Origin: Chrysoperla carnea
Taxonomy: Eukaryota > Arthropoda > Insecta > Neuroptera > Chrysopidae
DNA length: 64,000 nt
Assembly: GCF_905475395.1 (NCBI RefSeq)
Contig: NC_058339.1
Coordinates: 14,516,001 to 14,580,000, forward strand
Direction of reading: 5' to 3'
Shown here in pieces: positions 1 to 64,000 of this stretch. The notes under the pieces are model-generated. The model was given only the letters and a program-made list of their open reading frames with translations. It was not told where the DNA came from and ran no database searches. Position 1 is the first letter of the stretch. Each line of letters begins with the position of its first letter. The translations under genes and the position numbers were made by a program.

Positions 1-2846
1 TATCATTTTAAAAGGCATTTTTAAATATTTTTTTTTTCTTTTATTATTTTTAAGTATGTAATAAATTTTGAAGAATAATTATGAATTTATTTTTATCAAT
101 ATTTCATTTTTACAAGTTACATTTTTTTAATAAATAACTGGCATTCAGTTTCATAATGTTTAGGTTTATTTTTTGTCCATTCACTATTTACTATTTACAG
201 TCTTTGTACGTAGAAAAGAATGAAATTTGAGATAATATAATTAGAGTATTATTTTCTATTTATACCGAGTCTCAATACTGTACGCAAAAGAAACAAAATT
301 TTTGAATTATATTCCATTACAGGATGCTTTTTTAAGTAGGCTTGACTTTTAAGTAGTTTTGAGCATATAAACTTAAAAAATAAGTTTTATCGATAAAATG
401 CTACAAGCAAAACATGTTGGGTGTGTAGGCGCACAGCTTACGCAGACATTGAACTTGACTTAGGTTTGCAAGGTCAATAGGAAGGTCATTCTACTCCATA
501 ACTGACAATCAATAGATGAACACTTTAAATTAGAAAGTTTTGACTGATAAAAAAAGTAACATTTTTCCGCAAACCGTACACTTTATGGAAAAACGGACTA
601 ATAAGTTTTACCCAAAAATTGTTATTTCGTATAATTGTTTCTGCGAAATCTAGGAAATCATCTACTCTTCGAAAAAAAATTTCAATAAATCCAATCAACA
701 AATATTTTTTGACGAATTTAATCGTTTCCTACTGAAATAAAATCAAACCTAACCTAAAATGGTTCAAAAATTGAATCGTAAACTAAAGCCTAACAAAATG
801 ATGTGTTTAAAATAAAATAAAAAGAGAAATTGTAAGCTCCGTTGCACTGGAAATAGTGTAAGTAAAACGATCATCTTATAAAAATTGAACAAATAGCATA
901 AGAACTGAACTTAGGTACTTCCACCCTATCAGTTAGGGTGTATTATTATTTATAATACCAAAAGTTATGTATACAATAAAAAAAAAAAGTAGTTGTAGGG
1001 AAAAAGGTACTTTTACACACATGAATATTTTATTTAATATGGGTTGAATAAATAGACTTTCGAATACATACAGATAGAATATTAGAATGCGGTAGATCCC
1101 GATTATTATTCAAAAACACTGAAAATTTTAATAAAATTTGCCCTGCATGATTCTATCAATATTTTGGCCAAAAACAACCAAAAAAAATGTTTTTGATTGT
1201 TCGTATAAAAAATCAACTAAGTCAATTCTATTTGCTTTACTAACCTGTTTGTGGATAATCAAGTAGTCAAAAAATTCGAAATGAGGAACTAACTAAACAA
1301 GTGGATGTGATGCTTCTGCTTCTGAGGAGATTGAAAGTATTTCATCTATGACTAGAATGACGAACCATTTTCCACAAATATCAAAAAATTTGGTTAGGCA
1401 TTCCGGATTTACTGAATGATTTATAAGATATTTCACGAGTATTCTGCCAATCGAATGTATGAAATGGAGCCACGTAGGTCACTTTCAGATTTCGTCTCGT
1501 TCAAAATTGAAATACATTTAAGTCTCCTTCAAGGCTGAAACAATTAATAATCTATAATCAATGATTTAATTTTATGTAGTTTATTTTTTTTAAATCACTC
1601 TGTATAGTATTTTATATACTTATATTATCGTAACTTAGATACATAATTAATAACTGAAGTAGATGGTAGTGTTGAAAGTCTCCTTAATTAATTGATACTT
1701 TATTACTGTCATTGGTTTAAATGAAGAAAAAGATATAATCCTATACATTTTTAAAAGTAGGTACGATAAATAAATTCTCTCTTCTATTTTATTTTAATCT
1801 TTATTAGTTTCATTCATTAGTAGCTGCCAGTTCACACCTGGTTTCATTCAGGAACAGTAATGGTTTAAGAGAAAAACTTTTTACTACAGATACATTGAAT
1901 CTTCCACTCTAGAAGATGTAATTTTCGGGGTGATTGACATAATAGATAAGCTCAACTTCATTTTGCTCGGACAAAATGATTATTGTTATTTTTATAACCA
2001 AATTATTTGCTTCGCGGTGACTTTAAAATATGCCAGAAACACTAATACCTATAAAGATAATTCAGATTCGCCATTATGAAGTCAAATGTGAAGTTAAAGT
2101 CGTTTATGAGAAAAAATTTTTTTCTATCACTAAGAAAGTCCAAAGACTACGAAGCCACTAGTATCTAGTGAACTTATGTTTGGTACTTTTCCGCAGAATT
2201 TGTTTAAAATCGTTATGTGCGTCGGCCAAGAGCTAGGCTCAATTTAGCAGGTCAGTACAAAATTATAGTAAAGAATGTATAGCCCAAATTAAATTTTGAA
2301 ACTTCTTCGCCTTGTTGTCGATGTAATGCAACATTTATTTTCTTGGGCATAAGTTTCTCAAAGCATCTTTCGGTTCAAACTACATAATAAACTGTTAAGC
2401 AGAAACAAAAATTTTAATTTAACTTCTTAACAAAATTTTGCCCACTTTATAATATACTATCTATTATAATATTTGATGTTTAAATAATACACACACTCTT
2501 AAATTTTCATCTATAAACCATTCACCGAAAAAATATAATATAAAGCCAGCAAAACACCCCATATACACACACTTACTTTACTTTACCTATTTATAGCTAT
2601 ATAGCACTTATTTTCTTATTCATGAATCTATATTTTCACTTACTTAGGTACATTTCTTTCTCTATTTCATGTGCTACGATGGTGGTATATACATCGACAT
2701 CGAAAACATGATTGTACATACAACGCTTTCTAATGCTAAAATATGTTTGTTGCGCTCTGCTCTTATAAAATAAAATACTTAAATTGCTAACAATAAACAA
2801 ACAAATACATACTACATACTATAAAATACTACCATAACATCTACAG
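1..2846. other. Gene-poor AT-rich DNA, probably intronic to the VWC gene
   Basis: No exon or recognisable protein was seen. Because 2847 is an internal splice acceptor on the + strand, at least part of this stretch is the last intron of that gene. It contains one copy of a dispersed repeat at about 490-655 that recurs at about 42836-43000. Confidence 0.5.
490..655 (+). repeat. Dispersed repeat family A, copy 1
   Basis: About 165 bp match a second copy at about 42836-43000 in the same orientation. Shared landmarks in order are CTACTCCATAAC, ATAGATGAACA, AAAGTAACATTTTT, CGCAAACCGTACA and the final TTTCTGCGAAATCTA. The copies differ by scattered substitutions and small indels, so this is an old interspersed repeat. 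No coding potential or terminal repeats were seen and the class is unknown. Confidence 0.75.
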
Positions 2847-3043
2847 GTATTGAATATAAGATTGGTGAAATATTACCACATGATACTGGTAATTGTTTAC
2901 AATGTGTTTGTGGTGATGGTGCACGTGTTACATGTTCACCATACCAATGTGCACCATCTGAAGAGGATGAAGATTTAGAGGATGGTGTACCACCATTATA
3001 TAGGCCGTCATCAGGCAGACGATCTGATCTTGATTTATTTTAA
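2847..3043 (+). CDS. Last exon of a von Willebrand factor C (VWC) domain protein, partial
   Basis: A CTACAG acceptor at 2841-2846 opens a phase-1 exon of 65 full codons ending in TAA at 3041-3043. The peptide carries the second half of a VWC domain: a YKIGE start, then Cys residues spaced CxxCxC, a Cys seven residues later and a further Cys (NCLQCVCGDGARVTCSPYQC). VWC modules are extracellular and often bind BMP-type ligands or matrix, so a secreted or membrane protein is expected. An acidic stretch (EEDEDLED) follows, then a basic and acidic tail ending in DLDLF. Earlier exons, including the signal peptide and first half of the domain, are not in view. The exact protein (kielin/chordin-like, single-VWC or other) cannot be told from this exon. 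Confidence 0.75.
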
Positions 3044-3296
3044 AATTATTATATTTTTATATATTTTACTTGTATTTTATTATTATGATGTGATTATTAT
3101 TCATAAATTTTTATTTATCATTTTAAAATGCTGAATCAAATTTTTAAATATTTCTAGGTTTATGGGTAAGAGTTGCATGTTTTTGACGTATTTTATAATA
3201 CGAATAAATTATGATAAAGTTTATACCGTTTTTTACGTTTTTTCAAGTAATAACTTTTACTAGTGGTGAGAAAAAGTTTAAAAAATTGTTTTATAC

Positions 3297-4041
3297 AGTG
3301 TGTTGCATTTAAGATGAAGACACCCTCATATTTTCGTTTTGCACAGTCATACACATAGGGTGATGAGTCACATTCTTCAAGATACTTAACCGAAATTAGA
3401 ATTTTAAAATCAGCCCACTATACATTGGCATATAGGGCCTACTCTTAATATTTTGCCTAGTGTCAGAGTTGGTTATTTTTTCATTATTTTGGTCCACACT
3501 CATAATTATTACAATTTTATTGAAATATTTGAATGCATAACACTATTAAATTATCAATTTGTCCAGTTTTTACATTCCACAGCACTTTTAATTATAAAAT
3601 TTAAAAAATTTTTAATATAGGGTGCTGTGGAATGTTAAATCTGAAAAAAATGATAATTTAATAGTGCTATGCATTCAAATATTTCAATAAATTTGGTAAT
3701 CACTTTGAGCAAAGATCAAAATAATGAAAAAATTAAAAATGCGAATTTTGTCATGAAAATCGGTATATGGGTATAAAAAAATTATTCTAAGCAATTTTTC
3801 TTATAGTTTTTTTCGATATTTCAAACCATCTCTGACGCTAGGCAAAATATTAAGAATTGGCCCGGCCTTATTTGTCAATTTTTAGTAGGCTTAATTTAAA
3901 ATTGTACTGATTTCGGTATTGTATCTTAAAAAATGCGACACTCACGCTGTATGACTATGCAAATTTGGAATTTCAAATCGATATTCCTGTAAATAACGAA
4001 AATATGAGGATGTCTTAAATAATAATAATTTTTGGTATGCA
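3297..4041. repeat. Long near-palindromic foldback repeat
   Basis: Two arms of roughly 310-370 bp face each other around a short centre near 3610. The innermost matched blocks are AAATATTTGAATGCATA and TTACATTCCACAGCAC against their complements at 3621-3690. Further out, TTTTGCCTAGTGTCAGAG pairs with CTCTGACGCTAGGCAAAA near 3835, and CCTCATATTTTCGTT near 3330 pairs with AACGAAAATATGAGG near 4000. This fits a foldback-type MITE. No transposase is encoded. Confidence 0.8.
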
Positions 4042-5749
4042 AGTCGCCGTGTAAAATAAATCTCATCTTTTCAATAATTTTAATTTTATCTCTATTCACA
4101 GATTTGTTCAATTTCAAAATGTTTCAATTTTCATAATATTGTCTGTTTTTCTGCCAATAATATTATAATTCTTAGAATTTTGTTTTTTCACTATAATTTT
4201 TTATTTTGGTTTATGTAGTGTGACTCTTTTCGAAAGAAACTTTTAATAAAAAAATTTTATCATTATCAATTACCAACACTATTATCAATTTTTGGTTTAA
4301 GTGTCTGCCAAAAACAACTCTTACATTAAACATTCAACTGTTTGAAAGTTTGACTCAGCGTCTAGACTATATAAATATATTTTTGTGTTTTTATACAAAA
4401 CAAGAAAAAAAAATCTGTGTGCATTATATAGTAAAAATAAAATTTTAAATGAAGAAAATGTTTAAGGTATTTAATAATTTTTTTAATGGAAAAATAAGTA
4501 ATATTGTAAATGTACAATGGTATTTTATATTTAATGTTTTTTTTCAGTACTCGAAACTCAACCAACCAAACTTTCTCAACAATTGTGTTTCACAATAATT
4601 TCCGGATGTATATAAAGATTATTCCAGTATGAAATGTATCTAATACGTAATGGGATACTAGTTAGGAACTGGATACTAGTTGAACGAAAATTTTTCAATT
4701 TATCGTAATACTGACTGTCATGAAAATTGTGTGGTAATCCATAACTTATGTTTTTAAGTTTTAACCACTAATTTCCTGTAACTGTATTAAGAGAACGCTC
4801 TCAACTTTATAAAAATTATCATAAGAAATCAACGTCTTTTTGACCGATGATGAAAGTTTTTGAATAATTGAGATATTTTTAAGATACGTATTGAAATTAA
4901 TAAAGTAGCACAATTTACGTTGCCTCACCCTATTTCAACTTATGATTTCTATAAAGTTTAAAGCATAAATAAATAATACAACGTCAAAAAGTTGGAATTA
5001 TTAATAAAAGTAATTAAATTCTGACCCAAGTAAAAATTATTTCAAAACCATTCATGCATCATTTTTTATATTCATATAAAAATCTCATGCGTAATTATAC
5101 ACTCGAATTAATTACAATAATATTTAAATGTGTTCCAGAAAATCGTTAAGATCATAATTTTTTTTTATTATTAAATTAAATTAGTGTAAATAAGTACTAG
5201 AAAAAAAGTAAGTGAAACCTGAGGCGTATAATTTTCACAGGATTCTGTATTATTAACACAAATATTTGTTATCATTTTGAAAAATCAACATTTTTATCAG
5301 AGACGATATTTAGAGAAGGAGTAGGTATGCAAACATACTGACTATTAATAATGTTGATTTTATATATATATTTGAAACTACATCCTTTTATAAATGATTC
5401 AAATGTCTGGATTCAATTTACTTTCACAAAGTATTTTTATTACGACGACATTTATCATGATATTAAAAAATTATTAATACTTTGCTTCGGGGTATTCAAA
5501 TCTTGTTTCGTCTGAAAGTCATACTCTTAATAATGAACCTATCATATATAAACAAAATATTCATAGAAGCGGACATTTCCTCTAACAGTATTCTTCTACA
5601 TGTATTATAAAGTTTAATAGGAGAGTTGCATTACGAAGTATCTAGAATGGTGTTACCAAGTACGTAATTTACCAGGTTATCAAGAACGTTGAGTTATGGT
5701 CAATTTTCTCGGCCTCAACCTAAGTGTTCTATAATTACTTATTGATATT
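4042..5749. other. Intergenic DNA, nothing recognised
   Basis: AT-rich sequence with short open frames only. No splice-supported exon, tRNA or clear repeat was identified by eye. Confidence 0.5.
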
Positions 5750-6050
5750 TTTAAAAAGGCCGCCAATCAACAGCGCGCTACAGCGGCAAAGCAGTGGGGA
5801 AGGTAGAGGAAAAAAGGTGAGAGGGCTGACGTGTACGTATGTACACGTATGCAAGTGTGTGAATATGCAGGAAGGGCGGATGTTACAAGGGCGTCCGTTA
5901 CTCTTGTTTATTACAAATCAAATTTTAACAGAACCCGAAACACGTACTTGACCCCGCTAGGAACACTTTCCATTAAATTAGGAGCTACTATTCCACAGAC
6001 AGACATACATAGTGGTTGAACTATTCCGAAGATAAAGCAAAGCTAACTAA
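5750..6050 (+). repeat. Degraded LINE-like 3' segment
   Basis: A locally GC-richer block at 5757-5900 is followed by the motif CCATTAAATTAGGAGCTAC and then CCACAGACAGACATACATAG at about 5971-6012. The same order of motifs occurs near 53085-53210 and, reversed, near 63190-63370, so these are three copies of one non-LTR-like family. The two short open frames here overlap one another and look fortuitous. Confidence 0.5.
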
Positions 6051-7640
6051 AACTTACACAGATAATTTAATTATGAAGTCTAATACATGTTGGTACGGGG
6101 TCATAAAAATATGATTTACATTAAACATTAAACCATTAAAACAAAAAGGTATTTAAAATTTATATTATGCAATTTTATTCAAATTTATTTATGTATTCAC
6201 GTTTAGTTACTTACTTACAGGTAGTAATAAACTTTTGAATATTTACAAGTAAATTAATCGCAAATAAGAAAAAATTTCACCAATCTACTTTATATAATTT
6301 CCATTCATTAGTATATTTTCGCGTACAAAAAGAATTTTGACTCTGAAAGTTTTCTTATAACTAAGATTGAAAAATTTTACTGTTTTTAATACCTTAGGTA
6401 ATTTGGTAGAAAAAGAATTGTCAATTAACTAAAAATTACAAAAAATTCAAGTAAAAATACTTTTTAAAGTATAATATTTTCACTTCTCTAAAAAATAAAT
6501 CAACTCCGGAAGCAAAACTTGGGAAATTCAACTCTTTCAGCCCCTAACCGATGAGGTTGGTATAAAATTAGTCATTTTAGATTAGACCAAACACTCATTG
6601 GTATGCAGCATATACCAATTGGTAACCTTCTATCTTTCATAGGAACCGAAAAAATTTTTGGAAACAAAATTTAGTGGTTTGAGGAGTTGCGTTTCTCCCA
6701 AAAAATGGTTTTAATGCTTCTTTTTGGATATTATATTGGTATGAAGTGAAGACCTACAGACGAAAAACTCGAATCTACATACCAATTCTCAACTAACTAT
6801 CTTTATAATTTTAGAGAAAAGCTCCGAAATCCTCCGCTTTGCGTTCGAAACGAAAAATCTAAAATTTGAATTAAAACTTGTTTTTCCCGGCTCGATTGTG
6901 ATAATTTCATTTTATCGTTTTTTCAAAAAATAGGAGAATTGAAATTAGAACAATTATATATTAAAATGGAATCTTAAACATTTTTAACGATACAAATTAT
7001 TACTCCGATAACATACGCATAATCTGTCACGAAAAATTTATCTTCAGAAAATGAAAGCTACAATAAAAAAAAAAAAAAACTTTTATAAAATTTATAATGA
7101 GAGAAAAGGTGAGAAAGTAATTCATTAAAATACTTTTATGAATTTTGGAAAAGCTTTCTTCATTGCCTGAAATTAATCAAAAAATATATACAAATATTAA
7201 CTTTACGAAATGAAAAAAACATTTTAATAGTATTTTCACCGTAAATTTTCATCGTCATTAAGCGTTCTTACTACGTACTTTTATTCTTTTTACCATGTCA
7301 CATCATGAATGATATAGTATCATTAAAAAGAAAACACCTTAAGGCAATAATAAAATAAGTTGAACTAAAAAAATAACACACTGAATAAAAAAAATAAAAA
7401 TACTTAGTTACATTAAATTTTTAAATAAAATAAAATGGAAATTCATGGTAAATTTATTTTTTAAATGATGAAACAGAAAAAATAAAAATAAGATCTAATG
7501 CATAAATTTTTTTACATTATGTTTTGTGTAGCATATTCAATTTATTTTAATTAATCAAAAATAATAAAAGAAAGACGGATATTCTGTAATATTTGTTATA
7601 ATAAATTCGTAAAGTATATCTTCGAATCAATCGGCATGAG
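6051..7640. other. Intergenic DNA, nothing recognised
   Basis: No gene or convincing repeat was seen. A poly-A run near 7068 and short AT-rich frames are the only features. Confidence 0.45.
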
Positions 7641-7644
7641 AGTA

Positions 7645-9210
7645 TGTAGTAAGAAGATATACAAGGATTGAATAATACTAGGGATTTCAATAAAACTTGA
7701 TGAATACATTTTTTGATTAACAAAGTTTCCAAAAATCACAAAAATTCCTGGGTCATCGGCTTTCTTATTATCATTTTATCATTCAAAGTTGGCTGAAAAA
7801 ATGATGAATCATATAGGTTATCCTTTTCAATTGGATATTTATATATGAAAAAATCTAGAGAGTGTGGTAAAACACTATCTAAAAATATAAGGTTGTCGAT
7901 GATATAAAAACAAAATTTTAATTTAATAATGAGTTCATCGAAGATCCATCATTTGATGAACTGAGAAGACTATAGTTAGAGTATTGATCATTGAAGAGAG
8001 ATATCTATATCATAAATTTTTGAAGTTGCGTGGTATTGTTGCTGTTAGCTACCTTAACGAAAACACAGACTTTATGCTAATCGCAGGCCAAATCAACCAA
8101 GAAAATAATTTGAATAATTTTCCATAGGGAAGTTAACTAATTCGAAAAAATTGATAAAGGTTTGAGCTTCAGCCCAACAAAATCTGTCAACTTCATTAAA
8201 TTTTAATGTACTCCGTAAGCATACCATAATAAAATTAATTAACTTTGGAAAAAGTACTAATAATAATAATTTCTCAGGTGTATTTCCTGACCTAAATAGC
8301 AAAGTAGGTAATTAAAATGTTAACCTCCTTCGTTATAAACATACAACATACACAATGACTGATGTTTTACAAATAATAATAAAACTTTCTAACCCTTGAT
8401 TGTATCGCCATCCGATACTTTAAATGAATTTTATGTTTTTCATCAAATCCCTCATGTTTCTATTTTTTAAATGTTTTTTTATAAAAATTCCTGAATATCT
8501 TATTTATTTATTAAATTTCTGATTATAAAAAAAAAAATTCATTAATTACATTTCATGTAATTCTGTATATCTAACAAAAGAATAAATTACACTGTCCAGA
8601 CTTTCATATCAAATGGTATTTTTTTACATTGAATTTATACCCATGTAAAAAATAAATTAAATGAATAAAACTCAGTGGGTCGATAAAAACTACCAAGCAA
8701 AGATACTTTGATACTACCCAGTTTTGATGAACAACAAACATCTACGATTTATAAAAATGGTACAATATTCGCCCCGTACATGAGTTTTATTTCAGGGAAT
8801 TACCATAGTAACGACACACTACTTTATTAATAATGTGTTATTTTTAGCCTTACAATACCACGCAATTACAAAAATATATAATATATTGTGTGCAAGTGCT
8901 GCTTAAAAATTTCATAATATAGATATCGCTTTTCAATCATCAATACTCTAACTATAATGCTCTAAAATTATGTTTTTATATCATCGGTAACCTTATATTT
9001 TAAGATTGTCTAAATATTTTAGATAGTTTTTTATCACACTCTCTAAATTTTTTGAATATATGATTCATTGAACGATAAAACAATAATAAAAGCCCGATGA
9101 GTTTGGAATTTTTTGATTTGTTTGGAAACTTTGTTAATTAAAAAATGTATTTATAAAGTTTTATTGAAATCCCTAGTATTATTCAATCCTTGCATATCTC
9201 CTTAAATGAT
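7645..9210. repeat. 1.5-kb foldback element with ~370-410-bp inverted arms
   Basis: The left arm (about 7645-8055) is repeated in reverse complement at about 8845-9210. Matched blocks include GGATTGAATAATACTAGGG, AACAAAGTTTCC, TATAGTTAGAGTATTGAT and GCGTGGTATTGT against their complements. The arms diverge by small indels. The central 0.8 kb carries a 69-codon frame on the minus strand (8093-8302) that matches no family I recognise. The structure fits a foldback or long-TIR non-autonomous DNA transposon. Confidence 0.8.
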
Positions 9211-9714
9211 AGATACCTGCAAATAAAAAGAAAAATTATTAAATTTTATTACATCATCAGGTAGGATTTATTAACCTTAACTTTTCTTCTCATACAAATT
9301 ATTTTGATATAAAATACCGTTGTACATTTTATGATAAAGAAATATTAGTTTTAAATTTGATTTAAATTTTTTAATTAATCCATAAAATATAAATTTTTTA
9401 TTAACGTAAACACAGTGTGGTTCACATTAACTGTTCGTTACGAAAAAGATAATTTAAAGACAATAAAACTTAAATTTATTTATTGTGCAGAATAAAATCT
9501 GAGTGAATAGTTTTTGTGAATCAAAAACATTTTGAGTAGAATTTTATTGTAAAATAATATTATGTAAAAAATATTTTAATTATTGTATTTATGTATACTA
9601 AATCCACAAAATTAAAAATAGAACAAAGGTTTTTGTACACTTTGATGGAAATTAATTGAACCAATATGTACGATTTTTGATAGAAACGGTTTTTTAAACG
9701 TTAATGGGCGAGGG

Positions 9715-9835
9715 CGAGTAATCGGTCGTTGTCTACTTTGTGCTGCGCATCAGGCTGTCTAAGTGATTGAAAACAATTGTAATTGGAAACAAAAACAGCC
9801 TGATGTGCAAGACAAAGTACGCATCGACTTTACTA
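9715..9835. repeat. Short MITE-like hairpin
   Basis: TTGTCTACTTTGTGCTGCGCATCAGGCTGT-type sequence at about 9730-9760 pairs with ACAGCCTGATGTGCAAGACAAAG at about 9807-9829, separated by about 50 bp. The block is GC-richer than its surroundings, as expected for an inserted element. Element ends and target duplication were not resolved. Confidence 0.55.
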
Positions 9836-10578
9836 CCAGGATAGGCGTCTTTTTTCCTGCTACCCTCTCCAGTCTAGTTTTACGCCCTTAATATGTTCTT
9901 AATCGCACTATTTGTGACTTATTTGCAAAAATTAAATTTTTGTGACATATTTTCTTATTATAATGAGAAGATCAAATCTTCGAGATTGTCAACTTTGGCC
10001 CGAGACTAAGCAAAGCTATGTGTCTAAAGTTTGACACTTTTAAAACTTCTCATTCCAAAGTGCCGAACTACAGACACGCAGCTTATACTTATATGCCGAA
10101 AAAACACAATGTTGGAGAGTCGATTACCGTCTTATAAGAATTAGAAAAGAAGCAAATATTAATCAATTTTAAACTGTCTGAGTTCGAGTCAGAGAAGTTT
10201 CAAGCAACTATAAACAAAAACGTTTTTTCCTACAATATTTTTGCTATTTTCATCGATATAATAAGAAAAAATATGAAGTTTGTGAAAGTGAGAACTGAAT
10301 GCAAACACAGGTTCAATTTTTTTTTCTTCCTAACGTGTACATAGTCCTGGAATTAATTAAAAATAATTAGAATAATAGGAGAATATTTTTGTTAGCTTAT
10401 TCATGCGTACCATGGATTTACAATGTTCACCAATTAAATGTTATTAATTTAATGATAATTATAAATATGTTGTTATTTTATTATCAATATTATATTTTTT
10501 AATGAGCTTTAAGGTTCAACTTTTTTATAAATATTATTTAAGCTGCTTGCTATTATACTAAACAATTTTGTATTTCAT

Positions 10579-10920
10579 CGGAGTTTGATTTATACCATTT
10601 GTTTGATTCACACTTTCGCATAGCCAACGAATCTGAGAGAATACATATATATGACTACATTAAGTAATGTGTATAAGAAAGAGATACTATTATAGGTATG
10701 TTTTCTTGCATACTCCAAAGTTGATACAGACTCACAGCATAGTAGTTACTACTTAAAGCGGACCAAATCTCCACGGACCACAACGACGTATCCAAGAAAA
10801 CATATCTATAATAGTATATCTTTCTTATGCGCATTGCTTATTGTATGTATGAACTCTCTCACGCTCATGGAATGTATTATGTGAAAGTGTGAATCAAACG
10901 CCCGGTATAAACTCAAGCGT
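10579..10920. repeat. 340-bp foldback MITE
   Basis: The outer block GAGTTTGATTTATACC and GTTTGATTCACACTTTC at 10580-10620 is mirrored by GAAAGTGTGAATCAAAC and GGTATAAACTC at 10882-10916. Inner blocks pair as well: AAGAAAGAGATACTATTATAGGTATG near 10675 against CATATCTATAATAGTATATCTTTCTT near 10801. Arms are about 150 bp with an unpaired centre. Confidence 0.75.
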
Positions 10921-12002
10921 TATCAACTATAAATTGGTATGTGAGTATCACCTGTATAATTGCCACAAACCATGCTTGTGTAATAGCGTATAGACTTGAA
11001 AATACAGGCACAAAATTTCAATTCATTTGTTATTCAAGTATGGTGACTCCTAATTGGTCGAATTATCTCTTAAATGGAAAGAGCTAGGTCATTAATGGAA
11101 CTTTTTGTAGGCTTTACTTGATTTATTTCAGGATTAATTTTTTTAAACTTCACAAAAATCACGATACTAACTTTTTTGACGGTTCTAAGCAGCCCCCATA
11201 ACGCTACAAAGCATTTGTGACTATATGGCGTTATATTAATCGTCCTACAATTATATTCCCATTGGCCTACAAAGGCATTAGGTACAATGTCGCTATACAT
11301 TTAACAAATGGGTTGAAATTTTTTGTCTGTATCTCCAAGTCTAACAACTTAATTTTAAAAGCTTCAGTTTACTTTTTATTATATTCATGTTTACATCAAA
11401 ATAAAATCAACAACAGAAGGTTGAAAAAACAAAAAAACTGTTAATTTCAAGTTTTTTTTATTATACTTACATCAAAAAAAGAACATAAGTGAAAATGGAA
11501 ACAAACATATACAAAAAGATAAGAAAAGCCCAAATCAGATAAATAAATTTTTCCGTCCGCCTGTCTGTCTGTCATTATCAAATAGAAAAATTCAAGGATG
11601 AATTACAGTTTTTCATTTTAACCTAATAATTTTCTGTTTTAAGAATTGCACACAAAATGGACGAAATAAAATGATTATAGTTCACAATTTTTTGGTGTGT
11701 AGACAGTGAACAAAATGTAATGAAAATTTCTGAACAAAAGTAATTATTGGCAACACTGACAAGATTGAAAGTTTCTATTCAACATTCAAACGAGTGCAGC
11801 CTAAAATAATCTACGTTCCCGCTTGAACAACTTACTTCTGGATTAGACAAAATTAGCCTAAAAGTAATCTTTGTTTATTGTTTTTTTCGTTAGGACGTAA
11901 AAAGTTTGGTCGAGTTCGTAATTGAGTAACATAGATCAATTGAGTCTTCGGTCCGCGGTAGGACCCATCTTGCAAACCGTTAGAGATAGAACAAAAGTTT
12001 AA
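10921..12002. other. Intergenic DNA, nothing recognised
   Basis: Two overlapping open frames on opposite strands (11070-11300 and 11217-11444) have no recognisable domains and no supporting context. No other feature was identified. Confidence 0.45.
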
Positions 12003-12215
12003 ATCAGAGGTCCCCAAACTTTTTTATCTAGTGGACTACTCGCCATGTTTTTCGGTTTTGTATGGACTCCCTGGTTAGCTAATAGTACTTCTTAAATTGA
12101 TTACTTAAATGAGATCGACTATCGTGGACCCTCGTTTATTTCTCGCAATCCCTAATTTTTGTAGGTCATCGCCGACCACTGGGAGTCCATATGGACCACT
12201 AAACAACTTTTATTT
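12003..12215 (+). mobile_element. hAT-type non-autonomous element remnant
   Basis: The block opens with CAGAGGTCCCCAAACTTTTTT, which matches the well-known hAT terminal pattern CAGNGGTCCCCAAAC. Text such as GACCACTGGGAGTCCATATGGACCAC at about 12173-12199 looks like internal or terminal hAT sequence. A clean 8-bp target duplication was not found. The 81-codon frame starting at 12109 lies mainly in and just beyond this element and is not treated as a gene. Confidence 0.5.
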
Positions 12216-15200
12216 GAAAATATTTTTTCGCAAGCATCACTGTTTACACGTGAGGGCGCAAGCTAGGTTAGAAAAGTTGTACCCACTGAGGAGGCGAGAA
12301 GATACTATTACTACTTTGCGTGTAAGATTGGCTATCTTTACGTACACGACGTAAAAAAACGCTTGCGTAATCAGCACTGTCTATAACATGATATTTCAAC
12401 AATTAACTCAGTCAATTGTTTGTTTTCACTTGTTTTATATTAAAATTTATGGTCAACAATCATAATAAAATTTAGAAAAATCTTCATATCATCAGTTCGT
12501 GTTGCGTCAATAACAACTTTTGTTTAGAATCGAATATATTATTCAGTAAACTTTTCATTTTTTACGAAATTCTTAAAAATTGTAAAATTTTGTAGCCTAT
12601 TAAAACTTGCTCTACAGAACAGAATATATTTTCGATATTAAAATTTATTTTTGAAGGTAAGCTATTAAAGAATATGAGAAAAATATTTTTTGATAATTTA
12701 TCTGAATATTTATTGTCCAAACAATCATCCATCATATTCATTGCTAATCAATCATTTGAATATTTTTAATTTTATAATATAAGTACCAACCAAGCTCATC
12801 TATATAATTTGATATAAAATATACCTTATATAATACCAACATGATGTGCTTACTGGTTTTTAATTTAAAAAAGCTCATATGTTGCATATTTTTAAATAAA
12901 CTAAATTCATTAATTAAAAAATATATTTTTAAAATATTTGTGTACAGTTTAAATATTATAAACATGACTAAAAAATTATAACGAATGTTGATTTATTATT
13001 ATAAATGTGGAAGTACGTTTGTATAATTGTTTGCTCTACTTTTATAGAGCAACTTATCGAGGTAATTTTTAATATTTTCATATTGGTTCAATTTATGGAA
13101 CCATTATCGTATTTTATCTTTCTTTCACTGCAGTATGCCACCAAAAGGTGACTATTTCGCCACAGTATTTCTCAAAGAAAATAAGCTTTCTGATATTTTG
13201 TCGTAATAGTTGGTATCTGAGGACTACCATGAAAACCAGTTTTTACTAGTACCATACTTAGTTCCAACTTTTTATCCCTACACTCTTCCATTATACTTTT
13301 TTGCGCCAACGCAATCAAAACGTGAGAAACACCAACAATATTGTTGCTTGCCAACATCAGATTGATAGTTTGTGGGTTTCAGCGCTAGGTGACAGAAAGT
13401 GAAACTAAAAAATAACTAAGCTAGGCAAGTAGTTAAAAGTTATCGATTAAAGTCATTTATCTGGCTGTTTAATTGAATGGCTGAATATCGTCAGGCCACT
13501 AGTTTAACGAGGCCGTTTTTTATTCTATAAGAATCTCTTGTCGTATGCGTTTCCCCGTTCCTTAAGTTTTAAATTTGTACTAGAGATAAAATAACCTAAA
13601 TACCCATGTTCTTATGTTTGAACTGTACATATTTATGAATGAACAAAACATAAATGTAATGAACCGATTTTTAGAGAGCTTTATTAATTTAAATTTATTA
13701 AATTATATTCTACTCAAATTATCTATATTTTCTGTATAAAATTTAAAATATTTAATAAAAAAATATTAATTAGTTGTATTTAAATTAATTATAACATATT
13801 AATGAATATGTATATTTAAATAAAATTTAAATAGCATTCAAATCAATATTTTTCATAAACTTATAATAGACAAAGAAAAGTAGTTTTCATTAAGCCTAAT
13901 TTTATAATTAAGTAGAAATACCTACCTACATATGTGTGTAAGTGAAAAACTTTTTGTTATTTACCAATTTCAAGGGGATTATAATTTAATTAGTTTTCAT
14001 AATTTCGAAAAGAAAGATTAAACGTGTTAATAGTAAATCGTATCGGTAATCTGATATTATGATTGAATATCTTAAAAAATATTTTGAATTAAAGCTCTTA
14101 TGACTAGAAGCAAGTTGTGAAAGAATACTTGTCCTTTGACAATCAGATTCGATCTACATTGGACAGTCACACTTGCAAGAGTGTCTGCTTGAGTGCTTGC
14201 ACTTTTCATAGTTTAGAAATAAACAATTATTTTGGAGTAAAAGCGATATATTTAGCAAAGCAGTTGTTAGAAAAATACTCTTGGTAGTTTTTAACTACCA
14301 ATTCCATAAAACTGACTGCATCATAGCTTTTTTTCGCCAGGTTGTTATTGAGTTTAACTCATGGATATTTTTTTAATCGAGGTATTGTAGAGATTTGTTA
14401 CTTGATTATTGTTAATTGGTAACCAATAAATAAACTGATAAACAATCTTAGTATGTCGTGTTTGCAATTTATATGTAATTGTTATAAATTGTTTTTTACA
14501 AAATAAATGTTAAAATGGAAGTTTATTACGATGTAAAACCAAACGGTTCGATTTTGGAATTCAAGATAATGGAAAACGAAATGTCATAATTTAAATTCAT
14601 ATTGTATGAGGCGTTAAAGATGATATTTAAAAAAAATTAATTTTCCATTTTAATAAATCATATATTTTAAGTATAAAAATTGGGGAACAATAAATTCATA
14701 TACACAATCAATATTTGTTCCAAGATACAGTTAGACCAGTCACCAAATCAAAATGTATATCGAAATTTGGAAATAACTTGAAATAAAAAAAAAAAGTTTT
14801 CCATCAAATAATTATGGTATTTTAAATCTTTTAGTTTTTCGCTGTAAAATTTTCGCTTTATGTTTTTGTTTTTTTAAGTTGAGTGTTCCTTAAATTAAAC
14901 CTACTTATACTTAAAAATCAATAAATTTGATTTGGTGCCTGATCTCAACACATTTTCAACTCATATAATTTTCTTCATCATAAGAAAAATATAAAAATTA
15001 AAACATTTTTATCATTCAAATCCATATCAATATTTTAATTTTAAGCAACTTATCAGAATAAATATTTAATTATTGTGTATGTATGTATAAAACCATTTAA
15101 CGATGCAAAAAAAAGTATTTAAAAAATCAAGAAAGAAACGATTCAAAAATTAAAAAAAAATAAAACATTTCCATTACATAAAAAAAAAATTGTAAAAATG

Positions 15201-15730
15201 ATCGTATTATTTAAATATATAAAAAAATCTTTTTGTACAAATTTAGTCTTTATAAAAGTAAAATTTAAAAAATAAATAACGGTTAACTGTGTTAATGATC
15301 TAAGTAAGTAATCTAAAATATTTCATCTTTCGTTTTGTTTCTTGCTCTAGGACCTTTTAAAAGAAAATTTCAAAGAAATATATTTAAAAAAGAAACCAAA
15401 TAGATGAGAGCTGTCTTTACACATTTTATTATGAATAGGTAGAGAACATGGTGTTTAAAAAGTAATTGTAGTATACAATAAATTTATTATAAGAAAATGG
15501 AATTTATTATTATAATAAATAGAATTTTTAATTATGTAAACAATTTGTGGGTTTTATTTTTCTTTTGCATCAATCATATTCATCTTTCTGTTATAAGCAA
15601 CATAGAAACATCTTATCGGAGGTATTTCTGAAGAAAGATTTTCCCGCAGAAAATATAAATGCCCCTTCTTCTGGCGCAGTCGGGTAAAAAAGAAGCCAAG
15701 GGAATATTTTAGGTAAAAACAACTAAAATT
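12216..15730. other. 3.5 kb of intergenic DNA, nothing recognised
   Basis: Very AT-rich. Open frames at 12744-12965 and 13172-13357 lack domains, splice context or codon bias. No RNA gene was seen. Confidence 0.45.
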
Positions 15731-16475
15731 GGCGCACTACTACTTATACGTATTCAACTGGTTACAAAAGTGGCGTATTCAAGTAAATGAACAAAAATCA
15801 GTTCAAATAACATTCTCTTTAAAAAGAGAAACTTGTCCAGCTTGAAAAAATTAACAATGTCAGTTTTCCACAGGCAAACGAAGTGAAATACCTGGGAATT
15901 CACTTAAACAGAATGCTTACTTGGCGCAAACACATCTGGTCTAAGAGAAAGCAATTAAATTTAAAATTCTCGAAACTTTACTGGCTGTTAGGTCATAAAT
16001 CAAAGTTATCATTGGACAATAAAGTGCTGTGTATACAATAAAGTGTATAAAACAATTTTAAAACCCGTGTGGACTTATGGGATTCAAGTATGGGGAACTG
16101 CTAGCAACGGTAACATCGAAATTATTCAACGATTTCAATCAAAAATGTTACGACCAATTAGTGAATCTCCCTGGTACGTGCGTAATGACGACATTCACCG
16201 TAGGTCTTGAAGTGCCCACACTGCGTGAAGAAATTACGCGGTTCAGTGAAAGTTACTTGACTGGCCTTGAAAGGCACCCAAATGTTGAAGGAATCAGTCT
16301 CTTAGATAATGGTTAAGATTTAGATTTACGTAAATAGTTTTAATTCTAGTTTACATACTATAAACTCGATCAGGTGACTATCAGTGGGTAGTTACCGTTC
16401 ATGATCTCTATTCATCAGACCTTTTTATAGTTCCTTTAGGAACTGATAATAGAATATTAGGATACAAAAAAAAAA
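15731..16475 (+). mobile_element. 5'-truncated, decayed Jockey-like LINE 3' end
   Basis: Conceptual frames give the C-terminal part of a Jockey-clade reverse transcriptase. Blocks read WLQKWRIQVNEQKSVQITF, then YLGIHLNRMLTWRKHI, then KPVWTYGIQVWGTAS, and end with LERHPNVEGISLLDNG and a stop near 16316. The blocks sit in different frames, with shifts near 15840, 16035 and 16205, so the copy is inactive. A 3' UTR follows and ends in a poly-A run at about 16467-16475, as target-primed retrotransposition predicts. The 5' end (about 15731) is truncated well inside the RT region. Confidence 0.85.
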
Positions 16476-16530
16476 CCCACTTATACGAAGTGGTTGCGGG
16501 TTCGAATCCAGGCAGCGGCAGTCTGATCAA
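16476..16530 (+). repeat. tRNA-like B-box fragment abutting LINE poly-A
   Basis: Directly after the LINE poly-A run comes GGGTTCGAATCC at about 16498-16509, a perfect match to the pol III B-box / T-arm core. No complete cloverleaf, A box or acceptor stem could be assembled, so this is a SINE or tRNA fragment, possibly the LINE's insertion target. Confidence 0.4.
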
Positions 16531-17102
16531 ATAGGAATTTTTTTCCCCAAACGAATGCATACTTACCTTCTCACCTTTTACTCAAAAAAATTTACAAATG
16601 AAAATTAGTACCTACCAGGCGCAGATACAGGATTTCGCCCACTAGTGTTTGAACACTAAACTTCCTCCCCCCCCCTCTAAATCCGGGTACCTACACCAAC
16701 GTTAATCGTATATCCTTCTGTAAAGTAAATTAAATTTTCGTATTCTATAAATATTTTATCAACTATTAAATAGATTTTCAATCAAAGTAAGTAAATCAAT
16801 TATTTATTAACCTATCTATCTACAAATACCAATATTTTCTCTATATTGTTAGACATCGTATTCGCAGTCATCACAAATTGCGTCTTATTATTATATTTTT
16901 CAAAAAACATACTTACTAGTACCTACAAATAATACCTACCTAACAATTAAAGAAGATGATATTTTTCTCGAAAGTGTACTTCAGTGTAATTTTAATTTGC
17001 ATGAATTTTCATCATCTTTACGGTTTGACAAACATTACATAAAAACTTCATTATTAATGTATGCATAAATAATTTATGTTTGGAATTATTATATTTGTGT
17101 AG

Positions 17103-18666
17103 GAATAAAATGTGACGATGTAAAAAATACTGATGGTGGAGCTGGTTCTATGAGTGCAGAGACTTTATCAAGCATGAGTGCATCTGAAGTAGACACTTGT
17201 TTGGTCGAATTAGGTAAAGATCGATTACAACCAGACCAAGGAAAAATATTATGGAGTTTATTTTTAAAAGTATGTATCTTTATTTTTACTTTCTTTTTTT
17301 TCGCCCTTAGAAAGCATTCAATTTAAATAACAAGTATTAATTTTTGAGCAGGTAATTTTTAATTATTAGTTAGATATTTCAGTTTTCAAACAAAATTTCT
17401 TGAGACGTTCCGAAATATTCGAAAAAACAGAAAATTTTGAACTTTTTGACCGAAGCTTCGAAACTCACCCACTCATTTTATGTGGGATAAATAGTGTATT
17501 ACCTAGCTATTGTAATCGTTGTGCAAATTTCGCATGCCTACGTTAATAATGCTCTTATCCCCTTTTTATCGAAAAAAACTATTACTATACTAACAAGATT
17601 TTTGCTTTAATGTTACAGAATTATGACTCCATATCAGATATACCTGTAGAAAAGCTGCGCACAGTTGGCTGGGTATCGATAGGTATTAGTGTTAGTGATA
17701 TACGTAATCTTACGTTTGATGACAGTGATATTATACAAGCATTTGGAATTTATCACGCTTTAAATGCGGAACAAGTAATATTTTACGAAATTAGTACACC
17801 TTCTCCTAATCTGTAAATATAATTGAGTAGTTCTACTAATTAGAGAATGAACCCTAATCACTATTGTCCCAATTATCAACACAAACTGAGAGTGACACAA
17901 TTAACTTCCACTTTTTATAGAACTGCCTAATTATATTTACCCAAAGTTTGAACGCCTATAACATATTTTCTTCCGTGATTGTCCTTTTTGTTTTATAATT
18001 CCTTCTGATAGACTTTTTATCGAAATATAAACCTACTCTTGCTGTTTTGAAAACAACAATATTTAATTCGTAATTTAATTTGCAGTTATCAGCGCTTGCA
18101 GAACAATATTTCGAATATACAAATAAAACACCTGAAGATATTACTTATTATGATTTAATATTTTTAAGACAAATAATTTGTGCTTTTAATAAAACTGACA
18201 TTGAGCACATTCATCCTGAAGAATATAAGTGAGTTTTCCCTTTTTTCTCCCCTTTGCGAATTTTAGACTTTCCTTTAAATTGTGCTTTGTGTGAATCGAC
18301 GCTTTGTTTGAGATTAAATCACAAGCACCTTGAACAAAAATTTTGTATAATTTTATTTTATTTTCTTTAGGGAAGCTGCAGGGATCTTAGGAACTTTAAA
18401 AGACTGTCCAATTGAAGTACTCCAAGGTCTGGCTAATTTAGCAATTCATGATGATGCATTTGGCCCACCTAGTGAATGGAGTATGGGAGAGGTAATATAA
18501 ACATTTTGTTATACTAATTTATTTTTTATATCAAAATATGTATTTAATTTTTTAGGTCAAGCTTATTGGAGCAGTTGTGCAAGGTCTGTCAAATGAACAA
18601 AGACGTTTGCTACCACAAGAAGCACAGCAATTCAAACAAACTCAACAGAATAATCCCACACAGTGA
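17103..18666 (+). CDS. 3' exons of a helical-repeat protein, possibly mesothelin/stereocilin-like (partial)
   Basis: Five exons join in frame: 17103-17269, 17619-17774, 18086-18228, 18371-18491 and 18556-18666 (TGA). All have GT-AG borders and phases agree (1, 0, 0, 2, 0). They encode about 230 residues with no break. The first exon opens at an acceptor, so the N-terminus lies upstream and was not found. The peptide is a series of short amphipathic helices with repeated phrases such as SAETLSSMSASEVDTC, IPVEKLRTVGW, HPEEYKEAAGILGTL and LLPQEAQQFKQT. That pattern resembles the armadillo-like repeats of the mesothelin/stereocilin/otoancorin superfamily, but this is judgement from pattern and not a search. 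The C-terminus is Gln-rich and ends NPTQ without a GPI or transmembrane signal. A polyadenylation signal AATAAA lies at 18700-18705. The next gene, an astacin, converges from the other strand. Confidence 0.8.
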
Positions 18667-19372
18667 ATGAAGATCACTACTTTCATAGCTTAAATATTAA
18701 ATAAAAGTTAAATTAAATCGAAATATAAAAATTATTTTAAAAAATTTTTATTTTTTACAATCCTTAATTTATTTAAAAAAAAATAATAACGAGCAAGTAA
18801 AATTTTAACACAGTTTCTTTTTCCACTTTTCCTAGTGAACTAAAGTTATTGATGTATTGGTATTTTATAGTACTAGTAGCAACAAAAATCGATAGAATAT
18901 TAAGCTTTCATTACTACTATCCTGTTATAATATTTCTATTTATATTCATTCATTAAGATTCTTTTTCCCATAACATTCTTCATTATATCTTGCACGAATC
19001 TTTAAAATATCTATTGCACTAAAATCATTACGTTGTCCAATAATCACATTACTTTTCTGAAAAGCAATAAATCGTTCAAAACCATTTTCCGTTACAATTT
19101 AAATATATTTTCGAATAAAGAGTCCTAATAGACCGTCAGTTACTAACAGAAATTTTGTGTCGAGCGAATCGAGATCTTATATCACTTTCAAAGGTCTCTA
19201 TTAGCAAATTTGTCGCGGCTATTACTGGATACAGGTTCCATGGTAGGAACGTTGAATGCCTGAGTCTGGCAGTGTATCACGACTATTGCAGGAGCTTCCA
19301 CAGCGGGGAATAGGACGTAACTGTGCCTCATCTTCTTTGTCACTGTCCAGCTCTTGGCATGAAGAAATGGAT
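18667..19372. other. Interval between convergent genes; GC-richer block
   Basis: The poly(A) signal of the upstream gene is at 18700-18705. Sequence from about 19120 to 19470 is clearly GC-richer than its surroundings and reaches into the end of the astacin reading frame. It contains no intact frame and may be an old insertion, but no repeat ends were recognised. Confidence 0.45.
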
Positions 19373-20643
19373 CTATTTCAGCCAGTATCTCTTTGACGAT
19401 CTCTCCGACCTGAATTTCGTTGACGTCATGCTGTTCTTAATAAGCTCCAAATGGTTCATAATATAGTGGTCGGGGATGGGCCAACCTTCCTTTACTAAAT
19501 TTTGATACTTATAGAGATCCTTAATCATATAATTCACGGTATGACTTACCAATGGCATTATTGTAATTAAGTTTCTATTTTTAGCAAATGCTCGCATACT
19601 GTAATGCATTACACTTGCATAATCATAATCAAAATTTAAATCGTTTACTTTGTTAGAATTGTACTTCGAAAAATTAATAAACGTTTCTAGAAAAAATAAT
19701 ATTAATTTGTAGTATATTACTCATATTATACCATTATTTTCGTCGCTAAATTATCTTTCTTCTGATCCACAATTACGATTAGTTAACAGATCGGTGTTGT
19801 CTTACCTGTTCATGCGATATTAAAACAGGTAAGTGAATATTATTAGCTTACTACACCTATCTGGTAACCAATTGAAAAAATATTTACCAGGTTTAATATT
19901 ATCCCATAAAATATCCACATAATCATCACGATTTGTTGTAGATTGTTGATGATAAAATCCCAGTACATGCATTAATTCATGAATAATTGTACCACGAACT
20001 ATACAATTTTCCTTATCCAAATTTACTTTGTGTTCACGGAGCGCTGGGATTAATCCAACATGTGTAAAACAACCAAATTTTTCTGTTACAATATATATCC
20101 AATGTTGATCATTTCTTTTCTTTGGTCTAAAATTTATGCATGTTTTCTCTTCAAATGCGTCAAATACTTCTAAAAGGGCAGCAACATGCTGTGATTCTAT
20201 TTTTAAAACCAAACATATTCAATAAATTTGAAATTACCTTCTTATGGTACACTCCCAAAAAAATATGATTGAAGTATGACGATAATACATAGTGAAAAAT
20301 AATCTTACCAAATTTTGGATCAATTAAATACGGTATGGTACCATTTGGCCATAATCTAGCTTTACTTGAAACAGCGTTACGAACAGAAATAGCATTATCA
20401 TCCATAGCTATTATATCACCCTCAAATTTTCCACTTCTTTCCCAGGGATATTCTCCAAAATAATCTTTATCTATTATTTCGTCTGCCAATAAATTTTCTA
20501 AAAATACAATTCAATTTCTATTATTATTTTCTTTGAATAGGTACTTATTGTCTGGAAAATATGTTATACATACTTATTCTTAGAAATATAATAAAAAATG
20601 TTAAAGAACACCACTTTAACGAATAATTTGAGGTAAAACCCAT
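19373..20643 (-). CDS. Astacin-family zinc metalloprotease (M12A), complete 4-exon gene
   Basis: Exons on the minus strand are 20643-20574, 20497-20309, 20196-19888 and 19686-19373. All use GT-AG and consistent phase-1 junctions, giving 293 residues. Residues 1 to about 23 form a signal peptide (MGFTSNYSLKWCSLTFFIIF), so the enzyme is secreted. A short pro-region follows, then the catalytic domain begins near the conserved LWPNGTIPYLID. The zinc site is HELMHVLGFYH, giving three His ligands and the catalytic Glu. The methionine turn SVMHY lies in exon 4. Two features are unusual. The residue after the third His is Gln instead of the family's near-invariant Glu. The sequence after the Met-turn departs from the usual astacin ending and lacks the expected final Cys motif. 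Astacins cleave extracellular proteins in digestion, matrix processing or hatching; the substrate is unknown. Confidence 0.88.
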
Positions 20644-21324
20644 TTTTTATTAATATATGTACTCAATTTTTTAGAAGCTTTTATTGAACTCAATTTGGAA
20701 TTTATATGAAATAAATAGACACCCAAAAATTTTATATTCTTCAAAATTCATTTATTTTAGCCAAATGAATAGTTGTCACAATTTTTGTGAAATTCAAATT
20801 CTTATCAAGGTTATTAATTTTCAATGGTTTATTGTTTTCTGGCTTTATTGTTTTTAGATTGAATTGTTGGTTCCGTTGATATCAGACATAGAGCCAGTGT
20901 AACTGAAACAAATATTTCCCAATTTGGCTTCCGATTAATGGCCTTCATTAAATTTCAATCGCCGTCATTGTGCCTGATAAATTTATTAAATTTTTTTTGT
21001 TATATTATTTAAAAAATTATATTTTCTGATATGAATATTTAAATTATCTTAAAACATTAGCAAAGGTTCTTTTTACCGAAGAATATTCTACATGATTTTT
21101 ATGTTTCGGGGCGCGGTGACCAATGTGACGTGATATCTGAATGTTTGGAAGTATTATCAAATACTATTATTTGGAACAGAATACTGACCCAAATATTTTC
21201 AAGAGCTATGTTTGAATAAGTTAGTATTTTTCTTGCTCAAGTGCAAATTTACTTACATCTTTGTGAGGAAACACTTTTTAATCAGGCATTATGTTCCTGA
21301 GAGAAATAGTGTTTCTAGTCCATG
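20644..21324. other. Upstream region of the astacin gene
   Basis: This should contain the astacin promoter, but no TATA or initiator element can be assigned with confidence. A short poly-pyrimidine and AT-rich background is present and no other gene was seen. Confidence 0.4.
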
Positions 21325-21499
21325 AAAATTAAAAACATTTTTTTGTTATATATAAATAAAAATCATTATATATTTTTAATTTTGTTTTATTTTTTAAATT
21401 TTCTATCCTATTTCAGATTTTCTATCCTTACAGATCAAAATTATAAATTAATTAATTATTTAGTAAAGGTAAGTATTAATTTAATTGTATTAATATATA

Positions 21500-21576
21500 T
21501 ATACCGGCTTGGTAGGGTGGATATAGCACTTGTCTGTGAAACCAAAGAACGCTGGTTCGTACCCTGGTGTAGGTAA
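21500..21576 (+). repeat. tRNA-like segment in left arm
   Basis: The segment GGCTTGGTAGGGTGGATA, then CTGTGAA flanked by a short stem, then CTGGTTCGTACCC resembles the D-arm, a GTG-anticodon loop (tRNA-His-like) and a T-arm/B box in tRNA order and spacing. The B box has a substitution at a key position and no good acceptor stem is visible. It reads as a tRNA-derived SINE head and not as a functional tRNA gene. Confidence 0.45.
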
Positions 21577-21804
21577 TATTTTTATATTTAAATTAATTGA
21601 ATTTTTCCTGATGTTTAAATTTTCCACTCTTTTTATAGTTAAAATTATCCATATAACCCGCCCTGTTGCCATAAATAATGTCAATTATACATATGTCATA
21701 AATCATTCTGTCAGGGGGTGGGAATTTAAATAATCATAAATATATCTCCACTCCCTGGTAGAAGAGTGATTTATGACATAAGTAGGAAAGTGGGATTGCC
21801 AGGA

Positions 21805-22904
21805 AATAGGAGAACATGTATTATAGTCTATCTCAATCATATTCTCCTATTACAAAATATTAAAAACATGTATAAAAATGGCTTGGTTATGCTAAAATAA
21901 GAAACTTTTTTAATAGGAGAACATGTCATATAGTCAATCTCAATCATATTCTCCTATTACAAAATATTAAAAACATGTATAATAATGGCTTTGTTATGCT
22001 AAAATAAGGAACCTTTTAATAGGAGAACATGTCATATAGTTTATCTCACTCATATTCTCCTATTACAAGATATTAAAAACATGTATAAAAAATGGCTTGT
22101 TATGCTAAATTAAGAAACCTTTTAATAGGAGAACATGTCATATAGTTTATCTCACTCATATTCTCCTATTACAAGATATTAAAAACATGTATAAAAATGG
22201 CTTGTTATGCTAAATTAAGAAACCTTTTAATAGGAGAACATGTCATATAGTTTATCTCACTCATATTCTCCTATTACAAGATATTAAAAACATGTATAAA
22301 AATGGCTTGGTTATGCTAAAATAAGAAACTTTTTTAATAGGAGAACATGTCATATAGTCAATCTCAATCATATTCTCCTATTACAAAATATTAAAAACAT
22401 GTATAATAATGGCTTTGTTATGCTAAAATAAGGAACCTTTTAATAGGAGAACATGTCATATAGTTTATCTCACTCATATTCTCCTATTACAAGATATTAA
22501 AAACATGTATAAAAAATGGCTTGTTATGCTAAATTAAGAAACCTTTTAATAGGAGAACATGTCATATAGTTTATCTCACTCATATTCTCCTATTACAAGA
22601 TATTAAAAACATGTATAAAAATGGCTTGTTATGCTAAATTAAGAAACCTTTTAATAGGAGAACATGTCATATAGTTTATCTCACTCATATTCTCCTATTA
22701 CAAGATATTAAAAACATGTATACAAATGACTTGTTATGCTAAAATAAGAAACTTTTTAATAGGAGAACATGCCATATAGTTTATCTCACTCATATTCTCC
22801 TATTACAAAATATTAAAAACATGTATAATAATGGCTTTGTTATGCTAAAATAAGAAACCTTTTAATAGGAGAACATGTCATATAACCGATCTAAATTAAT
22901 TATG
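21805..22904. repeat. 106-bp tandem (mini)satellite, about 10.4 copies, with 424-bp higher-order repeat
   Basis: Units start at about 21805, 21912, 22018, 22124, 22229, 22336, 22442, 22548, 22653, 22758 and 22864 (partial). Each begins AATAGGAGAACATG and contains TTCTCCTATTA about 37 bp later, so every unit carries an 11-bp perfect inverted repeat (TAATAGGAGAA/TTCTCCTATTA). Variants recur every four units: units at 21912-22335 closely match those at 22336-22757, a shift of exactly 424 bp. This indicates recent duplication of a four-unit block. Confidence 0.92.
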
Positions 22905-23137
22905 TCAATCCCACTTTCCTACTTATGTCATAAATCACTCTTCTGCCAGGGAGTGGACATATATTTATGATTATTTAAATTCCCACCCCCTGACAGAATT
23001 GTGATTTATGACATATGTATAATTGACATTATTTATGGCAAGAGGGCGGGTTATAAGATTTTAACTATAAAAAGTGGAAAATTTAAACATCAGGAAAAAT
23101 TCATTTAATTTAAAAATAAAAATTATTATCCACACCA

Positions 23138-23212
23138 GGATACGAACCAGCGTACCTTGGTTTCTCAGTCTATATCTGTGCTATATCTACCCTACCAAGC
23201 CGGCTTATTTAT
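23138..23212 (-). repeat. tRNA-like segment in right arm
   Basis: This is the inverted counterpart of the left-arm segment, with B-box-like text read on the minus strand as CTGGTTCGTATCCTGG and the outer GCCGGCTTGGTAGGGTAGATAT. Small substitutions relative to the left copy show some divergence between the arms. It also points into the satellite. Confidence 0.45.
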
Positions 23213-23453
23213 AGCGATACAATTAAATTAATACTTACCTTTACTAAATAATTAAATAATTGATAATTTTTTTCTGAAAGAAAAAATATGATATTTAAAA
23301 AATAAAACAGAATTTAAAATACATAACGATTTTTATTTATAACAAAAAAAAAAAAAAAAAAAATGTTTTTTAATAAACAATTTGATAGAGATTCTTCTTT
23401 TCTTATTAAAGTTTTTATACAAAATAAGTAAAATTCTATCACTTTTATATAAA

Positions 23454-23454
<1 letters not shown>

Positions 23455-23512
<58 letters not shown>
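23455..23512. repeat. (AAT)n microsatellite
   Basis: About 19 perfect AAT repeats lie immediately left of a pair of mariner-type terminal repeats. The Leu-rich open frame on the minus strand here is a product of this repeat and is not a gene. Confidence 0.95.
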
Positions 23513-23513
<1 letters not shown>

Positions 23514-23570
23514 GGGTGTCCCAAGATTAACGTCTGATTCGAGCTTCTTGCGTTAATTTTGGAATACATT
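23513..23570. mobile_element. Vestigial pair of DD41D mariner terminal repeats
   Basis: AAGGGTGTCCCAAGATTAACG is followed within about 15 bp by TCTTGCGTTAATTTTGGAATA. These correspond to the left and right terminal repeats of the full element at 50664-51971 with almost no interior. It is either a minimal derivative or an internally deleted copy. Confidence 0.65.
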
Positions 23571-24147
23571 TATAAAACACAATCTAAACTTCCTTGAGAG
23601 TTGCTTAAAATACATTCATTTTCTACTCAATTCTATATGTATTTCTAAACAAATTTGAGCAGACACTACAAAGACTCTAATATTTGAGTTAGTGAAAATT
23701 GAACACACGAAATAAAAGATAAAAATTTAAAATATTATAAATTAAATTTAAAAATGTACAAAATATATGAGCTTGTATAAAAATGGTATTTATCCTACTT
23801 GCAAGAAATTAGAAAACTTATAATATTTAACTAATTTTGTAAAATTGTAAAAAATTAAATTTTAAAATTTCATACAACTTAATTATTATAATTGAATTTT
23901 ATAAAGTTAATTATATATTATAAGTTTTCTAATGTTGATGCATATAGGATAAATATCATATTTATCAATTATTCAAGATAAGAACCTTATTATATAAGAT
24001 AATAACGAGATCTATTTAGATGATTATACTAATTTAGTTTGGGGGAACCTTCAGAGATGGCATTAAATTTCATGAGATAAAAATTAACATTGACTTTCGT
24101 TTCTGTTTTACCGATATGTTCTCTGATCTTTCATTAATTTAACCAAT

Positions 24148-24981
24148 ATGGAAAACGATATTTTTCATGAAGAAAATAATGCTATATACATAACTGAAAA
24201 ACCCATTAAAGTTGAACAAGAATTACATACAGAAGTAATAATTAAAAATGAAATAACGGATGGAAATTATTTCGACGAACAACCGCAAGAAATTCAAGCC
24301 AAGGGAAAACCATTTTCATGTGATGTGTGTGGTAAAAGATTTACGCTCTATAAAAATTTGATTAAACATAATAATTCTGGCGAACATTTTATAGAAAAAT
24401 GTTTTCCATGTGATGTTTGTGGAAAAACGTTTACTCGACAAAGAAATTTGGATGAACACAAACTAATTCATACTGGAGAGAAACCGCATTCATGTGACGT
24501 TTGTAATAAAACTTTTACCCTGCGATGTAATTTACTTAAACATATGCGATTTCATACTGGCGATAAACCGTATTCATGTGATATTTGTCATAATACTTTT
24601 ACTCTACGTGGAAATTTAGTGAAACATAAACTAATTCATACAGGTGAAAAACCGTTTTCGTGTGATGTTTGTGATCTATCATTCAGTCGACAAAGTTATT
24701 TAGTTCAACATAGTCGAATTCATACGGGAGAAAGACCTTATTCGTGTGACATTTGTGATAAAACATTTACGCAGCAAAGCAGTTTAGTTGCACATAAACG
24801 ACTTCACTTAGAAAAACCTTTCGCGTGTGGTGATTGTGATCAAACGTTTAGAAATCAAAGCCATTTAATTAAACATAGAAGACTTCATACTGGAAATAAA
24901 CCATTCTCATGTGAAGCTTGTAATAAGAAATTTGCATATAAAATTTCTTTAGTGAGACATCAAAAAACTCATTCATTCTAG
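24148..24981 (+). CDS. C2H2 zinc-finger protein, 8 fingers, intronless
   Basis: A single frame of 277 residues contains eight C2H2 fingers from about residue 56 to the end. Typical fingers read CDVCGKTF...H...H with TGEKP/TGDKP/TGERP linkers, the hallmark of sequence-specific DNA-binding nuclear proteins. Finger 1 has a longer His spacing (KHNNSGEH) and a non-standard linker, so it may be degenerate. The finger-6 to finger-7 linker is shortened to LEKP. The acidic N-terminus (residues 1-55) has two IKxE-type sites that could be sumoylated, and no ZAD, BTB or KRAB-type domain is visible. The first ATG at 24148 follows a non-coding stretch. A polyadenylation signal AATAAA lies at 25024-25029. 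The intact frame with no introns fits an expanded insect ZNF family member, possibly retroposed. The target is unknown. Confidence 0.9.
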   Translation: MENDIFHEENNAIYITEKPIKVEQELHTEVIIKNEITDGNYFDEQPQEIQAKGKPFSCDVCGKRFTLYKNLIKHNNSGEHFIEKCFPCDVCGKTFTRQRNLDEHKLIHTGEKPHSCDVCNKTFTLRCNLLKHMRFHTGDKPYSCDICHNTFTLRGNLVKHKLIHTGEKPFSCDVCDLSFSRQSYLVQHSRIHTGERPYSCDICDKTFTQQSSLVAHKRLHLEKPFACGDCDQTFRNQSHLIKHRRLHTGNKPFSCEACNKKFAYKISLVRHQKTHSF

Positions 24982-25084
24982 TTTTATATAAATAATGTAA
25001 ATTATTGTTGGATTTTTTTTACAAATAAAAACACTTTTACAAAAACAATTGTTTCTATAATTTATTGAGAATTTTTGTTTTGAT

Positions 25085-25320
25085 TAATATTTTTTTAACC
25101 GACTTCAAACAAAAACGGAGGATGTTATCAATTCGACTTTATTTTTTATTTTTATGTTTGTTACCTCAGAACTTTCGACTGGGTGAACTGATTTGGATCA
25201 TTGTTTATCTGTTTGAAAGCTGGTGTGGTCCCATTTCATTTTGGTCAAGTTCTGACAACGGCATCCATGAGAAAACCATAAAAGTCTTAAATTTGCATAA
25301 AGTAGTATGAACCGATTTCG
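25085..25320 (+). repeat. Interspersed repeat fragment (AACCGACTTCAAA type)
   Basis: AACCGACTTCAAACAAAAACGGAGGATG followed by TTATCAATTCGACT is a pattern I associate with abundant insect non-LTR or MITE tails. The 81-codon frame at 25065-25310 spans it and is not a gene. It borders the palindrome that follows. Confidence 0.5.
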
Positions 25321-25384
25321 TTGATTCTTTTTTTAGTGACAAATTAGTTAGTGTACTTAAGATTCACTAAAAATCACTAAATAA

Positions 25385-25680
25385 AAAAACTTTTAACTAA
25401 AAGAAAAACTTTTCCAAAAGAAATTAATATGCACTAAAAAGTACAAAAATAAAGATAATATAATGTAGTTAAAATTATTGTTATTATGAAGTCGGTGTCA
25501 GCCAAGGAAACAACTCTGACAGACCAGTTTGCTACATTTGCTTGGCTGACACCGACTCCAAAAATAACAATAATTATAACTACTATATATTATAAATTAT
25601 TTCTTTACTTTTTAGTGCATATTAATTTCTTTTGAAGTCGATTTTCTTTTTGTTAAAAGTTTTTTTATTGTCTCGACTTA
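25385..25680. repeat. Palindromic MITE, ~120-bp arms
   Basis: Left-arm blocks AAAAGAAATTAATATGCACTAAAAAGTA and GAAGTCGGTGTCAGCCAAG are mirrored by CTTGGCTGACACCGACT and TTTTTAGTGCATATTAATTTC. Only about 40 bp separate the arms. The palindrome would form a long snap-back RNA if transcribed. Confidence 0.85.
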
Positions 25681-25720
25681 AGATGAATTCTCGATCAAAA
25701 ATCCTAGTTATAAGCAAATA

Positions 25721-26322
25721 CAGGGCCGGATTTAAATTTCTGCCGCCCTGGGGCACTTTAGAAAATGCCGCCCTATGACTGAAATTTTATTTTAATAGTT
25801 TTGATATCTTATTTTAAAAAAAATTAGAATAACTAATTAATTGCAGAAAATTTATTATTATTTATTACTGTTCTTTTAAATTAAAATTAATTAGTATTAT
25901 TTGATAATTCTCCAATTTTAGGAAAATTCATTGATCAATTAAAGTTTCTGTTATCAAAAAGACATACATAATTTGAAAATATTTTTAATTCTTCAAAAAA
26001 AATTAATTTATCTTCAAAATTAATTTATCAATTCCAGAAAATAAAAATATCAAATTTTATTTTTGCAAACCTTTATGGAAATAAATTAATTAAACTATTT
26101 TAATAGTTTTCACTTAAATTTCCTATATTATAATATACAAAATTTTGATTTGATACATAATGCATAAATTATATTTCTTGAAAAATAAAATGTTTATTTA
26201 AAAGAATTAGATAATTATATATTGTATAGAAAATATTTTCTCACATTCCAAATTTTGCCGCCCTAGAAAATTTGCCGCCCTGGGCACTAGCCCCGATAGC
26301 CCCTAGTGTAAATCCACCACTG
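25721..26322. mobile_element. hAT-superfamily MITE, 602 bp, with 8-bp TSD
   Basis: The element runs from CAGGGCCGGATTTA to TAAATCCACCACTG. On the complement the right end reads CAGTGGTGGATTTA, giving imperfect terminal inverted repeats typical of hAT. It is flanked on both sides by AGCAAATA (25713-25720 and 26323-26330), a perfect 8-bp target duplication, the hAT signature. GCCGCCCT motifs repeat near both ends as sub-terminal repeats. There is no transposase frame. Confidence 0.92.
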
Positions 26323-26449
26323 AGCAAATATATGCGATATGTTAACCATGGATCTCATTAATCTTGCATAAGATAAAAAGAAATAAGAATCAACAAGTCT
26401 TTAAACTCTCACTGAGTATTAACATAGGACCAAAATAAAACATTAAAAA

Positions 26450-27453
26450 AATTTGATATGAATGAATTATGTTTTATTCAGTAATTACAATAATTATTCA
26501 ATGATATTTACAAATATATTACAAGACAAATATTATATATATATATAATAATTATATTTATATATAAACACGTGTATGTATGTTATGTGTATGTAAAATG
26601 ATGTGAAAAAAACATCTACAATGTTCGCTTATAACAAAGCGTCTATAATATTAATATTATATTTAATAATAATAATGAATAAAATAAATTAATAACTTAT
26701 ATAAAAAAAAATTGTATTTTTATCGTTATGTACAGTTAGTTATACATACAGTTCGTTGTAAATTAATTGGTCTATTCTCTCAACCCCTTTTTGAACAATA
26801 TTTAATACACGTAAAACGTGACACGCCACCTTTATAATTTATATTTTCGGGGTAAATTCAAACAAAAAATACGTTTTAAATTTGAAAAAAAACCACCCAC
26901 TAATAAAAATACGACGTTCATTCGATTACTACATTAATTCATTATTTTGTACATTGAGATTAGACGATGCTTATAAAAAAAGGAGGGGAGTAGTAAATTT
27001 GCGCTAAAAATCTTAACATCTAATATAATAACAAACATATAAAAACTTGTATATTTTTTTTTCATTAACAAAAAGAAAATTCACATTTCACATTAGTCAC
27101 CCACCTATTCCAAATCTTTTCGTTCTTGTGATTCGATTAGTCTTGCGTTTGTTTCCATTCCCATGGATTTGTGCAACAACTGTTACGTTGCGGAATACAT
27201 ATATTTTAGGTTTTTTTGGATGGAACTATAAAATTTAATTCTTAGTATTGTCTAAATAGCAATATTATTTTCACATAATATTTGGTTTAAAATATATTTT
27301 CTTGTTTCTAAATTGACTGACATGGTGTTTTGTGTTTTCTTTTATCGTTTAATACATTTTTCAACAAAATTTAATCAAATTAATTTCATAAAAATTTAAA
27401 ATGTTATAAATTAGCCATCTATGCTGTATAATCCACATTTGAATTGCACCAAT
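26450..27453 (-). other. step: Probable 3' UTR exon of cytohesin
   Basis: Downstream of the cytohesin stop (28258), the minus strand has a strong donor CCAAG|GTATGT ending an exon at 28213. A matching acceptor, CTTTATTTACAG, lies at 27460-27454. Joining them would place a non-coding exon from 27453 to a polyadenylation signal AATAAA at 26478-26473. The signals are good but there is no coding evidence, so this is inference. Confidence 0.45.
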
Positions 27454-28257
27454 CTGTAAATAAAGAAAAAGAAAATTAATAATGTTTATAGGTAGAAACA
27501 GGAAAAGTGTGGAAACATTTCAGATTTGTTAGTTATTTTTAAATCTAGGATGAATTCCAGCATTATGTGATAAGATTTTTCTTACAGATTTATTAAAAAC
27601 TACTCTATTAGACTGATACAGTCATTTCAGGACCATACGCAGGAATCATCCGACAAGGGGGGATTCAAACTTTTGTTCATCCTGTTAAGTCAATAAATAC
27701 AAGAAACTTTTTCCGAGTAAGAAATAATTTTATGATGTCAAAATGTGATATTCGTCACTATTTTTCAATCAGTTACTTCTGCAAGGTACAGAAAACCTCT
27801 ACATCGCGATTTATATTGAGCGAAGGTAAATCGTTTAGCCGATCATCAGACATTGTCGATCTAAGGTACATTTTGAGACGACGTAAACTTAAAAAGGAGC
27901 GGTCGGTCGTCGTTGTTGTGACAGACAAAACTGCTAGAACGCGATGCATTTAGTAGAGATTTATAAACTGAACTTCATTGCAAATATCGAGTGATTCGTC
28001 GCTGAAAATTTGTCGACCCAGATGTCACGGAAATTATGGTGCAAAATTGAAGAATATGTTTCTAAAAGCAGAGAGCTAGACTCTTCATCAAATTTTTCAC
28101 ATAATGGGCCGTATACTATGAAAACCGAACATATAATTTAGCGACAATTTTTACATATGATTTGTATAAATTATGACCTAAATTAAAAAATGTTAAATAG
28201 ATTTAAACATACCTTGGTCAGCTCTAAAACCCATAAATTTCTATAAATTGTGACAAT

Positions 28258-31200
28258 TCAACTCTTTGAATGAATGCTATTATGTTGTGCTTTCTTTTTC
28301 CTTTGTGCTAGCATATCATAAAATGGATTATGACTAATTGAATGTCGTAGTCTTGTCATCCATTCAACTTTGTCCTCTGCTGTGGCTGCAGACATTCTAT
28401 ATACTGTATGTTTTCCTTCTACAACTTTTCCTTCTGAATCAGTTTTGCATGCTTTAATAAAATCAGCTCCACCGCTTGCAAACAATTCAAAACAATGAGG
28501 TTTATGTCGATCAGTAGCCTCACGAACCTGCAAAATGAAATTAGGATTGATTACTTAACGTTTATTAAAGTATTTAAAAAGATGTTCTTAACTGAATAAC
28601 ATTGGTCTACATCAAGAATGAGCAGGATGTACATCAAGAAGGCATATTAATAGAGATAGAAAAATTAATAAAAACTGAAATAAGGTCAAATTTTGTTTCT
28701 TTTTTATTTTTGAGAATGATTGAGTACAAACAACATATCAAAATTAAAAAACCTTATTCGATGTATTTTGTAGGTATTTATGTTTTAAATAATTTTAAAG
28801 AAATATATGTATACTCACGGAAATATTTTCTAATGGAATAATTCCCCTAGGCTCTTTGTCAGTTGTATATTCAAAGTAATATAAACAATTATCATTTAAT
28901 ATAAACCATCGTCGTTTCCAACTCTTGTATCGTCCACCTTGTTTCCACAACCAACCTTCCTTGTCAGGATTAAAGAATGTATGCATCAAATCATTTCCAT
29001 CGTCTTCAGGTATTTTAAATGGTTCAGTTTTTATACTACTATATAAACTCTGTAGAAAAATAAACAAATTCGTTATTAATTTCATTTCTTTAATTAACAT
29101 CAATAATTCATACTTACAATTAATAATTCTTGAGGTAGATCGCCACCATTATCGATTCCTCGATTCATTGAAATAAATTGTTCAGGACTAGGTTTGTCTT
29201 TTACACTTGGATTGTGCAACGAAGTATTTAGCATAATTATAGCAAATGAAAGTACATAGCATGTATCTGTATTTGTAAATATATCAGGATTTAGTTGGCA
29301 ATAACGTTGTGCAAAACATTCCATCATTCTATCAATTTTTTGTGCTTCACCTGGTAAACGAAAACTCCATAAGAATTGTCTGAAATAAAAAATTATTAAA
29401 TATTAGAATATTTATTGATTTTATTAAATTCAATGAAATTGAATAATAATTTTTTAAGAGGATTAGTTTATTTTAGAAAATAAGCACATTTTTCTTCTTT
29501 TAAACGGCATTCCGAACTTGAGACTTTTAATCCGTTCAAATTTTAACCTTTTATGACTAAAATAAATACATTGATACGATGTAACTCTCTCTCTTTTGGC
29601 AAATTCGAAAAACAGACCGGAAGCTCACCGGTAAAATAAATCAAAAATAGTTCTTGACAGAAATATTTACAAAAAATTCTCCCCATAGTTTAATTTCTTA
29701 GATAATAACTGTTTCAACATTATCCTATTGTATTATTACTAGATGAGGTTAAATTCTAGCATGTTGTCTAGTTCTAGGGTCTATTTATAACCACCTGTCG
29801 ACCCAATTTATTTGGACAGAGTATTAACAGTCCTGTGCTTACTTAAAAGACTTGGATACTAAAATTTGACCAATCTTAAGAAATCTCGTGAACGATTGCG
29901 CTTGGTACAAGCCCCCGTGATTCGGAAATCGAAATTATAACCTAACATATGAATTTTGTGAGTAAATCTTTCAACCGATTTCATTTTCTAGCATTAATCT
30001 TAACATTATCCAAAATTCAGCGGGAAAACCAAGCTTCAAAGAAAGATTTATCGTTTCCCAGTTGCTTGGGCAATACTCATGTTGTAAATTGAGCGTAATT
30101 ATTTTTGATGAACTTCCAAGGTTTCTGTACTTTTCTGAGGCATTCTTAGCCAATAGCTTATGTTAATTTACTCGATATAATGAATGTCAACATTAAAATA
30201 AATTGCGCACACGAAGTAATTCTCAGTAATTATCGTCTTGTGACAATAATTGAAATATTTAAATAAATTCCTTCCCAAACAAAATATACACATAAATATA
30301 GTCCAATTATCTGATAGCCAATCATTAAATTAACTAAGGTATATTTTAAGCTATTATTGTCTACTATAAAGCAAAATTAATCAATCATTTATTGATTATT
30401 ACCCAACTCAGCACACTTTAATATGGTGTTTGTCATTGAAGCGCCATTAAATTATAAAAAATTTATTAACATTGCCAATTTTTCAAGTGTATTTAAATAC
30501 ATAAATATTCAATATTGATAAAATCTATAACTATATTTTGTTGATATCACACAGCCTAGTATTAAATATTAATCATTATCATTATAAATATGGATATAAA
30601 ATATATTTTGAAGGTTATACGATAAAAAATTTGAAAAGCTACGTATATGTCTACTGTTATGTAAACCTAAATATACCTAAAAACTATTTTCGTAATGTCA
30701 TTTATATTTCATTACCCAAAAAGATATCTGTTTACTGTTTAAAACCATAGCTTGCGATCAGTTCTTCAAAATAATAAGTATTAAAGATAGTTTGATCCAA
30801 AGATGGTAGGTAAAATGTCTACACTTGGTTCCAATTCCCAGTAAAATGGAGAGAAATGTGAAAGCAGCCACCGCTACTATCGATGATATGAAGACTAAAG
30901 TAGAAAAAAATTGGTAGGATTGACGGTACGGTAAAATTATGTCATAACATGAAACTCGTGGACGAAGATTGAATAATAAGAAGAACTTATGTTTGCCGGG
31001 GCTTTATTCACAAATGGCAACTACCGTAGGTTGTGAAAATTCACGATTTGAAATTTTAATTCACTAAAATTAATAGTTTGGTGTGGTTTGTTGTTTGGAA
31101 AGGATCTGTTCATGTACCTACACCGATCTATTAACCAATCAAAATTAATTTCAGATGAAAGATAATTTAATTACCAAAATAATAGGCTTGTCTGGAAAAA

Positions 31201-33278
31201 CCGTTGATAGGAGTGTTTAAAAATCAATAAAATTTCATAAAAATATATCTCATCTGGTTACCAGATGGGTGAAGATCGACCTTATACCGTCTCGTAGACC
31301 ACATGATTCAATCATTTGAATATCTGATACCGCTTGGCTAAATATGTATAAAAAATCGAATATGATCACCCTACAGTTTCGATTTAGACACTCCGTTTAG
31401 AAAAATAATGTCAATTGATTTATTGCAGAATGCAGAATAGATTAATTTATTATATGGCACTGACATTAATTTATTATATGGCACTGACATTTGGTTAGTT
31501 CCGAACCTAAAAGGGCTATTAGAAATCTGTAACTACTGTGATTCTAGCATGAAAGTTAGACGATAAAATATTACAAATTAGTTTTACTGCAGTAATAATT
31601 TGTCATAAGTTATTTATCATTCCAAACATGTAGTATAACAAAATAAATCTATTTAAAAAGTTTTTGATTTGTTAATTAATTATATCCATTTTTAGATGTG
31701 TGATGTAAAACAGTACAATTTTACACATATTTCAGGAACAAAACATTTCTGTTGTAAACACAAACAGAAACCTTTTATTAAAATAAGTGAAAGTTCTAAT
31801 TAACTTTTGAATACATATATGACCCTTTTATATTAAAAATAATATATAGTAGTATTTTGTATACCCATTTTTTTTATAAGGAATATACAGATGATCCAAG
31901 ATAACGGATAAACTTTTGGCAAAAAAATTACAAATATTTATAGACAAGTAAATTTAGAGGTTTCTAACCTGGAAGACCTGCTGCGGATATTGGTACGAAC
32001 TGACGAGAAAATTCAACGTGACTCACTTGGATTTTCAAGGTTTATGGGAATGATCCAGACATCATTGATTAGATGATGCTCGTCGTAAACTATACCCTAT
32101 TTTTCTGGTAGAGAAATTCAGGATGTCTGAATACTTTTATAGAAAAAAAACTCAGTCTAGATTTTCCGACAACGTCTCCAAGCCATGCTAGGCGGATGAA
32201 CCCAAATAGTCTGTGCTTAAGATATACTTAAGCACATCGCATCGGTTCCGCTACCAGAACAACTCCATGGGACAGTGATTGTGGGTTTGATCCCGACGGT
32301 AAGAAATTTAATACAGTTTCAAGTGACAAAAATGGTATAATTACTTTTCCAAAGTTTTAGTAAAATACTTTTGTTTTGAAAATAGACTCTATGGCTGGAT
32401 ATAATATCGTACAAGCTCCAATAAGAAAATGTATTCTTCTTATGCAGTTAATTCAAAACTATAGTCTTAAAAAAATGATTTTTGTGTGCACCAACCCAAA
32501 ATTTCGATAAATAGAGTGTAATGCAGGCATAATAAATCACTCTGTAATGTTTTCATGACACATTTGATATTTGCTAACACAAAAACTATCTTTTACTATC
32601 TAGAAAATGCTTTTAGTAAATAGAAGTATCTTTCTATATATTTCTATATATAGTTTGTAAAAGTCAACTAACACAAAGCAAAACTGAAATGTATTCAAAT
32701 GTAGAAAATATTTGACTAAGAGTAAAAATAATACACCATCTAGTGTACATTTCTATCGCGTATTGTGTGAAAAATAGAAAACTAGCACAAATCTCTTTAC
32801 ATTTACACAAAACCGAACAAAAGAGAAAGCGAAACATGACATCAACACAACGATAACATTTTTACTAAAAAATAAAAAACTAGAAAACTCGAATATAATA
32901 TGTGACCTATTTTCTAAAAGTTCATAAAAATAATATTTAAACATACCTTAAAGCTTGCACTAATATCAGATCTTTGAAGTCATGTAAATCTACAAATGCC
33001 CTGAGTACATTCTCATTGAAATCATTCCTTTCACCAAGGTAATCACCAATAGCAGTCTTGTTTAAACCTTCGCCTTTATGTAAAAATTGTGCGATATCTT
33101 CTGGCGTTTGTTGTAATAGGCCTTTTTCCACTAAATATTCAATACCTTTCTTTGGATCCATATTGAATTTTTTACGACCAATTGACATCATTTTTGCTTT
33201 ATTACTATGTTTACTTTCATCCGAACAGTCCAATGACTCCATCTCCGATACAACTTCACCCAATTCATCTTTTAATTG
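28258..33278 (-). CDS. step: Cytohesin (steppke-type Arf guanine-exchange factor), core exons
   Basis: Four core exons on the minus strand are 33278-32947, 29379-29118, 29049-28819 and 28527-28258. All are GT-AG with matching phases (0, 2, 0, 0), giving 364 residues. They open with the tail of a coiled coil ([14 protein letters not shown]). The Sec7 domain follows (core residues about 33-215), with the catalytic glutamate finger in [12 protein letters not shown] and the helix [15 protein letters not shown] domain (about 228-345) contains [19 protein letters not shown]. It has the two-glycine loop (GG, not GGG), which in mammalian cytohesins favours PIP3 over PIP2. The C-terminal DPFY-like [13 protein letters not shown] polybasic tail is conserved. 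Cytohesins activate Arf GTPases at the plasma membrane downstream of PI3K and insulin/EGF signalling. First exons lie upstream at 36.0 and 41.4-41.8 kb. Confidence 0.95.
31230..31305 (+). repeat. End fragment of the 34.9-35.4 kb MITE family
   Basis: ATTTCATAAAAATA, ACCAGATGGGTGAAGATCGACC and the following text match the right arm of the inverted repeat at about 35355-35430 in the same orientation. Only one end is present. Confidence 0.65.
31441..31488. repeat. 24-bp tandem duplication
   Basis: ATTAATTTATTATATGGCAC plus TGAC occurs twice in perfect head-to-tail copies (31441-31464 and 31465-31488), implying a recent local event. Confidence 0.95.
32225..32305 (+). repeat. Possible tRNA-derived SINE fragment
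   Basis: GTGGGTTTGATCCCGACGG at about 32281-32299 resembles a T-arm/B box, preceded by a GC-rich block (CATCGGTTCCGCTACCAG). No convincing A box or cloverleaf was found, so the call is weak. Confidence 0.25.
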
Positions 33279-36011
33279 CTGTAACAAAGAAAGTTTCAAA
33301 ATTAGTATTTTCTAAGTTTTCAAAAAATATTAGGAGGCAAAACTGAATTTTGATAAAAAGTTTGAATAGTAAACTTAGAAATTGTGATAAATTTAGCGTT
33401 TGTTCAGTAATCTTTAGTCGCGTGATGAAAATTTTGCTCACGCCGAGCTTTAGATTTTTTTGCTTACACCTTTACTCTTATAATGTATTTAAAAAAACTG
33501 TAGGTAGGTTGGAAATTCTCTTAAGTGAGGCGTTCTCTTTCATGGTACCCAGCAAATTTTCATTGCCAAGCTTAAAATTAGCTCCTCTTTCTTATTATTT
33601 TTATTGATAACTATTTTATTGAGAAATAAAAATTCCAAAAAACCCAAATTGTTGATAGCTTGAATAAAGAAATAAAAATGATCAAAAACAAATCATTGTA
33701 ACATACTTCGAATTTTTAAAATTTCCAAAAACTAGAGACCTATAGTAAAAATAACCAGTATTTCAATCAGATTATTTTATAAAATTTCCCATAAATTGTC
33801 TTGTCCACTTTTTTATCCGAACAAATAAGAGATTGTGATAAAAAAAGGCCAACACATTATTTTTAAAATAACAGTTGAATAATCCAAAAAAAGAAAATAT
33901 TAGTTCTTAATAAATGGAATGTTTTTCCTTTCTTCAACTTAATCATTTTAAATGAATTCACTTTGAATAAAGTATAGTCCTTACATATTAAATTCATGGC
34001 ATTCAAGTTTATTAAAGTACGAAATATTTTCAAAGCAGTATAATAAATAATTGGACATGTTTTGACAGTATATACACCTTTTTAGAGATTCTTTAGTCTG
34101 AAATGTAAGTTTTATGCCAAATGAATAAATACATTGGTAGTTTATACACCTTTCTTCAGAAAATTATATTTACACCTATTTTCAGAAATAAGTTCGTTGC
34201 TTTGAAAAAGTTATATTTCATTAAAATTTTGTTCGTCTACACAATCTCTACACTTAAGTAAGATACAAAACCCCTACAAAACAATCGAGTGCTCACGAAA
34301 TTTTATGGAAGGAATCGTCCATAAACTTCTCATTAGCGTCTTAAAGTTATTAGTAATTTTATTTACTCACTGTTTTTTTCACTTTTACCCACTTTATTCT
34401 TGTTCCAAACTGTTTTCCGTGCAAAAAATAGCTAATTGGATATTGCATGCGCCAAATTTATCGATTTGTGCGCGACACAAATGTAGTATAGCTAAATAAA
34501 AAAGTACCCCGTATTCGTAAAAAAAATAGGTAATGCAATTCGTGAGAAACTAACTTTGTTTATGCTTCTAACTCCATTTTTGATATGCTACTCTGCATTC
34601 CAAGCAAAATAGCCTGCTGTCCATGCGCAGGATTTACTTATTTATTACTTAAAGACAATTGATTTGTTAATTAGTTGAAAAAGATGGTTTCGGAACTTTT
34701 TGAGAGGTTCATGCACCCAATGGCGTCCTTTTGGATCCGTGTGCCGAAATTTTCTAATAATTTTGGCTTAAAGAAACATTGATGTATAGAAAATTTTGAG
34801 GAACCAGATTTCTGCACTATTTATAATAATAATTAATGATTACCAGAGCCGGATTCGCACAAGATAGTCTAAGATCCCAATTAGGAACGACCTTCACCCA
34901 TCTGTTTACCGGATGAAAGTTATTTTTTATGAAATATAAAATGTTAACAAATATCCCTGCAATGGGTTGCCTAAAAAAATGTAGTCCAGACTACTTTTAG
35001 TGAAAATATCAAGAGTAAAATTTTTAGAAATTTTTCACTGACTTGCATATCTTACGAATTTTGATCTACTCGAAAGTAAAAGCCATAAAGAATATGCAGC
35101 AGCTATGTTGTTTGCCTTTTTTCGTTCACTATTATCGCATTTATACAAGTTGAAAATAGTAATTACGTGCATCTGTTAATTCATTGACTCGCATATCTAA
35201 ATAAAGATAATTTTGTTACAATTACGGTGGCATATGATTGGCCACAAAATATTGGTCAAAAATAATGTTTACAAGCTTTCCAAGTTTTGATATTTATATT
35301 AAAAATGGTCTGGACCATATTTTTAAAGGCAACCCGTTACAGGAATATTTGTTAATATTTTACATTTCATAAAAAATAACTTTCATTCGGTAAACAGATG
35401 GGTGAAGGTCGACCCTAATTCGGATCTTGTACTAAGAACTGTCCTTAGATAATGGCAAAAAATGCCGCCGTAAGTTTCTTAAGCTAGTTCTGATACAATA
35501 AAATGCATATACAATTTGAACTGAAGAGAAAAATTCCACGCAAATCTTTTTTATCGATGCTATTTGCTTAAGAATTCGCCATTGTTTCAGAAAGCGTATG
35601 AATCATGATTGGAAAATTATACGTTTGGTTGAAAATATGTTTGTCAAATTCAAAATCATTAAATTTTTTCAACATCTTCAAAACTTTCCGTCATATCTGA
35701 TGTAGATTAAATTCACATGTATGCAAAAATATTTAGACTCTTCCGAAAATTTGTCGCCCAAGGCCATGGCCCTGATGATTACACATCTTTTAACAAATGT
35801 AACGTCAATTTTGATTTTCAGATCCATAGAGAATAAAGCAATTTGAAGTAAATCGAGCACTATTAGATCTGGATAACAAAGTTTCAAGAAAAAAGCATAC
35901 ACAGTTGTTTTTAAAGATCATGGTTCTTTACGAATAACATGTCCAAGAAGGATTTTCCTTTGCCCTCAGCAAGTATAGTGATGAACAATTTAAAATAATC
36001 ACAACTCTCAC
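33279..36011. other. Cytohesin intron upstream of core exon
   Basis: Separates the 36.0-kb candidate first exon from the first core exon. It contains the foldback MITE at 34857-35443. Other open frames (33350-33607, 34305-34499, 35678-35902) show no domain. Confidence 0.5.
34857..35443. mobile_element. 590-bp MITE with ~135-bp terminal inverted repeats
   Basis: The left arm (CGACCTTCACCCATCTGTTTACCGG, ATGAAAGTTATTTTTTATGAAATA, GGGTTGCCT) is mirrored by the right arm (AGGCAACCCGTTACAGG, CATAAAAAATAACTTTCAT, AAACAGATGGGTGAAGGTCG). The interior has no transposase. A solo end of the same family lies at 31230-31305. Confidence 0.85.
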
Positions 36012-36068
36012 CTCATCAATAAACAGTTTTATTGAGGAAATATAATTATAAAAACCAATTTCATCCAT
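36012..36068 (-). CDS. step: Candidate cytohesin first coding exon B (MDEIG...)
   Basis: On the minus strand, an ATG at 36068 opens 19 codons ending ...KLFIDE, directly followed by a strong donor GAG|GTGAGA. The donor is phase 0, exactly what the first core exon's acceptor at 33278 requires, giving ...FIDE-QLKDEL and a 383-residue protein close to the usual ~400 of cytohesins. The encoded stretch is helix-prone and could extend the N-terminal coiled coil. It does not resemble the vertebrate N-terminus I know, so the exon rests on splice signals and length only. Confidence 0.6.
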
Positions 36069-36779
36069 TGTACTATCATTTTTTTATTCGACAAAAAAGC
36101 ACAAACACTCACAATAAATTTATTTAGACAAATAAACAATTACAACGAACAAAACCAAAAAAACACTATGAACTTTGATTAGTAAGAAGTAAGTACACGA
36201 AGTAATAATAATAACAAGACCACGTTTTATTATATTTTGGCATCACTGTAATAATATTCATCATACATCACAACACGAAATGTTGGGAAATTTGCCAAAA
36301 AAACAATTCACAATTTTATACCAAACACATAATATCATTTTTGTTTTAACATTCCAACAAACAGCAGTGCATAGAATTATTTTGCAGACAAAAATAATTG
36401 TTGATCGGATAAACACACGACGCGTAGAAGTGATTAGTTTTCGAGAATAAATAAATACTTGTTAATTTTAATGAAATGAAAGAAGATGTTTGTTTGAGTA
36501 ATAATCACTTGGAAATTTTTTTTAGTTCGACGCACGCGGCATATATTTCATGTACAGTTAGTAAAAACTTATTATGGTCAAACATTTTTAACTTGATATA
36601 CAAAAAAATCATAAGAATTTCTTACATCACAAAAATTTATAATAAAGTGAATCATATTTTTAAATGTCGCAATTAGTTTTATTAAATCGATTCCACAGTG
36701 GCGAATAATTTTTTACCAGAATAATAAAACATGCTAGAGAATGTTAAACTAACCAGATAAAAATCATTAGGACACATAA

Positions 36780-36915
36780 CACCTTTAATTTAGTTTAATT
36801 TTGTGCATTAATTAAAGAGAATAGAAAAAATACACTTGCACCAAGAATCGAACCCGGACCTCTTAGATTCATGCCAAACGTTTTAGCCAGTTCGTCCATA
36901 CGAACTCTAGACAAG
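36780..36915 (-). mobile_element. tRNA-Ser-like SINE head
   Basis: Read on the minus strand, an A-box-like TGGACGAACTGG is followed 44 bp downstream by the B box GGTTCGATTC, the exact spacing found in tRNA genes. Between them, TTGGCATGAATCTAAGAGG parallels the anticodon arm of tRNA-Ser(UGA). The 3' side continues into unrelated AT-rich sequence and there is no closing acceptor stem, so it is a SINE or pseudo-tRNA in a cytohesin intron. Confidence 0.6.
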
Positions 36916-39900
36916 AGTGTTAATTTTTTCAACTGATCGAATTTTTAATTTTGTTTGTGAGTCTCAACATTATTAACTTATTTATTTATTATTTAAAGTA
37001 CCTCGATGACCGAGCTTAACCTAAATGAATCGATAAATGAACGGTAAAAAGCATGACCGACAAATTTTATCGGAGGAAACAAAACACATGTACATGGGAG
37101 CTTTCTCATTTTTTCAAGAACTCCAAGGACTTTAGATCATACTAAGTGAAGCTGCATCTTAAATGATTAAACAAAGAAAACGCACATCGTGTCTTCTGAA
37201 AACGCAGTGGCGCAGTGTACGCGAGTAGATTAAATTTTGTAAAATGATTCTAGCGACATTTGAATAAATATAATAGTGATAACCGCCACTGAATTTGCAT
37301 AAAAGAATCTATAATAATAACAAAAACCATTAAAAAAATTCCAACTCATTATTTTTTCTACGAAGGAAAAACAATGCGATAAAATGAAAAATTTTTGAAT
37401 ATCAAAATGATAACATTGAAATAAATATAGCTTCCACAGACTAAAAGACTTAGTATTTATTATTCAAAATGGGATTTTGAATAATTATTCTGTGCGAGAA
37501 TTTTATTTCCCAAACAATGTGAAGCATAATTATAAAAATAAACAATATTGTTTAAAATAATTTACCTAAAATATATCAAAATAAGATTAAAGTTACGTCA
37601 AATTCAGGAAATAACAAAATATTACACAATAAATATTTTTGTATTATAGGAGAGATTGTAGTACCAGCGATCAAAATTTATATTTATGTGGTTTTTAAAA
37701 ATATTTTTTAAAATATGTATTTGTTTGAAAATTTAAATTTTAAATAGCTATTGATAAAAGCGTATGAGGCATGGTACAAGATGTGTGTGAATTGACAATC
37801 ATGATCTTGTTAGCGCATTCAGTAACGGTTTCGACTGCTATTTTTATGGGCTCGGGACGAAGAAGACTTGGTTTTCCGCCTTTTCAAACTTTACCTCCTC
37901 AATATTTTACTTTAATGTTTAAAACTAGTATTAAGCAAAGATTTATATAGTGCGCGATTTCTAACACGCTGTTTTCCTTCTATTTAAGTAAACTTCGCTT
38001 TCTTATAGTTGCTATCTCATAGATAGACAGTAATTGTCTGTTGAGAAACTCTCGAGTGATTCAAAGTACATTGTATCCAGGGTACAATATCTTACCCTAT
38101 ATTAAATTTAAAAACATATTTTAAATAATGTGAGCTTTGTTCTTTTGTATTATGTATTATTATTTTTACATAAAATTTTAATAACGTACTTTAATGTTTG
38201 TAAAAAAAATATTAATTATATGGATAATTAATATTAGTTTTAATAATATGTTAATGAATGTTTTTTATTTTTTATTTCTTTTATCAAATTACTATCGATA
38301 TTTATTTAACATGCACTTTTTTAAGTTGTAAATATTTTTATTTTTAAAACATTTTTACGTAATTCGCTCTTATTATTTTTTTTATTAAAATATTGTTTTA
38401 ATAATTCAATAAGAATGATAAAACTATTTTCTCTAAATAATTTATTATCAAAAGCGTCAGCAGATTTCAGGCGCCTTGTAGAAGATTTGAATAAAAAAAA
38501 CATGAGAAAAGTTTGAATGTAGTATAAATTCTACTTTGAATTTTCACGCATATCTAATTATTACAGTTGGTAGACAAAAAAGTTACAATAACAATAATAG
38601 TGACCTATGTGTGCCAATCGAAATCACGCTAAATTTACATTTTTCAGATTGTTTCTATGGAAAGTTACGTTTAATTACACATTTTTTTGTTATTTTAATC
38701 GGAAATTTTTACAAAATTCTTGTTAAGTAATACACATTCACTTCAATATATCTTTTCTCACATAATACTAATTAAGACTATTTTTTGCACAAAGATTTAT
38801 AAGAAAATATTTACCTGATAGTGCATTTTCTAAATGCAAAATACCTTAAAACTGTCAACAATCACATTATAAAATCACAAATAAAATCTTTATTAAGGAA
38901 GACTTTTCAAGTAAAACTGAACTACGGAATTCAAATTGAGTTAGATCAATTAATAATTAAACAATTAAGTATGAAGATGATTAATTAAAATGGATTTTAC
39001 ATTCATTACGGTTGTACACAACTGAATCACTAAAAATTTGATAAATAGGTACATAATAATTACCATTCGAATATAAAGTATGAATAATAAATTTTAATTA
39101 GGCATTTTAAGACATATATGTTATACTCCTTTTAAGACCAAAAAAGGTAATTTAAAAAGATTAATTTATAGATAAGCCATTTATTTTTTAACAGTCTTAT
39201 TACCAATCATTTAAAAATTTGGAAAAATTCACAATAATTTAAAGCTTTCACAAGATGAAATTTTGCAAAAAAAACGTTTCAACTTAAAAAAATAGAAAAA
39301 ATTAAAAAAGTTGTACCGCCAAAACTATGCTATACCTATAAAAACTGGCTTGGCCTCAAATTGTTACAAATGTACCTTACTTTAAAAATAAATATTACAG
39401 TTTTTTTTATGAAAAACCAGTTTTTCTTATTTGAAATTTCAATTTTAAATAAGGACATAAAGGACATAACATAGGACGTAAAAATGCTTATACGAATTTT
39501 GAATCACGGATTTCAATGAAGTTAATATAATAATATATTTTTAGGTATATTATTGTTATTTTAATCATTTTATGTTGTTATTATTTTAATTATTAATACA
39601 ATTTACCTATTAAACAAAAAAGTGAACTTTAAACTCTTAAAAAAATTGGCAGACAAAGCAAATAGTTAATACAAAAAATGCAAAGTTTGCAATGATAATA
39701 AAATTAAATTAAATTATTCATAAGAAATTGATTATTAAGACCTTCAAAATTTTGTAAATCAATTTATTTTACCTTTTAAATTAAAGCAAATTCAACCAAG
39801 TATGTCGCAAATATTTAGTAAACAAATTTAATGTAAGGTCATCAATTAGAACATTTAATAAAATAACATATTATTATTAATATATTGTTTTCAATCAGAA

Positions 39901-40712
39901 TAAAATAAATTGATGATTTTCCAGAATCAATACAAAATACTTAACTCTTAAACAATAATATTGTGATTAATGAACTTTGGAGCAAACAATACACACAAAC
40001 TTTTTATTATTTGATCATGCAATAAATTTATGATAATTATTTTATTTCTAGAGAGAACAAAACCTCCTTAACTAAACAAATAAACTTTATTATTGTCTGA
40101 CTAAATCTGTGTCAGACAATATATTCTAGACCTAATAAATTGCACGCATACAAATTACATTAATTTAAGTTTCAGTTAAATTTAATTTAAATAGCCTCAC
40201 TTTGTGGGCCTTTACGAGAGAAATAAAGTGCTTAATATAGACGCGGTTTCCAATAATGAACAATTTTTGGCTAACGGATTTTGAAAAACAGAAAATCTAG
40301 GCAATCATTTGGATAAAAAAAGAGAGAAGTTCAAATTCAAAAAATGTTTTCAAAAAGAAATTTTGTTTTTTATTTTTTTTATTTCGTACAAGTAAAAAGG
40401 GAGAAGTCTTAAAAAATCATTTATGATGCTATTGGAGTGACCTTAATCAAAGGCAATTGAATTGTTGATATTTTTATAAAATCTATTCACAAATTTCCTT
40501 CTATGAGTCATTTCCCATACCAAAAGATGACAAATGCTTCTTGAAATAATATGTTATTTGATTTCTTGAATTTATGTTTGTTTCAGAAAAATTCTATTTC
40601 GCAATATTTTCCTTAATTTGATACAAGTTTAGGAATAAGGCATAATTATTAACACATCATAAAAGTCAATTTGTATATATGAATGTAATTTAAAATAAAA
40701 TAAAGATTAAAA

Positions 40713-40800
40713 ATAATGATATGGGTGGCCTCTGTTTTAGATGGATATCTGAAAAACGTAGGTTAAACCCTATTATTATTACTATCAAGACACAGTAGAT
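40713..40800 (+). repeat. Non-LTR element 3' tail, copy 1
   Basis: ATGGGTGGCCTCTGTTTTAGA followed by CGTAGGTTAAACCC and an ATT-rich tail is homologous to the tail at about 59530-59610 (ATGGGTGGCCTCAGTTATAGA, CGGAGGTTAAAC, (ATT)n). The trinucleotide tail suggests a LINE of the I/Jockey group. Confidence 0.6.
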
Positions 40801-41385
40801 AAAAGAAACAGATGTAAGCAGATAAGTTATTGAAGCTTTTATACGCATTTTTCTCAAAACTGTGTTTTTAAAACTTTCCTCAATCATAGCTCGAGAACGA
40901 TTCAATCGATTCACTTGAAATTTATAAGATAGACTCAGCACATGTCTGTTAACGCGCAAACTGAACAGAATCATAACTTTCGAGTATTTCTATTTTATTC
41001 GTAACGAAAACATATAAGCCAATCAACCGAAATCTTGGAGGGAGTTAACGTTTTCTTCGAGGCACGTGTCTTTAGAGTGATACAACTTCCGTTTTAATGT
41101 ATATTTTTATTTGGAATTTATTTGACATAATCTTAAAAAAATAACAAATAAATAAAAACCTCAAAGTTCTATCTTTTCACTGTCCGTCAAAAAAAAAAAA
41201 CTCAAAAAATGTTTAAAAAGTGGGTCGTCACAACTAACAAATCTTGTTTGACATTTTTTTTTGTAAAGTCAGTCTATTGTAATATATAAATGGTATTTAA
41301 ACAATCAATTATATGTCGTCAATCTCGAAATTAACTCCGGAATCCTGAACTTTTTATGAAAGCAATGAAAGCAAATTTTTTTTAC

Positions 41386-41790
41386 CTTAATAGGATATTT
41401 AATTTTAGATGCATGCGATAAATCCCACACAGAGGCTGATCGAGGTGTTGTAGCCGTTGAATATGGGCCATATTGTTGTAAATTTGTAACACTATTTGCA
41501 CCATTTGAATGTTTTTTACCCGGTCGACGTAACGATGAAAACCATCCGGTAAACGATGGTTTACGATCACGATGCCCATGTTGCTGTTGTTGTTGTTGTG
41601 TTTGTGGGGATGCATTTTGTTGTTCATGCATTATATTTAATGTTGAACCACCAAATAAAGAACTTTTCGATGTAAACACACTTTGTTGTTTCTCATAAAA
41701 GTAAACACTATTACTACCATTAATTACAGTCTCTTTTTTTGTATAATATTGACATTTTTGATACGTTTGAATTGTATTTAAGGTTTCCAT
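41386..41790 (-). CDS. step: Candidate cytohesin first coding exon A (METLN..., 135 aa)
   Basis: An open frame of 135 codons begins at ATG 41790 and stops being coding at a clear donor ATTAAG|GTAAAA at 41386/41385, phase 0. It encodes a low-complexity N-terminus with a Gln run (SPQTQQQQQQHGH), a basic aromatic block KPSFTGWFSSLRRPGKK and a Ser/Thr-rich TATTPRSASVWDLSHASK stretch. Spliced to the core exon at 33278 it would give a 499-residue long isoform. The open frame, biased composition and donor support a real exon. Its membership of cytohesin is inferred from strand, phase and the absence of another acceptor-bearing gene in between. It could belong to an unrecognised gene. Confidence 0.6.
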
Positions 41791-42487
41791 TAAACAATCA
41801 ATTTTTTATTCCAAAACAATAAATTAATTTTGTTGTGAGAGAGACGTGTAAGGCACATAAGTAAGAAATTTTTGCACTGATCAATTATTTATTTTCACTT
41901 TGTGTGTTTTGCACTATAAAAAAAATAAATAATAAAAATAAGAAACGTTGTTTATTAAAAACAAAATTGTAATCTCTCAAGAGGTCATAATTAGTGTGAA
42001 CCAAAATTTCCACTCCATCATAAATATATTTTCATGTTTTTATTGAATGTAACCTTGACAATCGTGATTTGAATTTTATACAAAAAAATACATACAACAC
42101 TAATAACACATTTAATTTAAACTTTGTATTTTACATGTTGGACGAACAAACGCGAACAATCATAAGCGCAAGACAGCGGACTAACAACACTTCAGTTGGT
42201 GTTTCCTAATGAATACGTAATAGTACACTGAATTGGAATTTACTGTATGATTCTTTTTTTTAAAAGTTATCAAATGATTGATATCATGTGTTTGTGGGTT
42301 TTATTATCATACATATTGTTTAAACATCACTCATAACTCATACATTTTTGTATTTTGCATTACGTTATTGGATGTATGTTTTCTGTTGATAATTTGTGAT
42401 TATTTTTTAGTGACACATGCTACTTGATTTTTAGGATTTTGTAACAAAAAATTTTGCTTTAGTAACATAGAATTTATATTATTACCA
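41791..42487. other. Region upstream of the long first exon
   Basis: Likely holds the promoter and 5' UTR of the long isoform. No TATA or other element can be assigned. Confidence 0.35.
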
Positions 42488-42830
42488 TACTAGCTTGATA
42501 TCCGCCCGCTTCGCTGAGCTTAAAAGTAAAAGCCATCGCTTTATAGCCTCCACCTTTCTTGATCTCACTTATTCCCCTTCCATAACACTTGAAGAATTGT
42601 TTTACACAATTTAATAAATTTTTAAGAGTAAAATAGTCATAATTCATTGAATGTATCCGAAAAGATGGCCATGAATTGTTTGACATTTACTATTTAAAAT
42701 TTTTTACAGAAATCTTTAATTTATGATTCAAAATGGTGATCATAGATGGGGCAGTAAAATATATATCTTTATAAATTATAGCTCATGTGTTATTCTGATG
42801 TATGAGCTATATTAGTAGGTTTTTAGTGAA
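42488..42830 (+). mobile_element. Repeat family B (CCCGCTTCGCTG... type), copy 1
   Basis: It starts at GCCCGCTTCGCTGAGCTTAA and runs through CCTTCCATAACACTTGAA, AAAATAGTCATAATTCATTGA, AAAGATGGCC, TTTACAGAAATCT and CATGTGTTATTCTGATGTATGAGCTATATT. Further copies lie at about 52240-52435 and 60305-60775. The 70-codon frame inside is not a gene. Confidence 0.75.
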
Positions 42831-42835
42831 AGGCT

Positions 42836-43000
42836 CACTCTACTCCATAACCGATGCTCGATAGATGAACAGTTTAAATTAGAAAGTTGTTATTGATAAA
42901 AAAGTAACATTTTTTTCGCAAACCGTACAGTTTAGACAAAAATGGACTGAACAATTTTACCCAAAATTGTTTTTTCGTATAATTGTTTCTGCGAAATCTA
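42836..43000 (+). repeat. Dispersed repeat family A, copy 2
   Basis: Matches 490-655 in the same orientation, ending with TTTCTGCGAAATCTA. Being adjacent to family B here but alone at 490, the two are probably separate elements. Confidence 0.75.
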
Positions 43001-44500
43001 TTTATCGAGTTTCAAACATATGTCAACTTAAAAAAGATACCCTGTATATATCCACATATATATACACCGGTCAAACACATAACCTTTCGCAGTTGTCGGG
43101 GTAAAAATTATCAGTACTATTTTATTATTTTGGAAATTATTTTGTTGCAGAGTTTGCTACATTTTTGGCTAACATGATGTGCATTAAACAATCCATGATA
43201 AACATGCTTTCAGATGATAAACATGATCATGCCAAAATCATAAGTTTGACTTTTGTTTAAAATCAATTATTCAATAAGTCATGATAAAAAATGAAAATAT
43301 TTAGATAAATGTGATAAATACGATCATCTGACGTAAAAAATTAACCTAATAATTACATTAAATTTCACACTTCATCGATTTTCTTATCATAATTATTTTC
43401 CTAACAAAACAGTATCACTGTATGTCAGTTTTAATACGGATAATATTATCCCCACATAATATCCAGAATAAATATCTTCTTCCAAGAAGGATTTTAATGA
43501 TATTTATAAACATTTATTCAATCATTTTAAGCTTCCTTATTACTAGGAACAAAATGATAATTATTTGTCATAGTTCAACCGACATTTAAATGTAGAATTA
43601 GCCACTTTAGTTTTGTTATGATAAAATATTTATTACTTGGAAAATTGAACCCTAAAAATTGTTTTCGGGAAAAACTACTTCTTGTGAATTTTCAATAAAA
43701 AAGTTGGTAAACAATTTGATAGAATTGTTATTGTGTTTATTATGTCAAGAATTACTGGCTAATCATTCTGACGTTGTTAATGCATTATTCCTTACAATAA
43801 ATATACAGAGTGATTCGTGATTGAATGGTCATAGTTTAAGAGCGTAATTTTTAACAATTTTCAGTCACTATTAAATTTAACCAATAAAGTAAAGACATTG
43901 TTTAGTAAGGTAGTTTAATGTTTTATTAATTAAAAATTTTCAATTTGTCACAAATCTAATTTAAGTTTAGATTCAAAATGCTCTCCTGTTGCTACACAAC
44001 ACATGGAATTACTGGAATTATCAGGTTTACCATGGTCTTTTTCAGTCTAGCTTTCAGACAGGATCATTTTTAATCGAACCACTAAGTAACATAATGTACA
44101 AAAACTGAAATGATTAAACATTTATAAGAAAACAATTTATAAAGAATGCCTTAGAAGTTTCTGAGTTAAATAAATATTTTAAATGTAAATAAGGGTCAAT
44201 AAAATTCACCTACAAAATCCTAAATCCCATAGAATATGTTGTCTAAATGTTAATACGATAAAAGAAACTAATTATTATCACATCGTAAGATAAACAGAAA
44301 GTAGGATTTGTCCATGTTAGTACAGCTGTACAGTACTTGATTCACAAGATGAAAGATATTTTATAATGTAGATTTAGGTAAAGGAATTATTAACAACTGT
44401 ATTATAAGGACAAGGTGATCCAAGAATGTCAGGCATAACTCAAAATATTACGCTTGGATTTATACCAGGTTGTTCAGTAACATGCCAGCGTAATATGTTA
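43001..44500. other. Intergenic DNA, nothing recognised
   Basis: No exon or clear repeat was seen. A CAGAGTGATTCGTGATTGAATGG block at 43814-43836 resembles a transposon terminus but no partner was found. Confidence 0.4.
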
Positions 44501-44503
44501 ATA

Positions 44504-44745
44504 AAGCGTAACCAATTCAGTTCGCGGTATGCATAGAGTAGCGCGTTAATTTAATTGATAGCTGTGATGGGCCGGTGTAGTGCATGGTTTATGCATGAAG
44601 GAGATGCACTCAGCCTTTCAAAGTAATTGAGGAGCTGATAAATGAAGTTATCAGTGGAAAAGGTGCTAAAACACATATATGGTATCACATTGGGCTGTAT
44701 AGCCTAAGTGTATCTATGCTTCGTGGACAGCCAATATAACAAAAA
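44504..44745 (+). repeat. Dispersed repeat family C, copy 1
   Basis: About 240 bp are the reverse complement of 57832-58072. Shared blocks in order are GTAACCAATTC, GCGGTATGC, TAGTGCATGGT, ATGCATGAAGGAG, GCACTCAGCCT, AAACACATATATGGTATCAC, TATAGCCTAAGTGT and GACAGCCAATATAAC. The family ends near CCTAACC-type text, as in many insect non-LTR or SINE tails. Confidence 0.85.
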
Positions 44746-47700
44746 CTTAAACTATTTTTCATTAAGTATAATTTTCAATATTATATTTAAACCATTGAAT
44801 AAAGTAATTGTTTATGGAAACTATAGGGAAACGATAATAAATAACGGCACACGCTGCTATAAATGAAAAGCCTGTTATTAAATAATAAAAATATTCATTC
44901 TTATCAGCCCGAATATTTACTTAAGCACCCTTTTACATGTAAAGTTCTAAAATTATGACGTCAATAGTTCTCCCACATATTCTAGGAAAAATATGATATA
45001 TTCATTGACATAATGTCATCAAAAAACGATATTTTAAAATATAAAACTTTTTTTCATTATTTAAAAAGTTGTTGAAAACAAAAATATTAATTAAATTTCT
45101 GCATTTACAGGTACAAAAAAATCAAATTATTTCATAAGAAAAATAATAAATTAATAATTGAATATAAGAAATACGGTGTTTAATTAAAATATGACGTCAT
45201 ACTTTATTACAATATCTTTTTAATTTATTTTTCTGCAGATTTTCAATAATATTGACTTAAAAAATTAAACTTCTTATTTCTTAAAACTTAAGAATATATT
45301 ACTTTCTTTTTCATCATATCGACAGAGAATAATTGAAAAAATGATTTTATAACAAAGCTAAAAACAACTTTTTTTTAGGTAATACCATTTTCTTTTACGC
45401 TAGTATTTGCTGGAAATTTGTAAGGCTACTTTTCATTTGATTTAGACACTTTTACTCGAAAGTTTTATTTACCTGAACATATGCAATTAAGGTACTATAT
45501 ATGGTCTGGAAGAAACAGGTTATCGAGGAACTAATGGTAATGTAATGAACCATAGATGTTTATCGAGTGCTTTAATCTAACCTTGCTTTATCCGATCAAC
45601 GGTCTATACCAGTCAATGTGCTGGTAAAATTAAAGAACGCCAACCATATTTTTAATTTTTGTTAAAAGTACTAATAAGTTTAATTTAAATATGTAGTTAC
45701 AAATAAACAGGAAGTCGATTTATCAGAAGACTTCCCGGCTTTGATAAAATATTTGTGTAATTTAAGTTCATTGTGAAATAAAACTATAATGCAAAACCAC
45801 GTGCGATTTAAATTGCGTGGAAATTTAGATTATTTTTCAGTTGGTAATGAAATTAGTTATACACGGTGTTTTGTTAATGATAGCGGAAAATTATTCCAGT
45901 AAATTAAGCTCATCAAGACAAATGGAAAAGCTCTTTACTAAATTTCGATCTGAAGCCTGATTCGAGAGATGGGAAAATAGAAAGAAAACAGAATACGCTG
46001 TATTATAAGTTAAATTAAAAATACGAAATCAGGTGAATAAATCCAATTTGCCGCATAAACGTACCAAATCAAATAGTGAAAATTTATCCAATAGAAAACG
46101 ACAATATTATCAATTTAAATTTTAAAGTAGTTTTTTTTTGTAAACGGAATAAATATAAAATCGAATACGAATATCCGGTATTATATAAGATGATAGAAAA
46201 GTGTGAAAAGGAAAAGATAATTTTATAAGAAAAATAAAACAAGAATAACGTAATCAAATTGAACAAGTATCTATTTCATTATATAAAGAAGGTGTATGAA
46301 CTCGCATTAAATATTAGGTCTAGACAAAACGTCTGCTTTGTTCATATAGGTGTTGTATTATTCGAAGTACTTAGATCGATTTTCGGAACTTGAAAATGTC
46401 GTAAAACGTTATACGTTGCATACATAAAGTTTATGTTCGCTAAGTGTGGAAACAAATATTAGAAACGACATAAACTGCATATAATACACCAACAACCATT
46501 GACTACTCGATACGGGAAGTTCAAAGACACTAAACAAACCACCATTTCTAATAAATGAGAGAATATACGTATGTTGTTTGCCGGTCCCTGAACGGGTGGC
46601 GGCATATCGCATGATGGTTACGTTAGTTGAACATCTTTGTGTCCTTGTCTTTTATCAAACCGACATGGCAATGTATTTTACGTGTTTAGTTTACGGTATT
46701 ATTTGTGATTTTAGTTTAAGCTTATAAAATGCTACACAAGATTGATACTTTCCATATTGAAAGTTTTTTTTTTTTCACAATGATTAAATATGCCGACCAA
46801 TAATTGTACTATTCCATTGTTTATTTAAAGATTTACAAAGTTTATTGTTTTAACAATTTTTTTCCTTTTATTTTAAACAACAGTTTTTTAAACTTAGTAG
46901 CAGATCAGATTTCATTGATGTAGTTTTATTATAGAGAAAAAAACCGTTATAAAAATATGCCAGTTTAATGATTTTCTAAACAGTTTATATGTTATCGAAA
47001 TGATCTTTCAGGCCGACTATTTCAGCGTAATTTGGTCCAGAGATAATATATTTATTGTTTTTATCTCTCCATTTTGTAAGGAAGCTATTTCTTTTATTTA
47101 TGAGTTAATTGTTGAAATACCATGTTTAGACAATGTTGATTAGGCAAACCTTTGATTTTTACGTCATGCAAATAAGATAGTCATTCTAACACACAAAGTA
47201 ATAAGAGTATCTTTCTTCTCAGTGAACGTATTATATGTTAGTACCTGGATAACCGAGCTTCCTTAGTATTTTTTCACTGAAACCTAGCCAATAGATATCA
47301 GGAAAAGTCATATTTTTCAGTTTATGTTTCACTTTTTCCTGAAAATACGGAAAAACGACATTTTCGCAAAATGAAATCTAGCTAGGTCAATTTTTTGTCC
47401 CAAAAACTCCTTGCCTACGAAATTTCATGAAAATCGTTGGAGCCGTTTCCGAGATTACAATATCCTTGACCAGTTACTCTAGCTAAACATAACAAATCTT
47501 CTCTCTAACGGTGAATCCGGAAGACATAATAGTTGTAGTACCACTGAGACAGATTAGATCGGCGTTTTGCAAGGAACAAATTAGGCACTATGAATTATTC
47601 GCTAAAAAGGCTATGCTATGTAAACATAGTGTGGAAAATACTCATTCTTGCCGATCGCATAACTATTTTGGATCAACTTTTAGACAAAGAAAAATGTCAA

Positions 47701-48255
47701 GCTATTCGATATAGTTAAAGAACGAGAACTTTCAAAAATTTTACAAAAAACAGCTTATTTATAAGTCTCGAATAATGCTTTTTCCGTGAGCGCAAGTTTG
47801 CCCTCGATTATTTTTTTAAAAAGGAAATAACATCAATATATTATTGAACACTATTATCAGTAATATAGTTTCAGATATAAAGTTATCTACATGTTAATGT
47901 CATATTTTATCTTGCAACCAACCAACTACATGTTTATGGTCTATGATAATAATAAATACACATTAAATATACATGAAGATAGATTTAAGACAGAAATTTA
48001 TGCTTCTATGAATAAGTTTATACTGTCTATGCTCAATGTAATATAAGTTTTTAATTCATTTTATTATTTTCACTTTCATATAAATTTCATCTTCTTTCTA
48101 ACTGAATACACTATACAACTTTCTGTGCTTTTTCTTTTCATACTATAAAGGCTATTTTCCAACTGTTTTTCTATAGTGCAAAATTAATTTCATGATAAAT
48201 GTAGTTTAAACTTGAAGATAAACGAAATAGATTACTTTTATGACGTTCGAATATA
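44746..48255. other. 3.5 kb intergenic DNA; one repeat tail
   Basis: At about 47395-47465, AAATTTCATGAAAATCGTTGGAGCCGTTTCCGAGATT is a phrase common to the 3' ends of insect RTE-like elements. Open frames at 46084-46266, 46409-46612 and 47511-47714 show no domains. Nothing else was identified. Confidence 0.45.
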
Positions 48256-48725
48256 TTGGGTGTCCCATTAAACTTGAGACAGAGTTGTAACTAGAAAAAA
48301 AGGTTTTACAGAAAAATGTTTGAAACAAAAACTGTAGAGCATAAAAAGTAGAGTCAGAATTGTGACATTGTTCTGTACTAACAAGGCCTTTGAAAAGTCA
48401 ACTCTTGCTCAATATTGGAAAGAGGTAGGGGCTACTGGTAAGAGGAAAATTCACTTTTCCTGTTAAAATAAGAAAGTCTACTCTAAATGACCTTTCATAG
48501 AAAAAACCTAGTACCAAAAGTTCCTTCTCTAATAAAAATATAATAAATTTTGCTTTAAATTTCTGTCGAATGTATTCATTTTACGAAAAAATTTTTCGAA
48601 CAAAGATTGTAGGGTTTGTTGAGACAACTTTCCAATTTAAACTATGCTTTTATTTCTCACTAGTAAAGAGCAAGAGTTATATTTGTCGAGTTGCAGCTTA
48701 GTTTCAAGTTAAATAAGACACCCAG
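48256..48725. mobile_element. 470-bp mariner-like MITE flanked by TA
   Basis: The left end TTGGGTGTCCCATTAAACTTGAGAC and the complement of the right end CTGGGTGTCTTATTTAACTTGAAAC form imperfect 25-bp terminal inverted repeats. These extend into CAGAGTTGTAACT/AGCTGCAACTCGAC. TA dinucleotides flank both ends (48254-48255 and 48726-48727), the Tc1/mariner target. There is no transposase inside. Confidence 0.82.
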
Positions 48726-48727
48726 TA

Positions 48728-50098
48728 TTATGTTTATATAATTTATTTAGTATAACGAACATTAAAAGTGAAGTTTCGTCTGGTATGCATACTATATTCA
48801 TCATAGATGAAAGATGTAATAAAAATAACGTTTGGTGAGCTTTGTTGAAACGTCACAGTTGAGTTAAATTTTAACCAAACCAAGAAATAGACCAAAGATG
48901 CAAACTTTTCTCGACTAGCCATACCTAACTAATCGCTTGGCCTTAATTCAAGCGGGGCTCTTAGTAAAATCTCGTGATTAAATAGAAAGTTCATGTCTCC
49001 ACAACCTTAATGTTATGTCAATAAAACTTTTATTTTAGATATTGCGTGTTATTATTTTGAAATAGTCGTATAAAATAATTGTTTCTATAAAATTTTTTTG
49101 AATCGATTATTTACATTTTTTTTATATCAATTCAGATTAAATTTTTTTAATCAATTCTGTATACATATAATATTAATTGATAGCAATATATGTATGTTTC
49201 GATGTACGGTTTGAATAATAAATTTTTTTGGAGTAATTTGTTTATTAAATGTCATCACTATTTAGGAATCTGGTTTATTTAAATTTGTTTTAACCTACGT
49301 AGTAGTATTCACAAAAATTTTTAGCTAAGCGAGTAACTGTAATAGTAAATGTAAGTATAAAATATAAAAAAAATTTTTTGCCAGAATATTAAGGTAAAAT
49401 TTAGCTAGGAAAAGATAGATTATTTCTAGATGGGTGGAGGTAAATCGACTACTTTCCAATTTGGCAATAACCAATATGGGTTTTCTGTGAAAAATTAATT
49501 TTTTTCATTTTACAAAATTGGTCTGTTAGTAATTTGCTAAAACCACCACCTTCGTATTCTTGGAATCGTTTTTTTAGCTTTTTCAGTTGATTACGAAGGT
49601 TAAAAAAAATTCTTTGTAAAACTTTCAACCATATTGTGGTTATCGTTTTTGCTCTCTAAAATTCGATTCCTCCTTTGGAAACTTCTGGAGTATTTTAAAC
49701 GCTATTAAAATATACTAGTCAATGGGTTTTTTGAAGACGCTAGATCTGGAAACAATCGGATTTTGGTTGTATGACAATTGGCAAAACTCTCAAAGCTACC
49801 TTTTGCACACATTTGGTTAAGCGTAGAGTAAGTGTTGATTGACTACTATGTAAGCAGTCCAGCTAACGATCAAGATTTAGCAGGCTCTAGGTATAATAAA
49901 CATATTGCCAAAATAGTTATAGATATGTTAATCTTATCTTTACATTATTCAAGAAATTTTTGTATCGACGATAATATATATTTTCATAAACGAAAAATTT
50001 AATTTATCGCCATTTATTTTGACTAATTTTTCACATAATATTCAACAGTTTTTAATCAGTTGATGTCATAATATTCTAATATGGTATTATCCTTCCAT
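48728..50098. other. Intergenic DNA, nothing recognised
   Basis: No gene or repeat ends were identified by eye in this AT-rich stretch. Confidence 0.4.
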
Positions 50099-50102
50099 TT
50101 AA

Positions 50103-50403
50103 GGTAGTACTATCGGTAATAGACTTTGCATTCAGAATTAAATGAAACTTGGCATAGTTGTCCATTATTATATTATAATTAACCAGTTAAATTTAAAAGG
50201 GCCTTCAGAGAACTGAAAAAAAGATATTTTAACATTGAACCTTATGGGAAATCACAGATTTTATTTTATTTCACAAAACTAGATGTTCAGATTTTCAGTT
50301 CTCTGAAGACCCCTAAAAATTTAACAGGGTAATTATGATATAATAATGGACAACTATGCCAAGTTACATTAAATTCTGAAAGTCTATTACCGATAGTACT
50401 ACC
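50103..50403. mobile_element. 301-bp foldback MITE flanked by TTAA
   Basis: GGTAGTACTATCGGTAATAGAC at the left is mirrored by GTCTATTACCGATAGTACTACC at the right, and the arms continue for about 115 bp (CTTGGCATAGTTGTCCATTATTAT and complement). TTAA lies immediately outside both ends (50099-50102 and 50404-50407), the piggyBac-type target. The terminal bases are not a classical piggyBac CCC, so the superfamily is suggested only. Confidence 0.85.
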
Positions 50404-50663
50404 TTAAAAGAAAATTAAATATAAACAAAATATACTTCGTTAATGAATACCGATACTCCAAAGAGAACTTTGCACGCTGTAATCTAACTCTTCGTTCGAG
50501 CGGACAGTAAATCAAACCAAAATAAAAGAGAAGTGTGTGGAATTTGTCATTTATGTAATAAAATGACGTGAGACAGTATAATTTGTACTTACAAACATAT
50601 AATTTAAATATTTAATATAATTATGATTATTAATTTATTTTAATAAATATTTTTTTTATTATA

Positions 50664-51971
50664 AAGGGTGTCCCAAAATTAACGCAAGATTTGAATTACA
50701 TAGAAAACACAGTTTTTAGTCTTTTGATTGTAATTTTTTATTGATTCATTAAGTACATAGAATAGGGTTATTTATGGAATAACACATCGGGAAAATGGCC
50801 TCCGCGGCTTTGCATACACATACGCACTCGTTTGTCGAAATTTTCCATGACCGTTCTGCATAAATGTGGCTGAATTTCGTTGATGCAACGTTGAATCTCC
50901 TCCTTTAATGCACGCGTAGTTGTGGGCTTGTTGACGTAGACCTATGATTTTAGATATCCCCATAAAAAGAAATCTAATGGTGTTAAATCACACGATCTAG
51001 GGGGCCAATTCTGATCACCGAAACGAGAGAGTACACGACCTGGAAATGTCTCATGCAATAATTGAAGTGTTTCACGGGCTGTATGGCATGTGGCACCGTC
51101 TTGTTGAAACCACATATTAGCCACATCAATATCATCCAATTTCGGCAAAAAGAACCGTGTTATCATGTCGCGATATCGAGCAGAAGTAACAGTCACTGCT
51201 TGACCAGCCTCATTTTCAAAAAAGTATGGTCCAATTATGCCTCCAGCCCAAAATGCACACCAAACTGTGACACGTTGTGGATGCATTTGTTTTTCGACAA
51301 TCACATGTGGATTTTCAGAACCCCAAAAGCGGCAATTTTGGCGATTTACAAAGCCATCAAGGTGAAAATGTGCTTCGTCGCTTAGGATGAGTTTGCTCGA
51401 AAAATCAGCATTCATTTGTTGTTGCTCAATAATCCATTCAACAAACTCTCTTCGCTGTGCATGGTCATTGGGCTTCAGTAGTTGTGTTAATTGAATTTTG
51501 TAAGCATGGAGACACAGATCTTTAGTGAGTATTGTATACGCTGTAGAGAGCTTCTTGAAATTTGCAATTCTTGTCCACGACGCCGAATTGAGGTTCCTGG
51601 ATTGTCACCGACACTCGCACGCACTGCCTCTATATTGACATTTGAACGGCTTGTTTTTGGACGACCAGTGTGTTTGGCGTCTCCCACGGATCCTGTCTCT
51701 CGGAATTTTTCAATTAATCGCTTCACAGTTGACGAAGTTAAAACATTATTCCGACCATATTTTGTATGAAATTTTCGAACTACGGCCGCCAAGCATTCAT
51801 TATTTTTGAAATATTGCTCAACAATGAAGACACGTTGTTCTATTGCGTAACGCTCCATTTTTCCTAACCCTAAACTGTCAACTGTCGATTTATTTTGTTT
51901 TTAGGGTTGGCAACACTGTACTGCATAAATGGCGGCAAATTCAAATCTTGCGTTAATTTTGGGACACCCTT
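50664..51971 (-). mobile_element. Full-length DD41D Tc1/mariner (rosa-like) transposon
   Basis: The 1308-bp element has near-perfect terminal inverted repeats of about 35 bp (AAGGGTGTCCCAAAATTAAC, then GCAAGATTTGAATT) and is bounded by TA on both sides (50662-50663, 51972-51973). It carries one transposase gene on the minus strand, described separately. The repeats are nearly identical, so insertion was fairly recent, but the gene is broken. A tiny derivative of the same ends lies at 23513-23570. Confidence 0.95.
50780..51858 (-). pseudogene. DD41D mariner transposase, frameshifted with premature stop
   Basis: Translation starts at 51858 (MERYAIEQRVFIVEQYF). The N-terminal part is a helix-turn-helix DNA-binding region ending near SSLQRI. 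A frameshift at about 51537-51543 moves the frame, which continues into LTQLLK and REFVEWIIEQQQ, then the catalytic domain (ILSDEAHFHLDGF, WFQQDGATCHTAR, CDLTPLDFFLWGY). The second and third catalytic Asp residues are separated by 41 residues, which defines the DD41D (rosa) group. A TAG stop follows GYLKS near 50943, after which the same frame continues (VYVNKPTTT to GGHFPDVLFHK). All three catalytic Asp codons survive, but the product is not full length. It cuts and pastes DNA at TA sites when intact. Confidence 0.92.
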
Positions 51972-51973
51972 TA

Positions 51974-52239
51974 TTAACCATCTGTATAGTTTAAACGTCC
52001 ATGACCGAGATGCCTGAACAATTTTTATCCCACAAAATATTTTCTACGTATTTAAAATATCTGTGTACGTTTTTTGCTGTGAATGCAGACGACATTTTTA
52101 TAATTATTGCTCATGTTTTATAGTCCTTGTTTTCCGTGCATTTTAATTTTATGCAAATTAATTTGTTGAAATTCAACACAATAGAGAAAATGTACAATCT
52201 AGTTTATATCAGATGATATTTGTAATAAAGTTAGTTAAG
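51974..52239. other. Intergenic DNA, nothing recognised
   Basis: Short AT-rich spacer between the mariner element and repeat family B copy 2. Confidence 0.4.
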
Positions 52240-52435
52240 TTTTTCGAAGGGATTGTTTTACACAACTGAAATATATGCAGTTTTCAATTTTTTAAAGTGT
52301 AAAATAGTCATAATTCATTGAGTATACCAGAAAAGATGGCCACGAATTGTTTTACATTTACTATTTTATATTTTTACAGAAACCTTTAATGCATGGTACA
52401 AAATGATGATTATAGGTGGAGCAGTAAACTGTCAG
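52240..52435 (+). repeat. Repeat family B, copy 2 (internal part)
   Basis: GGATTGTTTTACACAACTGAA, GTGTAAAATAGTCATAATTCATTGA, AAAAGATGGCCACGAATTG and TTTTTACAGAAACCTTTAAT match the corresponding parts of 42590-42770 and 60390-60530. Both outer ends are missing. Confidence 0.7.
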
Positions 52436-53084
52436 ATTAGAACTTTGCCTTGCTGCTTTTTATTTGAAAAAATCAGCGGTGTTTTATTAATTCAGATTGT
52501 GTAAAAATAAATAGAAAGGAATGAATACTTTATTTTGCGTAGGTACTAATATTACTATTACTATTATTATTGCTATAATTAAATACAAATAACAATAAAC
52601 TTTGTGAGATTACCTCAAAGTGTATTAAATATCATAATATGCACTTTTATATTGCGGTTGACATAAATGCCAAGTCATTAAATTCTATTGCCTTTATAAA
52701 GGTGGTAATGCCCTCTACTCTTCACTTATTTTTCTAAATGCCAATAATATACATAAATACGTATAAGTGTCAGCACTGAAGAATGTTTTTTATATGACAA
52801 ATGAATATGCCATTGTATAATATATTTTAATAATACGAAATAATTCGCTGGAAGTTGGAGACACGACTACAAAATAACCATTTTCTTGCGGAAGGATAAA
52901 TTTTAAAATAAAAATCTAAATACTGGTTAAAATTTGGCATAATAATCTGTATATATAAACATTTCATGTGTTAACAAGTGAAATTTACGAAATTTTAAAA
53001 ACCCCCGACAAATTTTTCGAACACTAAACTCGCATTTGAATATAAGAACACTTTCCATTCAATTACCTTTCAAACGAAACCAAA
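52436..53084. other. Intergenic DNA, nothing recognised
   Basis: A short (ATT) run at 52549-52572 is the only repetitive feature noticed. Confidence 0.4.
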
Positions 53085-53128
53085 AAAATTAAAATCGGTT
53101 CATCCGTTTAGGCGCTACAATGCCACAG

Positions 53129-53165
<37 letters not shown>

Positions 53166-53215
53166 GACACACACATAAGCGGTCAAACTTATAACATCCT
53201 TTTTTTAGTTAAAAA
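53085..53215 (+). repeat. LINE-like 3' end with (CA)n microsatellite
   Basis: AAAATCGGTTCATCCGTTTAGGCGCTACAATGCCACAGACA leads into a (CA)n run at about 53134-53162, then AGCGGTCAAACTTATAACATCC and TTTTTAGTTAAAAA. The complement of 63190-63300 has the same order without the expanded repeat, so the microsatellite grew inside the element. Confidence 0.7.
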
Positions 53216-55284
53216 CAGAGAAAATGTGACACAGTTAGCAAAAATCTTAAATTATATCATATAGAATAATATTTCATAAAATGGACCTTAAAATAATCCA
53301 GGCATTTATCATGTAATTCTATATCATGGGTTGAATTGCAATATTTTGATTGAATTTTAATGTAATTTAACACTGATCAAATTTATTAATAAATATTTTA
53401 ATATTTTATATCGAAAATATATATTTTTTTTAAATTAAAAGCTTATTTAATTAAAAGCTTTTTATTTAGTCGTTTAAAAATAATTTTATAAATGAAATAT
53501 TTGCAACAATTTGTCAAATCAATATTACATGTTTTCCCACTAAAACATTAACATTTAAAAATTATAAAAAAAAAAAAAAATATATAATCTAAATTACGTT
53601 GAACGACCTTATGTCGTCAAAAAACACACAAAACAGTACAAAAAAAAAATAACTCCTGAGCAGTTGAGCTCCATCATTAATGTCATATTTCCCACTCATA
53701 AAATGCATCTTGTTATTAATGGCTTATTATGGCTTTTTTGTCTTTGTACACGTATCTAAGCTCTTTAGAAAAATGAGTAAAACGGAGTTCGAGACGTCAA
53801 CACTCCCAAAAAGAACTTAAGAATATCCAAATCTTCAGACAAATTTTCAGTCCCTAACTAATGTTGTAGAGGCTGTAGAAGTACGAAAATTTTGAAAAAA
53901 TCGTTCGACATAAAGACAGTAAGGGGATTAAAAAAAAGGGTCGAATTGAGTTGATAAGTAGGCACCCTCAAAAGACACCTCCTCGACATTAACTCAACTT
54001 ACATACTGATTTTTAACGCTTTGTCTCAATTAAGTAGGGGCTAAACTTGCGCGTTAAGCTTTAAAAACGCCAAGATAACGGTGTAAAAAGGTAGCCAAAC
54101 GGATTTTTATACATGGTGAGCCATTTTAATTTATACACCTAAATATCCCGTTTTGTGGTTAACGAATCCAAAAATAAGTTAAACAAAAGGTGTAGAGTTT
54201 AATGGGGGGGGGGGAGGCAGTTACATTTCCTCCGAAAGCTAAAAATGTTTTTTAAGAAAATTTGGTAGTTTTTTTACGAGGATCAACTTTATAATTTAAA
54301 GTGGTATATTATATCTCTTAATGCTTTACGATCTAAATTGACTATTAAAGAAACTCGAAGAACCAGGTTCAATCTGATGTCAGAACATGATGTTCCTAAT
54401 CAAACTCTGCAAGCTTTTTTATCGGCCCCACCTTGTAAGTCTATATTTTCGTGAAAAATATGACTTGAATAAGTATGATTTATTGCAAATAAAATATAAA
54501 AAATATTTTTGTAAACTCATTTGAAGAGTGCTCATCATAATTCAAACAATTTTTATTACATTATTACAGTCCCCACACAACACACAAAGTGTTAACAATA
54601 CACGATACCCATATAGTAGTTAAAACGAAAAAAAAAATTTTTTCCATTATTATCATAACAATAATAATAATATGAACGAACAAATAAATATACATAAAAT
54701 TCAAATATAATAATATATGATAACAATACATTATTTATTTTAAATTAGCCATTGGAGGCTGTAAAACAAGATTGTAAAAATTGTAAATGTCTCATCAGAC
54801 GACATAGGTCAATTTCATATAATGATAATGGTATTTGAACAATGCATTGTAATATAAAAGTTGAAAATTTTATTGTAAATTCAAATGAAATAAAACTAAT
54901 AAATATACAGATAAAAAGGATATGGAGCACCTGGTAGGAACTATGTTCTTTCGTAGCTTCGTACATTATAAATGTGGCGCTAACTCTTTTATTTACAAAA
55001 ATATTTTTATGAAAATTTAAGATATTAACTTTAGAAGTCAAATACTGAATTACTTTTTACTTTATGAATTAATTGTAATTTAAGAAAGACATACTTTTGA
55101 ATTAGTAGTCAACCCAATATGTGTGTACATTAAATTTGGTTTGATCAGGATATTTATCATAACAAAACATAAAATTTCCGTGTACGTGCTTTCGGCCGAA
55201 AATAACTAAAAATAGTATACATTACATGGGAAGAAAGTTTGAGAGCCCTAAAGCGCAACATGATGACCGAGGCGAATCCGAGAA
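53216..55284. other. 2 kb intergenic DNA, nothing recognised
   Basis: A G-run of ten at about 54205 and a 98-codon frame at 54745-55041 (-) without domains are the only features. No exon supported by splice sites was found. Confidence 0.4.
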
Positions 55285-56110
55285 ATAGAAAATTTTGTTT
55301 AATTATTTAGCTTTCGATATTTTAAAACCTATACAGATATCGAAAAATTTTATCATTATTTTTCGTCTACATTCATGAAGTTTGAACAAAACTCATCATC
55401 AAAATTGAAAATAAGGTACAAATAATTTCAACCCTAAGTCTAAAATTGCTTTGTTGCTCGTACCTTAAGGATGTATAAGCATGACAACAATGTTTGATTT
55501 AAAGGCTCAAAATTTGTTTGTAGGTAGTCTTTTATTCAAAGAATATGTGGTTAAAATTTCAGCTTAGGTAACCGTGCAAATTTTTAAGAAAAAAGTCATT
55601 AAAAATCGATATAAAATACATTGGCTCTTATGGAGGAATCTCAAAAAACGACATATTTTGGAAGTTTTTGATAATTTTCATTTGGAATGAATGAAAACAA
55701 ATTAAAAAAAAATTTTTTAATAGAAAGTAAACATATTAGCAATGAATTAGAAAAGAAAAAAACTAAGTGTCACCGTCTATATAAGGGATGTAAGAGCAGG
55801 GTAGATTAAGGGTTGAAATTATTTTTATCTTATTTTCAACTTTGATGATGAATTTTGTTATAACTTCATGAATGTAGATGAAAAATAAGAATAAAATTTA
55901 TGGATATGTGTCTTGGTTTTCGAAATATCGAAAGCTAAATAATTAAACAAAATTTTCAATTTTCGATATTTTGAAAATTAAGCCAGATATCGAAAAATTT
56001 TATTCTTACTTTTCGCCTTATATCGTCAAGTAATAATATAAATTTATCATCAAAATTGAAAATATCTATTTTTAAATTTGTGCCCCCACTACCATGCTCA
56101 TACATCCTTA
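55285..56110. repeat. Inverted-repeat element, family D, copy 1
   Basis: The left block (TTTAATTATTTAGCTTTCGATATTTT, GATATCGAAAAATTTTAT, TTTTCGTCTACATTCATGAAG, TTTCAACCCTAA) is mirrored at about 55805-55960. The outer text is then partly repeated again in direct orientation at 55970-56110. The interior (AAGTTTTTGATAATTTTCATTTGGAATGAATG) recurs reversed at 61665-62110. No coding frame is present. Confidence 0.75.
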
Positions 56111-56539
56111 AGTCGATGAAAATAGGAGTATAGAACTATAAGAACTAAGAATTCCGAGATTTTGTCTACGATGCGATGTTTGTTTGTATATTGTGTTTCA
56201 TATCAGTTACAATTGAATGCCAACAGTACATAAAACACAGTTCAACAAACAAATGTGCATTGGCCTCTTTTTATCTCTTTATTCACTGCATTTCATAAAG
56301 TTAATATAATGTACATCACAAACAACACCAACACTTTTTTTTCCAATTTGACCTATTGAACTTAGCTATACAAATCTAAAAAAATAATAATATATTAATA
56401 ACAAATTTAAATATTTAACGACCTTTTAAGAGTTCCGTTGCCAAATAGCTCTGTAAGTTCTAGCTGTGTTTCAAAAATTTTTAAATCTTAATAATTTTGG
56501 AATTCATAGCTCAATTTTGATAAAATTAGTAACATTTTT

Positions 56540-56815
56540 TTTCTAGAAAATAATAAAATGAATGTTGGTAGTGGATTATCTATTTTTGTACAGTTTCTCT
56601 CTCTTCTGACACTTTTCTTTTCAGCTAAACTGACAAGAAAAAGCCTCAAGATCCGACTAATAAGATAAAATGTAAAATTGATTAAAAATTTCTAGAAAAG
56701 AATAAAATGAATGTTAGTAGTCGATTATCTATTTTTTTACAGTTTCTCTCTCTTCTGACGCTTTTCTTTTCAGCTAAACTCACAAGGAAAAGCCTCAAGA
56801 TCCGACTAATAAGAT
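56540..56815 (+). repeat. ~150-bp tandem duplication
   Basis: TTTCTAGAAAATAATAAAATG through AAAAAGCCTCAAGATCCGACTAATAAGATAA is repeated directly (about 56543 and 56692 starts) with a handful of differences. Each copy contains TTTCTCTCTCTTCTGAC and a strong acceptor-like CTTTTCTTTTCAG. A probable local duplication. Confidence 0.88.
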
Positions 56816-57831
56816 AATAAAATTCAACCCGCAATATTACTCGTATAATATGTCGTGAAAATGTAAAATTGATTGAAATTTATTTTTTATTGTCATCAAT
56901 TCAATCCCGCTAACCTTTGTACTTTGTATATGTTTTTTTAAGTATTAATAACTCACTTCAGGAAATAAAAATTTATAATTAAATAAAAAAAAAGATTTAT
57001 TTAACTTCTTTAAATAATTTTACAGATAATTGGCACTCTTCCATTCACAACAATAGAAAATTCTCATGAATGAAGTTCCTGATTTTTAACATTTACTGAT
57101 ACTAGCATGAAATAGTTGTAGCCAAATATTTGTTCGTATGACGTTATTCTCTGAATTATAACAAAAAATCTATTTCGCGAATAATAAAAAAAAAAAAGTC
57201 TAAAAAATTGAAATGATTTCAATAAAAACTAATTGCTTATGCAAACGAATAAATAATTGAGGCTTAGAAAAAAAATTCATTTCTATTAATAAAAAATATT
57301 ATTTTTTCGCAATAATTTCCCATTTTAAATGAAAACATGTTAATTTTCATAATTAATTAATATTTAAAAAATAGATAGTTAGTAGTTTTAACATGCACTT
57401 CCTTTTGATAATCCAATTAAATTGATTTTAATGAGTTATGTAATGATTTTGTTTTAGTTTACAAAAGGTAAAATTTTTTAATTGCATGTAACTATTAGTG
57501 TTCAATCTTTTAAACAAATAATAGTTATAATTCCCAACCGGGTTTGGTTGAAATAACACGGGTTTGCCTTCTTAGTAAAGTGTAGAATATAAGAGGCTAA
57601 AATCCTAAGAAAGTTTCTTTTCAATTTTTGGATTCGAAGTACCACTCACGACATTTAAGTCTTCGTTATTTGAGTCGTTTGTGGTCAGAGTGGCCTAATC
57701 AATTAAATTTAAATAAAAAAAAGAGTTTATGTTTTCATTACATTCCTTTGGGAATAATCTACAATTTCATACAAGCCTTTCCTCATATTTCACAATAACG
57801 TGATAACGTAATAGTTTAAGCTTAGGTTAGG
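56816..57831. other. Intergenic DNA, nothing recognised
   Basis: No gene, RNA or transposon end was recognised. Confidence 0.4.
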
Positions 57832-58072
57832 TTAAGTTATATTGGCTGTCAACGAAGGACACACTTAGGCTATAGAGCCCATTGTGATACCATATATGTG
57901 TTTTACCACCTTTCTGCTGATAATTTCATTTATCAGCTTCTCAATTTCAGAGGCTGAGTGCACCTCCTTCATGCATATACCTACCATGCACTACATTAGC
58001 CCGTCACAACTATTATTTAAATTAATTTTGCATGCTTAGCATACCGCGGACGGAATTGGTTACACCTTAACT
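57832..58072 (-). repeat. Dispersed repeat family C, copy 2
   Basis: Reverse complement of 44504-44745. Its end abuts TTAGGTTAGG text, a short telomere-like motif that is probably part of the repeat tail and not a telomere. Confidence 0.85.
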
Positions 58073-59083
58073 AACTGAGCTAATAGGGCGACTAGTTTTA
58101 GCTTAATAACATTCAATTTACTAACCATGTCTGATTTGGTTAGGACACTTTAGCAACAAACGATTCATTTATCGTTTTGTAAAGTGAAATTTGTATAATA
58201 AGCAAAACTGTACAAAAAAAAATTCATTTTATACTTGCAGCATTTTTTTTGGATCAACCGCAAGCTTTTGAAAGAAATCAACAATTTCTCACTACGAATA
58301 AAATCTTGACTGTTTTCTTCGTTAAAGAAATCCTTTCTATCATATTAAAATTTAATAGCTTTGTTTAAAGTACGAAAGAAAACGAGACTAAATAAAATTA
58401 TAATTAATTGAAATATTTCACCACGTGAATCTAAAAATACATTTGCAAGAACGATTAATTTAAATAAATAAAGAAAAAAAGTGTTGAAGCACACTGACCA
58501 AGTGTAAAATACATCTCATTTTTTATAGACAGTTGATCTGGAATAAAAAAAAAAAAAAAAGTTTGAATGTGTGTACTCTTAAATATGAACAACAACAAAT
58601 TAGTAAGAGAGTGTAGGCGTAAAACGCATGTTGAAAGAATCTTAAAGATCATTAGTGTAAAATATACACTCACTAAAAGCTATCAATTACTACCAATATA
58701 AACACATATCTCAGTAAATTGTTTTAACCATTTAAAAAGTGATTGCAACATCTTATTTAATATGTGTTTGTAATAAACGAAGCGGAAATACAGTAACTTG
58801 TTTCTATTGGCATAATAGTAGTAAAATCTTGAACTTTCATTTACTATTCAAATTTGTCATCTTTGTTACGCTTGTTATCTTTGTCAATCAACTTCAAAAG
58901 AGTAAAAAACTTTCATAATACTACCTAATCATTGTCCTATGAATAATTTAACATTATCACTGGTTTTAAAAAAATTTGATAACTTTCCTTATCATTTTTT
59001 GTTTACACTAAAAGAAAGTTAAAAGCAAAAATTCAACCACCACAAAACAAAAATGCTTAGAGTTTCTTAATACTGTTTCTTGC
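58073..59083. other. Intergenic DNA, nothing recognised
   Basis: The 72-codon frame at 58455-58673 (-) reads through a poly-A run and has no domain. Confidence 0.4.
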
Positions 59084-59263
59084 AAAGGGCATAAAATTCT
59101 CTCTTTAACCACGATAAAAAAATGAAATCGATCGATTGGTTCTTAAAATAGACCACCCAGAAGATTGAATTCAAATTCTCCATCTTCTGTGTAGTTTATC
59201 TTAAGAACCAATCGATCGATTTCTTTTTTTTATCATGGTTAAACAGAGAATTTTATGCCCTTT
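59084..59263. mobile_element. 180-bp palindromic MITE
   Basis: AAAGGGCATAAAATTCTCTCTTTAACCACGATAAAAAAATGAAATCGATCGATTGGTTCTTA-type text is mirrored almost perfectly around a centre of about 45 bp, ending ATTTTATGCCCTTT. Arms are about 65 bp. No target duplication could be defined confidently. Confidence 0.88.
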
Positions 59264-59289
59264 AAAATAAGCTCTCACAAAGTAGGCAG

Positions 59290-59615
59290 TGCCATTTGAA
59301 ATTTCAAAGTTAAGGTGGCAGGTTAGACAGTCTGATCAATCATAATTAATGAGGCGGTAAATTGATCACAATGTTGTCGTTTGGATAAGAACGAAAAAAT
59401 CGACTCCACCCACATCAGTGGGGGGTGTATCCAACGGATTCAAGGCACCTCTCGTAAGACAAATCTCAAATACTTGTCCACCCACATCATAAAAATGTAA
59501 TTGTTTGGATTCGGATGTTAAAAAATAATGTTATGGGTGGCCTCAGTTATAGACCTATGCCTGAGGAACGGAGGTTAAACTCAATTATTATTATTATTAA
59601 TAATATAAGTCGTTG
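59290..59615 (+). mobile_element. Non-LTR element 3' end with (ATT)n tail, copy 2
   Basis: The block is GC-richer (CGACTCCACCCACATCAGTGG, CAAGGCACCTCTCGTAAGAC) and ends ATGGGTGGCCTCAGTTATAGACC, CGGAGGTTAAACTC, then (ATT)n. It shares this end with 40713-40800. The 66-codon frame at 59515-59715 starts inside it and is not a gene. Confidence 0.6.
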
Positions 59616-60304
59616 CTATTATAAATATGAAATTATTATACAGATTCGTTACCGAATTCTTAATAATTTTCCAAAGAATTTTTTTATAAAGAATTGTTTT
59701 TCGAATTTTAAATAGTTTTAGTGCTAAGAATACTAGTAATATTCTAGTATATATATGTACTATTTCTACTGCATTTAGTATTGTTATCAATCCATCAGAT
59801 ATTCTTATTAAATTTAAGATATAATAAAACTTACATATCAAAATAAACGATTCTATATTGATGCAGTTGTTGGCAATATATTACTTTATTGATGTATTGT
59901 TATTTTACGTAAAAAGACATATGAAGGTCACTCAGAATGGCGATGTTTGTTTATAGAATTATTGCACGTTTGTCGCCATGCTCCTCTCATGAGATGAAAC
60001 AATTATTTTTAATGCTTCATTAGACAGACATCAGATCATCAATCACAACTATTTTCTTATCGATTACATTTATAACGGTATTTAAAATGATTGATTAGTG
60101 TTGGCATTTGTCAACTGCCATTTTCCACTTTCTAGCGTTCATGGTCATTAAAATAAGATTTTTATCACTTAAAAATAAAAATGCCATGATCCAATGTCTT
60201 AATCTCCAATCTCGTATCGTTTGATCATCCTTTACATTTTATTAAAAATTTTGTTTAAATTTATCGACATATTTCGAATTTTATATAAGACTAGAGTGAT
60301 CCCC

Positions 60305-60775
60305 ACCCGCTTCGCTGGGTTTAAAAGTATAGATTGATAAAGATTGCTCTCGCTTATCCCCTTTCTATAACACTCGAAATAATGGTAAGGATTGTTTTAT
60401 ACAGGTAAAATATATGTATGGTTTTCTATTTTTTTAAATGTATAATAGTCGTAATTATTCATTGAGTATATCACAAATATGGCCGTGAAATATTTTTTAT
60501 TGACTATTTTTACAGAAATCTGTAATTTATGGTAATGTCAAATGACTACTTTTACAAAAATCTGTAATTCATGGTTATGCTAAATTAAATTAATTTTAAA
60601 ATTTTTTTATTTATTTTTTTTATTGATATATCTTTATAAATCTCATGTGTTTCTCTGAAGTATGAGCTATATTGCTGTACAGTTTCATTAAAAACCATTC
60701 GCTAGTTTTAGCTAGAAAGCGTAACAAACAAACAAACAAACATGTTTACTTTCTCATTTATAATATATAGAGATT
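60305..60775 (+). mobile_element. Repeat family B, copy 3 (most complete 3' end)
   Basis: Runs from CCCACCCGCTTCGCTGGGTTTAA through TATGAGCTATATT to GCGTAACAAACAAACAAACAAAC, CTTTCTCATTTATAATATATAGAG. The AAAC-repeat followed by TTTATAATAT is a tail widely seen in insect interspersed repeats. A segment near 60535-60600 (TTTACAGAAATCTGTAAT) is locally duplicated. Confidence 0.75.
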
Positions 60776-61664
60776 GTAACAAATTAAATAAAACTTGGTA
60801 ATAAATTCCACCCAAATTTATTAGTAAACTCTACCAATGTTTATGGAAAAAACAAATATTATATAAGAGATAGTTTTATGAATATATAAAATAATTTGTA
60901 TATATTTATTGCTTTAATCCAATTTCAATGGATTGCCTTGTGCAATCGTCTCATATTTTAGCATCATCAATGTTGTAAATAAACACTTTACCCACACGCC
61001 ATTACGTATACTTATTATAACTTTATAAGTGAATAATAATATTACAAAATATTAAATTAATTTATGTTGAAAACGTTTAATTAGTAATATTTATGATTAC
61101 ATGATATTATATGTCTATGGATGGGATATTATTATTTCTATAATAATTATTGTATTTCACACATAAAATTATGTTTTTATATTTCAATTTATCTAATTAT
61201 TTATATTGCAAAATGCCTTGAACAAATTGAACTATTGCTTATATTAATTAATTGTATTTAAGTTTCCTTGCAAGAAACTTTTAATTAAATTGTTTAAATA
61301 ACTGTTAATCAAATTCTTTCTAATCGTTCTAGAAATGTAATCAAGTTAAATTCAAATGTTTTGGGTATCTTAATAAAATATTTTAGACGAAAAAATGAGC
61401 GAAAAGAGAATTAGTTTTAAATTTAGTGGAATTTTATTGGAAAAAGAATTTCAATTTAAATATTATTACCGAATCAAAATAAATGGAGCCTACGATAAAA
61501 AATATTGAGTGGACCCTTATAGTCCATAAATTAATTAAATATTAATCATCGCAGTTTATAATCGATGTTGGAGCTCAATTACACAGTTAATTATTTAAAA
61601 ATACCCTGCTTGTATTTGCGCTTAAAGATGTATTAGCTGATCAAGTAATTGCAGGTAAGCAAAT
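60776..61664. other. Intergenic DNA, nothing recognised
   Basis: Extremely AT-rich without recognisable features. Confidence 0.4.
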
Positions 61665-62110
61665 TAAAAAAATATATATATTTCCAATTTTGAAAGTGAA
61701 TTATTTTATAACTTGACGATATAAGACGAAAAGTAAGAATACAATTTTCGATATCTGTCGTAATTTTCAAAATATTGAAAATGTAAAATATTCTTTAACT
61801 ATTCAGCTTTCAATAATTCGAAAGTCAAGGCAGAATCGAAAAGTTTTATTCTTATTTTACAGTCTACATTCAAGAAGTTGTAATAAAATTCGTCATCGAA
61901 GTTGAAAATAAAATAAAAATAATTTTAACCCTAAATTAGCCCTGCTCGTGCATGCGTTATATGAATGGAGACATTTGGTTTTGCTAATATGTTTACTTTC
62001 TATGTTTAATTTTTTTTCATTCGTTCCAGGTGAAAATTATCAAAAACTTTCAAAATAAGACGTTTTTAGAGATTTCCCTAAATGAGCAATGTATTTTGAG
62101 TGTTTAAACG
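61665..62110 (-). repeat. Inverted-repeat element, family D, copy 2
   Basis: In reverse orientation relative to 55285-56110. Shared blocks are ACGATATAAGACGAAAAGTAAGAAT, TTTTATTCTTATTTT, CATCGAAGTTGAAAATAA, TTTTAACCCTAA, CTAATATGTTTACTTTCTA and GTGAAAATTATCAAAAACTTTC. It retains the interior lost from view in simple MITEs. Confidence 0.72.
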
Positions 62111-63189
62111 AGACGAGCCCTATAAAACCTTTTTAAGTCGATATAATATAAGAGAGATGCCATTATTGTTGCTATACTAGACAAAAAAGTCAGAGCAATT
62201 TCTGTCTGGCTACAAGCAGAGGCGGGGTTACAGTTTTCCAGCCTCTGTACAAAGGTTTAATATCTATTTTTTCCATCCATTAAGATTACCTGTTATTTAA
62301 TAAAGAATTCAAATAAATCAGTTTTAAGAAAATTTCATATCATGTTTGCCGAATCCTTTGTTACACTGTCACCCGTGCATCATGGCGTTGTTGATGTAGA
62401 CCATAGTCCATTTCTGGTTACTGGGCTATCGATGGTATTAGACTATCATATATTCATTTTAATACGAAAACTATTTTGAAATGGGTTATATAATAGATAT
62501 AACTATTTTTAGATTTATATAGATACAACTTTTAGAATGTATGATGTAAGTACAGTTATGGCTCATGCTTTAGAATGGGGAGATTATAATTTAAAGTGAT
62601 TTATTTTCTGTTTTGGTATCAAAAAGATCGGAAAACTGTCATACACATATTTGAAGGATTTAACTAATAAGACCGACATGAAATTATTAAAACATGTTCA
62701 CAAAATTATTTTTAAAAATAACTTTCATAAATTTCTACTTTTATATTATATTTGAAAATTTGAGTAAACAAACACTACTTTATGTCTTCATATTTTTCAT
62801 AAAAAAATTTTAAAAGCAAAGTTTTTCTTAGAAACACCAAAAGAATATAATCAAAAAGAAAATTTTCAATTTCCTTTTCCTATTTTGTTAATATGTTATC
62901 TAAATTTACATAAATTTTCTTTGTGATAAAGAAAAATGAAAAATTCATATATGAGTTTGTTAAGAATGGTATAGAAAACACATCTGTTTATAAAAACAAA
63001 GAAAGCTCATCGTATTACGCAAAGTGTGTAATAGGTAACAAAAAATTTTAAGTTTATATTTTCATACTATGAAAATTTTAATTTAAAAAATGAGTTTTCA
63101 TATAACTAACAACATCTTACTACCATTTCGGTTCAACGTTACTTTTCATTAAAAAAAATTTTTTTTTTAAATCCTGTCTGATTTTTTAT
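62111..63189. other. Intergenic DNA, nothing recognised
   Basis: No gene, splice-supported exon or transposon end was identified. Confidence 0.4.
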
Positions 63190-63440
63190 ATCAATTTCAT
63201 TCAAGGACCTATTTTTAACCCCCTAACTAAAAACGGGGATGTTATAAGTTTGACCGCTATTTATGTGTGTCTGTGATATCGTAGCTTCTATGCTGATGAA
63301 CTGATTTTAATTTTTGTTTGTAAGGTAATTTAATGGACAGTGTTCTTAGCTATGTTTCAAGTGCGAAATAAGGTTATAAGGCAAAATATAATTTAGTGGA
63401 GAGTGCTCTTAGTTGTGTTTCAAGTGCAAAATTAGGGCTC
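63190..63440 (-). repeat. LINE-like 3' end (reverse orientation), with local duplication
   Basis: TTTTTAACCCCCTAACTAAAAACGGGGATGTTATAAGTTTGACCGCTATTTATGTGTGTCTGTG is the complement of the tail at 53140-53215. A block TTTAATGGACAGTGTTCTTAGCTATGTTTCAAGTGC is then repeated with changes (63331 and 63392), a small tandem duplication. Confidence 0.7.
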
Positions 63441-63544
63441 CATACCCAAAATGTTTGTCAAAGGCTTTTTAAATTTTGTAAAGTTCACTTTATTGGTTTC
63501 ACTTGGTATTCATAAGACATAAATTCGATTGTAAATACAAACCC

Positions 63545-63625
63545 AAGAAGGTGGCCGAGTAGCAGATTGATACAGATGGCGATAAACTTCCCAATCTTAA
63601 ATGTAACTAGTTGTGAAGATCGTAC
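63545..63625 (+). repeat. Possible tRNA-derived head (A box)
   Basis: AAGGTGGCCGAGTAGC at about 63549-63564 matches the A-box region of class II tRNAs such as Ser or Leu. A weak B-box-like GATCGTACC follows about 60 bp later. No cloverleaf could be closed, so this is a tentative SINE call. Confidence 0.25.
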
Positions 63626-64000
63626 CATAGGAAAATAGCTAGGAATTTTAATCCCGATTAGTTCACCAAAAGTGATATAAAGCTGTCGGACACAACCTAA
63701 TCCTGAATGAGACCACCTTGAAAAACTACTTTAAATAAAATTTAGGGCGTAATTCTAGTACAGAAAGAGAACCATATTCAAGGTACAATCGGCCTATTGC
63801 TGGTTCTAAATAGTTCTAGGGGTTATTTGAAAGTGACTGGGGATGAAACAGCTCCTTTTTAGCTATCATAAAAAACGCCTAAATGTGTGGACAGCCACTA
63901 TAATTTAATATTATATAAACATAATTAACTCAGCTTGCGATTGCTAAACTCCAAAAATTTTATTACTAGTTTAAAAAGCAATATTATTCTATTCTCCATT

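Follow-up and report, generated by a model that had tools for sequence, protein, structure and literature searches.

The window analysed here, a stretch of 64,000 nucleotides from the neuropteran Chrysoperla carnea (C3:14516001-14580000 of the 559-Mb assembly), contains a structure in which two inverted arms enclose a tandem array. It is located between an astacin-type gene (minus strand) and a C2H2 zinc-finger ORF (plus strand). The left arm extends over 21321-21801 on the plus strand, with the outer limit of homology at about 21321, and the right arm, its inverted counterpart, over 22903-23354 on the minus strand. Inverted arms of about 450 bp, each with one internal hairpin, had been described in an initial annotation of this DNA, and both features are borne out. 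A repeat search of the window resolves inverted sub-blocks of 54-103 nt with 81-98% complementarity that connect 21338-21801 with 22903-23354, a BLAST search of the window against itself returns the arms as an inverted match of 21338-21801 with 22903-23353 at 86%, and in the genome search the window element matches its own minus strand with E = 1.1e-286. The repeat search also recovers both hairpins, at 21688-21784 in the left arm (plus strand, 21688-21709 pairing with 21763-21784) and at 22920-23019 in the right arm (minus strand, 22920-22963 pairing with 22976-23019). The extent first assigned to the element, 21325..23372, holds for the structure but is too narrow in its limits, as homology to the family copy L025 spans ~21321 to ~23595; on the right, an extra outer sequence of about 240 bp (23355-23595, minus strand, including an (ATA)n stretch at 23449-23512) is common to other copies and absent on the left. 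No stop-to-stop ORF of at least 110 amino acids overlaps the element, an old, non-coding member of a repeat family with hundreds of sites scattered through the genome.

Matches of the arm hairpins to miRNA-like Rfam models all remained under the gathering scores, and microRNA candidates in the arms were set aside. A strong hairpin elsewhere in the window, at 25457-25591, likewise matches miRNA models below gathering scores (E = 2e-6) and is perhaps a small palindromic repeat. Two overlapping ORFs lie on the minus strand at 50942-51900, one of which (51490-51900) matches the DUF4817 helix-turn-helix domain while the other has no Pfam match; together they have the look of what is presumably a broken mariner-type transposase. 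At 56540-56817 a 149-bp sequence is repeated 1.9 times at 94%.

Between the arms, at 21805-22884 on the plus strand, lie 10.2 copies of a 106-bp unit (94% matches, TRF score 1876), confirming the tandem array proposed for this position, and every copy carries an imperfect palindrome, AATAGGAGAACATG...CATATTCTCCTATT. The array had also been termed a higher-order satellite. This applies to a single duplicated block of four units (21805-22652, plus strand, consisting of 21805-22228 and 22229-22652), but to nothing beyond that one duplication: 21805-22229 matches 22229-22653 at 99%, units 2/6, 3/7 and 4/8 are identical, and units 1/5 differ at five aligned positions. Across the genome, a 31-mer from the unit is found at 257 sites with up to 3 mismatches (0 for the reversed-pattern control), and 50 of the 55 sources scanned (54 loci and the window) contain unit matches. 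These amount to 9.9 unit lengths in the window, 5.0 in L009 and 0.5-4.4 in the other 48, where each count refers to a fetched stretch, which in some cases contains several elements, is cut or is split by insertions. Of the 100 matches listed of the 257, seven make up a same-strand run with a spacing of ~106 bp, all of them in the window, and no second comparable array was found among these listed matches, the 40 scored of 326 candidates or the 55 sources. A genome-wide satellite was rejected as an explanation, since the unit is not tandem to the window's degree at the other sites seen; instead, the array looks like a local expansion.

The arms are likewise part of a dispersed family. Querying with the whole element gave 168 matches from the 40 scored of 640 candidates, and a 25-mer from a tRNA-like portion of the arm is present at 158 genome sites with up to 2 mismatches, the reversed-pattern control giving 0. 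Inverted arm pairs occur at many loci (for example L011, L012, L020, L023, L026, L031, L036, L040 and L041), and arms and unit recur together at loci other than the window. As is characteristic of foldback elements, the copies are many, dispersed, modular and variable in structure, and long inverted repeats form a large share of the window element. A separate palindromic repeat of ~215 bp is located in the outer arm zone of one copy (L025:3467-3681) and was matched alone at 13 of 40 scored places.

Taken together, the locus is in our judgement probably a degenerate copy of a modular, dispersed element of foldback type (long inverted repeat), with a core that was expanded on the spot. The basic element would consist of an arm, a core and an inverted arm, the usual core being a few diverged copies of the ~106-bp palindrome-based unit, and the ten similar units of the window would have arisen in place, by unequal exchange or slippage. 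The family may once have moved as a non-autonomous DNA element using an enzyme of other source and later have been broken and reshuffled. A foldback transposon with its centre expanded as satellite had been among the original suggestions; the recurrence of arms and unit, the two-armed copies and the lack of a second comparable array among the sampled and listed sites agree with it, but the target duplications expected of a transposon were not found in the pairs examined.

The analysis of the outer limits comprised 50 arms (36 sources), all of them covering the first 40 bases of the query as well as base 300, with the outer sequence of L025 as reference. L025 necessarily extends to the end of its own sequence; the limits of the other 49 arms fall between reference positions 257 and 796, mostly at 497-796, a spread of more than 500 bp in which copies with a different outer module are scored as ended there; the limit of L040 (92) is set by the fetched stretch. 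Measured against L025, no precise terminus is shared among these 50 arms. The initial annotation had named target duplications among the signs of a mobile unit, and these were sought at 10 loci in 12 two-armed pairs. Over nine bases, the highest direct match comprised 5-8 positions, with three pairs at 8 and none at 9, and random left-right pairings gave 8 or 9 in 70 of 400 cases; no duplication was thus found in the 12 pairs beyond the level of random pairings. Ragged termini count against an intact transposon with terminal inverted repeats, and together with the missing duplications they lower the foldback reading that we prefer; a cut-and-paste origin of the arm element is not demonstrated. 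No transposase or autonomous relative was tied to the arms, nor were any of the 14 MULE-domain matches in the genome.

Ragged ends and missing target duplications would also be accounted for if the copies derived from a macro-repeat, tandem or extrachromosomal, of which pieces broke at random and were reintegrated. Such an origin gains some support from the loci L059-L062, where direct arms stand ~1.36-1.38 kb apart in a second architecture of the family, which means that inversion is not universal within it. However, a long array is missing from the 9.9 kb around L060 (L063), where two complete arm stretches and a partial one occur in direct orientation, and many loci of the family are inverted rather than tandem. 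We consider this origin unlikely.

In order to place the similarity of the two window arms within the family, we compared 54 arms with each other. Inter-locus identity has a mean of 0.873 (sd 0.025, 1414 pairs) and arm pairs within a locus a mean of 0.896 (n = 17, direct ones included). The window pair has an identity of 0.914, and the best inter-locus matches of its two arms have 0.910 and 0.918; at full arm length, the similarity of the window pair is nothing out of the ordinary in this family. The outer arm half is ordinary as well, with 0.874 and 0.842 in the two segments compared to inter-locus values of 0.905 and 0.793. In contrast, the segments of the inner half reach 0.971 and 0.979 versus 0.896 and 0.901 between loci, each value being attained by 1.3% of the 1414 pairs, so that the left-arm inner half (21576-21744, plus strand) is 97-98% identical to the right arm where the inter-locus average is 90%. 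With inner halves this much closer to each other than arms from separate loci, arm-to-arm conversion in this part is likely; gene conversion would have transferred the sequence of one arm to the other, as a palindrome would predict.

The arms also contain the tRNA-like segments, pointing inwards on both sides, from which convergent pol III transcription through the satellite had been proposed. In the left arm the segment lies at 21505-21575 on the plus strand, with a B-box-like sequence GGTTCGTACCC at 21554-21564 and, 14 nt past it, a TTTTT at 21579-21583 (plus strand) that is likely a pol III stop. Its right-arm counterpart lies at 23130-23205 on the minus strand, with the B-box-like site at 23138-23148 and a TTTTT past it at 23118-23122 (minus strand); by hand count its A-to-B spacing exceeds that of the family consensus. 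No tRNA is predicted in the window by ARAGORN, a search of 18000-27000 with Rfam gave no tRNA match even at E up to 5, and in 19 related loci all Rfam families stay below their gathering scores; ARAGORN runs with lenient settings, which produced calls almost throughout, were disregarded. In the majority consensus of the 54 arms the B-box-like match is 10/11, a value reached by 6 of 2000 mononucleotide shuffles, and it follows the start of the A-box match by 44 nt, a tRNA-like distance. The A-box match itself is not significant, its score being reached by 728 of the 2000 shuffles, and both boxes were reached by 2 of 2000. Based on the B-box-like match, the spacing and the shuffle counts, a decayed tRNA-derived promoter in the arms is plausible. 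Of the tRNA-like segments as first described, the inward direction and the B-box-like site stand, but neither tRNA prediction nor A-box lends them support.

Conservation along the arm and the surroundings of the B-box-like site bear on the proposed transcription. When the arm is divided into four segments, the one containing the tRNA-like stretch (21481-21575) shows the lowest conservation, with an inter-locus identity of 0.793 versus 0.896-0.905. In bins of 20 bases the A-box half and the bases preceding it are lowest (0.81-0.84), the B-box part has 0.91-0.92 and the remaining bins 0.92-0.98, except for 0.84 in a hairpin bin that is found in 35% of the arms. We also observed that the arm consensus at 21425-21475 and at its right-arm counterpart resembles a short exon between a 3' and a 5' splice site (TTTCTTTCAG ... 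GTAAGTATT); with 0.95 the conservation of this splice-like stretch equals that of the best arm parts. The B-box-like site is present in 52 of 54 arms, and within 60 nt downstream of it all 52 have a TTTT and 51 a TTTTT; the median distance from the site to the TTTT is 14 nt (52 arms), these being raw figures from AT-rich DNA in which T runs are common. T runs terminate pol III, so a transcript begun at the B-box-like site is expected to end inside the arm. With a TTTTT this close in 51 of 52 arms and the tRNA-like segment as the least conserved one, convergent pol III transcription through the satellite is disfavoured. The T runs, the low conservation and the absence of tRNA calls likewise disfavour a working tRNA gene or a pol III locus that reads across the array.

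A related possibility is an hpRNA (endo-siRNA) locus, in which a transcript through both arms would fold back on itself, Dicer would process the duplex and the array would form the loop. The arms can pair across ~450 bp, with blocks of 97 nt and 54 nt at 97-98% complementarity, and the unusually alike inner halves would suit such a function. However, pairing is a property of any long inverted repeat, the identity over the whole arm falls inside the family range, T runs follow the B-box-like sites, and a promoter for full read-through is not demonstrated, which in our view makes an hpRNA locus quite improbable. A head-to-head pair of tRNA-derived SINE copies flanking an unrelated satellite would fit the inward B-box-like sites, the tRNA-like consensus distance of 44 nt and a T run positioned like the stop of a tRNA gene, but the tRNA-like stretch makes up ~70 of 450 bp and is the least conserved segment, arms and unit are found together at other loci, standard settings give no tRNA call and no target duplication was found, rendering this explanation very improbable. 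If the foldback-type element that we favour has any RNA effect, it would be incidental read-through.

Three described systems were compared. Tetris of Drosophila virilis is a foldback transposon with tandem repeats inside its inverted repeats (PMC4079207). It resembles the window family in being non-coding and modular, with long inverted repeats and many rearranged copies, and the window element in having internal tandem repeats able to expand into satellite-like arrays, but its tandem repeats are situated within the inverted repeats, whereas the window array is situated between the arms (PMC4079207). Its target duplications measure 8-9 bp in three complete copies and 9-10 bp in four rearranged ones (PMC4079207). 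Galileo of Drosophila willistoni shares long inverted repeats and a very variable structure with the window family; further features reminiscent of the window element are tandem repeats in one copy and sequence that one inverted repeat gained and that is later present in both (PMC4168063). Unlike the arm element it has target duplications of 7-8 bp, and its transposase assigns it to the P superfamily (PMC4168063). The Cg_HINE elements of the Pacific oyster, non-autonomous Helentrons, are similarly dispersed and have short central tandem arrays between flanking modules; their abstract makes no mention of long inverted arms, whereas the flanks in the window are inverted copies of ~450 bp (PMC7492417). 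As both Tetris and Galileo have target duplications and none were found for the arm element, we describe the latter as working like a degenerate foldback element but refrain from classing it with the proven ones. The initial annotation knew of no described element with the full combination of arms, hairpins, tRNA-like segments and array; we uphold this for the full-text literature searched and do not claim it beyond.

Several of the larger family copies harbour a nested element within the unit core, at recurrent positions (L015:2598-5085, L022:2742-5222, L025:17-2503 and L026:4558-5905). In L015 it is 2.49 kb long and has inverted ends of ~250 bp with 79% identity. At five loci with both ends, 9-bp target duplications are perfect in three (L022, L025 and L026), match at 8/9 in L015 and at 3/9 in the remaining one. 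Target duplications of 9 bp are typical of Mutator-like elements; the 14 MULE-domain matches in the genome have no demonstrated link to the nested termini. Twelve of these 14 cluster near one end of contig C1 (C1:138.28-139.76 Mb). The nested terminus is found at 233 sites with up to 3 mismatches (control 0), well below the 7007 search candidates, which are not taken as the copy number of the nested element; the rest of the candidates may represent a widespread interior segment with an (ACGG)n stretch, which may resemble the Helentron-type DINE-1. A separate tRNA-like stretch was noted on the minus strand inside the nested element (L015:3257-3329; Rfam 22 bits, cut-off 29).

The location of the nested element was assessed in three sets of copies. 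At E up to 1e-15, all 26 nested ends in L009-L065 lie in the unit core, a location expected for loci fetched mainly for the arm, the unit or the tRNA-like part (one L025 end with a flank of less than 60 bases was dropped). For copies picked by the interior, with a flank unlike that of the first copy, 12 of 17 lie in the core (18 were fetched, of which L069 was left out because it belongs to the opposite end of the L022 copy). Picking by the terminus alone gave 14 of 20, where the 20 are the first listed places with zero mismatch, all on C1 and C2, skipping those fetched earlier. As a control, 150-mers were drawn at random from the window outside the element, and 0 of 285 match the core. With E up to 1e-3 the numbers are 13 of 17, 18 of 20 and 18 of 285, respectively. 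The insertion points that could be placed cluster near positions 144-160, 252, 370-387 and 405-420 of the 570-bp core reference. The nested interiors are 95-99% alike (40 scored) compared to ~87% for the family arms, determined on a different set of loci, which favours insertion after the spread of the family over joint spread, with gene conversion between copies as another possibility. We put the chances at about even that the palindromic unit core is a preferred landing platform for a younger DNA element, mostly of 2.3-2.5 kb and with 9-bp duplications, at the same few unit positions.

The window element would provide a case of a dispersed inverted-repeat element seeding tandem repeats locally, which has been proposed as a way in which new satellites arise. 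If the core indeed acts as a landing platform, the window array would amount to ten unoccupied targets, and the family would be an instance of a mobile element whose core is parasitised by a second one. Target choice would then be accessible to testing, as hundreds of sites, both occupied and empty, carry this short and defined unit.
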